From Lentisphaerota bacterium (GTDB lineage: Bacteria > Verrucomicrobiota > Lentisphaeria > Victivallales > Victivallaceae): a DNA stretch of 64,000 nt. Positions 1 to 64,000 of this stretch are shown here, in pieces. The translations under genes and the position numbers were made by a program. Position 1 is the stretch's first letter. The number at the start of each line of letters is the position of its first letter. Under the pieces are notes generated by a model. That model did no database searches. It saw nothing but the letters and a program-made list of their open reading frames with translations, and had not been told where the DNA came from. The DNA is taken from contig SUWE01000007.1 in assembly GCA_015061615.1 (NCBI GenBank), forward strand, positions 1-64,000. Direction: 5' to 3'.

Positions 1-34
1 AGACTGCTTTTTGCGCCGCACCAAATAAAAAACC

Positions 35-65
35 AGTATTCATAGTATTCTTAGTATTCTCAGTA
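35..65. repeat. short tandem array, ~3.4 copies of 9-mer agtattc(at/tt/tc)
   Basis: Read directly: agtattcat agtattctt agtattctc agta. Confidence 0.8.
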
Positions 66-162
66 GCGGCGCACCATAAAGCCCGCCCGCCGCAGACGGT
101 ATCTAAAACCGGTGTAGCGCGCAAGCCACATGGGTTCAGTTCGCAAACGCGGCACACCAAAT

Positions 163-198
163 CAGTCAGACTTGTCCGACCAGTCCGACTTGTCCGAC
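163..198. repeat. tandem 18-mer (2x) / 9-mer (4x): cagtcagacttgtccgac cagtccgacttgtccgac
   Basis: Direct reading; the two 18-mers differ at one position. Confidence 0.85.
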
Positions 199-272
199 AA
201 AGTGCCGCCCCCTAAAGCTTGCAAGCCACAGATGGTATCAAGAGCGTTGCAGGTTCGCAAGCCGCACCCTGT

Positions 273-2675
273 CTATTCCAGCAGTTTTTTTGCCGCGTCA
301 ACCACCGCCTGCGGGTTTGCGGCGTAGACAGCGCCGACTTCTCCGGCGAATGCGGCATCGACCACGGCGCCGCCGACGATGAACTTCAGATTTGTCAATC
401 CGCGTTTGCGGGCGAGGGCGATGGTGTCGCGCATTCCGCCATCCATAGTGTCGATCATCAGTGCGGACAGACCGATAAGTTCCGCATTTTCCGCCACGGC
501 GCGGTCGATGATGACCTCCGGCGGAACATCCTTACCCAGATCAATAACGTTGAATCCGTTGTTTTTCAAAACTGTTCCGACGATATTTTTACCGATATCG
601 TGGATATCTTTCTGAACTGTTGCAAGGATAAATGGGATTTTTTTATCCGCACCGCTGTCCGTGGAAAGGAATTTTTCCAGATACGCCGCACCTTCACTCA
701 TCGCTTCGGCTCCGGCGATAAGCTGGGGGAGGAAGAAGCGTTTTTCCTCGTATTTCCTGCCGACTTCCATAATTGCGGGTATAAGGATATCTTCAAGCAG
801 CGCCTGGGCGGTAAATCCTGCACCAAGTGCTTCGTCGATCTTTCCGGTTATCCGCTCTTTCAAACCGCGTATGACGCACTCTTTCAATGCCTCCACCGGA
901 GATGACGGGGCAGCTTTCACCGCTTTTTCTTCTTCGGTCGCCTGAGCGATGAACTCCGCCATATTCTCATCCCGGTCATAAAGGGCGTCTCCGGCTTTTA
1001 CTGCCTGCATCAATTCCGGGAAAAGCGGATTGGCGATCGCCATAGTGAGATTTCTCCCCATCGCCATTCCGAGGAAAGTCCGGTTTACCAGCGCTCTTGA
1101 CGGCAGACCGAAACTGATATTGGATAATCCGCAGACGGTGTTCAATCCGCGTTGTGAAGCAAGTGACACCACATCAAGCGCCTTTTTTGCCGCCTGCGGG
1201 TCGGAAGATACCGCCATTATCAGCGCATCCACGCAGATATCATTTGCGGTGTAACCGTATTTTTCAGCGGCGGCAATGATTTTTTCCACCGTCTGCATCC
1301 GGCTTTGAGCATCGGCGGGGATACCGGAATCATCAAGCGGCAGAGCGATGATGAATGCGCCGTATCTTGCGGCGACGGGCAGGACTTTTTCCAGCCGCTC
1401 CTTTTCGGCGGAAATGCTGTTCAGCAGCGCTCTGCCGGGGTAGATCCTCAAGGCGGCTTCGACTGTTGCCGGATTGGTGGAGTCGATACACAGCGGCGCG
1501 GAAACGGTTTTCACCAGCGCGCAGACCGCTTTGCGCATCATCGCAGTTTCATCTATTCCGGATAATCCCATATTCACATCCAGCACCTGCGCTCCGGCAC
1601 CGGTCTGCTGAAGGGCGAAATCAAGAGCCATATCCAGCTTGCCTTCGCGCAGTTCCGCTTGAAACGCCTTTTTTCCGGTGGGATTTATCCTTTCGCCGAT
1701 GACGGTGAATTTCTTCCCGATCTCCCACACTTCCGATGCTGAGGATATCACCGGAACAGCGGATTTTTCCGGGAGTTTGCACTCAATGCTTTTTGCGGCT
1801 TTTGCCAGCGCTGCAATATGTTCAGGGGTGGTTCCGCAGCAGCCGCCGATGATGGCGGCTCCGGCATCGAGCAGAGTTCCGGCACACTCCGCGAAATCAG
1901 AGGGAGTCATCGAAAAAACGGTTTTGCCGTTTTCAAGTTTCGGCAGTCCTGCATTGGGTTTGGCAATGAGGGGGATTCTGGCGTAACGACGCATTTTTGC
2001 CACCATCTGCGCCATTTCTTCCGGACCCGTGGAGCAGTTGCAGCCGAAGGCATCGGCTCCGAGGGATTGAAGGGCGGTAAGGGCAGCTTCGGGAGTTGTT
2101 CCGGTAAGCGTTCTGCCGGATGATTCAAAGGTCATGGTGACGATAACAGGGAGATCGCCGGAAACTTCCTGCACCCCGATGAGTGCGGCGCGTGCCTCCT
2201 GAAGATCCATCATCGTTTCGATGACAAATCCGTCAGCTCCGGCTTCTTTCATCGCTTTTGCGGCGCGTTTGTAGACACAAACTGCTTCTTCAAAGGGCAT
2301 TTCTCCGAAAGGTTCGACAAAACGTCCGGTAGGGGCGAGATCGCCGAAGACCAGTGCGCGACCGGCGGCATTTTTCTTTGTCGCGGAAACGAGTGCGGTG
2401 ATGATATTTTCAAGTTTCTCTTCCAGACCGAACTGGGCAAGTTTGCAGCTGTTTGCTCCGAAAGTCGGGGCGTAAACGATATTGCTCCCTGCGGCGATAT
2501 ATGCGTTGTGGATATCGCAGATCGCTTCGGGGTGTTCCGATACCCACAACTCCGGACAGACCCCTGAGGGCATACCGCGTTTGATAAGTTCTGTTCCGGT
2601 CGCACCGTCAAGAATCAGCGGAAACGAGCGGCGGCAAAGTTTCTGAAAATCACTTTTGTTCATCGGGAATTTCAC
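273..2675 (-). CDS. metH: cobalamin-dependent methionine synthase (homocysteine, pterin and B12 domains; no C-terminal activation domain)
   Basis: Homocysteine-binding start ILDGATGTELIKRG, Zn motif GGCCGTTPEHI, pterin-binding VIGERINPTGKK, B12-binding QKDIHDIGKNIVG; ends after the B12 domain. Confidence 0.92.
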   Translation of the reverse strand: MKFPMNKSDFQKLCRRSFPLILDGATGTELIKRGMPSGVCPELWVSEHPEAICDIHNAYIAAGSNIVYAPTFGANSCKLAQFGLEEKLENIITALVSATKKNAAGRALVFGDLAPTGRFVEPFGEMPFEEAVCVYKRAAKAMKEAGADGFVIETMMDLQEARAALIGVQEVSGDLPVIVTMTFESSGRTLTGTTPEAALTALQSLGADAFGCNCSTGPEEMAQMVAKMRRYARIPLIAKPNAGLPKLENGKTVFSMTPSDFAECAGTLLDAGAAIIGGCCGTTPEHIAALAKAAKSIECKLPEKSAVPVISSASEVWEIGKKFTVIGERINPTGKKAFQAELREGKLDMALDFALQQTGAGAQVLDVNMGLSGIDETAMMRKAVCALVKTVSAPLCIDSTNPATVEAALRIYPGRALLNSISAEKERLEKVLPVAARYGAFIIALPLDDSGIPADAQSRMQTVEKIIAAAEKYGYTANDICVDALIMAVSSDPQAAKKALDVVSLASQRGLNTVCGLSNISFGLPSRALVNRTFLGMAMGRNLTMAIANPLFPELMQAVKAGDALYDRDENMAEFIAQATEEEKAVKAAPSSPVEALKECVIRGLKERITGKIDEALGAGFTAQALLEDILIPAIMEVGRKYEEKRFFLPQLIAGAEAMSEGAAYLEKFLSTDSGADKKIPFILATVQKDIHDIGKNIVGTVLKNNGFNVIDLGKDVPPEVIIDRAVAENAELIGLSALMIDTMDGGMRDTIALARKRGLTNLKFIVGGAVVDAAFAGEVGAVYAANPQAVVDAAKKLLE

Positions 2676-3280
2676 TCCGTTATTTTCCGGACAGCGGCGA
2701 ATGCGGTCACTGATTTTTCCGGAATCATATAAAAATTGTCATTCAATACCATATCCAGCTCCTCCAAATGCAGTTGGGAAAAAAACACCTTCTGCATCGC
2801 AAGCGGCATATCGCCGTAGCCGGGGGAGTAACGTCTTTCATCAATGCTCAACTTTTGCAAAAGCAGAGTTTTTGCGGATATTTTTACCAGAAAATCCATC
2901 GCGGCATCGGCGGTTTCCGAAGCGGCGGCGTCGAAAATTGCCGCAGAAAATAGATCGGAACACACACTTTCTGTTCCGGCGGCATTTCCCGCAGTTACCG
3001 CGCCGAGCCATAAATAATCTGCTCCGTCACATTTCGCAGCAAAATTTCCGCCTTCGATAAAGATGCCGTTTTCAAGCATTATCCCTTTACCGGTCACCGC
3101 TTCAACCGCCAGAATATCCCATCTGCCGCGCGGTCTGCACAGAGTGTGCGCCTTCTGTGCGGTACGGAGGAATCTGAGTTTTTCCGCCTCGTCAAGCTCA
3201 GTTTTGTAAATGTTTCCCTCAAGCCGCAGGAATATCTCTTTTTCAGGGAAGGTCACGGGAATGGACGGCAGATCAAACAT
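2672..3280 (-). CDS. stand-alone methionine synthase activation (AdoMet-binding) domain-like protein
   Basis: Motifs RRYSPGYGDMPLAMQKVFF and YMIPEKSVTAFAAV; likely start MFDLPSIPV at 3280; overlaps metH start by 4 nt. Confidence 0.82.
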   Translation of the reverse strand: MFDLPSIPVTFPEKEIFLRLEGNIYKTELDEAEKLRFLRTAQKAHTLCRPRGRWDILAVEAVTGKGIMLENGIFIEGGNFAAKCDGADYLWLGAVTAGNAAGTESVCSDLFSAAIFDAAASETADAAMDFLVKISAKTLLLQKLSIDERRYSPGYGDMPLAMQKVFFSQLHLEELDMVLNDNFYMIPEKSVTAFAAVRKITE

Positions 3281-3977
3281 CGTTTGCCCCCAGCAGTTCT
3301 GCAACTTCTTCTGCGGTAAGTTCCCGGAATCTGCCTTCGGGCAGTTCCCCAAGCTCAACTGAGCCGATCTTCACCCGTGTGAGCTGCACTGTCGGCGCTC
3401 CGCAGGCGGCGGTCAGGCGGCGGATTTCCCGTTTTTTCCCTTCGTTGAGGATAACTTCATAACACTTTTTCCCGATTGCGCGTATGGATTCGGCTTTGAG
3501 CAGTTCGCCGTTATCGGTTATGCCGGAGCTTATTTTTTTCAAATCCTCATCTTTCAGCTCGTTTTTTGTACGGACGATATACGTTTTCAGCACTCCGTAG
3601 CGGGGATGGGCAAGGCGGTTGATGAAATTGCCGTCGTTGGAAAATATTATTGCCCCCTGACTCTCTTTATCCAGTCTTCCGGCGGAAACAAGGCGGGCAG
3701 GGACGGCGGCAAGCAGTTCTAACGCAAGATGCTCCGCATGAGTATCGGCACTGCTGCACACATAACCGCGCGGTTTGTTGAGCAGGATATACCACAATTT
3801 TTCCGCCGTTTGAAGGAGTCTGCCTTCGAGCGTTACTTTTTCATCATCAGCGACCCGGTGGGCGGGATTGGTGCAGAGAATCCCGTTGACCGCAACTTTG
3901 CCCTCTTTTATGAGAGTTTCCGCCTGTCTTCTGGATGCCGCACCGCAAGCGGCGATATATTTGACCAGATTCATCAT
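3273..3977 (-). CDS. rluB: rRNA pseudouridine synthase, RsuA/RluB family
   Basis: S4-like N-terminus, GRLDKESQGAIIFSNDG catalytic motif, KREIRRLTAACG. Confidence 0.88.
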   Translation of the reverse strand: MMNLVKYIAACGAASRRQAETLIKEGKVAVNGILCTNPAHRVADDEKVTLEGRLLQTAEKLWYILLNKPRGYVCSSADTHAEHLALELLAAVPARLVSAGRLDKESQGAIIFSNDGNFINRLAHPRYGVLKTYIVRTKNELKDEDLKKISSGITDNGELLKAESIRAIGKKCYEVILNEGKKREIRRLTAACGAPTVQLTRVKIGSVELGELPEGRFRELTAEEVAELLGANDV

Positions 3978-4678
3978 CGTTCATCGTCATCATCACTGCC
4001 GGAGTCTGCCGTCTCTGCGGGGTGGACGCCGACAACGATCTCGCCCTTCCAATCTTTTTTCAATGCGGCAAGTTCAGCGGCACTGCCGCGCAGTATTTCT
4101 TCGTGGAGTTTGGTCGCTTCGCGGATGACGGCGACCTTTGACTCCGGAGAAAGTTCCGCAAGCTCTTTGAGTGTTCTGCCGATGCGGAAGGGGGATTCAA
4201 AGAAAAATCCCGTCCTGGTGTCGGCAAGGATCTTTGCGAAAAATTTTCCCCGTTTCCCCGGTTTTACCGGCGCAAATCCCCAGAAAGCGAATTTATCCAC
4301 CGGCAAACCCGATGCGGTCACGGAAAATGTCAGTGCCGATACTCCGGGAATGACCACCGGTTCGATGCCCGCTTCAAGTGCGGAACGCACCAGCAGAAAT
4401 CCGGGGTCGGCGACTGAGGGCGTTCCGGCATCGGAGACCAGCGCCACGGAGTGACCGTTTTTCACAAATTCGATAAGCGAAGCAACTTTGCTGTGTTCGT
4501 TGAATGCGTGACAGCTTTCCAGACGGCTGTGGATATCGAAGTGCGCCAGAAGCTGACGGGTGTGCCGCGTATCTTCGGCGGCGATAAGGTCGACGTTTTT
4601 AAGTGTATCCAATGCCCGCAGGGTGATATCTTCCAGATTGCCTATCGGGGTGCTGACGAGAAAAAGTTTGCCTTCCAT
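3974..4678 (-). CDS. rsmI: 16S rRNA 2'-O-ribose methyltransferase RsmI
   Basis: LFLVSTPIGNLEDITLRALDTLKNVDLIAAEDTRHTRQLL, ALVSDAGTPSVADPG. Confidence 0.95.
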   Translation of the reverse strand: MEGKLFLVSTPIGNLEDITLRALDTLKNVDLIAAEDTRHTRQLLAHFDIHSRLESCHAFNEHSKVASLIEFVKNGHSVALVSDAGTPSVADPGFLLVRSALEAGIEPVVIPGVSALTFSVTASGLPVDKFAFWGFAPVKPGKRGKFFAKILADTRTGFFFESPFRIGRTLKELAELSPESKVAVIREATKLHEEILRGSAAELAALKKDWKGEIVVGVHPAETADSGSDDDDER

Positions 4679-4695
4679 GCTCTTGTACTCCTGAA

Positions 4696-4715
4696 ATTAT
4701 ATTCCGCAATATAAT
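4696..4715. promoter_or_regulatory. 8-bp perfect inverted repeat attatatt-ccgc-aatataat in the divergent rsmI/4812 intergenic region
   Basis: Direct reading. Confidence 0.4.
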
Positions 4716-4811
4716 ATACACACAAAATTGATCGTATTCAAACTTGCATGGAACTGTTTCCGGTGTTATTTTATAAGAATGCGTAAACATTTATTGTCTA
4801 AAGGAAAAAAT

Positions 4812-6857
4812 ATGAGCCGTAAACCTGAAATTACATGGAGTCTGATGCACCCGACTCCGCTTGATGTCGATTACATGAAACTTGTGGTGAAAAAGGCCGC
4901 AGAGTACCGCGTGGACAGTTTTGAGATCTGCGCCGACTGCCACACCAATCTCGGCGGTATGGACGGACTTGCCGATTACGCGCCGTATCCCCATACCTGC
5001 GCTTCAGTCGATCAGACGGGAATCGCCTCAAATATCGTCAAACTCCGCGAGATACTTTCCATTGCGCACAGCATAAACAAGCCGGTCTACTACTGGCACC
5101 GTGAAGCGATGGTGCCGGACGGTCTGCTTGAAGATCTGCCGCATCTGCTTGATGAAAACGGCGAATTTGACCTGCTCGGCAGTGCTTATGAGGAGCTTTT
5201 GCGCTACAAGATCTCCGCATCATTTGAAGCCTTGCCGGAACTTGACGGTCTGGTGCTGACTCTGACCGAAGCGACTTATTCCGTTATCCACAGCACCAAT
5301 CCGGTGAAATATCCCCCGCGCAAGGTTGTTGAGCATATCGTGCGTATCTTTGCCGGTGAACTTGCCCGCAGGAACAAACGCTTCATTCTCCGCTCCTTCG
5401 GCTCTGTCGCTCAGGATTACGAGGATATTTTAAGCGGCGCGGCGGATGCGGCAAAAGATTTTTCCTTTGAGATCGAAACCAAAATAACCCCTTATGACTT
5501 CGACCCGTTCCTGCCGGTCAATCCATTTTTGCGGAAACTGCCCGGAGCAACTCTGGGCGCTGAGTGCGACTGCCTCGGTGAGTTTCTCGGAGCAGGCATA
5601 CTTCCGGCGGAAAATATCGAAAATATCGTCATGTATGTCCGCAACGGTGCAGCGGCGGATGTCGACCGTTACACCATCCGCCTTGACCGTATCGGCAACC
5701 GCGTTTTTGATTGTTACGAAATCAACCTTTACGCTTACGCCCGTGCGATCGACGATGAAAACATCACGGCGGAAGATATCCGCAGAGAGTACCTTGAAAA
5801 AACTGCTCCTGTTGCGTGGCGCGAACCTTTTGCCGAACTCGGCAGAGAGGGATTGGAACTGGTCAAAAAGAACAACTTTATCGACGGCAACGTGATATTC
5901 CACCAGTTCCCGTCTGCCAAAACGCTGAAAATGCTCAAAGCAGGCTTTATTTTCGCCCTTTTCAAAGAGGGGGTATCTCTTGCCAACGGCAAAGAGGTGT
6001 GGTCGATCCTCTGGCAGAACCGGACTCCGGGCAGGGCGGCGATACTTGAAGAAAAACGTGAAGCGCTCGCCATTGCCGCCAACGGTGCGGCGTTGCTGGA
6101 TTCTCTGGAAAATATTCCCGGTTTTGAGCATGAACTTGCGTGGCGCAAAGAACGCTGGCACAACGCCGTTGTGGCGACACGTGCATTTTATGCCCTGACC
6201 CGCATTATTTGCGCCTATTTCGATGATATGGAATCAGGCAATGCCGGTGCGCAGTCACTTCATGCTGCTGTTGCTGAAGGCAAAGCGGAACTTTCTGAAA
6301 TGGCAGGATTCGATCTTTGCGGTGAGGTCATTGACAAAGAGAGTTTCATCAACGGTCTGGGGCAGCACCTTTTCCGCCGTTTCGACGATGTGCTTGACAC
6401 CTATCTCAAACCTTTCTATGCGATTTTCGACCTGCTGGAAAAGGAGTACGATATCGAGTTTGCCATGCGCGAAAAGTACGCCCGCAACGCCTTTGACTGC
6501 ATCATCTGCGGCGGTATCACCGATGATTGGCGCGTCAAACGGTGCATGCACGCCGGACACTCCACGGTCAATGACGGTGAAATTTTCCGCTTTGCCGGAA
6601 ACACCATCTTCCCCAACGGTTATCTGGAAATGTCTCTGCGTGTTCCGGAAAACGGCGGCACACTGGAAATTTACGGTGATATAACCGAAACATCTCTCTT
6701 TACTCTTGAAGCCGATGGCAAAACGCTGCCCATGTGTTTTGATGAAAACGGTTTTGCTTCACTTGAAGTTAAGGGTGAAGACGGGGAAATCAAAGTTGTA
6801 TTCACCAAAGCGCCGGGGGCATTTTTTCCCCGTTTCCGGGCGGTAAAGATACGTTGA
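4812..6857 (+). CDS. glycoside-hydrolase-like TIM-barrel protein, possibly alpha-glucuronidase-like
   Basis: Long ORF, start MSRKPEITWSLMHPTPLDV preceded by aaagga; TIM-barrel-like pattern; family by resemblance only. Confidence 0.5.
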   Translation: MSRKPEITWSLMHPTPLDVDYMKLVVKKAAEYRVDSFEICADCHTNLGGMDGLADYAPYPHTCASVDQTGIASNIVKLREILSIAHSINKPVYYWHREAMVPDGLLEDLPHLLDENGEFDLLGSAYEELLRYKISASFEALPELDGLVLTLTEATYSVIHSTNPVKYPPRKVVEHIVRIFAGELARRNKRFILRSFGSVAQDYEDILSGAADAAKDFSFEIETKITPYDFDPFLPVNPFLRKLPGATLGAECDCLGEFLGAGILPAENIENIVMYVRNGAAADVDRYTIRLDRIGNRVFDCYEINLYAYARAIDDENITAEDIRREYLEKTAPVAWREPFAELGREGLELVKKNNFIDGNVIFHQFPSAKTLKMLKAGFIFALFKEGVSLANGKEVWSILWQNRTPGRAAILEEKREALAIAANGAALLDSLENIPGFEHELAWRKERWHNAVVATRAFYALTRIICAYFDDMESGNAGAQSLHAAVAEGKAELSEMAGFDLCGEVIDKESFINGLGQHLFRRFDDVLDTYLKPFYAIFDLLEKEYDIEFAMREKYARNAFDCIICGGITDDWRVKRCMHAGHSTVNDGEIFRFAGNTIFPNGYLEMSLRVPENGGTLEIYGDITETSLFTLEADGKTLPMCFDENGFASLEVKGEDGEIKVVFTKAPGAFFPRFRAVKIR

Positions 6858-7000
6858 AGTGCCAAACCGGGGCTTTTTTCGTGTTTTTCTCATCAAAAAG
6901 AGCTTATGAGACTTGCTTTTTTTGAAAACTGTGATACATTAATAACCTGTCATGTATTTGATAATGTTTTTTATTTACATAAAGTGAAGGAAAATTAAAA

Positions 7001-7258
7001 ATGGCGCATACCAAGTCTGCTGTCAAACGTCTGGCTACCAGTAAGAAAGCCAATCTCCGCAACCGTGCCCGCATCAGCGAGCTGAAAACTATTGAGAAGA
7101 AACTGCGTGCTGCTGTCACCGCCGGTGATGCCGCCGCCGCTGAACTGGCGAAAGTTTTTGCCAGCCGTCTGGACAAAGCTGTCAAAGCCGGTACCATCCA
7201 TGCCAACCGCGCCGCCAATAAAAAATCTCAGGCGGACAAACTGGTTGCTGCCAAGTAA
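7001..7258 (+). CDS. rpsT: 30S ribosomal protein S20
   Basis: MAHTKSAVKRLATSKKANLRNRARISELKTIEKKL... HANRAANKKS. Confidence 0.97.
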   Translation: MAHTKSAVKRLATSKKANLRNRARISELKTIEKKLRAAVTAGDAAAAELAKVFASRLDKAVKAGTIHANRAANKKSQADKLVAAK

Positions 7259-7282
7259 GTTTTACTTGAAACGGAAAAATTT

Positions 7283-7318
7283 TTCCGGAGTGTCGCAAGA
7301 TGCTCCGGAATTTTTTTT
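7283..7318 (+). terminator. intrinsic terminator of rpsT
   Basis: ttccggag-tgtcgcaagatg-ctccggaa followed by T8. Confidence 0.85.
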
Positions 7319-7375
7319 GTCATTATCCTGCGCCGGTGCAGTCGGGTACACTCTTTTGAGAAGTTTCAATAACTA

Positions 7376-7413
7376 TAAAAAAACTCCTGCCGCCCGAAAG
7401 GGAAGCAGGAGTT
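7376..7413 (-). terminator. intrinsic terminator of the rpmH-khpB operon
   Basis: aactcctgc/gcaggagtt stem; on the minus strand it is followed by a T run. Confidence 0.85.
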
Positions 7414-7428
7414 GATGCAAATACGGTT

Positions 7429-8016
7429 TTATTCCTGAGACTTCAGGGAGATGACCACCTTCTTCATTGCGCCTTCACCGATGGATTCGGTGGTGACTTC
7501 AGGATCATCTTTAAGAGTAATGTGGATGATGCGGCGGTCGTGGGCATTCATTTCCGGCAGTTTTACCGGTTCGCCCCAGCGTTTGACCTCTTTGGCGGCA
7601 TCCAACGCCTGTTTCTCAAGCTGTTCGACGGTGTTGTGTGAATCACCGCTGCCGCCGTTGCCGCGGCGGGGACGGCGGCGGTATTCGCCGGAATTGCCGT
7701 TTTCAGCGGAACCTTCGGCGGATTCCTCTTTGTTCTCTCTGCCGCCGGAAGCGTAGCCGTCGATATCCAGAGTGATATGCGGGCACTGTTCATCCATTTT
7801 GAACATGATGCGGTTGACCAGCAGCTGGAGACTTTCCAGAGTCTGACCTTTTCTGCCGATGATGCGTCCGGCATTGTCGCTGGAGATCGTAACCGCGATC
7901 CGCTGACCTTTTTCATGAACTTTGAAGTCGCCGTTCAGAGCCAGACAGTCGAACATTTTTGCAAGGATTTTGATGATTTCTTCTTTGTACTCGTTGAACT
8001 TCGGATTTTCTGCCAT
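7429..8016 (-). CDS. khpB: Jag/KhpB KH-R3H RNA-binding protein
   Basis: GRIIGRKGQTLESLQLLVNRI KH motif, MNAHDRRIIHITLKDDPEVTTESIGEGAMKKVVI R3H motif, next to yidC. Confidence 0.92.
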   Translation of the reverse strand: MAENPKFNEYKEEIIKILAKMFDCLALNGDFKVHEKGQRIAVTISSDNAGRIIGRKGQTLESLQLLVNRIMFKMDEQCPHITLDIDGYASGGRENKEESAEGSAENGNSGEYRRRPRRGNGGSGDSHNTVEQLEKQALDAAKEVKRWGEPVKLPEMNAHDRRIIHITLKDDPEVTTESIGEGAMKKVVISLKSQE

Positions 8017-8035
8017 TTTTTTTCTTTCCTTAAAT

Positions 8036-9742
8036 TTATTTGCCCTGCGCGGTCTGCAAGGCTTGACCGCGTCTTTTCTGCAGCCAGAGTTGAATGATAC
8101 TGAAAAGGTTGCTTATCGTCCAGTAAAGTGTCAAACCGGACGGCAAATCGTAGAGGAAAAGCAGCATGATAACGGGCATCATCGCCATCATCTTTTTCTG
8201 TGCCGGGTCAGCCGCCATCGGAGTCATTTTCTGCTGAATGACCATCAATACGGTCATGATCAGCACCAGCGGATTCACCGGAATTGCATCTATTCCCAGG
8301 AGCGGCAGGGTGAAGCCGAGCGGAATCGAAAAGATCGTGTCGGCGGCGGCAAGGTTTTTGCACCACAGGAACGATACATGCCGCAGAGCGACAGCGTTGT
8401 CAAGCATCGCGTAAAGCGCGAAGAAAATCGGTATCTGAAGCAGTATCGGGAAACATCCGGCAAGCGGATTGATGCCCTCTTTGCGGTAAAGTTCGGTCAT
8501 CTTCTGATTGAGCAGCTGAGGATCGTTCTGATACTTCTCTTTAAGCTCCTTGAACATCGGCTGAACCTTCTGCATTTTGCGCATTGATTCGTTGCCTTTG
8601 CTGGTCAGGGGGTAGAATGCGGAACGCACCAGCAGGGTCAGAATGATGATGCTCACACCGTAACTGCCGCAAATGGAGTAGAGCAGATTCAAAATCCACA
8701 TCAGAAAACGCGCAAGGTAGTTCAACGGTCCCCAGGCAAGGTGCATCACCTTTTCACCGGAAGGAACGAATGCCTCAAGCGCCGCTGATGATTTCGGACC
8801 GGTATAGCCGGCAAAATCAAGCGTTGTCACGGTTCCGGGCTGAAGAGTCATCACCGGGAGCGCCGCTCCGATTGTGATGATATTGTAATTTTTGCCCTTG
8901 CTGTCGGCAAGCTGTTTACGGGGATTTACAAGGTGCAGCATATAGTTGCCTGCATTGCATTTCAATACGGAACAGAAATATTTATTGCTCACCGACGCCC
9001 ACTGCACCTGATGATTCTGATATTTGTAGAAATCCTCATCATCCTCATCGGCGTCGATATCTTCGATATCACCGTTGGCGCTCATGAAGTCCATGCGGTG
9101 CGACATCGTGCGCATCTTGTCGCCGGAAATCATGTGCCACGGCGCAATGGAACCGCCGGTTATCACCGCATTGGAGAGGGTCACCGGGGTGGATGAGAGA
9201 TTGGCAAGAGTGTACCGGCAGGAAATAACGTAATTATCCGAAAGGGTGTAAGTCTGTTCAACTTTGACCTTTGCTCCGGAAATTTCCAGAACACGGCTGC
9301 TTGTGACCGCACCGTCGCGGTTCACCACCGGGGCGATGGAAAGAGTTTTCGCGTTGGGGATAACGAATGTGAAAAGGCTGGAGTCAAGCGTGATCTCCTC
9401 TTTGAGATCATTGCTTTTATATTTGGGGAAACGGATTTTACTGATTCCACCGTTTTCACCGGAAACAGTAAGGGTCAGCATGCCGTTGCTGAGCATCCCG
9501 TCAGAAGGAACAGCAACTTTTGCCGGAGCCGGAGCCGTAACAGGAGCTGCAACAGACTCCGGAGCTTTCGCCGGAAGCGGCGCCGCAGGAGCGGGTGTTG
9601 CCGGAGCAGGGGTCTGAACGCTTTCTTCCACAGGAGTTTCCGCCGGAGCTGACCAGCCGAGATACTCGCTGATCGACGGCCAGGCGAACATCACCACCAT
9701 GCAGAGGATAAGACCGATGATCGTTTCTTTATCGAATTTCAT
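8036..9742 (-). CDS. yidC: membrane protein insertase YidC
   Basis: Periplasmic N-terminal domain plus YGVSIIILTLLVRSAFYPLTSKGNESMRKMQKVQPMFKELKEKYQNDPQLLNQKMTELYRKEGINPLAGCFPILLQIPIF. Confidence 0.97.
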   Translation of the reverse strand: MKFDKETIIGLILCMVVMFAWPSISEYLGWSAPAETPVEESVQTPAPATPAPAAPLPAKAPESVAAPVTAPAPAKVAVPSDGMLSNGMLTLTVSGENGGISKIRFPKYKSNDLKEEITLDSSLFTFVIPNAKTLSIAPVVNRDGAVTSSRVLEISGAKVKVEQTYTLSDNYVISCRYTLANLSSTPVTLSNAVITGGSIAPWHMISGDKMRTMSHRMDFMSANGDIEDIDADEDDEDFYKYQNHQVQWASVSNKYFCSVLKCNAGNYMLHLVNPRKQLADSKGKNYNIITIGAALPVMTLQPGTVTTLDFAGYTGPKSSAALEAFVPSGEKVMHLAWGPLNYLARFLMWILNLLYSICGSYGVSIIILTLLVRSAFYPLTSKGNESMRKMQKVQPMFKELKEKYQNDPQLLNQKMTELYRKEGINPLAGCFPILLQIPIFFALYAMLDNAVALRHVSFLWCKNLAAADTIFSIPLGFTLPLLGIDAIPVNPLVLIMTVLMVIQQKMTPMAADPAQKKMMAMMPVIMLLFLYDLPSGLTLYWTISNLFSIIQLWLQKRRGQALQTAQGK

Positions 9743-10221
9743 TTTTCGTCACATTTTGGATGATTGTCACAATCCACCCGGCGGAAACCTTTATCCGGAA
9801 CCGGATCGTATCCGCCGCGGCAAAATGGCTGGCAACGCATCAAACGCCAAATGGTCAAAATCGTCCCGTCTATGAAACCGCGCTTTTTGAATGCTTCAAG
9901 ACCGTAGTGTGAGCATGAAGGCTCAAAGCGGCAGCGGCACGGTATCCACGGAGAAACCGTTTTCTGGTATATTCTGATGAGAAATATGGCAATCAGGGCA
10001 GGGAATGAATGTCGCCTGAAGCAGCAAGAATTTGTTGCTTTATCAGGATCTCCGTCAATTCCGCAGTCGTCTGCTGCCGGTTGTATTTCTTCATCCTGTG
10101 CCGTGGTATCAGCAAAATGCGACACGGGGAGAGATCCGGCTTCAATATCCGGAAACTCTCCCACATCAACCGGCGTGCCCGGTTGCGGACAACTGACAGC
10201 AGGCTGTATTTTTTGCTGCAT
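9739..10221 (-). CDS. yidD: membrane protein insertion efficiency factor YidD; start uncertain, extends into rnpA
   Basis: FLIRIYQKTVSPWIPCRCRFEPSCSHYGLEAFKKRGFIDGTILTIWRLMRCQPFCRGGYDPVP; no in-frame ATG/GTG/TTG between the rnpA stop and the conserved core. Confidence 0.88.
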   Translation of the reverse strand: MQQKIQPAVSCPQPGTPVDVGEFPDIEAGSLPVSHFADTTAQDEEIQPAADDCGIDGDPDKATNSCCFRRHSFPALIAIFLIRIYQKTVSPWIPCRCRFEPSCSHYGLEAFKKRGFIDGTILTIWRLMRCQPFCRGGYDPVPDKGFRRVDCDNHPKCDEK

Positions 10222-10406
10222 ATTACCCCGCACTCCAAACGTTCTTCAGGAGATGGGGCAACCACCACGACCATTCCCGGAGCCACACTTTTTACTCCGT
10301 CGCGCCTGATCTGCTCAAATTGCGACTTGAAGCGCAGTTTGTCTTGCTTGTTCAGGCGCAGGCGTTTGTGCTTGCTGTTTTCAGGAGCGGTCTGTGCGGT
10401 CGACAC
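9993..10406 (-). CDS. rnpA: ribonuclease P protein component
   Basis: Located between rpmH and yidD; KQDKLRFKSQFEQIRRDGVKSVAPGMVVVV, VRNRARRLMWESFR. Confidence 0.92.
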   Translation of the reverse strand: MSTAQTAPENSKHKRLRLNKQDKLRFKSQFEQIRRDGVKSVAPGMVVVVAPSPEERLECGVICSKKYSLLSVVRNRARRLMWESFRILKPDLSPCRILLIPRHRMKKYNRQQTTAELTEILIKQQILAASGDIHSLP

Positions 10407-10418
10407 GTTGCACCCTGA

Positions 10419-10553
10419 TTATGCAGTCAGGCGGGCGCGGCCTTTCTGACGGCGGCGTCTGATCACATTGCGGCCGCCGGGGGTGGCCATACGGGCAAAG
10501 AAACCGATCCGGCGTTTACGACGGCGGTTTGAGGGCTGAAAAGTTCTTTTCAT
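10419..10553 (-). CDS. rpmH: 50S ribosomal protein L34 (not in the ORF track)
   Basis: Translated by hand: [44 protein letters not shown]. Confidence 0.97.
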
Positions 10554-10624
10554 TTTCGTTTCATCCTGTTTTTAAGTTTAGTTATATACCATAAATATTG
10601 TGCCGCAGTTTTTCTTCTGCGGAC

Positions 10625-10630
10625 ATTATA
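10625..10630 (-). promoter_or_regulatory. putative extended -10 (TGgTATAAT) upstream of rpmH
   Basis: Minus strand ttgtggTATAATgtcc; no good -35 at 17 bp. Confidence 0.4.
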
Positions 10631-10798
10631 CCACAACTTGAAATTGTCAGTTTGTTAAAATAACCCCATTTTACTGTTTTTTCAAGCATTTTTTTATAAA
10701 AAACGTTGTTTTTCATTCTGCAATCGGCTTATCAGGGGGATTTTGTGTTGACAACAATCCTTTTTATGGAGAGACAATTTTTTCAGGAAACTTTTATT

Positions 10799-10906
10799 AT
10801 GGATTACATTGAATTGAAACAAATGCTGGATGATATCATCGCAAAACTCGATGAACTGCTCGAACTTGTCAGCAATTCATCCGGCAGCAGGGAGAGCTTT
10901 TTATGA
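10799..10906 (+). CDS. 35-aa leucine-rich, coiled-coil-like protein, first gene of the tail-like cassette
   Basis: MDYIELKQMLDDIIAKLDELLELVSNSSGSRESFL; ATGA overlap with next gene. Confidence 0.6.
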   Translation: MDYIELKQMLDDIIAKLDELLELVSNSSGSRESFL

Positions 10907-11739
10907 ACATTGAACGCTCTGTCGGTGAGAAACTCAAACTCGACTGTTACGGCAAATGTGAAAGCGCCCGCATCTGCTACGTCGCCAGCGGAATTGCCGC
11001 AGATGAAATCGACTCCGCAGTCGTTACCGTCTTTGAAAGCGCCCCGGAATCGTGGGAAGATATTCCCAAACACAGTGCGGAAATACTCCACTCACCCGGC
11101 GGCGGCATGCTTGAGATCGCTGTCAATTACCGTGAAGAAAATTCCTCATCTTCTTCCCGCAAAAGCAGCAGTAAATCCAACGGCGACCGCGAATGGCGTG
11201 TCGATGTCCACGCCCGGCAGAAGCAAATGCGTCATGCCCGCGCGCTTGCCGGAGCATTTGCCGTCAACGGCGTCACCGTTCCGAATCCGGGAACGCTTGT
11301 CAACTGGAACGGCAGAAGCGGCATCGGTTCATCCTCGACCCCGGTGACGGCTTATGAGCCGGAAATGATACTTTCCTGCATTGCCACTTTCCGCAAGAGC
11401 AAGACTCAGTCAAACTCTTATCTGCGGCAGATATCCAATCTGGTCGGCAAGGTCAACAGCGAGCGTTTCCAGCAGTGGGCGGCAGGTGAGCTGCTTTTTC
11501 TCGGATTGTCATGCGGACCGGTCTTCAAGGGCAAAAACGGTGAGTCGCTTTGTGATCTTACGTTCCGTTTCAGTGTCCGCTGCAACGGGACCCGGACTCT
11601 TGACGGCTTTTCCACTGAAGTTGACGGCTGGGATCATCTCTGGGGTATCTATTCTGTGCGCAATGGTGTGAATATCCTTGACAATGCCTATATCAGCCGC
11701 CTTTACGACCGCGCACCGTTTTCGGTGCTTGACCTTTGA
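10903..11739 (+). CDS. hypothetical structural-type protein of the tail-like cassette
   Basis: 278-aa ORF, translationally coupled; no recognised family. Confidence 0.75.
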   Translation: MNIERSVGEKLKLDCYGKCESARICYVASGIAADEIDSAVVTVFESAPESWEDIPKHSAEILHSPGGGMLEIAVNYREENSSSSSRKSSSKSNGDREWRVDVHARQKQMRHARALAGAFAVNGVTVPNPGTLVNWNGRSGIGSSSTPVTAYEPEMILSCIATFRKSKTQSNSYLRQISNLVGKVNSERFQQWAAGELLFLGLSCGPVFKGKNGESLCDLTFRFSVRCNGTRTLDGFSTEVDGWDHLWGIYSVRNGVNILDNAYISRLYDRAPFSVLDL

Positions 11740-11756
11740 TATGAAAGGGAATTGTT

Positions 11757-12650
11757 ATGTTTTTTCAGGATGTTTCCCCCGGTGATCCGCGGCTGCCGGA
11801 GTCGGCGGAGCGTTATAATGCTGTCAACCGTCTGCTGAACAGTTGCGGCGATCACCACTCTTTTGCAGGTGAGGGGTCTTTCAATGGGAATATCATCATT
11901 GATTTCTGCAACATTTCAGACAGAGAGATACTGCCGTTTACTCCGGTTTCTCTGTATGGTGCTATGGATAAAGAGTCTTTGACAATGCTCCGGGAACGTT
12001 TTTCAGGCGGCAGTTACACCGCTGTCAGGCCTGCGGAAAACGGCAGCACCCTCTGGGGCATATCGCTTGATAAAGTTCCGCCTTCAGAGTCCGGCAGAGC
12101 CGTCATTTCAGGAGTCGTGCCGGCATGGTTCACCGGCAGCGGCAATTTCGTCACTCCGGAACTTGCCGGTCTTATTGCCGGAGATTCCGGAGCGGGGCAG
12201 GTCATCGCGCACCCGGTAAATTATTCCGGCACAGTCAAAGATGATTCCTTCCCCGGAATAATTCTGCTCGGCGGCAATTCTGCTGACTCTGAGCGTTATG
12301 ACGGAACTTTCAAACTTCTGCCGGTTTCGGCAACTCAGCTCAAACTTATTTCCGGCAGTGTGCCGGAGCAGACGGATTTTGCCGGCGGCAGTGATGTGCC
12401 GGGATTTTCAAAAATCCCGCAGATGATGCTGGAGCTTGCTCCTGATATCCGTCACCGGATATACATTTATTTTGATTACGATAAAGCCGGTAAAGAGTAT
12501 TCTGTTCATCTGGGTACGGAAATTCCGGATGGTATCGTTCTTTACGAGTATCTCGGTGAATTTTTCAACGGCAGTGTTGTTCAATCCTACAAAAAGAACA
12601 GCTATCTGCGTTTCGGTGATATCTGGTATCTGACTCCGGAGGGGGAGTGA
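11757..12650 (+). CDS. hypothetical protein of the tail-like cassette
   Basis: 297-aa ORF; stop overlaps the next start. Confidence 0.75.
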   Translation: MFFQDVSPGDPRLPESAERYNAVNRLLNSCGDHHSFAGEGSFNGNIIIDFCNISDREILPFTPVSLYGAMDKESLTMLRERFSGGSYTAVRPAENGSTLWGISLDKVPPSESGRAVISGVVPAWFTGSGNFVTPELAGLIAGDSGAGQVIAHPVNYSGTVKDDSFPGIILLGGNSADSERYDGTFKLLPVSATQLKLISGSVPEQTDFAGGSDVPGFSKIPQMMLELAPDIRHRIYIYFDYDKAGKEYSVHLGTEIPDGIVLYEYLGEFFNGSVVQSYKKNSYLRFGDIWYLTPEGE

Positions 12651-13666
12651 TGAACTGGATAGCTGAAAATTTTACTTCAACAGCAAAGGCATGGAACACT
12701 TTGTGCGATGCCGTTGAAGAACGTGCGGAGGTGTATCAAATAGATCTTGAAAGTTCTGGTATCACCATTCCCCGGCATAAGGAGGCTCCTGCCAAATGGG
12801 ATTTTGACTTTATCCGTATGCGCGAAGTGATCTTCCGGATATTTCAGGTATCTTATCTGCCGCTGTGGTTCAATACATGGCAAAAGGCAGATACCGACTA
12901 CCGGGGGGCATGGGATGATTTTGTACTCAACAGTGAGGTTTTCAACAAACTCGGCATTGACAGTCACGCATTTTTCCGGGTCAGTCCCGGTGCGGTCACT
13001 CCCCGGCACACGGTCAGTCAGTTTATCTTCAATGCGGCAAAAATCATCAATGATGCCTGCATCTATCCGGCGCCGGGGTATTCCAACACACCGGAATACT
13101 CCGGATTCATGCTTGATGCCGACCTTTACATTGAAGGTTTTGATCCGGTGTATCACGCTTCAGGTAAACAGAGTACCACAGGAGCATTGAGTTACAACTC
13201 ATCTCTGCCGGGTTATGATCTTGTATCCTGCACAAGCCATTTTCTTGCCGAACACAATCACCCTCACGGCAGGTCGCGGGCACTCAATCAATGCTGGATA
13301 TATCACAACCCCGGCGGGATCGTCAACGGCGGCAGAGCTGCTCTTGATTATGCTTCGCCGGTACTTGAAGGCAGCTGCCGTTTGCGCAGTATTGATGCTC
13401 AAGTCAGCCATACCGATTTTGATGACCCCGGTAAAAATGTTGTAAAAAAAATCTCTTTTGACCACACCGTCAACTTTGAAGATAACAGGGCAACGTCAAA
13501 TATCGACTTATCCGGTTTTCAGGATATCGTGGACAAAATCTGGAATATTGAGGTTGAAGATCACGTTTATCGAATCAATCTGGAAAATTTTATTCCGGAA
13601 ATTCTTCTGACCGAAGATAATTTTCCGGATTATCCCGGCAAATACAAATATATAACAAGGTTATGA
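12647..13666 (+). CDS. hypothetical protein of the tail-like cassette
   Basis: 339-aa ORF, coupled at both ends (start 12647 GTG or 12650 ATG). Confidence 0.75.
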   Translation: MMNWIAENFTSTAKAWNTLCDAVEERAEVYQIDLESSGITIPRHKEAPAKWDFDFIRMREVIFRIFQVSYLPLWFNTWQKADTDYRGAWDDFVLNSEVFNKLGIDSHAFFRVSPGAVTPRHTVSQFIFNAAKIINDACIYPAPGYSNTPEYSGFMLDADLYIEGFDPVYHASGKQSTTGALSYNSSLPGYDLVSCTSHFLAEHNHPHGRSRALNQCWIYHNPGGIVNGGRAALDYASPVLEGSCRLRSIDAQVSHTDFDDPGKNVVKKISFDHTVNFEDNRATSNIDLSGFQDIVDKIWNIEVEDHVYRINLENFIPEILLTEDNFPDYPGKYKYITRL

Positions 13667-14349
13667 TCATGCAAAAAATACGTTCAATTTTGAAAATTAC
13701 CAACTCCGGCGCGGCTCTCAGCGATATTTACGGTTCCACCGCCGGTATCGGATTGGAACTTATGCTCGGCACCGGGTGTCTGCTGGAGTTTGAACTGCAT
13801 CAGGAATCTTCCGGCACAATGGCAGAACTCCCTGATTTCCCCGCAGAACAGCTTGCTCCTGCGGCGTGTTACTGCGCTCTGGATTTTTCCTGCGGCAACA
13901 GCGACGATCCGCCGCTGCTGATCTTTACAGGGGTGACGCTCAAAACCGACTCTGCCGGACATACGGTATTTACTGTTCCGGTAAACAACAGTGCGGTCGC
14001 GCGCATCGTTTCGGCACTCAAAGAGCGCTCATCGGCGGAACTTTTCTGTGAACTCGGCGGCTATGACGGTGAAGGCAATTCCCTTTTTGCCTGGCAGTTC
14101 AAAATCATTATGCGCAGCAGAGTCTACCTCGGCGGCGCTGACGGGACAGAGACTCCCGCCCCGGATCCGGCATACTACACTGCCGTGCAGATAGATGCCA
14201 TGTTCGCAGCTCTTAACGGAACTGCTCCCGGCGGGGATATTCCCGTAAAAGATGAAGGCAACTATTTTTCTGCAACCACCGTTGAAACGGTCTTGCAGGA
14301 GATCGGCAGTGAACTTGACGGTGTTCAGCAAATTCTGGAGGGTATCTGA
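13663..14349 (+). CDS. hypothetical baseplate/tail-appendage-like protein
   Basis: 228 aa; ends AVQIDAMFAALNG...NYFSATTVETVLQEIGSELDGVQQILEGI, a pattern common in phage appendage proteins; family inferred. Confidence 0.6.
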   Translation: MIMQKIRSILKITNSGAALSDIYGSTAGIGLELMLGTGCLLEFELHQESSGTMAELPDFPAEQLAPAACYCALDFSCGNSDDPPLLIFTGVTLKTDSAGHTVFTVPVNNSAVARIVSALKERSSAELFCELGGYDGEGNSLFAWQFKIIMRSRVYLGGADGTETPAPDPAYYTAVQIDAMFAALNGTAPGGDIPVKDEGNYFSATTVETVLQEIGSELDGVQQILEGI

Positions 14350-14351
14350 CC

Positions 14352-16715
14352 ATGAGTATTTCTTCCGAACTCAGCCGTATCAAAGCGGCAAAAGAGTCTT
14401 TGAAACTTGCTATCAATGCCAGAGGCGGCACATTGGGCAATGAGCTTATTGATGAATACGCATCTGCCGTTTCCGCATTGCCTTCCGGCGGCGATATCGA
14501 CCTGACAGGAGTTACTGTCACAGCGGATAAACTCCTTGAAGGCATCGTTGCCGTGGATGTTACAGGCAGTAAGATTACAGGCACTATACAGACCGTGACA
14601 GCGGCTGTCAGCGGTGATAATGTCGTTGTCCCTGCCGGATTTCACGCTGAAGCAAAGAGTTTCCCGGTTTCCGGCGGAGCAGATGTTTCCGGTGTTACCG
14701 TTACGGCATCTGATATGCTCAAAGGCAAAATTGCTGTCGGTTCCGACGGTCAGCAGATCGTCGGCAGTATCGAAACTGTAACCGCAAGCAAAAGCGGCGA
14801 TACGGTTACTGTTCCTGCCGGATTTCATGCAGAAGAACAGACTTTTGATATCGGCGGTGCTGAAATCGACCTTGACTTTGTGACAGCAGGTGCCAACGAT
14901 ATTCTTTCCGGCAAAATCGGTGCGGATAAAGAGGGCAACCCGGTTACAGGAACAATTCAGACCGTATCGTTGCAGGTTTCTGGAAATACCGTGACCATCC
15001 CCGCCGGATTTTCCGGCGGCGAAACCGTTGTTATTCCGGAAATTACCATCACCAATGACGGAGAAAAAATCATTGTTCCTGTTGGTTACAACAAAACTGC
15101 TCAGGAGTTTGAAATCAACTCCGTGACCGTCGGTTCAATGGATTTTTACAAGTGTGCCAGCGTGGACACCTCCGCAAAAACATGGACTGGCTATAAAGCC
15201 GTATTGAGTTCAGGCATATACTCTTTTGAGAAAACTCCCACTGCCGGATTGAGCTGTAATACGGTTGTTCCGGTACCGGGAAAAATCTATACCGCTGACG
15301 CTCTTGCGGTGATCGAGTATCTTTTTGAGGGATTTCCGGCTGTATCCATCACTGTTCCGCTTTCAGGGGATTACTCCGGAACGGTCAACGGCAACAGCAT
15401 AGATGTCACTTCAGGTGCAAACGGTAATCTCTCATGGGGAACTTTTGGTGATAGACTTTCTGATACAGCCGGTGAATTTCCGCTTGTATTTGACGGCGAA
15501 TCTTATCTTGACCTCAATGGTGTTACCACTGATGCGCTCGTCGGTGATTTCACACTCTGCATCGGTACATGCCTTATCAATCCTGAAAAACGGCAGGGAA
15601 TCCTTTCCACTACTGAAGGCTGTCACATTGCCATTGATTATTACAACGGCAAATACAACCTCTGGGTCGGAAGCGGCGACTACTGGGATATTCAAGCAGA
15701 TTATAATGACGGCATGGGAACTTACGGCGGCGGTTCCATTCCCTTCAAAAATGCGATGCCTGTTCATCTTGTAATTACCCGCAAAGGCAAGGTGTGGAAA
15801 CTTTTTGTTGACGGTGTACTTTCGGTTACAGCCGAAAGAGAAATCGCCATCCAAGCCGGTAAAACATTGCGGCTGGGAATGATTACTCCGCCGTACAGTG
15901 AGGAAAGTTTCAAAGCCGTCGGCAGAATGCAGAAGTTTGCAATTTATCCCGAAGCCGTTGATGATAATCTTGTCCACTCATTGAGGGATATCAAGTCGTA
16001 TCTCAATGGCGGACCTTATGATATTTACGATGCCGGAACAGAGGTGTTCTGGGATTCAAACGGCGAAGCGAATAACTGGTATTCTACAACAAAAACACAT
16101 GACGGCTGGGCGCTTGCCGGAATCTATGAGGGTATTAATGCCGACGGAACACCCATACGCGGACCGATGCTTGTTTCCGAAGACCCTTACAGCTGTATCA
16201 TGAACAGATCAGGCACTGCTGTCAGTTTTGAATACTATGGTAAAACTTATTACTGTTCATTACACAGTACGTGGAACACCGTGTACAACGATCACGGGCA
16301 GATTTGGCTTGATACTTTTGTAAATATTTCAACCGGCGCAGGTAAAGTTGAAGCGGCAACCGAACTGCTTGACCGTCACTTCGGCAGATATGCCGGTCCC
16401 GATCTTTCGGACTGTAATCTCTATGTCACAAGAGCGGGCATGGATGGTGTGAATGGAAAATGGGTGTTAAATACCACATTCGGCGAAAATCAGGGACAAT
16501 ATAAAAAAGGCACATTCCATATCGGCATCCGCGAATACGGCGGCTATTATTACATGTACGACATAACCGACCCCGATACGCCGCTTTATGGCGCATGTGT
16601 CTGGGACGATGCCAAAGGGGAGTATGTTCCCACTGCCGACGTTACCGGACCGTGGATTACGATGATGGCGCCGAACCCGCCGCCCAAAGTTATTATAGGA
16701 GAAGATGGAATATGA
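14352..16715 (+). CDS. tail-fibre-like protein with repeated A-(D/N)-x-L-x-G-K/I...GT-I-x-TV modules and a LamG/ConA-like domain
   Basis: N-terminus SRIKAAKESLKLAINARGGTLGNELIDEYASAVSAL and repeats such as ANDILSGKIGADKEGNPVTGTIQTV resemble phage tail fibres; LamG-like LVFDGESYLDLNGVTTDALVGDFTLCIGTCL... Confidence 0.7.
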   Translation: MSISSELSRIKAAKESLKLAINARGGTLGNELIDEYASAVSALPSGGDIDLTGVTVTADKLLEGIVAVDVTGSKITGTIQTVTAAVSGDNVVVPAGFHAEAKSFPVSGGADVSGVTVTASDMLKGKIAVGSDGQQIVGSIETVTASKSGDTVTVPAGFHAEEQTFDIGGAEIDLDFVTAGANDILSGKIGADKEGNPVTGTIQTVSLQVSGNTVTIPAGFSGGETVVIPEITITNDGEKIIVPVGYNKTAQEFEINSVTVGSMDFYKCASVDTSAKTWTGYKAVLSSGIYSFEKTPTAGLSCNTVVPVPGKIYTADALAVIEYLFEGFPAVSITVPLSGDYSGTVNGNSIDVTSGANGNLSWGTFGDRLSDTAGEFPLVFDGESYLDLNGVTTDALVGDFTLCIGTCLINPEKRQGILSTTEGCHIAIDYYNGKYNLWVGSGDYWDIQADYNDGMGTYGGGSIPFKNAMPVHLVITRKGKVWKLFVDGVLSVTAEREIAIQAGKTLRLGMITPPYSEESFKAVGRMQKFAIYPEAVDDNLVHSLRDIKSYLNGGPYDIYDAGTEVFWDSNGEANNWYSTTKTHDGWALAGIYEGINADGTPIRGPMLVSEDPYSCIMNRSGTAVSFEYYGKTYYCSLHSTWNTVYNDHGQIWLDTFVNISTGAGKVEAATELLDRHFGRYAGPDLSDCNLYVTRAGMDGVNGKWVLNTTFGENQGQYKKGTFHIGIREYGGYYYMYDITDPDTPLYGACVWDDAKGEYVPTADVTGPWITMMAPNPPPKVIIGEDGI

Positions 16716-17113
16716 TTACTGTTGAAGATGTGAAGAAAATGCGTGCTGAAGCTGAGCGCCTTCAGCTTTCCGGCAGGGAACTGCTTAATAACACCGAACT
16801 GGTCATGAGCGAATGCAACGGAACCGGAGCTGAGTGGATGGGGTGCGTTTGCGGTGTTATCGACACTTTCAACCCGGCTTTCACTCTGCCGTCATGGATC
16901 CACGATTTGAGATATTTCACCGGCGGCAGTGATGCTCAGAGAAAAACCGCCGATGATGAGTGGCTGGATAACGCTCTTATCTGCGTGAATGACCGTTACG
17001 GCTGGTACAATCCCTACCGGTATATTGAGCGCTCCAAAGCGCGCAGATTCTATCTTGCTCTGCGTGCGGCGGGGAATCTTGCGTGGAACAGCCAACTTGC
17101 GGAGGATGTATGA
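16712..17113 (+). CDS. small protein with PSWIHDLRYFTGGSDAQRKTADDEWL motif
   Basis: 133 aa from ATG 16712; IHDxxY..GG....R..AD motif recalls small phage/phospholipase-A2-like or DUF1353-like proteins; weak. Confidence 0.6.
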   Translation: MITVEDVKKMRAEAERLQLSGRELLNNTELVMSECNGTGAEWMGCVCGVIDTFNPAFTLPSWIHDLRYFTGGSDAQRKTADDEWLDNALICVNDRYGWYNPYRYIERSKARRFYLALRAAGNLAWNSQLAEDV

Positions 17114-17316
17114 CAACTTATGAGTGGCTCGGCTTGATCGTGGTACTTATCGGCGGCTTTTGGAAGTTGAGCAGTAAACTTACTAAAATCGAGGTCGCCT
17201 TGTCCGGCAAAGTCGGTTTTGAAGATTGTTCTGAGCGGCAGGGCAGGTGTACCTGTCACAAAAAAGTCGAAACAATGGAAAAACTGATGGAAAAACTCCA
17301 TCCGCACCAGCGGTAA
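17110..17316 (+). CDS. small single-TM protein, holin/XhlA-like by position and topology
   Basis: MTTYEWLGLIVVLIGGFWKLSSKLTKIEVALSGKVGF...; ATGA overlap with previous gene. Confidence 0.55.
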   Translation: MTTYEWLGLIVVLIGGFWKLSSKLTKIEVALSGKVGFEDCSERQGRCTCHKKVETMEKLMEKLHPHQR

Positions 17317-17324
17317 AATGATCG

Positions 17325-17367
17325 GGGGCTGTTGCAATAAATTTATTGCGCTCAGCCCCTGTTTTTT
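17325..17367 (+). terminator. strong intrinsic terminator closing the tail-like cassette
   Basis: ggggctg-ttgcaataaatttattgcgct-cagcccc then tgtttttt; palindromic interior gcaataaatttattgc. Confidence 0.85.
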
Positions 17368-17404
17368 GCATTTGCGCCGCCATACATGGCGGAACGAGCG
17401 TTAT

Positions 17405-17478
17405 GTACGGATGGGTACGGATATGAACGGATGAGTACGGAGCCGATAAACGGCAGGTATCCATACTCATCCGTATTA
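17405..17478. repeat. degenerate array of the 10-mer gtacggatga (4 units) ending in an inverted unit (14-nt arms, 13/14)
   Basis: gtacggatgg gtacggatat gaacggatga gtacggagcc ... ccatactcatccgt; inner gccg-ataaa-cggc. Confidence 0.75.
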
Positions 17479-17491
17479 ACGCCCTTTCTGT

Positions 17492-20400
17492 TCAGGAGAT
17501 AAGAGCAAACGAGGTATCCCACTCTTTACCGACACTCTGGAAATATTTCCATTCGGTTGTATCAGCGCCTTTGACATAAAGTACGCCGATATCGCCTTTG
17601 TCGGTGCGGATACGGAGGTCATCGATTCCGTCACCGTTGAAGTCGGCGATCTGTTCAATGGAGTTTTTGTTTTTGCATAGACCGATGAAGCTGTCAACAC
17701 GACCGTCTTCAACAAGCCAAGCTCCGACCCAGCCGTTGGATTTGTTCTGAAGGAGAACGTCATCCACGCCGTCACCGTTGAAGTCGCCTGTTCCGACAAT
17801 AGTCATATCACTTTTAAGGGTATCAAGGTTGCTCCAAGTGATTTTACCGTTTTCATCAATCATGTAAGCGCCGGTGAATCCGGCATCATGACGGACGATC
17901 ACATCGTCGCATCCATCGCCGTCAAGGTCGCCGACTGCGGCGATTTTCCACTCTTTACCCAGACCTTTGATATAGTGCCATTTGTTATCATCGCCAGTGA
18001 CATATCCGAGGTCGCCAGTTTTTGAACGGAGCAGGTAATCGGTTACACCGTCACCGTCAAAGTCACCGATACCGAGCATATTCATGTTGGATTTGAGGGT
18101 GTAAAGTTCCTTATAGCTCTTGACTTTGCCGCTATCGGTAACCCATGCCGCAATGGTGGTGCCGATCTTCATGATGATATCAGAACCATTTTCCGAAGTG
18201 CCATTGACATTACCCATTCCGACAAGTTCAACTTTGTCATTGACATTGCCGAGATTGCCCCACAAAATAACAGATTTAGTTCCCGTTGTCATCCATGCTC
18301 CGGAGTAACCCTGTTTGGTGTGAACCAGAATCGTATCAGCAAGACCGTTGCCGTCAAGGTCATTTTTGATTGTCGCTGGTGCTCCACCTGTGATGGTAAG
18401 AGTCAGATCGCCATCAACTTCATCAAGTGAATAGGTTACACCGTTGTAAATAAGGTCATCACCATTGACAGAAATTGTGCCGAATTCTATGGTGCCGTTG
18501 CCGATGGTCAGCGGGTTAGAGAATTCCCATGCTTCCTGTGCCAGTCGGTATTTGCCAGAGGATTGATTATCGTTTACAGTGATGGTGAAGTTCGCGTTGT
18601 AAACTCTTGAAACATCGTTTATAAGGTAAGAGTCAGAACTTTTTCTGTCTGTAACGGTAAAATCAATAATTCCACTGCCATAACAGTAGACATATGAATA
18701 TTCGCCAATTTCCAGCGTCCCTTTAAGGATTCCGTCTTCACAATTAATATTTCCATCGATGATACGGGCATTACTTGCAATACCGCCTGAACAGATATAC
18801 ATATATCCATCTTCAATGCAGGTATTACTTGCAATACCGCCTGAACAGATATACATATCTCCATCTTCAATGATGGTGTTCCTCATTACACCGCCAGAAA
18901 CCTTTACAGAAGCATCATATGCCAATGTCAAGTTGTCAGCGGTTCCACCTGAATAGATTACTGCCGATATTCCAGATATAACCGTATCGGAAAGTGCTGT
19001 GTACTTGGAAATGAATCCTGCATTTTCACCGCCGCAGTAGATATTTGCATCCCGTTCCAGAAAGGTGACATTTGCGCCGCTGTTCCCCCACACTGTTCCC
19101 TGCCACGGATTGAATGCGATTGTCGCTGTACCGCCAGAATAGACATACATACTGCCGTATACAATTGCATTGTCTACTGAACCTCCAGAAGAAACCCACG
19201 CACTGCCGTAATTTTTTACTGTTACATTGCTTACTGTACCGCTTTCGATATACATCTGCCCAAATGAATTTACAACCGTATTGCTCGCAGTTCCGCCTTC
19301 GATGTATACCATGCCGTAGTTTGTAATGTCTATATCTGTTGCAGTTGTGTTTTTGTGGACGGTCATCGGGGCGCTTACCGTTATACCGCTGATGGTGTTG
19401 GAAAGAAAAGCGATGTCATCGGCACAATAGACATAACCGCCATTTTCCTTTATCGCCGTTGCTGAACCATTATCCAGAATATACAGCTTGGCACCAGTAT
19501 TGACAATAGTGCTGTTGGCATTTGCTCCTGAAGAAACATACATTATTCCGCCTGATTCCAGAAGCGTATCTTTGGCTGTGCCGCCAGAAGATACATGAAT
19601 AATGCCAGCATTGACAGTAGCACTGCTTAATGTTCCGCCAGTGTAAATATAAGCTGTGGCTCCTTCGTTTACTGTTGTTCGGTTAGCTGTACAACCTGAA
19701 GATACAAGCATATACGCCCGACTGTAAAGCGACATATCAGAGATTGTGCCGTTTTGTGCGTTAAAGGATGAGCCGCAGTAAGTACCCTGAATGACCGTGT
19801 TTTGGGCAAGATTGATTCCCAGTGCTACTCCTGAAGCGGCATTGACTGCAGTCGCTGTACCGCCTGAACGGACATTGATTGATCCGTTTGAGTTGACGGT
19901 TATGTCGTTGGCAATGCCGCCATTGAATACCTCAATATAGCCGCTAGTAAGGGTTGAACGGTCTATCCTTCCGCCAGAATAGACATTTATATGTGCGGAG
20001 ACCCCCGATACAACATTATCGAACGCTTTACCGCCAGAGTAGACATGAAGCTCACTTTTTGAACAGATACGGGTGCTGTTAGCAGTTCCGCCTGAATAAA
20101 TGAGCATTGATCCCATTGAGTTCAGAACAGTATTGTTTGCAATACCGCCGCGGCTTACATAAAGTCTGCCGCCTGACAGATAAATACCGCCGCCGACAGT
20201 TGTATTATTGACAACTCCGCTGTCCATGACATACATGACATTGTTGTAACCGATGTTTTTATTTTCCATTGTAATCGTATTGGAAACGAGCTTACCCTTA
20301 CTGCCATAGTAAACCCCGAGATATTTGCTGGTGAAAGTGACCGTTGCCCCGTCTTGTATTGTAACTACACCTTCGCAGGGAGTCCAGGTTATCGCGGTTG

Positions 20401-20713
20401 CTGTTCCCCCTGAAAAAACTTGCAGCAATCCCCCTCTTATGGTGATAGAACTGGCTACGCCTGTGGAATGAATATAAAATGAGCCGCCTCCTGAAATAAA
20501 TGAAGAAACAGCCACCGCTCCACTGTAAATATCAACTGTGCCACCTGTTATGTTTGTGTAATTGGCAATGCCGCCAGAGGAAACACGTAATGTCCCTCCA
20601 GTTACACATATATTACTGGTGATGCCGCCATTCAGGACATCCATGTAATCATTATAATCCCAAAGATCGGTATCCCGTTCGATTTTACCAGAACTGACAA
20701 CAATATGAGCCAT
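17492..20713 (-). CDS. large AIDA-type passenger-repeat protein with C-terminal FG-GAP/VCBS-like repeats
   Basis: Many ~18-20-aa repeats (xxVYSGGTAxxTxV); C-terminus DLDGNGLADTILVH, DFDGDGVTDYLLRS, DLDGDGCDDVIVRH, DFNGDGVDDVLLQN, DFNGDGIDDLRIRT. Confidence 0.85.
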   Translation of the reverse strand: MAHIVVSSGKIERDTDLWDYNDYMDVLNGGITSNICVTGGTLRVSSGGIANYTNITGGTVDIYSGAVAVSSFISGGGSFYIHSTGVASSITIRGGLLQVFSGGTATAITWTPCEGVVTIQDGATVTFTSKYLGVYYGSKGKLVSNTITMENKNIGYNNVMYVMDSGVVNNTTVGGGIYLSGGRLYVSRGGIANNTVLNSMGSMLIYSGGTANSTRICSKSELHVYSGGKAFDNVVSGVSAHINVYSGGRIDRSTLTSGYIEVFNGGIANDITVNSNGSINVRSGGTATAVNAASGVALGINLAQNTVIQGTYCGSSFNAQNGTISDMSLYSRAYMLVSSGCTANRTTVNEGATAYIYTGGTLSSATVNAGIIHVSSGGTAKDTLLESGGIMYVSSGANANSTIVNTGAKLYILDNGSATAIKENGGYVYCADDIAFLSNTISGITVSAPMTVHKNTTATDIDITNYGMVYIEGGTASNTVVNSFGQMYIESGTVSNVTVKNYGSAWVSSGGSVDNAIVYGSMYVYSGGTATIAFNPWQGTVWGNSGANVTFLERDANIYCGGENAGFISKYTALSDTVISGISAVIYSGGTADNLTLAYDASVKVSGGVMRNTIIEDGDMYICSGGIASNTCIEDGYMYICSGGIASNARIIDGNINCEDGILKGTLEIGEYSYVYCYGSGIIDFTVTDRKSSDSYLINDVSRVYNANFTITVNDNQSSGKYRLAQEAWEFSNPLTIGNGTIEFGTISVNGDDLIYNGVTYSLDEVDGDLTLTITGGAPATIKNDLDGNGLADTILVHTKQGYSGAWMTTGTKSVILWGNLGNVNDKVELVGMGNVNGTSENGSDIIMKIGTTIAAWVTDSGKVKSYKELYTLKSNMNMLGIGDFDGDGVTDYLLRSKTGDLGYVTGDDNKWHYIKGLGKEWKIAAVGDLDGDGCDDVIVRHDAGFTGAYMIDENGKITWSNLDTLKSDMTIVGTGDFNGDGVDDVLLQNKSNGWVGAWLVEDGRVDSFIGLCKNKNSIEQIADFNGDGIDDLRIRTDKGDIGVLYVKGADTTEWKYFQSVGKEWDTSFALIS
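18771..18878. repeat. near-perfect 54-bp (18-codon) tandem duplication inside the AIDA-repeat gene
   Basis: ttacttgcaataccgcctgaacagatatacatat(a/c)tccatcttcaatg occurs twice, offset 54 nt. Confidence 0.8.
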
Positions 20714-20808
20714 TATTTTACCTCAATGATTTGTTTTTTTGTAATATCTGATTAATATAACATCAAATAAAAATTTGTCAAATCAATGAGTTGCGAAAAA
20801 GTTAAATA

Positions 20809-22053
20809 TTATTGCAACAGTTCCATTGCCTCTTTGTCGCCTTTGGCGGCGGCTTGGCGCAAATACTCCATTGCCCGCTTGTAATCAGGGTCTATGCCTG
20901 AATTGCCCAGCAGTGCTTTGCCCGCTTCGCGCATCGCTCCTGCGTGTCCGGCTTTGGCGGCGGTGGAAAAATAGTGGAAGGCGGCGGCGGGATTCTTCGG
21001 CAGATGCACTCCGTCCCGGTAAAATTCACCCATCCTGAATGCCGCCAGACGGTTGCCCCGTTCCGCCGCATTCATGTAGTAAAATACCGCTTTTGCCATA
21101 TTCTGTTCTGTTCCGATGCCGAAGGCGTAACAATCACCCAGTTTGCATAGGGCAGGGGGATATTTTTTTTCTGCCGCTTCAGTGAGCAGTTTGAATGCTC
21201 CTGCCGGGTCGTGCTTCAGGTACACTCCGGCAAGTTTCATTTGTGCCACATCGGTCTTTGCCCGCGGAGATCCCAGTTTGACCGCCAGCATGTATAATTG
21301 CAATGCTTTGTTTTTGTTTGCAGGCATTCCCCAGCCCATAAGCGTCATTTCTGCAAGCTGTGCGATCGCCTCAGGATGATTTTTTGCCGCGGCTTTTTCC
21401 AGAACTTTTGCTCCGGCGGCGGCATCGGGCATTACTCCTCCCAGTCCGGAACGCAGACATGCGGAATAGACCAGCAGAAGTTCCGGGTCAGGATCCGGGG
21501 ATTTTTCCGTGTACCGTTTCAATACTCCGCGCAGTTCAACGCCGTTTTTTTCTGCATCCATATAGAGGAATTTGGCAAGTATTTCCATTGCCTCAGTGTC
21601 ATTCTGCGCCGTATGCCGGAGGATTTCGAGCGCTTTTTTCTGATCTGCCTTTACTGCCGGAATTTTTTCATCTTCAAAACTTTCCGCATCGACTCCCCGG
21701 TACAGCATTTCCGCGTAACGTATTGCGGCTTTCTCAATGCCCTGTTTCATTGCAAGCTCAAAATTTCTGAATGCTCCGGCGCTGTTCTTTTTGCATCCCC
21801 ATCCCTTCTGAAGACACACTGCCATGTTGTATCTTGCATGTGCCGAACCGTTTGCTGCGGCTTTGCGGAACCAGTAATACGCTAATGGCAGATTGACTTT
21901 ACGGTTTTTGCCGAAGAAAAATTCATTGGCAACTTTTACCTGACTTTCCGTGTCGCCTTTGCGGGCATTTTCAAGCAGGATATCGGCTCCGGAGAGTAAA
22001 AAGGCGGCAAAAACTGCCGCCGTTGTCAAAATTGTTTTTCTGTTGGCTGTCAC
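20809..22053 (-). CDS. Sel1-like (TPR-type) repeat protein with signal peptide
   Basis: AxxWYRKAAxxGxAxAxYNMAxxLxxGxG-type repeats. Confidence 0.85.
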   Translation of the reverse strand: MTANRKTILTTAAVFAAFLLSGADILLENARKGDTESQVKVANEFFFGKNRKVNLPLAYYWFRKAAANGSAHARYNMAVCLQKGWGCKKNSAGAFRNFELAMKQGIEKAAIRYAEMLYRGVDAESFEDEKIPAVKADQKKALEILRHTAQNDTEAMEILAKFLYMDAEKNGVELRGVLKRYTEKSPDPDPELLLVYSACLRSGLGGVMPDAAAGAKVLEKAAAKNHPEAIAQLAEMTLMGWGMPANKNKALQLYMLAVKLGSPRAKTDVAQMKLAGVYLKHDPAGAFKLLTEAAEKKYPPALCKLGDCYAFGIGTEQNMAKAVFYYMNAAERGNRLAAFRMGEFYRDGVHLPKNPAAAFHYFSTAAKAGHAGAMREAGKALLGNSGIDPDYKRAMEYLRQAAAKGDKEAMELLQ

Positions 22054-23096
22054 TTGGACAACTCCTTGAGTTTCGCCTCAAGCTCCTTGAGTTTCGCCTC
22101 AAGTTTCTGCACTTTTTTGGGCATCGCAACGCGGGCGATGAATTCTCTCTGCGACTCCGCAGGGGTTCCGACCACGATCGAACCCGGCGGCAGTGTTTTC
22201 ACCACGGAACTTGTTCCGGCGACCTGTGAGCCGTCACCGATGTAAATATGTCCGTTGATTCCCGCCTGACCGGCGATGATGACACCTCTGCCGAGTTCGG
22301 CACTGCCGGCGATTCCGCACTGGGCTACCAGAATCGAGCTTTCGCCGACGACCACGTTGTGTGCGACCATGACCTGATCGTCGATCTTGACATTGTCTTT
22401 GATGACTGTTTTGCCGAAACGTGCGCGGTCAATGGTGGTGTTTGCACCGATTTCCACATCATTGCCGATGGTGACGATACCGGTCTGGGGAACCTTGACC
22501 AGTCCGTTGGGACCGGGGACGAAGCCGAAACCGTCGCCGCCGATGACAACTCCCGGGTGGATGATACATTTTGCGCCGACCGTACAGCGGTACATGACCG
22601 TTACACCGGGATAAAGAACCGTTCCTGCTCCGACAGCGGCATCGTGACCGATATAGCAGAGCGCACCTATAACGGCATTGTCACCGATTTTTGCACCCGC
22701 TTCGATAACCGCATTGGCGCCGATGGAAACGTTTTCACCTATCTCCGCAGTCGGATCGACCGCCGCTGTCGGGTGGATACCCGGTACCGGTGCCGGAGGC
22801 TCTTCCGCAAAAAGCGCAGTAACTTTGGCAAACGCATAATCGACATTATCGCAGACGATGATGGTGCGGTTTTCTGTGGAAACATTTGCCAGATCTTTAT
22901 TTACCAGAACGATTCCGGCTGCGGAGCTGTTGAGCAGCTCCTCATATTTCTTATTTCCGGCAAAGCTCAGGTGATTGGCGGCGGCATCTTTGATACCGGA
23001 TACTTCATTGATTTCGCGTTTCGGGTCACCGTAGAGAGTTCCTCCGGTGATCTCAGCGATTTTTTCAGCGGTCATTACGATCTGTTTCATAATCAA
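22050..23096 (-). CDS. lpxD: UDP-3-O-(3-hydroxymyristoyl)glucosamine N-acyltransferase
   Basis: Left-handed beta-helix hexapeptides, VMYRCTVGAKCIIHPGVVIGGDGFGFVPG, DDQVMVAHNVVVGE-type motif. Confidence 0.93.
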   Translation of the reverse strand: MIMKQIVMTAEKIAEITGGTLYGDPKREINEVSGIKDAAANHLSFAGNKKYEELLNSSAAGIVLVNKDLANVSTENRTIIVCDNVDYAFAKVTALFAEEPPAPVPGIHPTAAVDPTAEIGENVSIGANAVIEAGAKIGDNAVIGALCYIGHDAAVGAGTVLYPGVTVMYRCTVGAKCIIHPGVVIGGDGFGFVPGPNGLVKVPQTGIVTIGNDVEIGANTTIDRARFGKTVIKDNVKIDDQVMVAHNVVVGESSILVAQCGIAGSAELGRGVIIAGQAGINGHIYIGDGSQVAGTSSVVKTLPPGSIVVGTPAESQREFIARVAMPKKVQKLEAKLKELEAKLKELSK

Positions 23097-23671
23097 TTTC
23101 CCCCGTTGGGTTTGGATGCAGTACGGTTCAGTTCCCGGATAACTTCGTCGGATATATCATGCTTCGCCGGAAAAACAACAACAGCTGGCAGTCCGGAAGT
23201 CGTTTTGCCCGAAGAATCAAGCACAAATGCATAATTTCCGGCGGCGGCGCGCCGTTTGATCTCCTGCCGGATATCCTTGACTATCGCGTCGCGTTTTTCC
23301 TGTTGGAGCCGCATAAATTCACGGCGGCGCTCGTTGGCATAAAGAGAAATTTCCGTCTCTTTGGATTTGACCTTTGCCAGTGCGGCATCGGCATCATCAG
23401 CGGCTTTTTTCCGCGCCTGATCGTTCAATGCCGGATTGAGAGCGTTTGTTCCCAGTCTGCGCGCTTCGGCACGCAGGGATTCAAGCTGGCTGTTCAGCTG
23501 GCTCATATAGGTGCGGGCGGCTTCCGCCTGCTGATTGAGAAAATCTTCGGCAATGCGGCTTTTGTAGTATGACTTGAAAACCCGGTCAAGATCGACCACT
23601 GCAATACGCAGTTCAGCGGCGGAAAGCACCGCTGAAACGCCTATAAGCAGAGCAAGCAGGATTTTTTTCAT
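23093..23671 (-). CDS. skp: OmpH/Skp-family periplasmic chaperone
   Basis: Signal peptide, IAVVDLDRVFKSYYKSRIAEDFLNQQ, coiled coil, coupled to lpxD. Confidence 0.82.
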   Translation of the reverse strand: MKKILLALLIGVSAVLSAAELRIAVVDLDRVFKSYYKSRIAEDFLNQQAEAARTYMSQLNSQLESLRAEARRLGTNALNPALNDQARKKAADDADAALAKVKSKETEISLYANERRREFMRLQQEKRDAIVKDIRQEIKRRAAAGNYAFVLDSSGKTTSGLPAVVVFPAKHDISDEVIRELNRTASKPNGGN

Positions 23672-23683
23672 TTTCTGTTACTC

Positions 23684-25183
23684 TCAGATGGAGTTGGATG
23701 AGTAGTTGGGAGCATCTTTGGTGATGACCACGTCGTGCGGATGCGCTTCACGCAGACCTGCGGCACTGACGCGCACCACTTTGGCTCTTTCCTGCAATTC
23801 CGGAATGGTACGGGTTCCGCAGTAGCCCAGACTGTAACGCAGACCGCCGACAAACTGGTGGATAACGTTGCGGACGGCCCCGCGGAAGGGAACCATCGCT
23901 TCGATACCCTGAGGCACGAGTTCTGCATCATCTTCCACATCATCCTGACCGTAGCGTTCACGGCTGCCTTTGTTGCACTTCATCGCCTCAAGAGAACCCA
24001 TGCCGCGGTAGGTGACGTAGCTTCTGCCCTGATGAAGGATCACTTCGCCGTTGCATTCGCTGGTACCGGCAAGCGCGGAACCCATCATAACGCTTGAAGC
24101 ACCGACCGCGATCGCTTTGGCAACGTCGCCGGTCTGTTTGATTCCGCCGTCGGCAATGACCGGAATATCGGCGGGGATCGCTTTGCGCACAGCGTAAACT
24201 GCGGAAACCTGCGGCACACCGACACCTGCGACCACGCGGGTGGAGCAGATGGAACCGGGACCGATACCGACTTTGATACCGTCGGCTCCGGCATCGGCAA
24301 GAGCTTTGGCGCCTTCGCCGGTGGCGACGTTTCCGGCGACGATATCGACTTTGCTGCCGTAACGGTTTTTGAAGAGAGAGACAGTTTCGATAACGCCTTT
24401 GGAGTCACCGTGAGCGGTGTCGATGACCAGCGCATCGACTCCGGCATTGACCAGAGCTTCGGCGCGTGCTTCGTCGTAGGGGCTGATCGCGGCGGCAACG
24501 CGCAGCTGGTGACGGCTGTCGCGGTTGTAAGCCGGTTCATCGCCGGCGATAAGAGTGCGGACATCGAGGAAACTGAAAAGTCCGGTGAGTTTGCCGTCTT
24601 TATCGACCATCGGCAGTTTGCCGACTTTATTTTTCAGCATGATCTGATAGGCATCGGCGATCGCGGTATCGTTTGCGGTTGAAATCGGGTTATGAGTCAT
24701 CACTTCGCTGATTTTGATATTGTAATCGGTCAGGAATTTGATATCCTTGCTGGTGATGATGCCGACGAGTTTGCCGGAGTTGTCAACGATGGGGAAGCCG
24801 GAAAAGGAGTATTTTTTGCGTTTCTTTTCCGCGAGCATTTCCGCAACGGTCTGTTCCGGACGGAAGACGATCGGGGTGCGGATGACACCGTTGAGGTAAA
24901 GTTTTACCTTGCGAACCTCCTCCGCCTGTCTTTCCGGAGTGAGGTTTTTGTGGATGACGCCGATACCGCCGAGGCGTGCCATGGCGATAGCCATTTCGCT
25001 TTCAGTGACCGTATCCATCGCGGCACTGATAAAGGGGATATTGAGTTTGATATTGCGGGAGAAGTAACTGCTGACATCGGTATCATGGGGCAGGAAATCT
25101 GAATACTGAGTGACGAGTGAAATATCGTCGAAAGTCAACCCCTCAAAGGGGAACGCCGCCATAAACTGATCAATGTACCGCAT
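23684..25183 (-). CDS. guaB: inosine-5'-monophosphate dehydrogenase
   Basis: [21 protein letters not shown] domains, [46 protein letters not shown]. Confidence 0.97.
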
Positions 25184-25273
25184 AATCTTTTTTCTCCTTA
25201 GGATTTAGTATATACTCTACCGTTTGCTTAATATACACCGTCAATTCAAGTTTTTCAAGCAGAAAAAACGCTC

Positions 25274-26428
25274 TTATGCCCTGAAAAACACGGTCAGACG
25301 GTACAATCCGGCAGATACTCTCTTTTCTTTGCCGATACGGCAGTCGATATGCAGGTGAATCTCACCGTCACTTGCGGGCATTTTTCCCGCTTTTGCCGCA
25401 TCTTCGATGGAGTATTCGGAAAAGGGCAGTGCGGAAAAACTGAAGCTGTTTCCGGCGGTGATCTCAAGTTTTTTTCCTTCATCATCCGCGAGAACAATCC
25501 GGCGCACTTCACTGCGGGTGCCGCCGGAAACGGCGGCGGGGTATTCCGGATACATCTCATCGGCATTTAAGGTGTATGTTGAAAGTATTCCGGCACAGCT
25601 GCCGGGGTAATTTTCAAAGGGACCCTTGCCGAAGAAGGTGATATTTTTCATTTCCGCAGGCAGACGCATCACCACGCCGAGACGGGGGATATCTTCAAAA
25701 CACTCCGGCACGACGAACTCCATATCGTAACGTATGGAACCGTCATTCTGCGGGGTGAAACGCTGGGTGAATTCCAGTTCATCAAGTTCCATTTTTTTCG
25801 GCAGGGCCAGCGCGTGACACTCTATGCTTCTGCCGTCGGAAACGAAGCGGTCGGGGGATATGCGCATACGGTCAAGGTTGAGTTCCGCGAATTTTTCGGG
25901 CATCTCCTGCGCCCGCCAGAGGGCGAGACGGGGACCGGAAGAAAGGAGTTTGACTCCGTTGTAACGCAATTCACGCATTCCGTCGGCAGCGATCACGGCG
26001 CTGAGTTTGCCGCTGGAAATCATCGCCTGGGAAACATCGAAGCGCACTCCTGTAAAATACTCCTCTTTGCAAGCGGGGACCATGACATACGCCGGAGGCG
26101 GCAGGATGAATTGATCACAGCCGGTGAGAGTTCCCGCCTCATCAAAGCAGCGGATTATCAACACGGCAGTTTCTCCGTAACACAGGTCGGGAACTTCCAC
26201 ACTCAAAAGCAGTTCTCTGACTTCGCCTTCATTGAGATTTGAAAGCCGGAACTGTCCGAAAGAGCGGCGGATACCGTTGATTTCAAGCTGCCATTTACCA
26301 ATTATTTTTTTTTGAAATTCGCTGCTGTGAACAGATATTCGGCCTGTCGATTCATCGAGCAGTTCAATGGCAAGCGGCATGGCGGCAAACATGTTTTCCG
26401 CTTCAAAAGCTGTGAGTTTGAAATCCAT
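25274..26428 (-). CDS. stand-alone GH2 LacZ C-terminal beta-sandwich (Bgal_small/domain 4-5-like), no catalytic barrel
   Basis: PRLGVVMRLPAEMKNITFFGKGPFENYPGSCAG...YPEYPAAVSGGTRSEVRRIVLADDEGKKLEI...FSFSALPFSEYSIEDA. Confidence 0.75.
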   Translation of the reverse strand: MDFKLTAFEAENMFAAMPLAIELLDESTGRISVHSSEFQKKIIGKWQLEINGIRRSFGQFRLSNLNEGEVRELLLSVEVPDLCYGETAVLIIRCFDEAGTLTGCDQFILPPPAYVMVPACKEEYFTGVRFDVSQAMISSGKLSAVIAADGMRELRYNGVKLLSSGPRLALWRAQEMPEKFAELNLDRMRISPDRFVSDGRSIECHALALPKKMELDELEFTQRFTPQNDGSIRYDMEFVVPECFEDIPRLGVVMRLPAEMKNITFFGKGPFENYPGSCAGILSTYTLNADEMYPEYPAAVSGGTRSEVRRIVLADDEGKKLEITAGNSFSFSALPFSEYSIEDAAKAGKMPASDGEIHLHIDCRIGKEKRVSAGLYRLTVFFRA

Positions 26429-26435
26429 GATCGTT

Positions 26436-26915
26436 TTATCTCCCCATAAGTACGGCGGCAGAAGCGGCGATGCCTTCGCCGCGCCCGGTGAAGCCGAGTT
26501 TTTCGGTGGTGGTGAATTTTACGGAGACCCGGCTGATATCCAGACCGGTGACTTTTGCGATATTGCGCCGCATTTCTTCGCGGTAAGGTGAAAGTTTTGG
26601 TCTCTGGGCAATGATGGTGATATCGCAGTTGAAGATTTTATACGCGGAAATCTCCGGCAGGGCAAGGACTTTTTTCAGCAGTTCCATACTGTCGGCACCG
26701 GCATAAGCCGGATCGTTGTCGGGAAAGATCATGCCGATATCGCCCAGTGCCAGCGCTCCGAGCAGGGCATCCATAAGGGCGTGGACTGCCACATCGGCGT
26801 CGCTGTGACCCAATAAACCGTATTCGCAGGGGATATCCACCCCGCAGAGAATGAGTTTGCGTTCTGTCACCAGTTTGTGGACATCGTATCCTGAACCTGT
26901 GCGAAAATCTTCCAT
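26436..26915 (-). CDS. ispF: 2-C-methyl-D-erythritol 2,4-cyclodiphosphate synthase
   Basis: [60 protein letters not shown] ggagg before ATG 26915. Confidence 0.96.
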
Positions 26916-26938
26916 GAAAAAACCTCCGTTAAAAACTG

Positions 26939-26989
26939 AAGCCGAAAACCGACCTTGATGAAAATGTTCCAAAAGTCCGTTTTCGGCTT
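26939..26989 (-). terminator. putative hairpin terminator between the 31-aa ORF and ispF
   Basis: 11-bp arms aagccgaaaac/gttttcggctt. Confidence 0.5.
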
Positions 26990-27009
26990 TATGCAGACCA
27001 AAAAAAGAA

Positions 27010-27105
27010 TTATTTTTTGATCAGGGCTTTGACCTGCTCACGCTTGCGGGCGAGATATGCTTTGCGCCGGTTGCGTTTTTCGATCTTGTTGTGCTGCTGT
27101 CCCAT
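27010..27105 (-). CDS. 31-aa highly basic protein (not in the ORF track)
   Basis: Hand translation [31 protein letters not shown]; a/t-rich leader, gaggtttcaaATG. Confidence 0.65.
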
Positions 27106-27242
27106 TTGAAACCTCATTTGATTATATGGTTTGTTTACTTTGACACTCGTTATTTTTCATAATATAAACTCACTTTGCATTAATTTCAAATCGCATTGCC
27201 GGTTAAATCAATGCTTTTTTGCAATAAATCGCCGCTTTCTCC

Positions 27243-27271
27243 TTGACGAAACGGTAAAAACGGTGTAAATT
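27243..27271 (+). promoter_or_regulatory. sigma70-type promoter upstream of the DUF3857 gene
   Basis: TTGACG - 17 nt - TAAATT; SD gaggagga at ~27287. Confidence 0.6.
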
Positions 27272-27302
27272 TACCCTGAACAACAGAGGAGGAACCGTGT
27301 TT

Positions 27303-30300
27303 ATGAAACGGATTTTTATATTCATAAGTCTTATATTGTGCATTTTGCTTTCCGCCGGAGTGACTGCTCCCTACGTTCTGCTTTACGATAAGGAGACGGT
27401 CACGGTCAATGCCGACGGAACTTATACCGTCACCGACCAATGCCGCTACAAGGTGCTGAATCATGACGGAGTGACGAAACTGCGCACGCTTTCTCTGCAC
27501 TTCAACTCCGCTTACGGGAGTGTCAAGGTTACAGAACTTGCCGTTGTAAAAGCTGACGGCAGGCGCATAAAGATCGACCCGGCAAAACATTCTTCGGTCA
27601 ATACGGAGTCAAGTCAGCTTGATTCAGCTATTTTCGCCCCCGCCCAGAAGGTGCTGAGTGTTACCGTTCCCGAGCTTGAAGCAGGAGACACTCTTGAAGT
27701 GACCTCCTTTGAAAATATCACCAAAGCGCGTCTGCCCGGAGAATTCAGCGATATTGCCGTGCTTCAGGCGGATTTCCCCATAGAGTATTACGAATACATT
27801 GTCGATATGCCCGCAGAAAAGCCCCTGAAAAGCATCTGTATAAAGGATGAGGAAAAAGGAACGGTATCTTTCAGTGAAGAAAAGAAAGACGGACGGATAA
27901 TTTACAAGTGGGTCGCCCGCAAAGTTCCGCAGGCTGTTCCGGAAAGTGCCATGCCCGCCATGTACACCTGTATCCAGCGGGTGCTGCTCAGTACGGTCGC
28001 TTCATGGGAGGATATATCCCGCTGGTATGATAAACTCTGCGCTCCGCGCCTTGCGAAAGTCAATGACAATATGCGTAAGCGTGTTGCCGGACTGACCGCC
28101 GGAAAAAAGAGTGATATGGAAAAAATAACCGCTCTTTTCCAGTTCGTTTCACAGCAGATACGCTATACGGGGATCACTGATGAAGATACAGCTCCGGGAT
28201 ATGAGCCGCACGATGTCGATCAGACCTTTGAGCGCCGTCACGGAGTCTGCCGCGACAAGGCGGCACTGCTTGTTGCGATGCTGAGAATTGCCGGATTGAA
28301 GGCGCATCCGGTGCTTTTCATGTCCGGAACTCCCAAGGATAAGGAAGTGCCGAATATCTACTTCAATCATGCCATTGCCGGAGTGGAAAACGCTGACGGG
28401 GAATATATCCTCATGGACCCGACTTTTGAGACCACCACCGAACTTTTCCCCGGATATCTTGCAGGGGATTCCTTCCTTGCCGCCAAGCCTGAAGGCGACA
28501 CGCTCCGTACTGCTCCTGCGGAAAAAGCTGAAGATCATCTGCTTGATATCCACACTCAGGCGGATATCGTTGACGGGGTGAAGATAACTTCAAAATTGAA
28601 CTTTTCCGGCATTTACGATCAGATGTACCGCGATGCTTTTTCCCGCTGGACAAAGGAGGATATCCGCAACTTCTTTTCATCCCGTGTCCGGAAGATTCTG
28701 CCTGATGCGGAGCTTGAAAGTGTCACCGTCACCCCCGAAAATATCCGCGATATGAGCAAAGAGCTTGCGGTCACTCTCAAGTATAAAGCAGGCGGACTTT
28801 TCCAAAACAGCGGTGCGCCTTCGCTGGTGAGTGTGCCGCGCGGCAGTGCCGTTTTCGGACTGCTTGAATCAGTTTTTACCCATACCGGATTGGCAAAGCG
28901 CCGCTTCCCACTCAAAGCGCTCCCCAGAGCGGTCAGAGAGAGTATCCGCGTAAACTTCGATACTGCCGGATTTTCCCTCACCCTGCCGGAAAAGCGCAAT
29001 TTGAATGAAAAGGGATTGTTCCGGATGAAACTTGAAAACTTCTCCGGCAAAGAGGGTTTTACTGAAAACTTCTTTTTTGCCGTTGACTCCATGCTTATAT
29101 CCCCGGAAGATTACGGCAAATTCAAAGCCGCCGCCGGAGTGACCCGCAAGGTTTTGCAGACACTTCCGGTGATTTCAAAAGAACGCACTTATACCGCAGA
29201 CGGAGCAGACAGTGAATATCTCAATCATATCCTGCATTGCGATATCAGAGATGCGGAAAATATGACCCTGACGCGCACATATACCCACAAACTGCACAAT
29301 TACAGCGCTGTCAAGGAGTTTGCCAACCGCACGCTGAAGTTCACAGACGGTCTGGAAAAACTTGACGTTTCCGCCGTTGTCACCAATGCGCAGGGAAAAA
29401 AGTTCACTCTTTCGCCCAAAGAGATCAATATCATGGATGATAAATCCCTCGCCGCCGCCCCGCGTTATTTCAAACGCAAACTGGCGGTGATATCCTTTCC
29501 CGGTGCCGCTCCGGGCAGCATTATTGAGTGTACGGAAAAACTGACGTCAAAAACGGCAGGATTTTTCAGCGCAAAGTTCATCACTGAAGACGATACCCCC
29601 GTCCGTCACAAAGAATTGATAATTGAGCATCCGGCGAAAATGACACTTGCGGTCTCTCCGGTTCCGGAAAATGTGAAAGACTCCTCCACCTTCGGCGGCA
29701 AACGGATAATACGCCGTTTCAGTGCGGACAACTGTCTGCGCCGTCCGCATGAACCGGGACAGCCGGATTACTCATATTTTGTGCCGACGGTGCGTATTTC
29801 CGCCGGAAATCTGGCTGAATATTACAATAAAGTCTGCAAGACCGCACAGGAAAAAGTTGATAATGCTTCAGCTGATATCGGGGAACTTGCCGCGAAGATC
29901 GCCGCGAAAGCTCCCGATATCCTCCCCGTATATATCGGCGACGGGGATGTTGAGCGGCTTGGAAAGGAAAAAATGCGCAAACTGAGCATCGCTTACGCTC
30001 TTGAAAAATATATTTACACCCATATCCGCGACGTCGATCTGCCATTGAACAGAATGTATTTTCAGGAGTATTCCCTGCCGCAGACAACTTTGCGCGACGG
30101 TTACGGCAACAGTGTGGATAAGGCTGTATTGCTGGCGGCAATGCTCAAGTCGCAGAATATCGCCTTTGAGTTTATCCCTGCGACCTCCACACCGGCTTTT
30201 ACCCAGATGTGGAAGAATCTGAAGGAGTATCCGGAAAATCTCTTTACCAAACTTCTGCTTTATCTGCCGGAATATGAGTGTTATCTGAATGACTCCGGCT

Positions 30301-31022
30301 TGTACGGCACTCCCGGTGTTCTGCACAGCACCAACAATATCGCCCTGAATAAAGATGGCTTGAGAATGCTTTTTATGCAGGAAAATGCAAGTTCAACTGT
30401 CATTTTCTGCAATATTGCCCTTGCCGCCGATCTTTCTGCCGCAGTTGAATTGAAATACTGCTATCATGGTGATAAACTTGAAAGTGAAAAACTCCGCTTT
30501 TCCCGTTTTACCCCGGAATTGAAAAAGCAGTATTTTGAAAAGATTTCCGCATCAATTTCGCCTGAAGCAAAGGTGGTTTCTGCTGAATTTAACGGCGATG
30601 TCAAAGATGATTACCAGTTGAAAATCTCTTTGCAGATACCGGATTTTGCCCGCCGCAACGGCAGATTTGTCACCTTTGCCCTGCCGGAATACGATAAACT
30701 TGCTTCGCTGATTGCTCTGCCTGCAAAGAAGCGGTTTGCTCCGATAGTTTTCAGCAAGGAAAAATCTGTCGATTTGAATTATTTTATTTCCGTTCCGGAA
30801 AACTTCAAACTCTGCCGCACTCCTGCATCGGGGCTGATTTCTCAAAAAGCGGTTGCGTTCAATCACGATTTTGTCATCAACAGAAACGGAACGGTCGGAA
30901 TGTCGTTTCAGCTTGGCGTTTACCCTGTTTTTATCCAGCCGTCAGCTTTCCAGTGGCTGTTGAAGATCGCAGGTGAAATAAACAGTACAGAGATAAAAAA
31001 TATCATTTTTACAGTGGAGTGA
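27303..31022 (+). CDS. secreted protein with two DUF3857 + transglutaminase-like units
   Basis: Signal peptide; RHGVCRDKAALLVAMLRIAGLKAHPVLF (unit 1); RDGYGNSVDKAVLLAAMLKSQNIAFEF (unit 2). Confidence 0.8.
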   Translation: MKRIFIFISLILCILLSAGVTAPYVLLYDKETVTVNADGTYTVTDQCRYKVLNHDGVTKLRTLSLHFNSAYGSVKVTELAVVKADGRRIKIDPAKHSSVNTESSQLDSAIFAPAQKVLSVTVPELEAGDTLEVTSFENITKARLPGEFSDIAVLQADFPIEYYEYIVDMPAEKPLKSICIKDEEKGTVSFSEEKKDGRIIYKWVARKVPQAVPESAMPAMYTCIQRVLLSTVASWEDISRWYDKLCAPRLAKVNDNMRKRVAGLTAGKKSDMEKITALFQFVSQQIRYTGITDEDTAPGYEPHDVDQTFERRHGVCRDKAALLVAMLRIAGLKAHPVLFMSGTPKDKEVPNIYFNHAIAGVENADGEYILMDPTFETTTELFPGYLAGDSFLAAKPEGDTLRTAPAEKAEDHLLDIHTQADIVDGVKITSKLNFSGIYDQMYRDAFSRWTKEDIRNFFSSRVRKILPDAELESVTVTPENIRDMSKELAVTLKYKAGGLFQNSGAPSLVSVPRGSAVFGLLESVFTHTGLAKRRFPLKALPRAVRESIRVNFDTAGFSLTLPEKRNLNEKGLFRMKLENFSGKEGFTENFFFAVDSMLISPEDYGKFKAAAGVTRKVLQTLPVISKERTYTADGADSEYLNHILHCDIRDAENMTLTRTYTHKLHNYSAVKEFANRTLKFTDGLEKLDVSAVVTNAQGKKFTLSPKEINIMDDKSLAAAPRYFKRKLAVISFPGAAPGSIIECTEKLTSKTAGFFSAKFITEDDTPVRHKELIIEHPAKMTLAVSPVPENVKDSSTFGGKRIIRRFSADNCLRRPHEPGQPDYSYFVPTVRISAGNLAEYYNKVCKTAQEKVDNASADIGELAAKIAAKAPDILPVYIGDGDVERLGKEKMRKLSIAYALEKYIYTHIRDVDLPLNRMYFQEYSLPQTTLRDGYGNSVDKAVLLAAMLKSQNIAFEFIPATSTPAFTQMWKNLKEYPENLFTKLLLYLPEYECYLNDSGLYGTPGVLHSTNNIALNKDGLRMLFMQENASSTVIFCNIALAADLSAAVELKYCYHGDKLESEKLRFSRFTPELKKQYFEKISASISPEAKVVSAEFNGDVKDDYQLKISLQIPDFARRNGRFVTFALPEYDKLASLIALPAKKRFAPIVFSKEKSVDLNYFISVPENFKLCRTPASGLISQKAVAFNHDFVINRNGTVGMSFQLGVYPVFIQPSAFQWLLKIAGEINSTEIKNIIFTVE

Positions 31023-31027
31023 AATTT

Positions 31028-31639
31028 ATGGAACTTAAAATCATGCCCCTCGGTGCATTTGCCACCAACTCCTTTCTGGTCTTTATGCCGGAAACGGAAG
31101 AACTTTTCGTCATCGACCCTGCCGCAGAAGCAGATGTTATCGTTGCCGAAGCAAAGAAATTCCCCTTCAAAACGGCAAGACTTCTGCTCACCCACGCCCA
31201 TATCGACCATATTTCGGCGGCGGGAAAAGTTGCAAAAGCGCTCAATATCAGCAAAGTTGAGCTTGCTCCCGGTGACCACGATATGTATATGAGTAAAGAA
31301 AACGCACTTGAACCGTATTTCCCCCCCGCTGATGATCTGCCGGAAGTTTCGGACTTTGACAAAATTTCCAACTGCACGGTGATTTCCCTGCCCGGACACA
31401 CCAGAGGCGGCAGCGGATTTCTTTTTGATGACGGTAAGGAGAAGTTCCTTATCGTCGGCGATACCCTGTTCGCAGGTTCCATCGGTCGGACCGACCTTTA
31501 CGGCGGCGACTACGCTCAGTTGATGAGATCCATTACCGGTAAACTGCTCGTGCTGCCCGATGATTTGACCGTCTACCCCGGTCACGGCGGTGAAACGACC
31601 ATCGGTTTTGAGAAAAAACACAATCCATATTTGAATTGA
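31028..31639 (+). CDS. MBL-fold (glyoxalase II-like) hydrolase
   Basis: LLLTHAHIDHISAAGKV, SLPGHTRGGSGFLF, VGDTLFAGSIGRTDLYGGD, VYPGHGGETTIGFE. Confidence 0.92.
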   Translation: MELKIMPLGAFATNSFLVFMPETEELFVIDPAAEADVIVAEAKKFPFKTARLLLTHAHIDHISAAGKVAKALNISKVELAPGDHDMYMSKENALEPYFPPADDLPEVSDFDKISNCTVISLPGHTRGGSGFLFDDGKEKFLIVGDTLFAGSIGRTDLYGGDYAQLMRSITGKLLVLPDDLTVYPGHGGETTIGFEKKHNPYLN

Positions 31640-31649
31640 GGTAAAATAT

Positions 31650-32429
31650 ATGTCAGAGTGTAAAATCATTTCCAATTCCCGTATGCACGGGGATTACTTC
31701 AGGGCAGTTTTTGATGCTCCTGAAATCGCTCATAAAAGTTGCCCCGGACAGTTTGTCCATATCCGCATTGATGAGCGCAACGACAATATCCTGCGCCGTC
31801 CCTTCAGCATCCACAACGCTGAAAACGGCAAACTCACCATCGTTTACAAGGTGGTCGGCAAGGGGACAGAGACCCTTTCAACTTTGAAAGAGGGAACCGT
31901 CTGCGACATTATCGGACCATGCGGCAAAGGATTTTCCGCCCCTGCCGAAGATGTTGTGCCGGTTGCGGTCTGCGGCGGTTACGGCGCGGCGGCGACCTTC
32001 ATGCTCACCCGTCAGAGCAGAAACGGCGGAGTCCTTCTGCTTGGCGCACGCAGTGAAAAAGATATTCTTTTGACAAAAGAGTATGCCGATGCCGGATTCG
32101 ATGTGAAAGTTGCCACTGATGACGGTTCCATAGGGACAAAGGGCAGGGTCACCGACCTTTTTCCGGAACTGCTTGCGCAATACGCCGGAAAAAAACTCTT
32201 TTTCTACGGCTGCGGCCCGCATCCGATGCTTATGGCGCTGGCAAAACTGCTCCGGGAAAAGGGGCTTGACGGTGAATTGAGTGTTGACCACATCATGTGC
32301 TGCGGTGTCGGAGCATGTTTCGGCTGTGTGGTGAAAGTTAATGACCATGCGCATCCGGGCGAGTGGATGTATGCGCGCAGCTGTGCTGACGGTCCGGTTT
32401 TCAAACTTGCGGATATTTATACGGAGTGA
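31650..32429 (+). CDS. pyrK: dihydroorotate dehydrogenase electron transfer subunit
   Basis: FAD/NAD domains; C-terminal [2Fe-2S] Cys cluster MCCGVGACFGCVVK...C; adjacent to pyrD. Confidence 0.88.
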   Translation: MSECKIISNSRMHGDYFRAVFDAPEIAHKSCPGQFVHIRIDERNDNILRRPFSIHNAENGKLTIVYKVVGKGTETLSTLKEGTVCDIIGPCGKGFSAPAEDVVPVAVCGGYGAAATFMLTRQSRNGGVLLLGARSEKDILLTKEYADAGFDVKVATDDGSIGTKGRVTDLFPELLAQYAGKKLFFYGCGPHPMLMALAKLLREKGLDGELSVDHIMCCGVGACFGCVVKVNDHAHPGEWMYARSCADGPVFKLADIYTE

Positions 32430-32438
32430 TATATTATT

Positions 32439-33362
32439 ATGGCAGACCTTAAAATAGATTTTGGAAAATTTCAGCTTGAAAATCCGGTGATGACCGCCTC
32501 CGGAACTTTCGGTTACGGCTTGGAATATGCAGCGTTTTACGATATATCAAAACTGGGTGCGATCGTGGTAAAAGGTATCCGCAGTGTTCCTTCGGACGGC
32601 AATCCGACTCCGCGGGTGGCGGAAGTCACGGGGGGAATGCTCAACGCCATCGGACTTCAGGGACCCGGCGTGGATAAGTTTCTGCATGACGAACACTATC
32701 TGCCCGGAGTAAAAAAGACCGGAGCAAAAATAATCGTCAATATCTGGGGCAAGACCGTTGAGGAATATGCGGAAGTTGCCGCACAGCTTGAAGCGGAAGC
32801 CAAAGCGGATATCACCGCGTTGGAAATCAATATTTCCTGCCCCAATGTCAAAGCCGGCGGAGCCGCATTCGGAACCGACCCGCGCCTTGCCGAACAGGTG
32901 ATTTCCGCTGTCCGTAAAGCGACAACGCTGCCGCTTATCACCAAACTCAGCCCCAATGTGACGAGCATTGCGGAGTTTGCCCGCATTGCCGAAGCGTGCG
33001 GCAGTGACTCAGTGTCACTGATAAACACCCTTTCCGGAATGGCGATCGACATCGAGACCCGCCGGACGAAAATCGCCAACAGAACCGGCGGACTTTCCGG
33101 TCCTGCGGTCAAGCCGGTCGCCATCCGCATGGTGAACGAGGTTTATAAAGCGGTGAAAATTCCCATTATCGGCATGGGGGGTATCTCCTGCGGAGCCGAT
33201 GCGGTGGAGTTTATGATCGCAGGAGCAACGGCAGTCGCGGTGGGAACTGCGAACTTTGTCGACCCGTACACTCCGTTGAAGGTGATCGACTTTATCAATG
33301 AGTATTGTGACCGTCACGGAATCAGATCAGCAAGTGAACTGACCGGTTCCCTGCTGAATTGA
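32439..33362 (+). CDS. pyrD: dihydroorotate dehydrogenase class 1B
   Basis: NPVMTASGTFGYGLEY, NISCPNVKAGG, IIGMGGISCGADAVEFMIAGATAVAVGTANF. Confidence 0.95.
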   Translation: MADLKIDFGKFQLENPVMTASGTFGYGLEYAAFYDISKLGAIVVKGIRSVPSDGNPTPRVAEVTGGMLNAIGLQGPGVDKFLHDEHYLPGVKKTGAKIIVNIWGKTVEEYAEVAAQLEAEAKADITALEINISCPNVKAGGAAFGTDPRLAEQVISAVRKATTLPLITKLSPNVTSIAEFARIAEACGSDSVSLINTLSGMAIDIETRRTKIANRTGGLSGPAVKPVAIRMVNEVYKAVKIPIIGMGGISCGADAVEFMIAGATAVAVGTANFVDPYTPLKVIDFINEYCDRHGIRSASELTGSLLN

Positions 33363-33365
33363 GTC

Positions 33366-33426
33366 GGGTACGGATGAGTACGGATGAGTACGGATGAGTA
33401 CGGATGAGTACGGATGAGTACGGATA
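33366..33426. repeat. tandem array of perfect 10-mer gtacggatga (5 full units + partial)
   Basis: Read directly; starts a few nt after pyrD stop; last unit supplies ATG 33414. Confidence 0.95.
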
Positions 33427-34007
33427 GATTCATGGAGCTCCTTCTGCCGTCAGGTGGTTATCATCGATTGAAGTCTTTTCAACTTGCGCAGTTGGTATAT
33501 GATATTACAGTGCATTTTGTGGAATTGTATATTCCCAAAGAGAGCCGCACTTGTGATCAGATGGTGCAAGCCGCTCGATCGGGGGTGCAGAATATTGCCG
33601 AAGGTTCTGTTGACGCGGCAACTTCTGTCAAGCTGGAATTGAACTTGTATAATGTTGCCAGAGCTTCTCTTGAGGAACTGAAGCTTGATTATCAAGATTA
33701 TCTGCGCCAGCATGGTGAAAAACTCTGGAGCAAAGATGAGTTTCTTTATACAGAATTTGTCAGTCGTCGCATCAGCTGTAAAAAAGAATTCAAAGAGTTT
33801 ATTGCATGGGCTGAACAGCGTTTTTTCGGATCTTCAAGCACAGTTCCGCACAAATCCGTATTAGTTGCCAATGGGGCAGTTCTGTTGATTGATACAGCAG
33901 GTTATTTTTTGAAACGCCAGATCCAAAGCAAGGCAAATATGTTTGCGGAAAATGGCGGTTTCGCAGAACGGATGTGCGATGTGCGTAAACAAAAGCGGAA
34001 AAAGTGA
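33414..34007 (+). CDS. four-helix bundle protein (23S rRNA IVP/S23 family)
   Basis: FQLAQLVYDITVHFVELYIPKESRTCDQMVQAARSGVQNIAEGSVDAATSVKLELNLYNVARASLEELKLDYQDYLRQ. Confidence 0.88.
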   Translation: MSTDRFMELLLPSGGYHRLKSFQLAQLVYDITVHFVELYIPKESRTCDQMVQAARSGVQNIAEGSVDAATSVKLELNLYNVARASLEELKLDYQDYLRQHGEKLWSKDEFLYTEFVSRRISCKKEFKEFIAWAEQRFFGSSSTVPHKSVLVANGAVLLIDTAGYFLKRQIQSKANMFAENGGFAERMCDVRKQKRKK

Positions 34008-34093
34008 TGTCGATCCCGATGTGTGAGGTTTCTGCCTGCATTTATCAGCATCAGGTGATCGCTGCTGTCAGAAGTGATTTCAGCAGCGGGCCT

Positions 34094-34130
34094 CCGTACA
34101 CATCCGTACAGTTCCGTACACATCCGTACA
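34094..34130. repeat. inverted-orientation array of the same 10-mer (catccgtaca, ~4 units)
   Basis: ccgtaca catccgtaca gttccgtaca catccgtaca; reverse complement tgtacggatg; ends 2 nt before folC stop. Confidence 0.9.
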
Positions 34131-34132
34131 AA

Positions 34133-35380
34133 CTAAACATCCAGCACTTCGTCGGGGGGCAGCAGCTGTTCAAGGGCGGTTCCTGCCAGATAGAGTGAGC
34201 CTGAAACGATCACGCGGTATCCGTTTTGCGATACCGCTTTTTTTATCGCTTGGGCAGGGTCATATTCTATTGTTGCAGGTACGGCGGTCAATCCGGCAAG
34301 CTCCTCCGGAGTATATGGCGCTCTGCCGTGGGCGCCGGGAACGGTGAAGATGAATTTTGCGGCGAACTTTTCCAGATATTTCAGACACTCCGGAGCATGT
34401 TTGTCGCCGAATGCGGCGTAGACCACAAGGAACTTTTCTTCCGGATAACGTTCCGTCACCGACTCAGCAAGCGCCCGCACCCCGTCAGGATTGTGTCCGC
34501 CGTCGATGATGACATTACCCACATGCTGGAATCTGGCGGGCCAGCGCACCATTTTCAACCCTTCAAGGGCAGTGTCAAGGGAAAAATTCCATGCCTTTGA
34601 AAAACAGTCCAGCACCTCGTAAACGATGCGGAAATTTTCCCTCTGCATCCTGCCGGGGAGCGCAAGGTATATTTTTCTTCCGTCATAATCAAAGCATTGA
34701 CAGACCCCGTCAAATCCGGATATTTCCGGAACTGCGGCGCGCGGGGGATGGATCGCACTGTTCATCTCCTTTGCCCGTGAATAAATCACCTCTTTTGCTC
34801 CTTCGGGCAGAACTCCGTGAAAAAAGGGTTTGCCCGCTTTGATGATATGTGCTTTTTCTCCCGCAATAGCCTCAAGAGTATTGCCCAGATGACTCTGATG
34901 GTCAAGGGCAATATTGGTGATGATGGCTGCTTCGGGAGTGACTGTATTGGTGGCATCGAGTCTGCCGCCCAATCCGGTTTCCCAGATCACTGCATCGACT
35001 TTTGCATCGGCAAAAATCTTCATTGCCAGAACCGTGGCGAACTCAAAATAACTGTAACGGTCACCGCCGGCAGTTTTTGCAAGTTCCTCACCCAGCGTGT
35101 TGAATTTTTCCACTGAGACCGCTTTGCCGTTTATGCGGAAGCGCTCTCTGATATCAATGAGGTGCGGAGAAGTATAAAATCCGGTGGATAACCCCGCATT
35201 CCGGAGACATCTTTCGATCATCGCTCCGGTGGAACCTTTGCCGTTTGTTCCGGCGATATGGATGAAACGGAGATTTTTTTCCGGGTGTCCGGCTTTTTCC
35301 ATGAGCTGTTCAGTCGCCGCCAGACCGAGGCGGATACCGAACATATCCAGAGAGTCGATATAGGATGCTGTGTCAAACAT
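34133..35380 (-). CDS. folC: bifunctional folylpolyglutamate/dihydrofolate synthase
   Basis: FIHIAGTNGKGSTGAMIERCLRNAG, TSPHLIDIRERFRING, GGRLDATN, IIDGGHNPDG. Confidence 0.95.
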   Translation of the reverse strand: MFDTASYIDSLDMFGIRLGLAATEQLMEKAGHPEKNLRFIHIAGTNGKGSTGAMIERCLRNAGLSTGFYTSPHLIDIRERFRINGKAVSVEKFNTLGEELAKTAGGDRYSYFEFATVLAMKIFADAKVDAVIWETGLGGRLDATNTVTPEAAIITNIALDHQSHLGNTLEAIAGEKAHIIKAGKPFFHGVLPEGAKEVIYSRAKEMNSAIHPPRAAVPEISGFDGVCQCFDYDGRKIYLALPGRMQRENFRIVYEVLDCFSKAWNFSLDTALEGLKMVRWPARFQHVGNVIIDGGHNPDGVRALAESVTERYPEEKFLVVYAAFGDKHAPECLKYLEKFAAKFIFTVPGAHGRAPYTPEELAGLTAVPATIEYDPAQAIKKAVSQNGYRVIVSGSLYLAGTALEQLLPPDEVLDV

Positions 35381-35389
35381 ATTTTTACT

Positions 35390-36598
35390 TCACCGTTTGG
35401 TACAGGGTGACCATGCCGGGTCGTAAAGTCTGCTGCCGGTACGCAGAAGTTCGCGTTCTCTGCCGTTTCTGGTATCGACTATCCAGAGTGAGGATTTGCC
35501 GTTGACAGTACGTTTGCAGACCACCTGACGGTTATCCGCCGCCCATCCGGGGGATTCCCAGCTGCCGGCACCTTTGGTGATGACTTTGTTTTCACCGGTT
35601 TTCATATCGTAAACCGCCAATACATAGTTTCCGGTACTGCGTATCCTTGTGGCGTAAGCGATCTTGTTGTCGCCGCTCCATGCGGGGGTGACCGCGTCGG
35701 CGCCCTCAGCGATTTTCGGGAGCATCGTCTGACCGGAACCGTCAGCGTTGCAGACGAAGATGCGGGGATTGCCGTTGCGGTCACTGACAAAGGCGAGCCG
35801 TCTGCCGTCGGGACTCCAGCAGGGGGAGGCTTCAACGGCGATACCTCTGGTCAGGCGGCGGCGGGAACGGTTGCTGATACCCAGCAAATAGAGATCGACC
35901 TGATGATCGGGGCTGAGGATAACAGCCATCTGCCGGTTGTCCGGAGATACTGCCGCTCCGGTATTGATTCCGCGGAATGAGGAAATTATCCGGCTTCTGC
36001 GCGGAGTGGCAACAGTCGTTTCAATGATATCTATACCGGTTCTGCCGTATCGGGAAAAGAAGACGGTTCTGCCGTCGGGACTCCAGCCCGGTTCAACGTT
36101 AAGGGTGCGGTAATTGGTCAACTGCTGAACGTTTCCGCCGTCGATATCACAGATGAATACGTTGCGCACACCGGGGGAGGTTGCCGCACAGAAGGCGATC
36201 TTACTGCGGCAGAAACCGCGCACTTTCAACTGTTCAAAGACCCGTTCAATGATGGTGTCAACGATAGCTTTTGCCGTTTCACGCGGGACGGATGAGACGG
36301 GGAAGCGCCATCCGGTCACTCTTGCAGTTCCACGGAAAATATGCACATTCACAAAAGCTCCGGCTCTTTCAGCTTTGACGGTGTAATCCGCAGTTTTCCC
36401 CGGAGCAGCGGCATCGAACCAGCCGCAGACGGAAAGAAACCGTTTAAGTTCGTTGCCCAATGCGGGGTCGCCCGCGACTCCTGCACAGCTTACTGTCGGG
36501 TTGAGTGCTGATTTTTTACGGACTTCGATCACTTCGGCGTTGACGGATGCTGTTGCGCAGGTGATGCAGAGCAGGAGAGGAAGCAGTTTTTTGAGCAT
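35390..36598 (-). CDS. tolB: TolB-like periplasmic beta-propeller protein
   Basis: Signal peptide; repeats EPGWSPDGRTVFFSR, SPCWSPDGRRLAFVSDRNGNPRIFV, TPAWSGDNKIAYA. Confidence 0.85.
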   Translation of the reverse strand: MLKKLLPLLLCITCATASVNAEVIEVRKKSALNPTVSCAGVAGDPALGNELKRFLSVCGWFDAAAPGKTADYTVKAERAGAFVNVHIFRGTARVTGWRFPVSSVPRETAKAIVDTIIERVFEQLKVRGFCRSKIAFCAATSPGVRNVFICDIDGGNVQQLTNYRTLNVEPGWSPDGRTVFFSRYGRTGIDIIETTVATPRRSRIISSFRGINTGAAVSPDNRQMAVILSPDHQVDLYLLGISNRSRRRLTRGIAVEASPCWSPDGRRLAFVSDRNGNPRIFVCNADGSGQTMLPKIAEGADAVTPAWSGDNKIAYATRIRSTGNYVLAVYDMKTGENKVITKGAGSWESPGWAADNRQVVCKRTVNGKSSLWIVDTRNGRERELLRTGSRLYDPAWSPCTKR

Positions 36599-36651
36599 AT
36601 TTATCTATCCTTTTTGGGTTGAAAGTTGCAGAAACTTAAAATAGTACCTTG

Positions 36652-37737
36652 TCAGTAATTTTTCAACACATTTTCCAGTCCGGAAAGGAAAATTTTTCCA
36701 TCTTCATAAGAGTTTTCCTCCCAGAAACTCAACCGGAGCGCCCGGAACGCTTTTTTCCCTTTTATTCCGATTGCGCCGAGTGCGGGCGAGGGGGTGTTCG
36801 TTTCGGCACTGCACGCACTTCCGGCGGCGGTGAAAATATTCAGTTGTCCCAGAGCGCGCACGACGACTGCCGCCTCCTGAGTCGGCAGCATGAGATTGAG
36901 GATGTAGGGGGATACGGCAGTTCCCGGCGGCAGAGTCGGGACGATTCCGAACTTCTGCACTCCGTCACGGATAAGGGTGTTGAGTCCGGAAATGCGTTTT
37001 GTCCTTTCGCTCATCTTTGATACGGCGATTTCAGCGGCAAGAGTCATTGCCCGCATCAAAGGAACGCTGACACGGGATAGCGCGTAATCGGTTTTACGCA
37101 TTTTTTCAGCGTGTTCAAGGAGTTTTGCCGTAAATTCCCCTTCCGGAGCAAGGAGCATAGCCGCTCCGCCGGGAGAACCGAATTTCACTCCGGAAATGAT
37201 GATGATATCCGCGTTTTTATCCGTCGGAATCTTGCCCGCCGCCTGTACCGCATCGGTGAGCAGACACCTGGCATTGGCTCCGGAAAAAAGTTTTTCCGTA
37301 TTCTGGATGATACCGAGTTCACTCTGAACCTGAAAAAAAGCGCATAAACCGGCTTTTTCCGTGCAATTTGAAAAATCCGGTTCCGCTTCTGACGTGACCG
37401 GTATCCGGCTGTAAGCGGTGAATTTTTTCAGATTTGCCGTCAGCGCCGGGTGTTCAAGTGCCGTTGCGCGGCTGGAAACAAACTCCGGAAACGATGCTGC
37501 GATACGGAAAAGTTCCGTTGCGGAGTTCCCCCAGATCACCGGATGTGCTCTGCTGCCGGTGAGGACAGATGAAAGCCGTTCCGCCGCTTCATCAAGTGCT
37601 TTGCGCGCCTGATAAGCAAGCAGATTCACCGCTTCAGAATTGGCATAGTGTGTACGCGATTCTGCGGCGAAGCACTCCAATGCTTCATCATAAGGCTTCA
37701 CTGCCGCGGCGTTGTCAAAGAAAATCGTTTTTTCCAT
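36652..37737 (-). CDS. cysteine desulfurase (class V aminotransferase, NifS-like)
   Basis: MEKTIFFDNAAAVKPYDEALE, GVKFGSPGGAAML PLP-Lys region, AAGSACSAETNTPSPAL. Confidence 0.85.
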   Translation of the reverse strand: MEKTIFFDNAAAVKPYDEALECFAAESRTHYANSEAVNLLAYQARKALDEAAERLSSVLTGSRAHPVIWGNSATELFRIAASFPEFVSSRATALEHPALTANLKKFTAYSRIPVTSEAEPDFSNCTEKAGLCAFFQVQSELGIIQNTEKLFSGANARCLLTDAVQAAGKIPTDKNADIIIISGVKFGSPGGAAMLLAPEGEFTAKLLEHAEKMRKTDYALSRVSVPLMRAMTLAAEIAVSKMSERTKRISGLNTLIRDGVQKFGIVPTLPPGTAVSPYILNLMLPTQEAAVVVRALGQLNIFTAAGSACSAETNTPSPALGAIGIKGKKAFRALRLSFWEENSYEDGKIFLSGLENVLKNY

Positions 37738-37871
37738 ATTGCAAAATACTCCACTGTAAAAGATACTGCACAAAACCATTTTTTGCAAGCGGAATATTGA
37801 AAAAATTACAGTTCTGTGGTACATTATAAAAGTGTTTATTCCCTTCATAACCTTACAGAAAGAATTTTATC

Positions 37872-39146
37872 ATGTCGATGTGGCAGGAAATTTTCAGTAA
37901 AAAGCACGCATTCCGGCTCTTTGTGCCGATCTTGCTTATCTACGCCTGTTCCTACTTCCAGCGCACTGCACTGCCGGGAACGATCTACAACACCCTTGTT
38001 CAGGATTTGGGCTTGAGTGCCACGCAGATGGCGACACTGGGAGCATCGTATATCTACACTTACGCCATTTTTCAGCTTGTTTCCGGAGTGATGGTCGACC
38101 GCTATTGCGGAGCGCGGGTGGTGGCTGTCGGCGGAATGATCCTTGCCGCAGGCTCGCTGATGTTCCCGCTTTGCAGCAATATATACATGCTTTATCTTGC
38201 CCGTATGCTCACCGGTATCGGCGCCAGTGCCATGTATCTGAGTCTGGTACGCGAGACTGACCGTCTTTTCGGACGCAAAAATTACGCGGTTCTTTTCGGC
38301 ATCGCCTATTTCTGCGGTTACGGCGGCGGATTGATGGGGTCTTTGCCCTTTGAGCGGCTATGTCAGGTGTTCCCGTGGCGGCATGTGCTTATCGGTGCGG
38401 CGCTATTGTGTGTGGTCGTTTACGGATTTTTCCTTTACGGTAAAAGCAAGTCCGAACTTCCGCCGGTCCCGGAAACTTCGTGGTCACTCAAGCCGTTCAG
38501 ACATGTGCTTGCCAATCCGTTGAGCTGGCTGGTGATATTCTGTTCCAATGTGAACTTTTCCACCTACTTCATCATCCAGACGGTTTTCGGCAAGAAGTTC
38601 CTTGAGGATTTTGCCGGATACTCCTCCGCCAGTGCGGCAACGGTGATATTCATCCTTACTTCAGTCTGCATGTTCACGATGCTTACGGCAAGTTTTTTCA
38701 CCCGGCTCACCGGCAACCGCCGCCGTCCGCTGGTGCTTGCGGCGTGCGGAGTGTGTGCCGCAGGCAGTGTTCTTATGGCGGCGGCGATATATTTCCACTT
38801 CTCAGGGTGGGTGTTTGCGGTGATCTACTGCATGTTTGCGGTGGCGGCGGGGATACCGCCGATATTTGCGATGGTGATGCAGGAGTTCAATTCAAAAGAC
38901 ATCATGGCGCAGTCTGCGGCGGTGACCAATATGTTCGGTTATCTTGCCGTTGCGGTATGCTCCCAGCTCATCGGTCTTCTGCTGGACAGTTTTGAAAAGG
39001 TCAAACTGCCTTCAGGAGTGGAAATTTATTCATCCGACGCCTATTTCACGCTTTTCTGCATCGTGTCGGTTCTGGCGGTATTTTCCTTTGTCATGGCGTG
39101 GAAACTTCCGGAAACCCGCGGTCACTACCTGCATCAGAAGATATGA
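37872..39146 (+). CDS. MFS transporter
   Basis: 12-TM-like hydrophobic profile; GVMVDRYCGARVVAVGGM, YLARMLTGIGASAMYLS. Confidence 0.9.
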   Translation: MSMWQEIFSKKHAFRLFVPILLIYACSYFQRTALPGTIYNTLVQDLGLSATQMATLGASYIYTYAIFQLVSGVMVDRYCGARVVAVGGMILAAGSLMFPLCSNIYMLYLARMLTGIGASAMYLSLVRETDRLFGRKNYAVLFGIAYFCGYGGGLMGSLPFERLCQVFPWRHVLIGAALLCVVVYGFFLYGKSKSELPPVPETSWSLKPFRHVLANPLSWLVIFCSNVNFSTYFIIQTVFGKKFLEDFAGYSSASAATVIFILTSVCMFTMLTASFFTRLTGNRRRPLVLAACGVCAAGSVLMAAAIYFHFSGWVFAVIYCMFAVAAGIPPIFAMVMQEFNSKDIMAQSAAVTNMFGYLAVAVCSQLIGLLLDSFEKVKLPSGVEIYSSDAYFTLFCIVSVLAVFSFVMAWKLPETRGHYLHQKI

Positions 39147-39153
39147 AAACGGT

Positions 39154-39675
39154 TTATTCCGCAGGGTAAAAGCCGCACTTTTTCAAATCTTCAAGCTCAA
39201 CGAGCAGATTGGGTGTGAACTCTTTTCTGTATTCCGGGTTTTCCAGTTCTGAAGCGGAAAAGAAGCGCACGTCGTCGATTTCCGAGCGCTGAAAGTCAAA
39301 GGGACCGGCAAGTTTCACTCCGAAAACGCGGGTGTTTTCCGACTCGATCAAGTTGCGTATCTTGCTGTCAAAGAGGTGAAGCAGTTCAACTTTACCTTTT
39401 ACACCAAGTTCTTCAGATAACTCCCGTCCGGCGGCGGATTCAAAGGTTTCCCCTGCATCCAGGTGACCGCCGACGGCAGTATCCCATTTGCCCGGCTGAA
39501 TATCTTTATCCATGCGCCGTTTCTGCAAAAGCAGTTTTCCGTTTTCCGGATGAAGCACCGCTACATGCGCGGTACAGTGTATCAATGCCGGATTTCCGTG
39601 ACACTCACTGCGCGGCGCCGTGCCGAGGTGTCTGCCGCTTTCATCATAGATATCAAAGTATTCAGCCACGGGCAA
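39154..39675 (-). CDS. NUDIX hydrolase
   Basis: GHLDAGETFESAAGRELSEELGV NUDIX box. Confidence 0.92.
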   Translation of the reverse strand: MPVAEYFDIYDESGRHLGTAPRSECHGNPALIHCTAHVAVLHPENGKLLLQKRRMDKDIQPGKWDTAVGGHLDAGETFESAAGRELSEELGVKGKVELLHLFDSKIRNLIESENTRVFGVKLAGPFDFQRSEIDDVRFFSASELENPEYRKEFTPNLLVELEDLKKCGFYPAE

Positions 39676-39681
39676 AATCCT

Positions 39682-40998
39682 TTATTTGCGGATGATTGCG
39701 AGCAGTTCGTCGCGTTTTTCTTCCATAAGTTCTTTGGTATCCGCTTCGACGATAAGACGCAGCAGCGGTTCGGTATTGGATGAGCGGACGTTGAACCACC
39801 AGTTGTCATATTCAACGGAAATTCCGTCAAGCTCAAACATGTGACCGTCGGTGTACTTCGCCTTGATTTCTGCAAGGATCGGGGCGACATCGGCAACTTT
39901 GGAGTTGATTTCACCGCTGGCGTAATATTTTTTCAGCGGAGCGATCAATTCATGAAGCGGCTGATTTTTTGCACAGATGAGATTGGCAAGCATTATCATT
40001 GCCAAACCCTGGGATTCGGCGGTGAAGTTCTGTTTGAAGTAGTAGTGACCGGAAAGTTCTCCGGCAAAGACCGCATCATTTTCCCGCATCTGATTTTTGA
40101 TGAATGCGTGACCAACACGGCTCTGAATGGCTTTGCCGCCGTTGGCTTCGATGCACTCTTTGACCGCGCGGCTTGAGCGCAGGTCGTAGAGAATGGTCGC
40201 CGGACCTTTGGCAAGGATATCCTGAGCGATCAGGGCAGTGAAAAGGTCCATAGGAATGATTTCGCCGTTGTCATCAATAAATCCGCAGCGGTCGGCATCG
40301 CCGTCAAATGCGGCGCCGAAATCGGCTTTGACCTCTTTTACTTTGGCGCAGATATCGTTGAGGGTGTCGAGTTTGAGCGGATTTGCCTCGTGATTGGGGA
40401 AAGTTCCATCCATTTCATCGTACATCGGCACGATATCGAACAGATCTCTGATACCTGCGATCTCATACAATCCCATTGCATTTGCGTAATCGACGACGAC
40501 TTTGAGTTTGCGGTCGATTTTGGCAAATGAGCGGAGAAATTCACCGTACATTCCGGTGATATCAAAGGTGGAAACGGTTCCTTTCTTTTCCGGTTCGCTC
40601 CACGCTTTGCTTTCCGCAATCTTCTGGATCTCCATGATGCCGGTTGCGCCGCTGATGGGAACTGCATTGGCTTTGCAGAGTTTGAATCCGTTCCATTCGC
40701 CGGGATTGTGGCTGGCGGTTATCATCACACTGCCGTCGGCTTTGAGGGTGCCGTTGGCAAAGTAGCTCTGCGGGGTCGAGGATAATCCGAGGTCGATCAC
40801 ATCGGCGCCCTGATCGGTGATTCCTTTGGAAATCCCGTCAAAAAGCTGCTGTGAATGCGGACGCATATCTCTGCCGATGACGATCTTTTTTGCTCCGGTA
40901 AAGGTGACATACGCTCTGCCGATGGCGTAGGCGATATCTTCATTTATATCCGCCGGATAGATGCCGCGGATATCGTAGGCTTTGAAAATTCCAGACAT
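39682..40998 (-). CDS. manB: phosphomannomutase/phosphoglucomutase
   Basis: AYDIRGIYP, VMITASHNPGEWNGFKL, AAFDGDADRCGFID, VRSSNTEPLLRL. Confidence 0.93.
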   Translation of the reverse strand: MSGIFKAYDIRGIYPADINEDIAYAIGRAYVTFTGAKKIVIGRDMRPHSQQLFDGISKGITDQGADVIDLGLSSTPQSYFANGTLKADGSVMITASHNPGEWNGFKLCKANAVPISGATGIMEIQKIAESKAWSEPEKKGTVSTFDITGMYGEFLRSFAKIDRKLKVVVDYANAMGLYEIAGIRDLFDIVPMYDEMDGTFPNHEANPLKLDTLNDICAKVKEVKADFGAAFDGDADRCGFIDDNGEIIPMDLFTALIAQDILAKGPATILYDLRSSRAVKECIEANGGKAIQSRVGHAFIKNQMRENDAVFAGELSGHYYFKQNFTAESQGLAMIMLANLICAKNQPLHELIAPLKKYYASGEINSKVADVAPILAEIKAKYTDGHMFELDGISVEYDNWWFNVRSSNTEPLLRLIVEADTKELMEEKRDELLAIIRK

Positions 40999-41035
40999 TT
41001 TTTATTTCCCAGTGAGATTGGTTGCTCTTATGAAT

Positions 41036-41080
41036 ACGGCACAATGGAAGGAGTTTCCCCCGCCCATTGTGCCGTTTTTT
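41036..41080 (+). terminator. strong hairpin with T run on the + strand, between two minus-strand genes
   Basis: 12-bp arms acggcacaatgg/ccattgtgccgt then tttttt. Confidence 0.75.
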
Positions 41081-41103
41081 ATCAGTTACAGCTCATCGCC
41101 GGA

Positions 41104-43191
41104 TTACTTATCCTGACAGGTGCAGGTGCAGTCCGGACCGCAGTCGCAGTTGCCATCTTCGCAGTGGCAATCGTCGCCGCAGGTGCAGTCGGAGTCATCA
41201 CAGCTGAAGTAATCTTTGATCTGGTCAACGATACCCTGCGGAGTGAAGCCGAATTTGTCAGCAAGCACTTTGTAGGGAGCGGAGGCACCGAAGTGATCCA
41301 GACCGATATTGAGACCTTCCAGGCCGGTGAAGCGTTCCCAGCCGAAGGTGCTGGCGGCTTCGATGGAAACGACCGCGCCGCAGTAGCTCGGCAGAACTTC
41401 TTCCTGATAATCGAAATCCTGCTGGAGGAAGAGTTCCCATGAGGGCATGGAGACCACACGGACTTTGATCTCTTCCTGACGGAGCAGTTCGGCGGCATCC
41501 AGCGCCAGATTCACTTCGGAACCGGTGGCAAGCAGGATGAGGTCGAAGTCTTCATCATCACTGACGACGAAGGCACCGCGTTCGACGTTGACATTCTTGG
41601 CGGCTTCTTCGCTGTACGGACGCAGATCCTGACGGGTCAGCAGCAGAGCGACCGGACCGTCGGCTTTCAGAGCCGCAGCCCAGGCACCGGCGACTTCGTG
41701 CGCTTCAGCCGGACGGATGACGGTGACACCCGGAATGCTGCGGAGCATGGCGATCTGTTCGATCGGCTCGTGGGTGGGACCGTCTTCACCGACGTAGAAG
41801 GAGTCGTGGGTGAAAATGTAGATCTGGTGCAGTTTCTGAATCGCCGCCAGACGGATGGCGGGTTTCATGTAGTCAGAGAAGACGAAGAAGGTCGAGCTGT
41901 AAGGAATGGCAGTTCCGTTGGCAGCCATACCGTTGGCGGCAAGACCCATCGCCAGTTCGCGGACGCCGAAGTGGATGTTGCGGCCGCCGTAGTTGGCAGG
42001 TGAGAAGTCCGCTTCACCTTTGATATCGCTCTTGGTCGAAGGCGCAAGGTCGGCGGCACCGCCGAAGAGCGCGGGAACGAGTTCAGCGGCTTTCTGAAGA
42101 ATGGCACCGCTGCTGGCGCGGGAAGCGACCGGTTTTTCAACGGGAGCGACCTTGAGCAGTTCTTCGAGGATATTTTCCGGAACTGCCTGGGAAACGTATT
42201 TGTCGATAAGAGCGGCCGTTTCCGCATCGGCATCGCAGAATGCTTTGAATTTGGCATTCCATTCAGCGGCTTTGGCTTTGCTGTCGGCGACACAGGCGGC
42301 GCAGTAGGCTTTGACATCTTCGGCGACGGTGAAGGGCGCTTCAGTGTAGTTCAGATTGGCGCGCAGAGCTGCGAGTTCCTCATCACCGAGCGGTTCACCG
42401 TGAGCGGAGGCTTTGCCCTGTTTGTTCGGGGCGCCGAAACCGATCTGGGTTTTACCGATGATGATGGTCGGACGGCCGTCGGATTTGACCGCTTCGGCAA
42501 GCGCGGCGTCGCACTGGCAGACGTCGTTGGCATTGTCACAGCGGATAACGCGCCAGTTGTAGGCGGCAAAACGGGCGGCGACATCTTCGGTGAAGGCGAT
42601 TCCGGTGGAACCTTCGATGCTGATGGTGTTGTCATCGTAGAAGACGACCAGATCATCAAGTTTCAGGTGTCCGGCAAGGGAGGCGGCTTCACTGGTGGCG
42701 CCTTCCATCATACAGCCGTCACCGGAGATGATGAAAATTTTGTTGGCGAAGAAATCGGTTTTGTCCAGACCGGTGCGGGCGGCGAAGTAGCGGTTGGCAA
42801 TGGACATACCGACAGCTGAGGCAAAACCGCTGCCCAGCGGTCCGGTGGTGATATCGACACCGTCGGTGTGACCGAGTTCCGGATGGCCCGGGGTCAGGCT
42901 GCCCCACTGACGGAAGTTTTTCAGTTCTTCCATATCCAGACCGTAGTTGAAAAGGTGCAGCAGGCTGTAAATCAGCATTGAGCCGTGACCGGCGGACAGG
43001 ATGAAACGGTCTCTGCCCAGCCATGAGGGGCAAGAGGGGTCGTGGCGCAGGTATTTGCTCCAGAGAACAGCCGCGTAGTCAGCACAGCCAAGCGGCATAC
43101 CGGGGTGTCCGGATTTGGCCTTCTGGATAGCCTCTGCGGAAAGGACGCGGATGGTATCCGCAGTTTTTTTCGCCATTTTGCAGTCAAACAT
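41104..43191 (-). CDS. tkt: transketolase with a Cys-rich C-terminal tail
   Basis: SAEAIQKAKSGHPGMPLGCADYAAVLW, GPLGSGFASAVGMSIA, SGDGCMMEGATSEAASLAGH, GVRELAMGLAANGMAA; tail CDDSDCTCGDDCHCEDGNCDCGPDCTCTCQDK. Confidence 0.95.
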   Translation of the reverse strand: MFDCKMAKKTADTIRVLSAEAIQKAKSGHPGMPLGCADYAAVLWSKYLRHDPSCPSWLGRDRFILSAGHGSMLIYSLLHLFNYGLDMEELKNFRQWGSLTPGHPELGHTDGVDITTGPLGSGFASAVGMSIANRYFAARTGLDKTDFFANKIFIISGDGCMMEGATSEAASLAGHLKLDDLVVFYDDNTISIEGSTGIAFTEDVAARFAAYNWRVIRCDNANDVCQCDAALAEAVKSDGRPTIIIGKTQIGFGAPNKQGKASAHGEPLGDEELAALRANLNYTEAPFTVAEDVKAYCAACVADSKAKAAEWNAKFKAFCDADAETAALIDKYVSQAVPENILEELLKVAPVEKPVASRASSGAILQKAAELVPALFGGAADLAPSTKSDIKGEADFSPANYGGRNIHFGVRELAMGLAANGMAANGTAIPYSSTFFVFSDYMKPAIRLAAIQKLHQIYIFTHDSFYVGEDGPTHEPIEQIAMLRSIPGVTVIRPAEAHEVAGAWAAALKADGPVALLLTRQDLRPYSEEAAKNVNVERGAFVVSDDEDFDLILLATGSEVNLALDAAELLRQEEIKVRVVSMPSWELFLQQDFDYQEEVLPSYCGAVVSIEAASTFGWERFTGLEGLNIGLDHFGASAPYKVLADKFGFTPQGIVDQIKDYFSCDDSDCTCGDDCHCEDGNCDCGPDCTCTCQDK

Positions 43192-43341
43192 CTTTTTTAC
43201 TCCTTTTTTTGACTTTGTTTCCAAACCGGAAAGGAAAAATCCCGATTTTCCGGCTTTTCAACTGGTAATTTGACAAAAAATGTGATATCTTTATTAAAAT
43301 AACACTAAAAGTGCAGAAAAACAAGTTTTATTTGAGAAAAT

Positions 43342-44361
43342 ATGAGTGAACGTTTCATTACATCGACCCTGAACCGCCGCGATGCGGCAAAAGAATCGAC
43401 TTTGCGCCCGCCGACTTTTTCGGAATTTCCGGGGCAGGCGCGGGTCAAAGAACAGCTTGAACTCTTCGTCCGTGCCGCAAAGGAACGGGATGAGGCACTG
43501 GATCATATCCTGCTTTGCGGACCTCCCGGACTGGGAAAGACCACTTTGGCTTACATCATCGCCAACGAGCGCGGAACCAAATTGAAAAGTTCCAGCGGTC
43601 CTGCCATTGAAAAACCCGGCGACCTTGCCGGATTGCTCACCTCCCTTGAACCCGGCGACGTACTGTTTATCGACGAAATACACCGTCTCAGCGCCACAGT
43701 GGAAGAGTATCTGTACAGTGCTATGGAAGATTTCTTCATCGACATCATGCTTGAACAGGGTGCCGGAGCGCGTTCCGTGCGGCTCAATGTTCCGCGCTTC
43801 ACACTTATCGGTGCCACCACCAGACTGGGAATGATCTCCGCCCCGCTGCGCGCCCGCTTCGGTCTCAACATGCGTCTGGATTATTATGATACAGAAAGTC
43901 TCAAAGAGATCCTCAAACGCTCTGCATCCATTTTGAATGTTCCTCTGGATGATGACGGCGCCCATCAGATCGCTTCCCGCTGCCGCGGAACTCCGCGTAT
44001 AGCCAACAATCTGCTGCGCCGTGCGCGCGATTACGCCCAGATCAAAGCAGACGGCATGATCACCGGCGAAGTGGCGGCAAATGCGCTGGAAATGCTTCAA
44101 ATCGACCGTGACGGACTTGATGAAATGGACTTGCGCATCCTTGAAGTGATAATCAGCAACTTCCGCGGCGGTCCGGTGGGCTTGAAAAATATCGCGGTCT
44201 CCACCGGTGAGGATGAGGATTCTCTTGAAGATGTTTATGAACCGTTTCTTATCCAGCACGGCTATCTGGTGCGTACCTCACGCGGCAGAGTCGCCACCCC
44301 GAAAGCGTGGAGCAAACTGGGACTTGATGAAGTTTCCGGCAGAAAAGGGGAGTTATTTTAG
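43342..44361 (+). CDS. ruvB: Holliday junction DNA helicase RuvB
   Basis: DHILLCGPPGLGKTTLAYIIANE, LFIDEIHRLSATVEEYLYSAMEDF, GATTRLGMISAPLRARFG. Confidence 0.98.
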   Translation: MSERFITSTLNRRDAAKESTLRPPTFSEFPGQARVKEQLELFVRAAKERDEALDHILLCGPPGLGKTTLAYIIANERGTKLKSSSGPAIEKPGDLAGLLTSLEPGDVLFIDEIHRLSATVEEYLYSAMEDFFIDIMLEQGAGARSVRLNVPRFTLIGATTRLGMISAPLRARFGLNMRLDYYDTESLKEILKRSASILNVPLDDDGAHQIASRCRGTPRIANNLLRRARDYAQIKADGMITGEVAANALEMLQIDRDGLDEMDLRILEVIISNFRGGPVGLKNIAVSTGEDEDSLEDVYEPFLIQHGYLVRTSRGRVATPKAWSKLGLDEVSGRKGELF

Positions 44362-47300
44362 TCAAGCATGAAAATTCTGGTTTCAGGTTGTGTATTGTGC
44401 CACTGGAATTGAGTTATCCACGGAGCATTTTTTATTACCGGATAGAGCTGTTTCATCTTTTTTCCGGCAGGGGCATTGAAAGTGAAATTACCCTTTTCCT
44501 TGCTGCTGTGAAATGCGGCAAGTGATTGGCTCAAATAGACTGCGATATTGTCTTTTGAAAGCACTTCAACGCCTGATTCCAGAGCCATTTTCCGCAGCAA
44601 TTCAGTCGGCAGGAGTCCTGCGGGGGCAAAGAAGATATTTCCTTTCCGCACCACAGCAGGAGTTTTATCGGTGAATTCTGCCAGAAGTTCATCGAATTTG
44701 CGGGGAACCGGGATCGGTGCGGCACTTTCATAAACACCGAATCCATATCCGGCAGCGAGTTTTTCCACCGGTTCTGTCAATCTGAAGTGCAACTCTTTGC
44801 GGGAATTTACAAAGTCGAAATCCATGCCGGTCAAAATATTGGCTTTTGTTTTGGAAAAACCGCTTTTTTCCATGATTCCCGGAGCATAAAGGAAAAGGAG
44901 CCGTTTATTTTTATCTGCCGAGATCTTCTTTATTGCCGCAAACTCTTTTTCACTCAGGGAGAATGGATTGAGGAAAATATAAAACTTGTAATCTTTGAGT
45001 TTTTCATTGGCAATATCAAATTGCAGATATTCATCAAACGCGGTACCGATCCTGCCGATATTGGCACGCTGATAGATCGCCCAACGCATAAAACGGTCAG
45101 GTGCGGCACTGTTTTTCTGCCGCAGATAACCGACACTTTCATCAGAAATAAATACTGCAATATCTGAAGCACTGGCACGGTTTTTCGGTAATGCTTTTGC
45201 TGAAATATCCGCTAATTTTCTGATTTCAGTCACCAATTCAGGATCATCGAACCAGTTGAAACTGCCTTCACCAAGCGGGAAGTAGTAAAATCCGGCTCTG
45301 CCGCAGAGAGCTTTAGCCACTTCCCGTGCCTGCACCTGTATTGCGGCAAAGGGAGTTCTGGTGGTATGGGCGTAACCTGCAGGAAATTCCAGATGGGTAC
45401 GCAAATCATTTTCGTTGATCCAGATTTTATTATTGAGAGCCAGCGTATCAGGACTGGGCATATCGTAACTTCCCGGACTGCCGTGGTCACGGAAAATCGC
45501 TCCATAGTGCATCGGACCGAGAAAATAATCCACATACGGAGACTCAATGATCTTTTTCTGCCGGATATATCCGACCTGTTCAGCAAGGAAGTGTCCGCCG
45601 AGATCGACGATGTGACCGTATAAAGCTCCGGTAAGGGCTTTGTTGTTTGTGGCTTCTTTGATGATTTTTGCGTAATATTCCATACCTTCTGCCACCACAT
45701 CAGAGAGGGCAAAGGCATAATCTGTTGCCGGACGGTTTTTCACCGGATCACGGAAAGCCCCGTTGCCGGAAGCGACCCGCATTTCGCGGGTGGGAATCCG
45801 GGCATTGTCAAAGGTCACCGCCGGATCACTCCATGCTTTTTTCAGCTCCGCTTCGCCGGAGTAGTTATTTTTCAGCCATTTGCGGAAATATTTGAGCATT
45901 GCCGGACTGTAATCGGTGAGTGTACCAGGATTATGCGGATTGCCGCCTGACCAGTAGTGCATCCACTGTCCTTCTTCACCCTCGCTGGCAATGTAACCGA
46001 TGACCCGGTCGGCATAGGGGGAGTTTTTTACATATCCGATCAGATCTTTTATGAATTTGCCGAAAATATCTTTTCTTGCTTCACTGGCAAGTGACATGTG
46101 ATTGCCTTTTCTGCCGTTGTCAAAGACGATGATATCATCCGGATTGGCTTCTTTCATCCATGCGGCAGTTCCGTCACGCATGGCGATCTTTACGATGAAA
46201 AATCCTTCGGGATCGCCTGCAAGCAGGGCATCGGCGATAGCATCCATTCCGGTAAAATCGGGATTTTTCCGGGCATCCCATTTCGGCGTGAGATAAACGT
46301 GGTGCAGATGGATATCGGCTTTGTTGAAAATTTTAGCATGTTGGGTCAGATACCGTTTTCCCCGGGCGGAAAATATGCTGTTTTGCGGTTTGCCGTTGAT
46401 AAAAAGGGTGGGGACTCCTGCAAAAGAGGCTATTTTTGCTTCAGGCGTATCCGCCTTACGGGGATTGATAACGGTGATTTTTGCCGGATACGGCAGATTA
46501 TTCCGGGCATTGACTGCTTTCAAGCCGGAAACGGAAAATTCCAGATCGTAGACTCCCGGAGCAAGAAATTTACCGATTTTGATATTGAAGTCAAATTCTG
46601 CGGCTTTACCGTCAGGCAGCACACCCAGTTCCCAAGTGTAAAAAACTTCGTTGTTGCGTTTGAATAATGCCCTTACCGGACGGGCGGAAATATTTGACGG
46701 AGGTGTGAAACTGATTTTACCGGAGTAACTTTTTCCCGCTTCCACAGTTTCAGGGAGCAGTTGTCCATCGATCAGAATATTGTCCCGTGGAGCATTCATC
46801 CGGTAACTTACATTGCCCCATACTCCGAGCGGCGGACGGGCAAGTTCCACACAGTTTCCCCATTTTGAAGCATCAAACTCCGGAAGCTGCCAATTTTCCG
46901 GCACTTTTCCATCCCGGAAGAATTTCCAGCTTTTATCAGTGATTATTTTCCTGTTTCTGCCGTCGGAAAACAAAAGATCCAGCTCACCGAGCAATCCTGC
47001 TGCGTAACGTGCCTGGTGTACCACTGCACAAATGGTGTTTCTGCCCAATTTCAGAAATTTCACAATATCCAGATTCGGCGGAGCAGATCTGCCGAGTATT
47101 CCGACAAGTTTGTTCCCGTTGATGAAAATATTGCCGCTGTCGTCAACTGCTCCCTGGAACATCGCTGAAACCGGAAGCTCTGTCAATTCAAAATCTTTGC
47201 GGAAATAAACGGTCTCATTTTCCACCCGTTTATCGGTATACCATATCCAGTTTGCCCACCAGTTTTCCTCCGGGAAAGCGGTTCGGTAAAATCTGATCGA

Positions 47301-48539
47301 CTCAAATTCGGGATTTTTCCAGCCGGGAAATTCCAGAGCGATCTTTCTCCACGGGGGCAGGGTGGAAAGGTCTAAAATATAAGAACCCGATAATTTTTGA
47401 AATTTTATCGGGTGCAGTTTCGGGAAAGATTCATTTTCCTGATCCCATATCCCGATGTTGATCGACCGCAGGTCATGTGCTGTGATCAGTTGTATGGCAC
47501 TTGCCCTTCCCGGAAAACTCTGCTGGATCTCCAGCCGCGGCGAAGCCGGCATCACGGCAAAAGGGAATGTTTTCAATGACGTATCAAAAATTTCCACATT
47601 GCCGTATTTGAAAGCGACCTCTTTTGAACAATCCAGACCGTCAAGTTTTTTTGCTGTGACCAGCGGTGTGATGCGGATATTGCGGAAATATGCTGTGCCA
47701 GTTCCTTTTGCTGCTCCTGCCGCAGGCTGCAGCATTAATTCAAATGCGGTGCATCCGACAGGTATTTCACTTGCTGAAACTGAAATTTTCTGCCAATCCT
47801 GATCACCGGAAACGGCTTTGCTTGTAAATGCTTTTATTCTTTTTCCGTTTTTATCCAACGCCAGTAAATAGAGCTGACTTCTGGTGGTGACTTTTTCGCA
47901 CTTGATTTCCGCTGATACTCTGAATGCTCCGGAAACTGCCGGTAAGGGAAGTTTCGCTGTCGCATAAGTACCGCCGGAAGCGGAGTTGTCGGTAATTTTC
48001 ACTGCGCCGTCAACTCTTTCGATTTTCGCTCCTTTCCACATAAGCAGATCTTCCAGAGCCGGATCGCTGATGACTTCGATATTGCGGAAAAATGCTTTGC
48101 CGGTTCCTTGGGCTGCTCCTGCCGCGGGCTGCAGCTGCAGCTTTACTCCAGTTGTTCCGGCAGGGATGTTTTCCGATTTGAGAACCAACGACAACTCTTT
48201 CCAGTTTTGCGTGCCGGAAATGGCTTTGCTGCCGTAAGTTTTAAGGGTTTTGCCGTTTGTATCGACCAGATGCAGATAAAACTGGGTACGGGTGGTGACG
48301 TTTTCACATTTTGCTTCAAGCCGAATTACCAGCGGTTTACCGGGCAGAATGGGTATTGCGGCAGGGGAAAGAAGATATTTCCCTGAAGTTTCTGAATCAT
48401 CCGACACAGAAAGTACCCCGTTATCCACACTGAAAGGCACTTTGCCCGCCCAGCGGCAATTCAGGTCGATCACAGCGGCATTGAGGGCAAGGAAAGCTCC
48501 ACCGGCGAGGATTGCAGTTGCGATACTTTTCATATTCAA
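44358..48539 (-). CDS. large secreted multidomain glycoside-hydrolase-like protein (two CBM-like repeats, jelly-roll, GH42-like barrel)
   Basis: Signal peptide; duplicated ...LQPAAGAA(Q/K)GTG(K/T)A(F/Y)FRNI...; NWWANWIWYTDKRVENETVYFRKDFEL; barrel with GYIASEGEEGQWMHYWSG and IWINENDLRTH. Confidence 0.7.
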   Translation of the reverse strand: MNMKSIATAILAGGAFLALNAAVIDLNCRWAGKVPFSVDNGVLSVSDDSETSGKYLLSPAAIPILPGKPLVIRLEAKCENVTTRTQFYLHLVDTNGKTLKTYGSKAISGTQNWKELSLVLKSENIPAGTTGVKLQLQPAAGAAQGTGKAFFRNIEVISDPALEDLLMWKGAKIERVDGAVKITDNSASGGTYATAKLPLPAVSGAFRVSAEIKCEKVTTRSQLYLLALDKNGKRIKAFTSKAVSGDQDWQKISVSASEIPVGCTAFELMLQPAAGAAKGTGTAYFRNIRITPLVTAKKLDGLDCSKEVAFKYGNVEIFDTSLKTFPFAVMPASPRLEIQQSFPGRASAIQLITAHDLRSINIGIWDQENESFPKLHPIKFQKLSGSYILDLSTLPPWRKIALEFPGWKNPEFESIRFYRTAFPEENWWANWIWYTDKRVENETVYFRKDFELTELPVSAMFQGAVDDSGNIFINGNKLVGILGRSAPPNLDIVKFLKLGRNTICAVVHQARYAAGLLGELDLLFSDGRNRKIITDKSWKFFRDGKVPENWQLPEFDASKWGNCVELARPPLGVWGNVSYRMNAPRDNILIDGQLLPETVEAGKSYSGKISFTPPSNISARPVRALFKRNNEVFYTWELGVLPDGKAAEFDFNIKIGKFLAPGVYDLEFSVSGLKAVNARNNLPYPAKITVINPRKADTPEAKIASFAGVPTLFINGKPQNSIFSARGKRYLTQHAKIFNKADIHLHHVYLTPKWDARKNPDFTGMDAIADALLAGDPEGFFIVKIAMRDGTAAWMKEANPDDIIVFDNGRKGNHMSLASEARKDIFGKFIKDLIGYVKNSPYADRVIGYIASEGEEGQWMHYWSGGNPHNPGTLTDYSPAMLKYFRKWLKNNYSGEAELKKAWSDPAVTFDNARIPTREMRVASGNGAFRDPVKNRPATDYAFALSDVVAEGMEYYAKIIKEATNNKALTGALYGHIVDLGGHFLAEQVGYIRQKKIIESPYVDYFLGPMHYGAIFRDHGSPGSYDMPSPDTLALNNKIWINENDLRTHLEFPAGYAHTTRTPFAAIQVQAREVAKALCGRAGFYYFPLGEGSFNWFDDPELVTEIRKLADISAKALPKNRASASDIAVFISDESVGYLRQKNSAAPDRFMRWAIYQRANIGRIGTAFDEYLQFDIANEKLKDYKFYIFLNPFSLSEKEFAAIKKISADKNKRLLFLYAPGIMEKSGFSKTKANILTGMDFDFVNSRKELHFRLTEPVEKLAAGYGFGVYESAAPIPVPRKFDELLAEFTDKTPAVVRKGNIFFAPAGLLPTELLRKMALESGVEVLSKDNIAVYLSQSLAAFHSSKEKGNFTFNAPAGKKMKQLYPVIKNAPWITQFQWHNTQPETRIFMLD

Positions 48540-48545
48540 CTCTTG

Positions 48546-49262
48546 TCAGAATGCAGTGCCTTCGACGTCAAAGCGGACAGCGTTATAAAAGTGATCGCCG
48601 CCGGTGATGGTATCTGCCGGATACTGATTGCCGATGACGTGACCGCCGAGATAGAGGGTGTTGCAGACTTTTCCGCCGTGGCTGCGGGGTTTGCTGTTGT
48701 TGTTGTGTTCACCTTTTGAACGGTAATAGTCGCTTACGATCACATGACCGGGATCATCTTTACCGACGAAGTTTCTTCCGACCCGCTTGACGGTGGCACG
48801 GGAAATGCCGAAAGATGATGCCATTTCTCCCGGCCAGAGCAGGAAAGTGTAACTCAGATCCCAGGTGCCGCCGGTCTCTCTGAAAACAACCGAGTCACTG
48901 GGACAGCGGAAAAATTGTTTGTAAGAATTGACCATACTTGCCACATCTCCGGGAGCTCCGCCGAGAAAACCGCCGTTGAGCAGCAGATTCGGGGCGTATG
49001 AGGGGTGTTCATCCACGGTTTTGGAACCGATATTCCTGTGATTGTTTTTATCAGCCAGAAGAGTCGGGGTGGTCGGCATCCGGTCGGCGTTTGCATCAGC
49101 ATACATAAAAAGGGCGGTACCGATCTGTTTCAGTTTTGAAGTGCAGTCTGCCATACGGGCTCTTTCTCTGGCACTGTTGAGTGCCGGAAGCAGGATTGCA
49201 GCCAGAATGGCGATGATTGCGATAACTACCAGAAGTTCGATCAGGGTAAAATGCTTTTTCAT
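48546..49262 (-). CDS. prepilin-type N-terminal cleavage/methylation (pseudopilin G-like) protein
   Basis: [36 protein letters not shown]. Confidence 0.93.
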
Positions 49263-49346
49263 AATTTCCGGAATCCTTTCTATTGGGTGACGTTTTTTCG
49301 GTTACTGCATCTAATATACAACATAATAATTGAAATAACCTTGAAT

Positions 49347-49398
49347 TTTGTATCAAAAAGATGTATATTTGTATCGAATTTGATAAAAAAGGATACAA
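49347..49398. promoter_or_regulatory. repeated ttgtatc motifs (two direct, one inverted) upstream of the AraC gene
   Basis: tttgtatcaaa at 49347, tttgtatcgaa at 49368 (21-bp spacing), ggatacaa at 49391. Confidence 0.45.
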
Positions 49399-49402
49399 TA
49401 TC

Positions 49403-50317
49403 ATGGAATTTTATTCAAAAAGTAAATATATTGATGAATTGGGGATACCTTTCCGGGTACATTTTTTTTCCCAGCGTCTTGAATTGATGCATCACCACGA
49501 TTTTGATGAATTGGTCGTTATTCAGAGCGGCAGCGGTATTCACCGGACAGATACGATGGATACCCCGGTTTCTGCCGGAGATGTCTTTTTCATCCGCAAA
49601 GGTGAAAATCACATGTATATCAACAGCCGTCAGTTGAAAATCGTAAATGTCATGTTTGACAGCAGTACACTGGATATAAACTGGGAGCAGCTCAATAATA
49701 TTTCCGGTTACAAAGCACTTTTTGAAACCGAGCCGAAATTCCGTAAAAAGACCGGATTCAGAGGCAAATTGACCATTAACAGCGATTTGTTGAATGAGGT
49801 CCATATCATTCTGCAGAAGATCCAGCGGGAAATGAATTCGCGGCAATCCGGATGGTATCAGATGTCGCTTACACTGCTTCAGGAACTTTTGATAATTCTT
49901 GCCCGCAGTTACAGCAGCACTGAGATCAAAGAATCCCGCAAGATGATGCGGCTTTCACGCATGGTGCAGTTCATTGAGAAAAATTATGCATCTGAATTGA
50001 CCCGGGATCAGATCATCGCTTCCGGCAATGTTTCCAATGCTGTCGGCACGAGGATCTTCCGGGAACTTCTGGGCAAGACTCCGATCGGGTATCTCAATTC
50101 AGTGCGTTTGAATCACGCCATTGAGAGACTGAAAAACGGTTCAGAGAGTATCGCTGATGTGGCACGTCTCTGCGGATTCAAGGATAGTAACTACTTTTCA
50201 TCATCATTCCGCAAAGCGACCGGCTTTTCACCCCGCTGTTTTATCCGTTGGCAGGGTGAAAAGAACAGCGGAAATTTCACTTCCAAAGCGCAAGAGTATC
50301 CAGCAGAGCAAGATTAG
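49403..50317 (+). CDS. AraC-family transcriptional regulator
   Basis: Cupin-like N-terminus; C-terminal double HTH: SIADVARLCGFKDSNYFSSSFRKATGFSPRCF. Confidence 0.92.
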   Translation: MEFYSKSKYIDELGIPFRVHFFSQRLELMHHHDFDELVVIQSGSGIHRTDTMDTPVSAGDVFFIRKGENHMYINSRQLKIVNVMFDSSTLDINWEQLNNISGYKALFETEPKFRKKTGFRGKLTINSDLLNEVHIILQKIQREMNSRQSGWYQMSLTLLQELLIILARSYSSTEIKESRKMMRLSRMVQFIEKNYASELTRDQIIASGNVSNAVGTRIFRELLGKTPIGYLNSVRLNHAIERLKNGSESIADVARLCGFKDSNYFSSSFRKATGFSPRCFIRWQGEKNSGNFTSKAQEYPAEQD

Positions 50318-51557
50318 TGTGATAACCGGGGTCGAGGTCGGGAACTGCGGGTATCGCCGTTGAAGGTTTGCCGTCACTGCTTCGGGTCTGCCATGCGAAA
50401 AATCCCTGTTCCGGAACGGTGAATTTGTTCCACAACGCATCGGAGCAGAGCCGGATTATCTCCGACTGATCGGTATTGCAGAACACTTCACATTCCGCCG
50501 CCGCCCGGATCGTTTCCGGCAGACTCCACCACGGCATATCGCTGTTTATCGGTTTGCGGGCGATAAGGTCATAGCTTTTGATGATTCCCTGCGCTTCAGG
50601 GGCGTAACCGAGGGCGAAGGTCGTTTCCAGCAGACGGGGGAAGAATTTCCGGCACCGTTGGATAAGCTCCTTATCCTGCGGACGGTCAGCCTTTTCCAGA
50701 ATAAAGAGGAATCTCTGAGCAAGTCCGGTAAATTCCAGCGTATGACCGGGGTCGCAAAGGAGTTTGCCGTTTTCTATCCACGGAGTGTCATCTTCGTGTA
50801 CTGCCTCAAAAAATTCCGGTCTGCCGTCAACTTCGCGGGTGTGGATATCCAGTATCCGCTGAATAAAGCGGCATCCGTAATCCAGAAACGCCCCGTCGCC
50901 GGTGATCGTCGCCGCATTGGCAATGCCGCCGAGGGCGATCATGAAAGGACCCTGCAAAATTTTGCCTTCCTGTGCGGCAACGGGATTGGCGGGGTCAAAC
51001 GGCTGCTGGTCGGTGACAAATTTGTTGTTTTCAACGGCATCAAGTATCTGTTTGTACCACGCTGCCATTTCATTTTGCAATGATTTGTCTTCCAGCACGC
51101 TTGCGGCAGTGAGCATACCTTTGGCGACGAAGATATCGCTGTAATTCGCCTCACCGGGAACTGCTTCAGTACGGAACGAGCCGTCGGCATTGAGCCATCT
51201 GCCTTCGGGGGAAAGCATGAAAAACATCCGCTTGCCGTTTGCCTGCCATACATTGTAAAGTTTTTCACAAAGTGTGCTTAAAACATCTTTGATACGGCAG
51301 GCAGAGTTCAACCCTGCCTGCAAGTGTCCGGCGAGCGCTTCGGCACCGCGCCCCTGTATCCACGAGTAGACGAAATTCTTTGAACGGAACGCCATCGCCT
51401 TATCGGGATTATCGAAGTTGTCGCGCCCGGTGATGAGGTCGAACTTCGTATCCAGATATCCGTAATCAGGATGCTTTTCAAAACGGTCAAGCATCACTGA
51501 CAGTGTGGAATCGGCGATTAGCAGATAATTTCTGATAAATTCTTTTCTGTTTTCCAT
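50277..51557 (-). CDS. N-acylglucosamine 2-epimerase (AGE)-like (alpha/alpha)6 barrel protein
   Basis: LCDPGHTLEFTGLAQRF, DMPWWSLPETIRAAAE. Confidence 0.72.
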   Translation of the reverse strand: MENRKEFIRNYLLIADSTLSVMLDRFEKHPDYGYLDTKFDLITGRDNFDNPDKAMAFRSKNFVYSWIQGRGAEALAGHLQAGLNSACRIKDVLSTLCEKLYNVWQANGKRMFFMLSPEGRWLNADGSFRTEAVPGEANYSDIFVAKGMLTAASVLEDKSLQNEMAAWYKQILDAVENNKFVTDQQPFDPANPVAAQEGKILQGPFMIALGGIANAATITGDGAFLDYGCRFIQRILDIHTREVDGRPEFFEAVHEDDTPWIENGKLLCDPGHTLEFTGLAQRFLFILEKADRPQDKELIQRCRKFFPRLLETTFALGYAPEAQGIIKSYDLIARKPINSDMPWWSLPETIRAAAECEVFCNTDQSEIIRLCSDALWNKFTVPEQGFFAWQTRSSDGKPSTAIPAVPDLDPGYHTNLALLDTLALWK

Positions 51558-51560
51558 AAT

Positions 51561-54362
51561 TTACTCTGAAATCAAGAACAGTTGATAGTTGCGACGGGGG
51601 ATATTTACTTTGAAAGTACGGTCATGTTTGACAGCTTCCTTTGTTTCCGCATTGACGACTTTTGCATCTTTGTCAAAGAATTTTTTGTTGAGCGTGACGG
51701 TCAACTCCTGACCGGTCAGCGAGAGATTCGCCACCGCGACAAGGTAGTTATCCCCATTCTGCCATGTTACAGCATAACACTCTTTGCCGTTGACCGTAAC
51801 CGGGTGGACTTCACCCCAATAGGGATAGAATTTGACATCTTCATCACCGATGCGGAAATCCTGCTTGATCTTCATCAATTTGTAGGGGGAGTCATCTTTG
51901 CAGAATACCGGCCAGAGAGTGTTGTCGTGGACAAGGCACATCGCAAGGTAGTCGCGGCTTGCTTCATCGGTGCCTGCATACTCCGGATCAAGCTGCGGAC
52001 TCTTGGTCAGGTTGCTCATGATACAGCTGTTCCAGCCGAATGCCTGACCGCCGTATTCGATCGCCCAGCGGTCGGGGTCGGAAACGTAGTAGAGGAAATC
52101 TTTGCCGCCGTCTTTGATGCTCTGGAGTATTTTGTCACCGTTGACGGTGTATTTATCCATCAATCTTTTTCCGTTGAAGTAGGCGGAGTTGATATTTTCT
52201 CCCGTAACGATACTGTCGCAGAAACTTGCAATGGGAACGACCAGTGTTGCGGCAACGTGGACACGCATGATGGGGAGTCTGCCATGTTTTTTGTAGAATA
52301 CGGCGCACATACGTTTAAGCAGGTTGCGGCGTGCGAACCAGTCATACTCCGGATAACGTTTGCCGTCAAGCTCATAATATCCTTTGCCGTGTTTGCCGTT
52401 GGTATCCGGAACCGGTCCCCATTCGTCGAGGTTTGCCACACCGTCACAGCCGAGTTCGGCGTGCTGTTCCATAAAATAGCAGAACAGATCGGCGTAACGG
52501 CTGCCCAGACCGGGCTGGAACTGTCTTTCACCCAGCTGTTTGCTGTAAGGTGCGGTGTGGACGGGTTCTTTTCTCCATTCAAGGAAATATTTTTCCACTT
52601 CCGGCGGCTGCCAGAGGAAGGGTGCTTCGATTTTGGTATCTGCACTGTCGGCGTTGTCGGTGGTCGGATCCCAGTCGGTGATTTTTGTCTTGTAATCTGC
52701 CATATCTTTGTAGATACCGAGACTGCAGAGGATCGGGTCGATGTAAATACCGAAAAGCGCGCCGTTTTTGTGCGCATTCAATACGCGGTTGCGGTACGCC
52801 TCTTTTCTGTAAAGACGCGGATAGTATGACACTGAAGCCATATTGCGGGTTTCAGGCGGAACGATATCATAACTGCCGCTGGAGTAAATGACTGGTGTGT
52901 GTGTACCGTACTTTCTCATAGCGGTTTGGGCGTAATATTCGTAGGTCATATCCGTATTGCGCCATCCCGGAGTGCGCGGACGGACGGGAGTTGCCATCAG
53001 TCCGAAGGTGTAAGTAGTACGGTTGGCGATAAGTTTCGGTGCGGAAACGGGGGTGACTGTCAACTTTACTTCACCGTCTTTGCGGGAAACGCTCAAACCC
53101 TCTTTGCGCTCTTTGGTGGCGTGAGGACTCCACTCTTTTTCCGATTCGCAGAACCAGAGCAGACCGCGGTCATAGGTTCCGAGCCAGACGAGCAGTTTGA
53201 AGGGGGCTTCCCAGATGACGCCTTCGCCTTCGGGCAGTCTGCGGGTGTTGCTTGAGCGGGGGACATTCAGAGACAATCCGCTGTCACGCGCACCGGTGTA
53301 GTGAATGAATTTTGCATATTTTTCCGGCGCAGTGAAGGAGTACTGGAATTTGTCTATCTGCACACAGCCTCTGGGGTCGAAGGTGAAATCGACTTTGATC
53401 ATACCGTCATATTCGACAGCGGTACGCACTTCGATATCGACATCGGGGGAGTTGGCGCGGGTGAAAAGTTCCACTATGCCTTTTCTTTCACGCAGAATGA
53501 CCTGATTTCCGGTTTTGAAGTTCACTTTTCTGCCGTTGACAACAGCGGTGAATTCCATCGGACGGGTAAGAAAGTGGTCTTCAAGTATCTTTACTTTGTC
53601 AAGCAGATTGAATTTGCCGAAGGTGTAATCTCTGCCCCAGACCGAGGCGGTTCCACGGCGGTATTTGACGGGGGAAAAGGGCGGCAGGATAAAGTCATCA
53701 TCAAGCGCTTCGATACCGCGGCGGTTGACGAGCCACTCTTTTTCTTCGATTTCAGACTGCTCTTTGGTAAAAGGCGGAACCGGACGGACGACTTTGGTGC
53801 TTTTCTTTTCCGCGAATGCTTTGGCGGCGGCAGTTTTATCCAGTTCTTCGACAACGATATCATCCATCCAGAGTTCGACACCGGTATCATTTTTGATTAT
53901 GAGTTTGTACTCCCCGCCGTCGGCATTGGTGGTGAAGACGGTTTTGAAGGAGTTCCATTTGTTGTCGCCGTAGATTTTGTTTCCCGCGACCGCACAGACC
54001 CGGAAATCTTTGCCGTTTGCCGCGTAATTGCCGATTTCTCCATAGAAGGTGAACGCCTTTTTATAATGGCAGACGTTTTTCCGGAGCATACCGGAAATGC
54101 GGTATGCCGTATTGTTTTTCAGCGGCAGAACGATCTCACCGCCTTTATTTTTGCCGGGGAACTTGTAACAGAGTTTGCCGGTGTGCGGTTCTTCTGCAAC
54201 ATTAAACGGGGATTTTTCTTCAAATCCGAGTCTGGCAACGACAGTTGCTTTGCCGTCAGGCATGGCGGCGGGATCAACAGCCGGAGTTTTTTTTGCCCCG
54301 TCTTTTGCGGCAAAGAGCAATGCCGCAGAAAATAATGCGGCCGAAAGTATCGTTTTTTTCAC
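51561..54362 (-). CDS. secreted GH123/DUF6067-like glycoside hydrolase, CBM-like N-terminus (module C) + module B
   Basis: Signal peptide; KEWLVNRRGIEALDDDFILPPFSPVKYR..., TFGLMATPVRPRTPGWR, NLDEWGPVPDT; paralog of 54375..57530. Confidence 0.7.
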   Translation of the reverse strand: MKKTILSAALFSAALLFAAKDGAKKTPAVDPAAMPDGKATVVARLGFEEKSPFNVAEEPHTGKLCYKFPGKNKGGEIVLPLKNNTAYRISGMLRKNVCHYKKAFTFYGEIGNYAANGKDFRVCAVAGNKIYGDNKWNSFKTVFTTNADGGEYKLIIKNDTGVELWMDDIVVEELDKTAAAKAFAEKKSTKVVRPVPPFTKEQSEIEEKEWLVNRRGIEALDDDFILPPFSPVKYRRGTASVWGRDYTFGKFNLLDKVKILEDHFLTRPMEFTAVVNGRKVNFKTGNQVILRERKGIVELFTRANSPDVDIEVRTAVEYDGMIKVDFTFDPRGCVQIDKFQYSFTAPEKYAKFIHYTGARDSGLSLNVPRSSNTRRLPEGEGVIWEAPFKLLVWLGTYDRGLLWFCESEKEWSPHATKERKEGLSVSRKDGEVKLTVTPVSAPKLIANRTTYTFGLMATPVRPRTPGWRNTDMTYEYYAQTAMRKYGTHTPVIYSSGSYDIVPPETRNMASVSYYPRLYRKEAYRNRVLNAHKNGALFGIYIDPILCSLGIYKDMADYKTKITDWDPTTDNADSADTKIEAPFLWQPPEVEKYFLEWRKEPVHTAPYSKQLGERQFQPGLGSRYADLFCYFMEQHAELGCDGVANLDEWGPVPDTNGKHGKGYYELDGKRYPEYDWFARRNLLKRMCAVFYKKHGRLPIMRVHVAATLVVPIASFCDSIVTGENINSAYFNGKRLMDKYTVNGDKILQSIKDGGKDFLYYVSDPDRWAIEYGGQAFGWNSCIMSNLTKSPQLDPEYAGTDEASRDYLAMCLVHDNTLWPVFCKDDSPYKLMKIKQDFRIGDEDVKFYPYWGEVHPVTVNGKECYAVTWQNGDNYLVAVANLSLTGQELTVTLNKKFFDKDAKVVNAETKEAVKHDRTFKVNIPRRNYQLFLISE

Positions 54363-54374
54363 TTGTTTTATCCT

Positions 54375-57300
54375 TTATTTTCTGATTATGAAAATGTTGT
54401 AATTACGCCGGGGAATGGAAATATTGAATGAACCGTTGTTCAGAACAACTGATTTTTTGCTTTCTGCGTTGACGACTTCACTTGAATTGCCGAAGAACTC
54501 CTTATCCAGAGTTACGGTCAGATTTTGAGCTTCGCGGGAAAGGTTTGCCACGACGACAAGGCTGCTGTTCCCCTTCTGCCATGTGACAGCGTAACACTCT
54601 TTGCCGTTTACTTTGACCGGGTGGACATCGCCCCAGTAAGGATAGAATTTCACACTTTCGTCACCGATACCGAAATCCTGTTTGATTTTCATCAGCTTAT
54701 AGGCGGAAGTCTGTTTGCAGAATACCGGCCAGAGTGTGTTGTCGTGGACAAGGCACATTGCAAGATAGTCACGGCTTGCTTCGTCGCTGTGAGCATATTT
54801 TTTATCCAGCTGCGGACTTTTGGTAAGGTTGCTCATCACACAGACATTCCAGCCGAATGCCTGACCGCCGTATTCGATCGCCCAGCGGTCGGGAGTTGAT
54901 GCGTAGTAGAGGAAATCTTCACTTTTACCTTTGATACTTTCAAGTATCTCATCGCGGTTGACGGTGTATTTATCCATGAGTTTTGCGCCGTTGAAGTAGG
55001 CGGAGTTGATATTTTCACCGGTCACCACACTGTCGCAGAAACTTGCAATGGGAACCACCAGTGTCGCGGCAAGGTGGACACGCATAATGGGGAGTCTGCC
55101 ATGTTTTTTGTAGAATACCGCACACATGCGTTTGAGCAGATCGCGTCTGCCGAACCAGTCATATTCTGCATAGCGTTTGCCGTCGCGGTCATAGTAACCC
55201 ATATCGTGTCTGGCGTTGGTATCGGGAACCGGTCCCCATTCATCGAGGTTGGATATGCCGTCACAGCCCAGTTTTGCGTGCTGTTCAAGGAAATAGCAGA
55301 GCATATCCGCATAACGGCTGCCCAGACCGACTTTGAACTGCCGTTCTCCCAAATCTTTACCGTAAGGTGCGGTGGAAACCGGTTCTACTCTCCATTCGAG
55401 GAAATATTTTTTTACTTCCGGCGGCTGCCAGAGCATCGGAGCATTGATGTTTGTTCCTGCTGCATCGGCGTTGTCGGTGGTCGGGTCCCAGGTGGTGATA
55501 TTGGTCTGATAATCAGCCATATCCTTGTAAATACCGAAGTTACAGAGGATCGGGTCAACGTAGATGCCGAAGACAGCTCCGTTCTCATGGGCATTTTCGA
55601 CGCGTTTTTTGTACTCATCTTTGTTGTAGATACGCGGATAGAATCCTGCGGCGCTGGGGTTGCGCCGTTTGGGGTCGGTGGGTTTGTGATCGTAACTGGC
55701 GCTGGAGTAGATGACCGGAGTCTTTGTCCCGTACTTTTTCTTTGCGAACGCCGCCATATTGTCATAATTCATATCCGTGGCGCGCCAGCCCGGGGTGCGG
55801 GGACGGACGGGGGTCGCCATCAGACCGAAGGTGTAGGTGGTGCGTTTGCTGAAAAGGCGCGGTTCGGAAACCGGAGTGATTTGCAGTTTGACTTCGCCGT
55901 TTTTGCGGATGACCGCCATACCCTCTTTGCGCTGTGAGCGGTCGTGGGGACTCCAGTACTGTTCAGATTCGGCGAACCAGAGCAGACCGCGGTCGTAGGA
56001 ACCGAGCCAGACAAGGATTTTGAAGGGAGATTCCCAGATCTTTCCTTCGCCCTCAGGCAGTCTGCGGGTGTTGCTCAAACGGGGAATGTTGAGGGAGTAA
56101 CCGCCGTCACGCGCACCGGTGTAGTGGATGAATTTTGCATATTTTTCGGGGTAGGTGATGGTGTACTGGAACTTATCCACCTGAACTGTCCCTTTGGGAA
56201 TGAAAGAGAAATCCACTTTTATCATACCGTCGTATTCAAGCGTGGTACGCACTTCGATATCGGCATCGGGGGATTTCGCTCTGGTGAGCAGTTCGACAAC
56301 ACCTTTGTTTTCTCTGATAACGATCTGTCTGCCGGTTTTGAAATTCACTTTTTTGCCGTTGATGACAGCGGTGAACTCCATCGGTTTGGCAAGAAATTCT
56401 TCACCGAGGATCTTTACTTTTTCAAGCAGATTGTATTTGCCGAAAGTGTACTCTCTGCCCCAGACAGCTGCGGATGAGCCTTTGAGTTCGATCGGGGAAA
56501 ACGGCGGCAGGATAAAGTCATCATCCAGCGCTTCGATGCCGCGGCGGTTGGTCAGCCAGTCCTCTTTGCCGAGAATGGAGTCATCGACCGGAGGGACCGG
56601 GCGTTTGACCAGTGTATCGGAAACAGCTGCCGTTGCGGGCGCGGAAGTTTTGACCGCTGGAACATCTTTGACAGCTTCTGCGGCGGCTTTGGCTTTTGCT
56701 ATGGCATCTTTTTCATTGAGGTGAGCGGGATTTTGAAAAAAATTTTCCGCACTTGCCTTCCACTGATCGGGAGTCGCTTTGAATGCGTGGAAAAATAGTG
56801 AGTATTCAGGTGATTCCATCGCCTCTTTCCATGCGGGGCGCTTGTGGTAAAAGTGGTATTTGTGGTAACTTTTGTGATCCCAGATAGAGTTATGACGGAT
56901 CTCAGAGGGGATATCACCCATGATCTCTGTTACAACTGCGATTTGATCCGCAGGGTCGTAGATCGCCAGTGCTTTGGTGCGGGAGTTGATTTCCCACTTG
57001 CCTGAATTGGTGAGTTTGCCTGCAAAAGTACGGTTGCCGGCAGTATAGGCAAATTCAGTAAAGGAGGTTTTCCACGGTGCGGTGAAAAGATAGAAGTAAG
57101 AAGGACGTTTGTCATTGGCAGGATCAGCCAGTTTGTAACTTACCTGCCAAAGCAATCCGGCGGGGGTGACGGTGTAGCGTGTTGTCATGGTAAGAGCGCC
57201 GGCGGCAGTGACTCTTTCCAGCACAAGTTTTTCACCGGAAGTGATTTTACTGACTTTGGCAGGTTCTTTGCCGTCAACGGTCAGTTTCAGTGATACTTTG

Positions 57301-57530
57301 GTCTCTTTTCTTGAGGGTGAAAACTGTGTTCCCGCACTTGAACTCTGGCTGATGAAAAGCTCTTTGCCCATGTAGGCAAAACCGCTGATGGCGCCGTGGG
57401 ATTTGGTCAGAAATGTAATCTGGTAATCACCTGATTTCAGGGAGAATGTTCCTGCGGGGAAAATCTGTTCGGCAAAAGCGGTCAGAAATGCCGAAAAGGC
57501 AAGAAAAAGGGTAAGAAAAAGTTTTTTCAT
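54375..57530 (-). CDS. secreted GH123/DUF6067-like glycoside hydrolase, module A + module B
   Basis: N-terminal ~300 aa match 57552..58373; remainder matches 51561..54362. Confidence 0.72.
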   Translation of the reverse strand: MKKLFLTLFLAFSAFLTAFAEQIFPAGTFSLKSGDYQITFLTKSHGAISGFAYMGKELFISQSSSAGTQFSPSRKETKVSLKLTVDGKEPAKVSKITSGEKLVLERVTAAGALTMTTRYTVTPAGLLWQVSYKLADPANDKRPSYFYLFTAPWKTSFTEFAYTAGNRTFAGKLTNSGKWEINSRTKALAIYDPADQIAVVTEIMGDIPSEIRHNSIWDHKSYHKYHFYHKRPAWKEAMESPEYSLFFHAFKATPDQWKASAENFFQNPAHLNEKDAIAKAKAAAEAVKDVPAVKTSAPATAAVSDTLVKRPVPPVDDSILGKEDWLTNRRGIEALDDDFILPPFSPIELKGSSAAVWGREYTFGKYNLLEKVKILGEEFLAKPMEFTAVINGKKVNFKTGRQIVIRENKGVVELLTRAKSPDADIEVRTTLEYDGMIKVDFSFIPKGTVQVDKFQYTITYPEKYAKFIHYTGARDGGYSLNIPRLSNTRRLPEGEGKIWESPFKILVWLGSYDRGLLWFAESEQYWSPHDRSQRKEGMAVIRKNGEVKLQITPVSEPRLFSKRTTYTFGLMATPVRPRTPGWRATDMNYDNMAAFAKKKYGTKTPVIYSSASYDHKPTDPKRRNPSAAGFYPRIYNKDEYKKRVENAHENGAVFGIYVDPILCNFGIYKDMADYQTNITTWDPTTDNADAAGTNINAPMLWQPPEVKKYFLEWRVEPVSTAPYGKDLGERQFKVGLGSRYADMLCYFLEQHAKLGCDGISNLDEWGPVPDTNARHDMGYYDRDGKRYAEYDWFGRRDLLKRMCAVFYKKHGRLPIMRVHLAATLVVPIASFCDSVVTGENINSAYFNGAKLMDKYTVNRDEILESIKGKSEDFLYYASTPDRWAIEYGGQAFGWNVCVMSNLTKSPQLDKKYAHSDEASRDYLAMCLVHDNTLWPVFCKQTSAYKLMKIKQDFGIGDESVKFYPYWGDVHPVKVNGKECYAVTWQKGNSSLVVVANLSREAQNLTVTLDKEFFGNSSEVVNAESKKSVVLNNGSFNISIPRRNYNIFIIRK

Positions 57531-57551
57531 ACTGTTGTTATCCTTATTGTT

Positions 57552-58373
57552 TTACTTCGCACTGAGGAGTTTATCCGCAAGCTCTTTCCAGTTGCCTTCT
57601 TCGGCTTCAAAGGCTGAAAAGTGCATGGTGTATTCCGGTGATTCATATCCGGCTTTCCACTCCGGGCGCTTGTGAAAGAGGAAATATTTGTGAAAATACG
57701 GCAGATCCCAGAGAGTATGGCGGCGGCTTTCCACCGGTATCGGGGTGACGGTTTTGCTTACTGTCGCCATTTTCAGAGACGGGGCGAAAAATACGAGAGT
57801 GTCCATACTGTCGCAGATGAGCCACTTTTTGGAGTTGCTCAAAGTTCCGTATTTAACTTCCCCTTTTTTGCTGTAAGCATATTCGGTAAAGAATTTGCTC
57901 CACGGCATGGTGAAAAGATAGAAATATTTTGCTTTATGTGCGGTGTTTTCGATTTTATAACGCACGCTCCAGGTCAATCCTTCACTGTTGAGCGTGTATT
58001 TGGAAAATATGCGGATATCTCCGTAAAGCCCTGTACGCTCAAGGATTATCTCTTTGCCCGTGTACTCATTTTCCACCGTTTCAGGAACTTTGCCGTCAAC
58101 GGTCAGTTTCAGTACGGTATCTTTTTCTTTGGGGAACGGCGCTTCATAAAGCGTACCCAGCTGAGTCGAACCGGGAGTGGTGAAAAACTCTTTGCCTTTC
58201 AAGCTGAATTTTGAAATCCTTCCGTCGTTGGCAAGACGGCTGGTGATGGAGTAATCCCCCGCAGAAAGTTTGATATTTCCCTTTGCGGGCCACACTTGTT
58301 TTACTTCATCTGCCATTGCCGCAAATGCGGTAATGGCAGATATGACAAGAATCAGTTTTTTCATTTTTATCAC
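57552..58373 (-). CDS. secreted stand-alone module A protein
   Basis: Signal peptide; YFYLFTMPWSKFFTEYAYS..., HKRPEWKAGYESPEYTMHFSAFEA, homologous to N-terminus of 54375..57530. Confidence 0.75.
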   Translation of the reverse strand: MIKMKKLILVISAITAFAAMADEVKQVWPAKGNIKLSAGDYSITSRLANDGRISKFSLKGKEFFTTPGSTQLGTLYEAPFPKEKDTVLKLTVDGKVPETVENEYTGKEIILERTGLYGDIRIFSKYTLNSEGLTWSVRYKIENTAHKAKYFYLFTMPWSKFFTEYAYSKKGEVKYGTLSNSKKWLICDSMDTLVFFAPSLKMATVSKTVTPIPVESRRHTLWDLPYFHKYFLFHKRPEWKAGYESPEYTMHFSAFEAEEGNWKELADKLLSAK

Positions 58374-58385
58374 ACAAAATTCTGA

Positions 58386-59201
58386 TTATTCAAGGCTGCC
58401 TGTACGTTTTTTTCCTTTGCCCGAGAAGAAAGTACTGCCGCTGACGCCTGCGTGGTTGCCGAATGTGCCGGTTGCTTTGTAGCAGTGCGGATAGGTGTAG
58501 CCTGCTTTTTCACTGCTTCTGACAGAAACGGTGTGACCGTCAGCCATTACGACATTGGCTTTGGTGCTGTGAACACCCAGAATCTGACCTGTACCTGTAC
58601 TCTCATAAGATGCCATCATATAATTGCCTGTATCACGATCGTTTTCATTTGGCATCTGGCAGTCTCCCCCATAGATGGTCTGCGAAGGCAGGATCACTTC
58701 ACTGGATTTCAAAGAATTGCCTGTTTGCAATTTGTTGGCCGCATCAAAAAGGGCACACAATCCACCAGAATTTAACCCGTAGGAATAAGAACTGCCTGGA
58801 CCGAAAACATTTGTGTCGGTGTCTCTTTTTAGACGAGAACTATTTGGACAGTTGAGAGCTCCTTCACTCATATAATTTTTCAGAAAATACCATGGCCATG
58901 TGGCGTTGTTTCCCTCGTAACATAATCTGTTGATGTTATTGTAATAACCGTCATTGGCATCAACATACATAGCACCTGCGGTTCCGAGCTGTTTCAAGTT
59001 GGATATACAGCTTGCCGCTTTGCCGCGTTCACGCGCACTGTTCAAGGCGGGCAGCAGAATTGATGCCAGAATCGCGATTATCGCAATGACCACGAGCAGC
59101 TCGATGAGGGTGAAACATGCATGTTTCCTTCCGACGATGTCGGAAGGATTAAAAGAACTTCTGACGAACAAATTTTTCATGATACTCTTTTTCCTTTCCA
59201 T
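58386..59201 (-). CDS. prepilin-type (H-X9-DG) protein
   Basis: [34 protein letters not shown]-terminal [13 protein letters not shown]. Confidence 0.93.
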
Positions 59202-59371
59202 TACAAGTTACATACACTGGAAGCCCGTATGGACATAATTTAGTACTGAAAAGTTGTTTTGTCAATATCAATGTATAAAAAAACTATCCTTTTTGCATCT
59301 TAAAGTTGCGTTGTCTGCTTGACATTTTCTTTGAGACGCGTTATTTTAACTGTCATTGTTTTGAAAGGAAT

Positions 59372-61075
59372 ATGAAATTGCGTAAAGTACCCTTTGAAAT
59401 CGACTGGGAACTCTTTGAATCTGCCGTTCTGCCGGAGTTCTCCGGCAAACTGCCCGCCGGGGGCAGCGGTAAAAAAGTCTTCTTCCCTGAAAATGGAACG
59501 GTGAATCTTTTTGATTACTTTGTTTCGCCCCCGGATAAGGCGCAGAGAACTTATCTTGCAGGTGAATTTTCTGCCGCTGAAGCTCAGCAGATACTCATCG
59601 GTTTCGGTGCGGAGTGGAACTGGAAATTTTTCTTCAACGGTGAACTCATCCTCGATGCGATGGATACCGGCAATCAGCAGATGCCTTATGCCGAAGATAA
59701 TCACCTTGTCCTGCTCGACTGCCGCAAAGGGAAAAATCAGCTTCTTTTTGAACTTTACGGAACCGGATTCCGTCACAAAGGCAAAGGCGGCGGCATGGAT
59801 ATGGCTTTTGCCGTCTATGAAACTCCGGAAAAACTTGCTCTGCGTTACCGTCCGTTGGTATCTTTTCCAGATGCTTCAGCCGGAGCAGTTTCCATTATTT
59901 TCTCAGGTACGCGCGCCAGTGCGGCAGCGGTCGATTTCCGCAAAGCCGGAGAAACGTCGTGGCAGAGAGTTTACGACAACCTCGGCGGACAGATAAATGT
60001 CACCAAAAGCACTCATCATATCCGTCTTGAATACCTTGAGCCGGATACGGTGTACGAATATAAAGCGGTACTTATCGACCGTTTCCGTTCTTTGCGTGAG
60101 GAAATCTGCGATGAGATGAAAACTTTCCGCACTGCTCCGGTGGAAAGCAAAAATTTCAGCTTCTCCTTTACCGCTGATTTGCAGTGGATAACTTACCGTA
60201 AAAAATTTATGGAAGGGCTTCTGGGCAAAGATAAACCTGCTGAAATGGATTTCTGCGTATTCGGCGGCGATCTGCTCTGGACAAGCAACTTCGATCTGCA
60301 GTTTATGGAGCAGTTCATTGAACCTTACCTTGATATCACACAGGATAAACTCCCTTTGGTGCTTGTCCGCGGCAATCATGAAATTTACGGCAATGAGTCG
60401 TTCCGTTACTTTGACGGATTTTCCGCGCCGTATCCGGGCAGGGAAGGGTATTACCTTTTCCGCTGGGGCGAAGTCTGTTTCATCGTACTTGATTTCTGCG
60501 ACGATACCGGCAATCTCCCCGCGCCTTCGACCCGGTATCTCCACGATTTTGAACCCTATATCGCCGCAGAAGCACGCTGGCTGAAAGAAGCGGTGAAACT
60601 TGAGTGCTGTCAGAGTGCCAAATACCGCATCGTCCTTGCACACGGTGCGCCGCTGGGTGATAGTCAGCAGTATATGCCTTCACACGCATGGCAGGTGATC
60701 GACCCCGTTTTTTCCGGCAGTGATCCTGCGGTGAAGATCCATCTTTATCTGGGCGGACACGTCCACCGCCCGTTCCGCAGTGTTCCATTGAAAAATGAGT
60801 GTTTCTGTCTCTGTGACCCGAACACTCTGCCGCAGGGAAAGTTCAACCGTTGCGGTGAAAAATACAACTTCCCGGTGGCACTGGTCGGCGGACCGACTGA
60901 TTACACTCCGGAAAATATGCTTTACACTTCGCTCAATGTCAATGTCAGTGCTGAAAAACTCACTGTGCGGGCATTTGATTATTTTCAGCAGGAGTTTGAC
61001 CGTTTCAGCATCACGCCGGACGGTGAAGTTCATAACGAGTTCAACAGAGATGATTTCAAATTCTATAATTATTGA
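59372..61075 (+). CDS. metallophosphoesterase (calcineurin-like) with fibronectin-like N-terminal region
   Basis: GGDLLW, LVRGNHEIYG, VLAHGAPLG, LGGHVHRPF. Confidence 0.85.
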   Translation: MKLRKVPFEIDWELFESAVLPEFSGKLPAGGSGKKVFFPENGTVNLFDYFVSPPDKAQRTYLAGEFSAAEAQQILIGFGAEWNWKFFFNGELILDAMDTGNQQMPYAEDNHLVLLDCRKGKNQLLFELYGTGFRHKGKGGGMDMAFAVYETPEKLALRYRPLVSFPDASAGAVSIIFSGTRASAAAVDFRKAGETSWQRVYDNLGGQINVTKSTHHIRLEYLEPDTVYEYKAVLIDRFRSLREEICDEMKTFRTAPVESKNFSFSFTADLQWITYRKKFMEGLLGKDKPAEMDFCVFGGDLLWTSNFDLQFMEQFIEPYLDITQDKLPLVLVRGNHEIYGNESFRYFDGFSAPYPGREGYYLFRWGEVCFIVLDFCDDTGNLPAPSTRYLHDFEPYIAAEARWLKEAVKLECCQSAKYRIVLAHGAPLGDSQQYMPSHAWQVIDPVFSGSDPAVKIHLYLGGHVHRPFRSVPLKNECFCLCDPNTLPQGKFNRCGEKYNFPVALVGGPTDYTPENMLYTSLNVNVSAEKLTVRAFDYFQQEFDRFSITPDGEVHNEFNRDDFKFYNY

Positions 61076-61089
61076 AAGGATATGGAAAA

Positions 61090-62091
61090 ATGCTTAAAAA
61101 CGCAGAAATCAAACCGATAACCGGAACTTTCGTCAACATGCTCATTTCCGATACCGGAATCGTCAACGCCGGTCTCAAAGATTGGGAAAATGACTTCAAA
61201 ATGATGAAAGCCATCGGCATGGATCAGCTCTTTATCATCCGTACCGAAACGGAACAGAACGGCGTGCGCCTTTCTGCCGAAGATCCCCGCTCCACAACCT
61301 GGCCCGAAGATGAATCACTGCTGGATATGGTTTTCCGTCTGAGTGACAAATACGGTATGACTGTCTATCTGGGCGGTCCGGTGGGAATTTCCAATCTCCA
61401 CTCCGGCGACTGGCTCAAAGAGGTCGATGATACCAAGCGCTACTACGACCGCACCATTGCCAAATATGCTCACCACGAGTGTTTCAAAGGTCTTTACGTC
61501 TCTCTTGAAGCTCTGCCGTGGCACTTCAACTTCCTTGATATCTGTATCGAAGTGCTGAAGTATATGCGGGCAAACTATCCGCAGATGAAAACTTTCATGA
61601 GTCCGAGTTTCGGCGGACCTATGGGGGATATGGCAAGCAGTTACTCCCCGGATAAATGGGTGGATATCTACGGCAGATACTTCTATGAAAAGGTCGCAGG
61701 TCTGCTTGACTACTGCGCTCCGCAGGATAAGATCGCCGCTCCCGCCTGCCACTATGGAAAAATCGAAGATTGCGGCCTTGCCGAATGGTATATCAAAGTC
61801 GGTAAAATGTTCGCTGAATACGGTATCGAATTGTGGAGCAATATCGAAACCTTCCAGCGTCCGTTCCCCGGTCACGGCGAACCGCGCGGCGTTTTCCGTC
61901 AGGTGGATTACCGTTCACTTTACACCAAACTCACCGAGGCTTCACCGCTGGTCAAGCGTATTATCACCTATGAGTATTTCTCCTGCATGAGTCCCAATAC
62001 CGAGTGGGGTTCAGCGCGCCGTCTGCTTGCGCGTTATCTGGAAATGATCGGCAAAGACCCCGCTCTTATCGACGAGATCTACGGCAGATAA
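61090..62091 (+). CDS. DUF4434-like TIM-barrel protein
   Basis: ITGTFVNMLISDTGIVNAGLKDWENDFKMMKAIGMDQLFIIRTE; family by resemblance. Confidence 0.6.
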   Translation: MLKNAEIKPITGTFVNMLISDTGIVNAGLKDWENDFKMMKAIGMDQLFIIRTETEQNGVRLSAEDPRSTTWPEDESLLDMVFRLSDKYGMTVYLGGPVGISNLHSGDWLKEVDDTKRYYDRTIAKYAHHECFKGLYVSLEALPWHFNFLDICIEVLKYMRANYPQMKTFMSPSFGGPMGDMASSYSPDKWVDIYGRYFYEKVAGLLDYCAPQDKIAAPACHYGKIEDCGLAEWYIKVGKMFAEYGIELWSNIETFQRPFPGHGEPRGVFRQVDYRSLYTKLTEASPLVKRIITYEYFSCMSPNTEWGSARRLLARYLEMIGKDPALIDEIYGR

Positions 62092-62100
62092 AAGCTCTTG

Positions 62101-62195
62101 ATGCCCGCGGCGGCGCACTGTCGTTACGGTGCGCCCGCGCTGAAAGCAGTCTGCGCGGGTTGTTTGCAAACTGAACCCGCCGCGGCGGGAGCTGA
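62101..62195. repeat. GC-rich structured intergenic element with several nested hairpins
   Basis: gcggcgcac/gtgcgcccgc, cccgcgc/gcgcggg, gcgggtt-gtttgcaaactg-aacccgc. Confidence 0.65.
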
Positions 62196-62204
62196 TTCAT
62201 TCCG

Positions 62205-63080
62205 TCAATCAGCGATCAGTGATTCCGCATTTTCATGATAGAGCTTGCTCAGAACAGTTTCCGGCAAGCCCAGAGAGTTGAGAAACTCCTGATGATTATT
62301 GGTGAAATTATCCCGTGCATAAACTATGCGGTCTTGAAATTCAGTCAGAAACTCCAACGCATGGACTTTGTCACGTTTGAGCGCCATCAGTCCGGAGTTC
62401 GCGGACAGGTCACAATACAAGTTGGGATATTTCCGCAAGAGCTGAGTGATGCGTCCCGGCGCAATTACCGGAGTGCCTTCTGCCGGGTAACCGCCGCGCA
62501 TATAAAGATCATCATCTGATATATGTGACCAGAATCCCGGAGCATGACCGATAAATGTCGTTTCCGGACACGCCTGAAGCACTCTTTCCAGTGTGTCGAT
62601 CGTGCCGCCGTACCACTCCGCCCGCGGAGCGCCGACAGTTGTGGTGCGATCGTAATCAAAGTGCATGACCACCGGCATTTTCAGCATTCCTGCGGTTCGG
62701 AAAAGCCGCAGGCAGTCGAAGTTGTCGTACATGACGCGGTATTTGAGTTCTCCGCAGATCTTTACATTGTATATATCGTGTGCGGCAATCAGTTTGTTGC
62801 ACGCATCCGGATCGCGCGGGTCAGGAGCATGACCCAGAATGAAACGCTCCGGGGCGCGTTCAGCATAAGATACACACCGGGCAAACGGGATCGGTCCGGT
62901 CGTCGTTCCCAGCATATCCGCAGGAACCACTTTAACGGTATCGGCATGGTATTCATTGCGGGGACACTCCCAGCTCAAAAGCCAGCATTTTTCAATGTTC
63001 TTTTCATCCATATCCTGAATAAAACGTGTGAACTCTTTTCCGTGCCAATCCGGGTGATTATGTGCGTCGATGATTCTCAT
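62205..63080 (-). CDS. amidohydrolase-family TIM-barrel protein
   Basis: MRIIDAHNHPDWHG, MPVVMHFDYDR, TFIGHAPGFW, NLYCDLSANSG. Confidence 0.83.
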   Translation of the reverse strand: MRIIDAHNHPDWHGKEFTRFIQDMDEKNIEKCWLLSWECPRNEYHADTVKVVPADMLGTTTGPIPFARCVSYAERAPERFILGHAPDPRDPDACNKLIAAHDIYNVKICGELKYRVMYDNFDCLRLFRTAGMLKMPVVMHFDYDRTTTVGAPRAEWYGGTIDTLERVLQACPETTFIGHAPGFWSHISDDDLYMRGGYPAEGTPVIAPGRITQLLRKYPNLYCDLSANSGLMALKRDKVHALEFLTEFQDRIVYARDNFTNNHQEFLNSLGLPETVLSKLYHENAESLIAD

Positions 63081-63210
63081 TTTTACAAATCTCCATTTTT
63101 GAAGTTCTTTTCTTAATATAGCACATTAAAAGATCAATTACCAATACTTTCCGGGAGTTTGCAACTGCATTCCGACCGGGAAAACTTGAAAATTACCATC
63201 AGAACGAGTA

Positions 63211-63239
63211 TATTATAACATTATCACAATGTTATAATA
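63211..63239. promoter_or_regulatory. perfect 12-bp inverted repeat (tattataacatt-atcac-aatgttataata) overlapping a TATAAT
   Basis: Direct reading; 24 bp upstream of ATG 63263. Confidence 0.7.
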
Positions 63240-63262
63240 CACCCTTTTTTTAAGGAAATATC

Positions 63263-64000
63263 ATGAGCAAATTAGCGATCAAAGGCGGAACTCCTGATTT
63301 TGAAGCTCAATATTTGAGCAACTCCACCCCTTCTCTCTGCTGGCCTGTCTACACCGGAGAAGATGAAAATGCCATTCTTTCTGTCCTGCGCGGACGCAAA
63401 ATGAGCGGAACTGATATCACCAAACAGTTTGAAAAGGCTTATGCTGAATATGTCGGTGCCGAACATGTTCTGGGATATTGCAGCGGAACCGCCTCTTTGC
63501 ATGCGGCTATGTGGGCTTGCGGAGTCGGTGCCGGCGATGAGGTCATTGCTCCCTCTCTTACCTACTGGGCGACCTGTACTGCGGCTCTCTCTCTGGGAGC
63601 GACGCTCAACTTTGCCGATATCGACCCTGAAACTCTCTGTCTTGATCCCGACGATATCGAACACCGTATCTGCGACCGTACCCGGGCGATCATCGTCGTG
63701 CATTACATGGGACACCCCGCTGATATGGATGCGATCATGGCAATCGCCCGCAAGCACAATGTCAAAGTTATTGAAGATGCCTCCCACTCCCACGGCTCTC
63801 TTTATAAAGGACGCATGACCGGGGCTATCGGCGACATCGCCGGACAGAGTATGATGACCGGCAAATCCTTCGCTCTGGGCGAAGCCGGAGTCGTCATCAC
63901 CAATAACCGCAATCTTTATGAACGCTGCATATCTTACGGACACTATGAACGTACCGGTGTGGCAAACAACTTCAACAGCAGTGAGCGTTATATCACCGAT
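63263..64000 (+). CDS. DegT/DnrJ/EryC1/StrS aminotransferase, truncated by window end (not in ORF track)
   Basis: Hand translation MSKLAIKGGTPDFEAQYLS...GRKMSGTDITKQFEKAYAEYVGAEHVLGYCSGTASLHAAM...VIEDASHSHGSLYKGRMTGAIGDIAGQSMMTGKSFALGEAGVVITN. Confidence 0.92.
   Translation, partial: MSKLAIKGGTPDFEAQYLSNSTPSLCWPVYTGEDENAILSVLRGRKMSGTDITKQFEKAYAEYVGAEHVLGYCSGTASLHAAMWACGVGAGDEVIAPSLTYWATCTAALSLGATLNFADIDPETLCLDPDDIEHRICDRTRAIIVVHYMGHPADMDAIMAIARKHNVKVIEDASHSHGSLYKGRMTGAIGDIAGQSMMTGKSFALGEAGVVITNNRNLYERCISYGHYERTGVANNFNSSERYITD

Follow-up and report, generated by a model that had tools for sequence, protein, structure and literature searches.

A vertically inherited siphovirus tail-tip operon, possibly a domesticated adhesion device, in one genus of Lentisphaeria

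An operon of eight genes, carried by a genus of Lentisphaeria, is by descent the tail-tip module of a siphovirus, and within that genus it is passed on vertically, in the same gene order and under purifying selection, which makes it more than a chance arrangement. We give about an even chance to the reading that it encodes a domesticated siphovirus tail-tip (‘adhesion device’) complex, headless and tubeless, that has become fixed in the genus. We infer that such a complex has a variable receptor-binding fibre and a phospholipase A2 (PLA2)-like enzyme, and that it probably acts on the surfaces of other cells. The earlier proposal of a ‘domesticated receptor-binding/lysis module’, made from the DNA letters of one genome, came close to this reading.

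Organization of the operon

The window (the whole 64,000-nucleotide stretch of DNA that was analysed) belongs to genome G000, which is 85% complete; all of the genomes compared are MAGs. Eight open reading frames occupy positions 10799-17316 (Table 1), all of them at the positions, and all on the one strand, that the original prediction had given. Its description of ‘nearly all’ of these genes as joined by ATGA-type overlaps was slightly generous: g1/g2, g4/g5, g6/g7 and g7/g8 are so joined and g3/g4 also overlap, but gaps of 17 and 2 bases separate g2 from g3 and g5 from g6, respectively. The strong terminator that had been placed at 17325-17367 was recovered with slightly different limits; a simple terminator scan missed it because of the loop of its hairpin.

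Table 1. Features of the operon and its control signals, in window coordinates
Feature	Position	Strand	Description
Promoter-like box	10746..10774	+	TGTTGACA..., upstream of operon
g1	10799..10906	+	35 aa, probable C-terminal stub of tape measure protein
g2	10903..11739	+	278 aa, tail-tip protein (distal tail or hub initiator); after tape measure in prophages
g3	11757..12650	+	297 aa, tail-tip protein; orthologue of the gene following g2 in prophages
g4	12647 (or 12650)..13666	+	about 338 aa, fast-evolving tail-tip protein
g5	13663 (or 13669)..14349	+	about 226 aa, N-terminal domain and coil
g6	14352..16715	+	787 aa, tail fibre with repeats and LamG domain
g7	16712..17113	+	133 aa, phospholipase A2-like, CNGxGAxW loop and HDxxY
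g8	17110..17316	+	68 aa, one hydrophobic stretch and Cys-rich tail
Intrinsic terminator	17323..17361	+	-24.6 kcal/mol, z -4.7 vs shuffles, T run after

A TGTTGAC[AG]AT-N5-GCA-like box recurs ahead of cassettes at different genomic sites, and 17 of 28 cassettes have GTTGAC no more than about 110 bases from their first gene, compared with 23 of 410 background genes for a span of 140 bases. A canonical -10 element was looked for 17 bp from the box and none was found, and the box does not fit sigma-70 spacing. The cassette of the window is flanked by rpmH/rnpA/yidD/yidC on one side and by an AIDA-type gene on the other. This neighbourhood also occurs without it, as a synteny comparison suggested with the original prediction made clear: in G032 and G003, a few genes separate rpmH from c9, the gene that follows the cassette in the window’s clade, and the cassette is elsewhere.

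Descent from siphoviruses

In prophages, chiefly of other genera of the class, a homologue of g2 lies directly downstream of the tape measure; there are 15 such loci, 2 of them inside the genus, besides 5 viral contigs. Across several genera, prophages carry homologues of g2, g3, g5 and g7 behind the tape measure, with g3 profile matches there at E 1e-7 to 1e-31. The origin of the operon as a siphovirus tail-tip module is well supported by this correspondence of gene order. The AF2 model of g2 (pLDDT 89.6) found its best match in BFVD at E 7.8e-11, and all 19 matches with E<1e-3 were unnamed tailed-phage proteins; tail tips, tubes and baseplates were among its matches to solved structures (PDB), none of them significant. 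That the genes might be structurally unrelated to tails, an outcome contemplated in advance, is not borne out, because the fold of g2 matches tailed-phage proteins and its relatives follow tape-measure genes; the claim of a self-contained, tail-derived set of genes free of head and packaging functions was upheld.

Profiles of g2, g3 and g5 found nothing useful among PDB sequences, none of 50,697 GenBank phages was matched by tblastn with g2, g6, g7 or a g2 from a prophage, and Pfam, PHROGs, NCBIfam and PADLOC reported nothing informative on the window proteins besides the fibre. The pattern search with g2 used a narrower alignment, the initial alignment being too diverse.

Inheritance and selection across the genus

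The host genus consists of ruminant-gut bacteria, and the inheritance of the cassette throughout it had been missed earlier. Within it, g2 is found in 32 of 35 genomes, in single copy except where a prophage coexists, and the g2 tree follows that of guaB (Mantel r 0.88, 0/5000 permutations, 12 of 19 splits in common). The same gene order is found at several genomic sites flanked by host genes. Vertical inheritance under purifying selection is well supported: g2 reading frames are intact in nearly all of the 32 genomes, and the cassette genes have dN/dS values of 0.08-0.28, with g5, g7 and g8 under clear constraint. In the lineage of G011, G013, G014 and G028, g1-g2 and g3-g8 lie at two loci, and both halves have been retained. 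Elsewhere in the order, g2 homologues are present in 21 of 103 genomes, in prophage settings where these were examined. The refuting condition named with the original prediction, that such cassettes are always embedded in complete prophages, holds for other genera and fails in this one, where the cassette nearly always stands alone.

A decaying prophage remnant without function is scarcely credible. The truncated tape measure, the loss of head genes and g2 distances about 9 times those of guaB could all be accommodated by decay, but the intact frames and low dN/dS already contradict it, as do the conserved gene order and promoter-like box and the retention of both halves after the split.

Absence of the remaining phage functions

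Terminase (GpA type), capsid, major tail protein and tape measure were all absent, as predicted for the locus, both there and from the whole of the 85% complete G000 genome. Among the genus genomes, the major tail protein was matched only in G005 and G018, the two genomes in which a real prophage is also present; the capsid protein only in these and as a 35-aa broken fragment in G012; and the tape measure profile only in these and, below cut-off, in G028. A search for the gp19-type tube (PF06841) of contractile injection systems (eCIS or T6SS) gave no match, but control genomes were equally silent, and the result is not counted against a tube. An ordinary complete prophage was rejected, since the genes searched for (GpA terminase, capsid, major tail protein and tape measure) are missing from G000 and from nearly all genus genomes. 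The ‘minimal tailocin’ of the original prediction does not fit, because tube and tape measure were found nowhere in the genome, and tailocins in general were rejected on the same ground. The vertical inheritance that a gene transfer agent would display was found (g2 against guaB); that candidate was rejected because capsid and GpA terminase are absent from G000.

Two alternatives would supply the missing parts from elsewhere. In the first, the tips attach to an unrecognised tube or membrane complex from another locus and the whole is a noncontractile tailocin or injection device, an arrangement made conceivable by the two-locus split that the cassette itself tolerates and by the fast divergence of tail proteins. 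We regard it as improbable: tape measure and major tail protein are confined to the two prophage-bearing genomes, apart from the one tape-measure match below cut-off, and g1 is only a stub and therefore offers no ruler for a tube. In the second, the cassette provides helper phages with alternative tips, which deliver host DNA or a satellite to new targets. A complete set of tip and fibre genes without a capsid, together with related phages circulating in the class, would suit such a role; however, no integrase, packaging or replication genes were recognised beside the cassette, its inheritance is vertical and few genomes of the genus hold a helper prophage, so that we consider this very unlikely.

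The probable tape-measure stub and the tip proteins

The first gene, which had been overlooked as a probable tape-measure stub, encodes peptides whose scores are weak when taken one by one. Across the set, the penultimate residue is Y/F in 18 of 18 peptides (background 6%), Y/F stands at positions -4 to -2 in 15 of 16 prophage tape measures, and profile comparison against other C-termini gives an AUC of 0.92-0.94, although g1 is absent or unrecognised in about 10 of 28 loci. These features suggest that g1 is probably the C-terminal remnant of a tape measure, the segment housed within the tail tip. In the lambda tip structure, residues 818-842 of the tape measure gpH are resolved inside the tip (PMC10721106), and in TP901-1 the tape-measure C-terminus is required for tail initiation (PMC5099701).

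The main rival to an adhesion device begins from this stub. Incomplete tips bearing it might enter the tails of related siphophages as an anti-phage assembly decoy, leaving progeny aborted or mis-fibred. Tail assembly is started by precisely the part that the stub represents (PMC5099701), and blocking of that process is an established defence, Tab targeting the tape measure and Tai blocking tail assembly (PMC10884400, PMC11364771). Of the 35 genus genomes, 2 hold complete prophages of this type, as against g2 homologues in 21 of 103 others of the order, but the difference is slight, and phylogeny and assembly quality both confound it. PADLOC matched no catalogued defence protein (its 2023 library may lack Tab/Tai-type genes), and a decoy could do without the PLA2-like enzyme, g8 and the fibre, whereas clear constraint acts on g5, g7 and g8. 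We judge a decoy unlikely.

Of the proteins that follow g3, g4 is conserved in position and has several sequence sub-types within the genus. The protein g5, found in 31 of 35 genus genomes and also in prophages, combines an N-terminal domain (about 180 aa) that is conserved with a C-terminus that varies, and is likely to be the adaptor that carries the fibre g6.

Fibre, phospholipase-like protein and putative membrane protein

The LamG domain predicted in the fibre falls below the Pfam cut-off in the window protein itself (Laminin_G_3, E 4.6e-5, 24.1 bits; cut-off 27.6) and stands well above it in two g6 orthologues (42 and 54 bits, E 1e-10 and 3e-14); g6 also matches phrog_13589 (E 8.6e-7).

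The small protein g7, whose HDxxY motif was found as predicted, had been overlooked as phospholipase A2-like. Its AF2 model (pLDDT 89) retrieved PLA2 4aup at Foldseek ranks 1 and 2 and the bacterial PLA2 1faz at rank 18, and 4aup was among only 2 matches of its sequence profile. The scores are modest singly and concordant together, and g7 is accordingly assigned a predicted PLA2-like fold with a Ca-loop and HD motif. By profile comparison it is homologous to DUF1353 (hhalign probability 96%, E 4.7e-9), which takes its place in the operon in sister species; the DUF1353 profile found nothing useful among PDB sequences. PLA2 activity has been demonstrated for another DUF1353 protein (PMC11525133).

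The single hydrophobic stretch claimed for g8 is present, and its position after g7 is conserved in many genus loci; by position only, it is holin-like. No endolysin was found in the cassette, and a secretion signal was not noticed.

A proposed tail-tip device and its relation to known systems

In the adhesion device that we favour, the g1 remnant (35 residues) would nucleate the assembly of g2, g3 and g4 into a tip complex, to which g5 would attach the LamG fibre g6, while the PLA2-like g7 and the membrane protein g8 would act on a membrane, attacking or opening it. Most likely the cell makes free tips that have neither head nor tube and that exit with the help of g7 and g8, or sit on its surface; the fast-diverging fibre would recognise glycans or surfaces of cells nearby, and the enzyme would work at exit or at the target. 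That free-standing tips on a tape-measure stub, with a variable lectin-like fibre and a PLA2-like enzyme but no tube, sheath or head, form a surface-binding device of an undescribed class of phage-derived machine is a tentative proposal, for which we put the chances somewhat short of even.

Several known systems resemble parts of this arrangement. Siphophage tips (lambda gpM-gpL-gpI-gpJ-gpH; TP901-1 Dit-Tal-Bpp) are likewise encoded right after the tape measure, combine tip proteins with a fibre and hold the C-terminal helix of the tape measure inside the tip (PMC10721106, PMC5099701); but the cassette proteins are not recognisably homologous to them by sequence, and the cassette is vertically fixed in a bacterial genus, in a genome where neither a head nor a tube to match it, nor a complete tape measure, was found. 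F-type tailocins (noncontractile phage-tail bacteriocins) share domesticated tail genes, a receptor-binding fibre and lysis-type genes, but retain the tube and tape measure that the cassette does not. RcGTA gene transfer agents are also vertically inherited, domesticated siphovirus genes, but retain capsid, packaging and tube, which were not found with the cassette. Tab and Tai would target the same step if the decoy reading were right; they are small dedicated inhibitors on prophages or satellites, whereas the cassette is an eight-gene structural module. Finally, DUF1353 PLA2 (the TtaP class) and group XIV PLA2 are homologous to g7 by profile and similar in predicted fold, g7 differing in being encoded within a tail-tip operon.

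To our knowledge, all domesticated tails (tailocins, gene transfer agents, eCIS and T6SS) retain the tube; a selected, genus-wide module consisting of the tip only would therefore show that the adhesion device is useful alone. The cassette offers a naturally minimal set with which to ask if a tail tip can assemble when there is no tube and if some 35 residues of tape measure suffice to nucleate it, and it ties a family of PLA2-like enzymes to phage tail-tip operons.

Operon architecture and genomic setting

The eight-gene phage-tail-like operon originally predicted from sequence alone (g1 to g8, hereafter the cassette) was confirmed in the window, as was the strong terminator claimed for its end (−24.6 kcal/mol, z −4.7). 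The claim that nearly all of its genes are joined by ATGA-type overlaps stood for four junctions, while one further junction overlaps and two are short gaps. Of the cassette proteins, only the fibre (g6) is known to standard libraries (LamG, phrog_13589). Of 28 cassettes, 17 have a TGTTGAC[AG]AT-like box no more than about 110 bases from their first gene, versus 23 of 410 background genes; the box travels with the cassette across differing genomic sites, and no canonical -10 element was seen at sigma-70 spacing from it. The conserved form, TGTTGAC[AG]AT-N5-GCA, is also found 5' of cassettes at related loci, where genes were called by a simple home-made script. Between the cassette and c9 (the gene that follows the cassette in the window's clade) lies an AIDA/Ag43-type gene, which is missing from this site in most other clade genomes and has one shorter relative, in genome G010.

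Coordinates of the cassette and neighbouring features in the window
Feature	Position	Strand	Description
Conserved box	10746-10774		TGTTGAC[AG]AT-N5-GCA
Cassette	10799-17316	+	g1 to g8
Terminator	17323-17361		
AIDA/Ag43-type gene	17492-20713	-	1073-aa strand-loop-strand repeat protein, C-terminal part FG-GAP-like

Distribution, inheritance and selection

All of the genomes compared are MAGs, including the window's own assembly (2.7 Mb, 85% complete) and eight close relatives from named collections (Lentisphaeria/Lentisphaerae MAGs, with sheep colon and yak colon samples among them). Within the genus, g2 is present in 32 of 35 genomes, nearly always in single copy, the three g2-negative genomes being incomplete assemblies (71-78%); g5 is present in 31. 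Outside the genus g2 is sporadic across the class, giving 62 of 199 genomes in all.

The cassette is vertically inherited and under purifying selection. The g2 tree follows that of the host reference gene guaB (Mantel r 0.88, 0/5000 permutations; 12 of 19 splits in common), and dN/dS in close pairs is 0.08-0.28 in all cassette genes tested versus 0.02-0.04 in guaB, these being rough values, since several pairs have a dS close to saturation. The cassette is flanked by rpmH/yidC on one side and c9-lpxD-guaB on the other in the window's clade and its nearest relatives; other clades carry it at different sites with clade-specific host flanks. The check on the flanks that the original prediction called for showed that G032 and G003 carry c9 a few genes from rpmH, with the cassette elsewhere.

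Origin from a siphovirus and loss of the phage

The cassette is of phage origin. In other genera a g2 homologue lies directly 3' of the tape measure inside prophages, followed by g3, g5 and g7 homologues in cassette order; this tape measure-g2 arrangement was found at 15 loci (two of them prophages within the genus) and on five viral contigs. Six such sets of loci (L072/L073, L074, L075, L078, L084 and L087) carry all or most of the terminase, capsid/protease, decoration, major tail and tail-completion genes. For g2, the predicted fold (pLDDT 89.6) matches unnamed tailed-phage proteins (E down to 7.8e-11); a PDB search gave no significant match, though tail tip, tube and baseplate chains were frequent in its list. 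Among 50,697 GenBank phages, no recognisable relative was found by tblastn with g2, a prophage g2, g6 and g7.

The same six sets (L072/L073 being on contig C30 of G102) form a Lentisphaeria siphoviral prophage family, with no relative of g2 among those GenBank phages. Second g5-like genes at L145 (G010:C26), L146 (G027:C42), L148 (G028:C287) and L144 (G014:C172) probably represent another related phage group; several adjoin what may be a divergent tape-measure gene (about 600-700 aa).

Across the genus, the tape-measure profile scored above cut-off in G005 and G018 only (with one sub-cut-off match in G028), the major tail protein matched in the same two genomes only, and the capsid protein matched there and as a 35-residue broken fragment in G012; a GpA-type terminase match was confined to G025. 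A second, prophage-embedded g2 copy occurs in G005 and G018 alike. The stand-alone cassette elsewhere is therefore not part of a present-day phage, and the rest of the phage has been lost from the cassette lineage. That an unrecognised tube is encoded elsewhere in the genome, the cassette being one part of a split machine, strikes us as improbable; a gp19-type tube profile (PF06841) gave no match, but was silent in its control genomes too and is not counted against this reading.

The prophages themselves, L049 (G018:C7) and L051 (G005:C31), are real siphoviruses that encode a tape measure, a major tail protein and a capsid, and they coexist with the stand-alone cassette.

A probable tape-measure stub and a phospholipase-like protein

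The peptide 5' of g2 is 31-54 aa long in the window's clade and longer in others. At all 18 loci with a recognised g1, Y or F occupies the penultimate position (versus 57 of 959 background), and 15 of 16 prophage tape measures carry an aromatic at positions -4 to -2. Reciprocal profiles of g1 and tape-measure C-termini gave an AUC of 0.92-0.94 against other C-termini and 0.83-0.91 against shuffles, a likeness that holds at the level of the group, single scores being weak and the loci related. As a group, then, these peptides appear to be tape-measure C-terminal stubs, with g1 unrecognised at about 10 of 28 loci. The part of the lambda tape measure resolved within the tip is its C-terminal stretch, residues 818-842 (PMC10721106); in TP901-1, tails fail to assemble once the final 30 tape-measure residues are deleted, and the C-terminus is placed in the initiator complex (PMC5099701). 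A 35-residue stub would thus be the piece to keep for a tubeless tip.

For g7, the motifs CNGxGAxW and HDxxY suggested a phospholipase A2 (PLA2) prior to any search. A structure search with its model (pLDDT 89) ranked PLA2 4aup first and second (probability 0.94-0.96) and the bacterial PLA2 1faz eighteenth, all with E above 0.1, and the g7 sequence profile found two PDB matches only, one of them 4aup (E 1.8). The g7 slot is occupied in many sister genomes by DUF1353, whose profile is homologous to that of g7 (hhalign 96%, E 4.7e-9); one DUF1353 protein is a demonstrated PLA2, distantly linked to group XIV (PMC11525133). Sequence and model together point to a PLA2-like protein with putative enzyme activity. 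In the second-helix 'AD' motif, the residue after A is D in most stand-alone cassettes and N in prophage versions, possibly reflecting a difference in PLA2 activity.

The fibre, g6, ranges from about 240 to 1100 aa across species. In the close pair G003/G032 its identity is about 77% over the first 200 residues and 40-67% over the remainder, a pattern typical of a receptor-binding part.

A probable joint function for the host

The g1 stub would also suit a cassette that acts as an anti-phage decoy of tail assembly, a form of defence with known precedents (PMC10884400, PMC11364771); we consider this unlikely, as it leaves the retention of the fibre, the PLA2-like protein and the holin-like g8 unexplained. 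In the lineage of G011, G013, G014 and G028, g1-g2 lie at one locus and g3-g8 at a second, with all parts kept; G025 has a g3-g5-g7 locus resembling that second locus. Retention of all parts after the split is strong evidence that they act jointly for the host. In the tip device that we propose, the tip would assemble on the g1 stub, g5 would attach the fibre, g7 and g8 would act on the membrane, and the whole may act on other cells.
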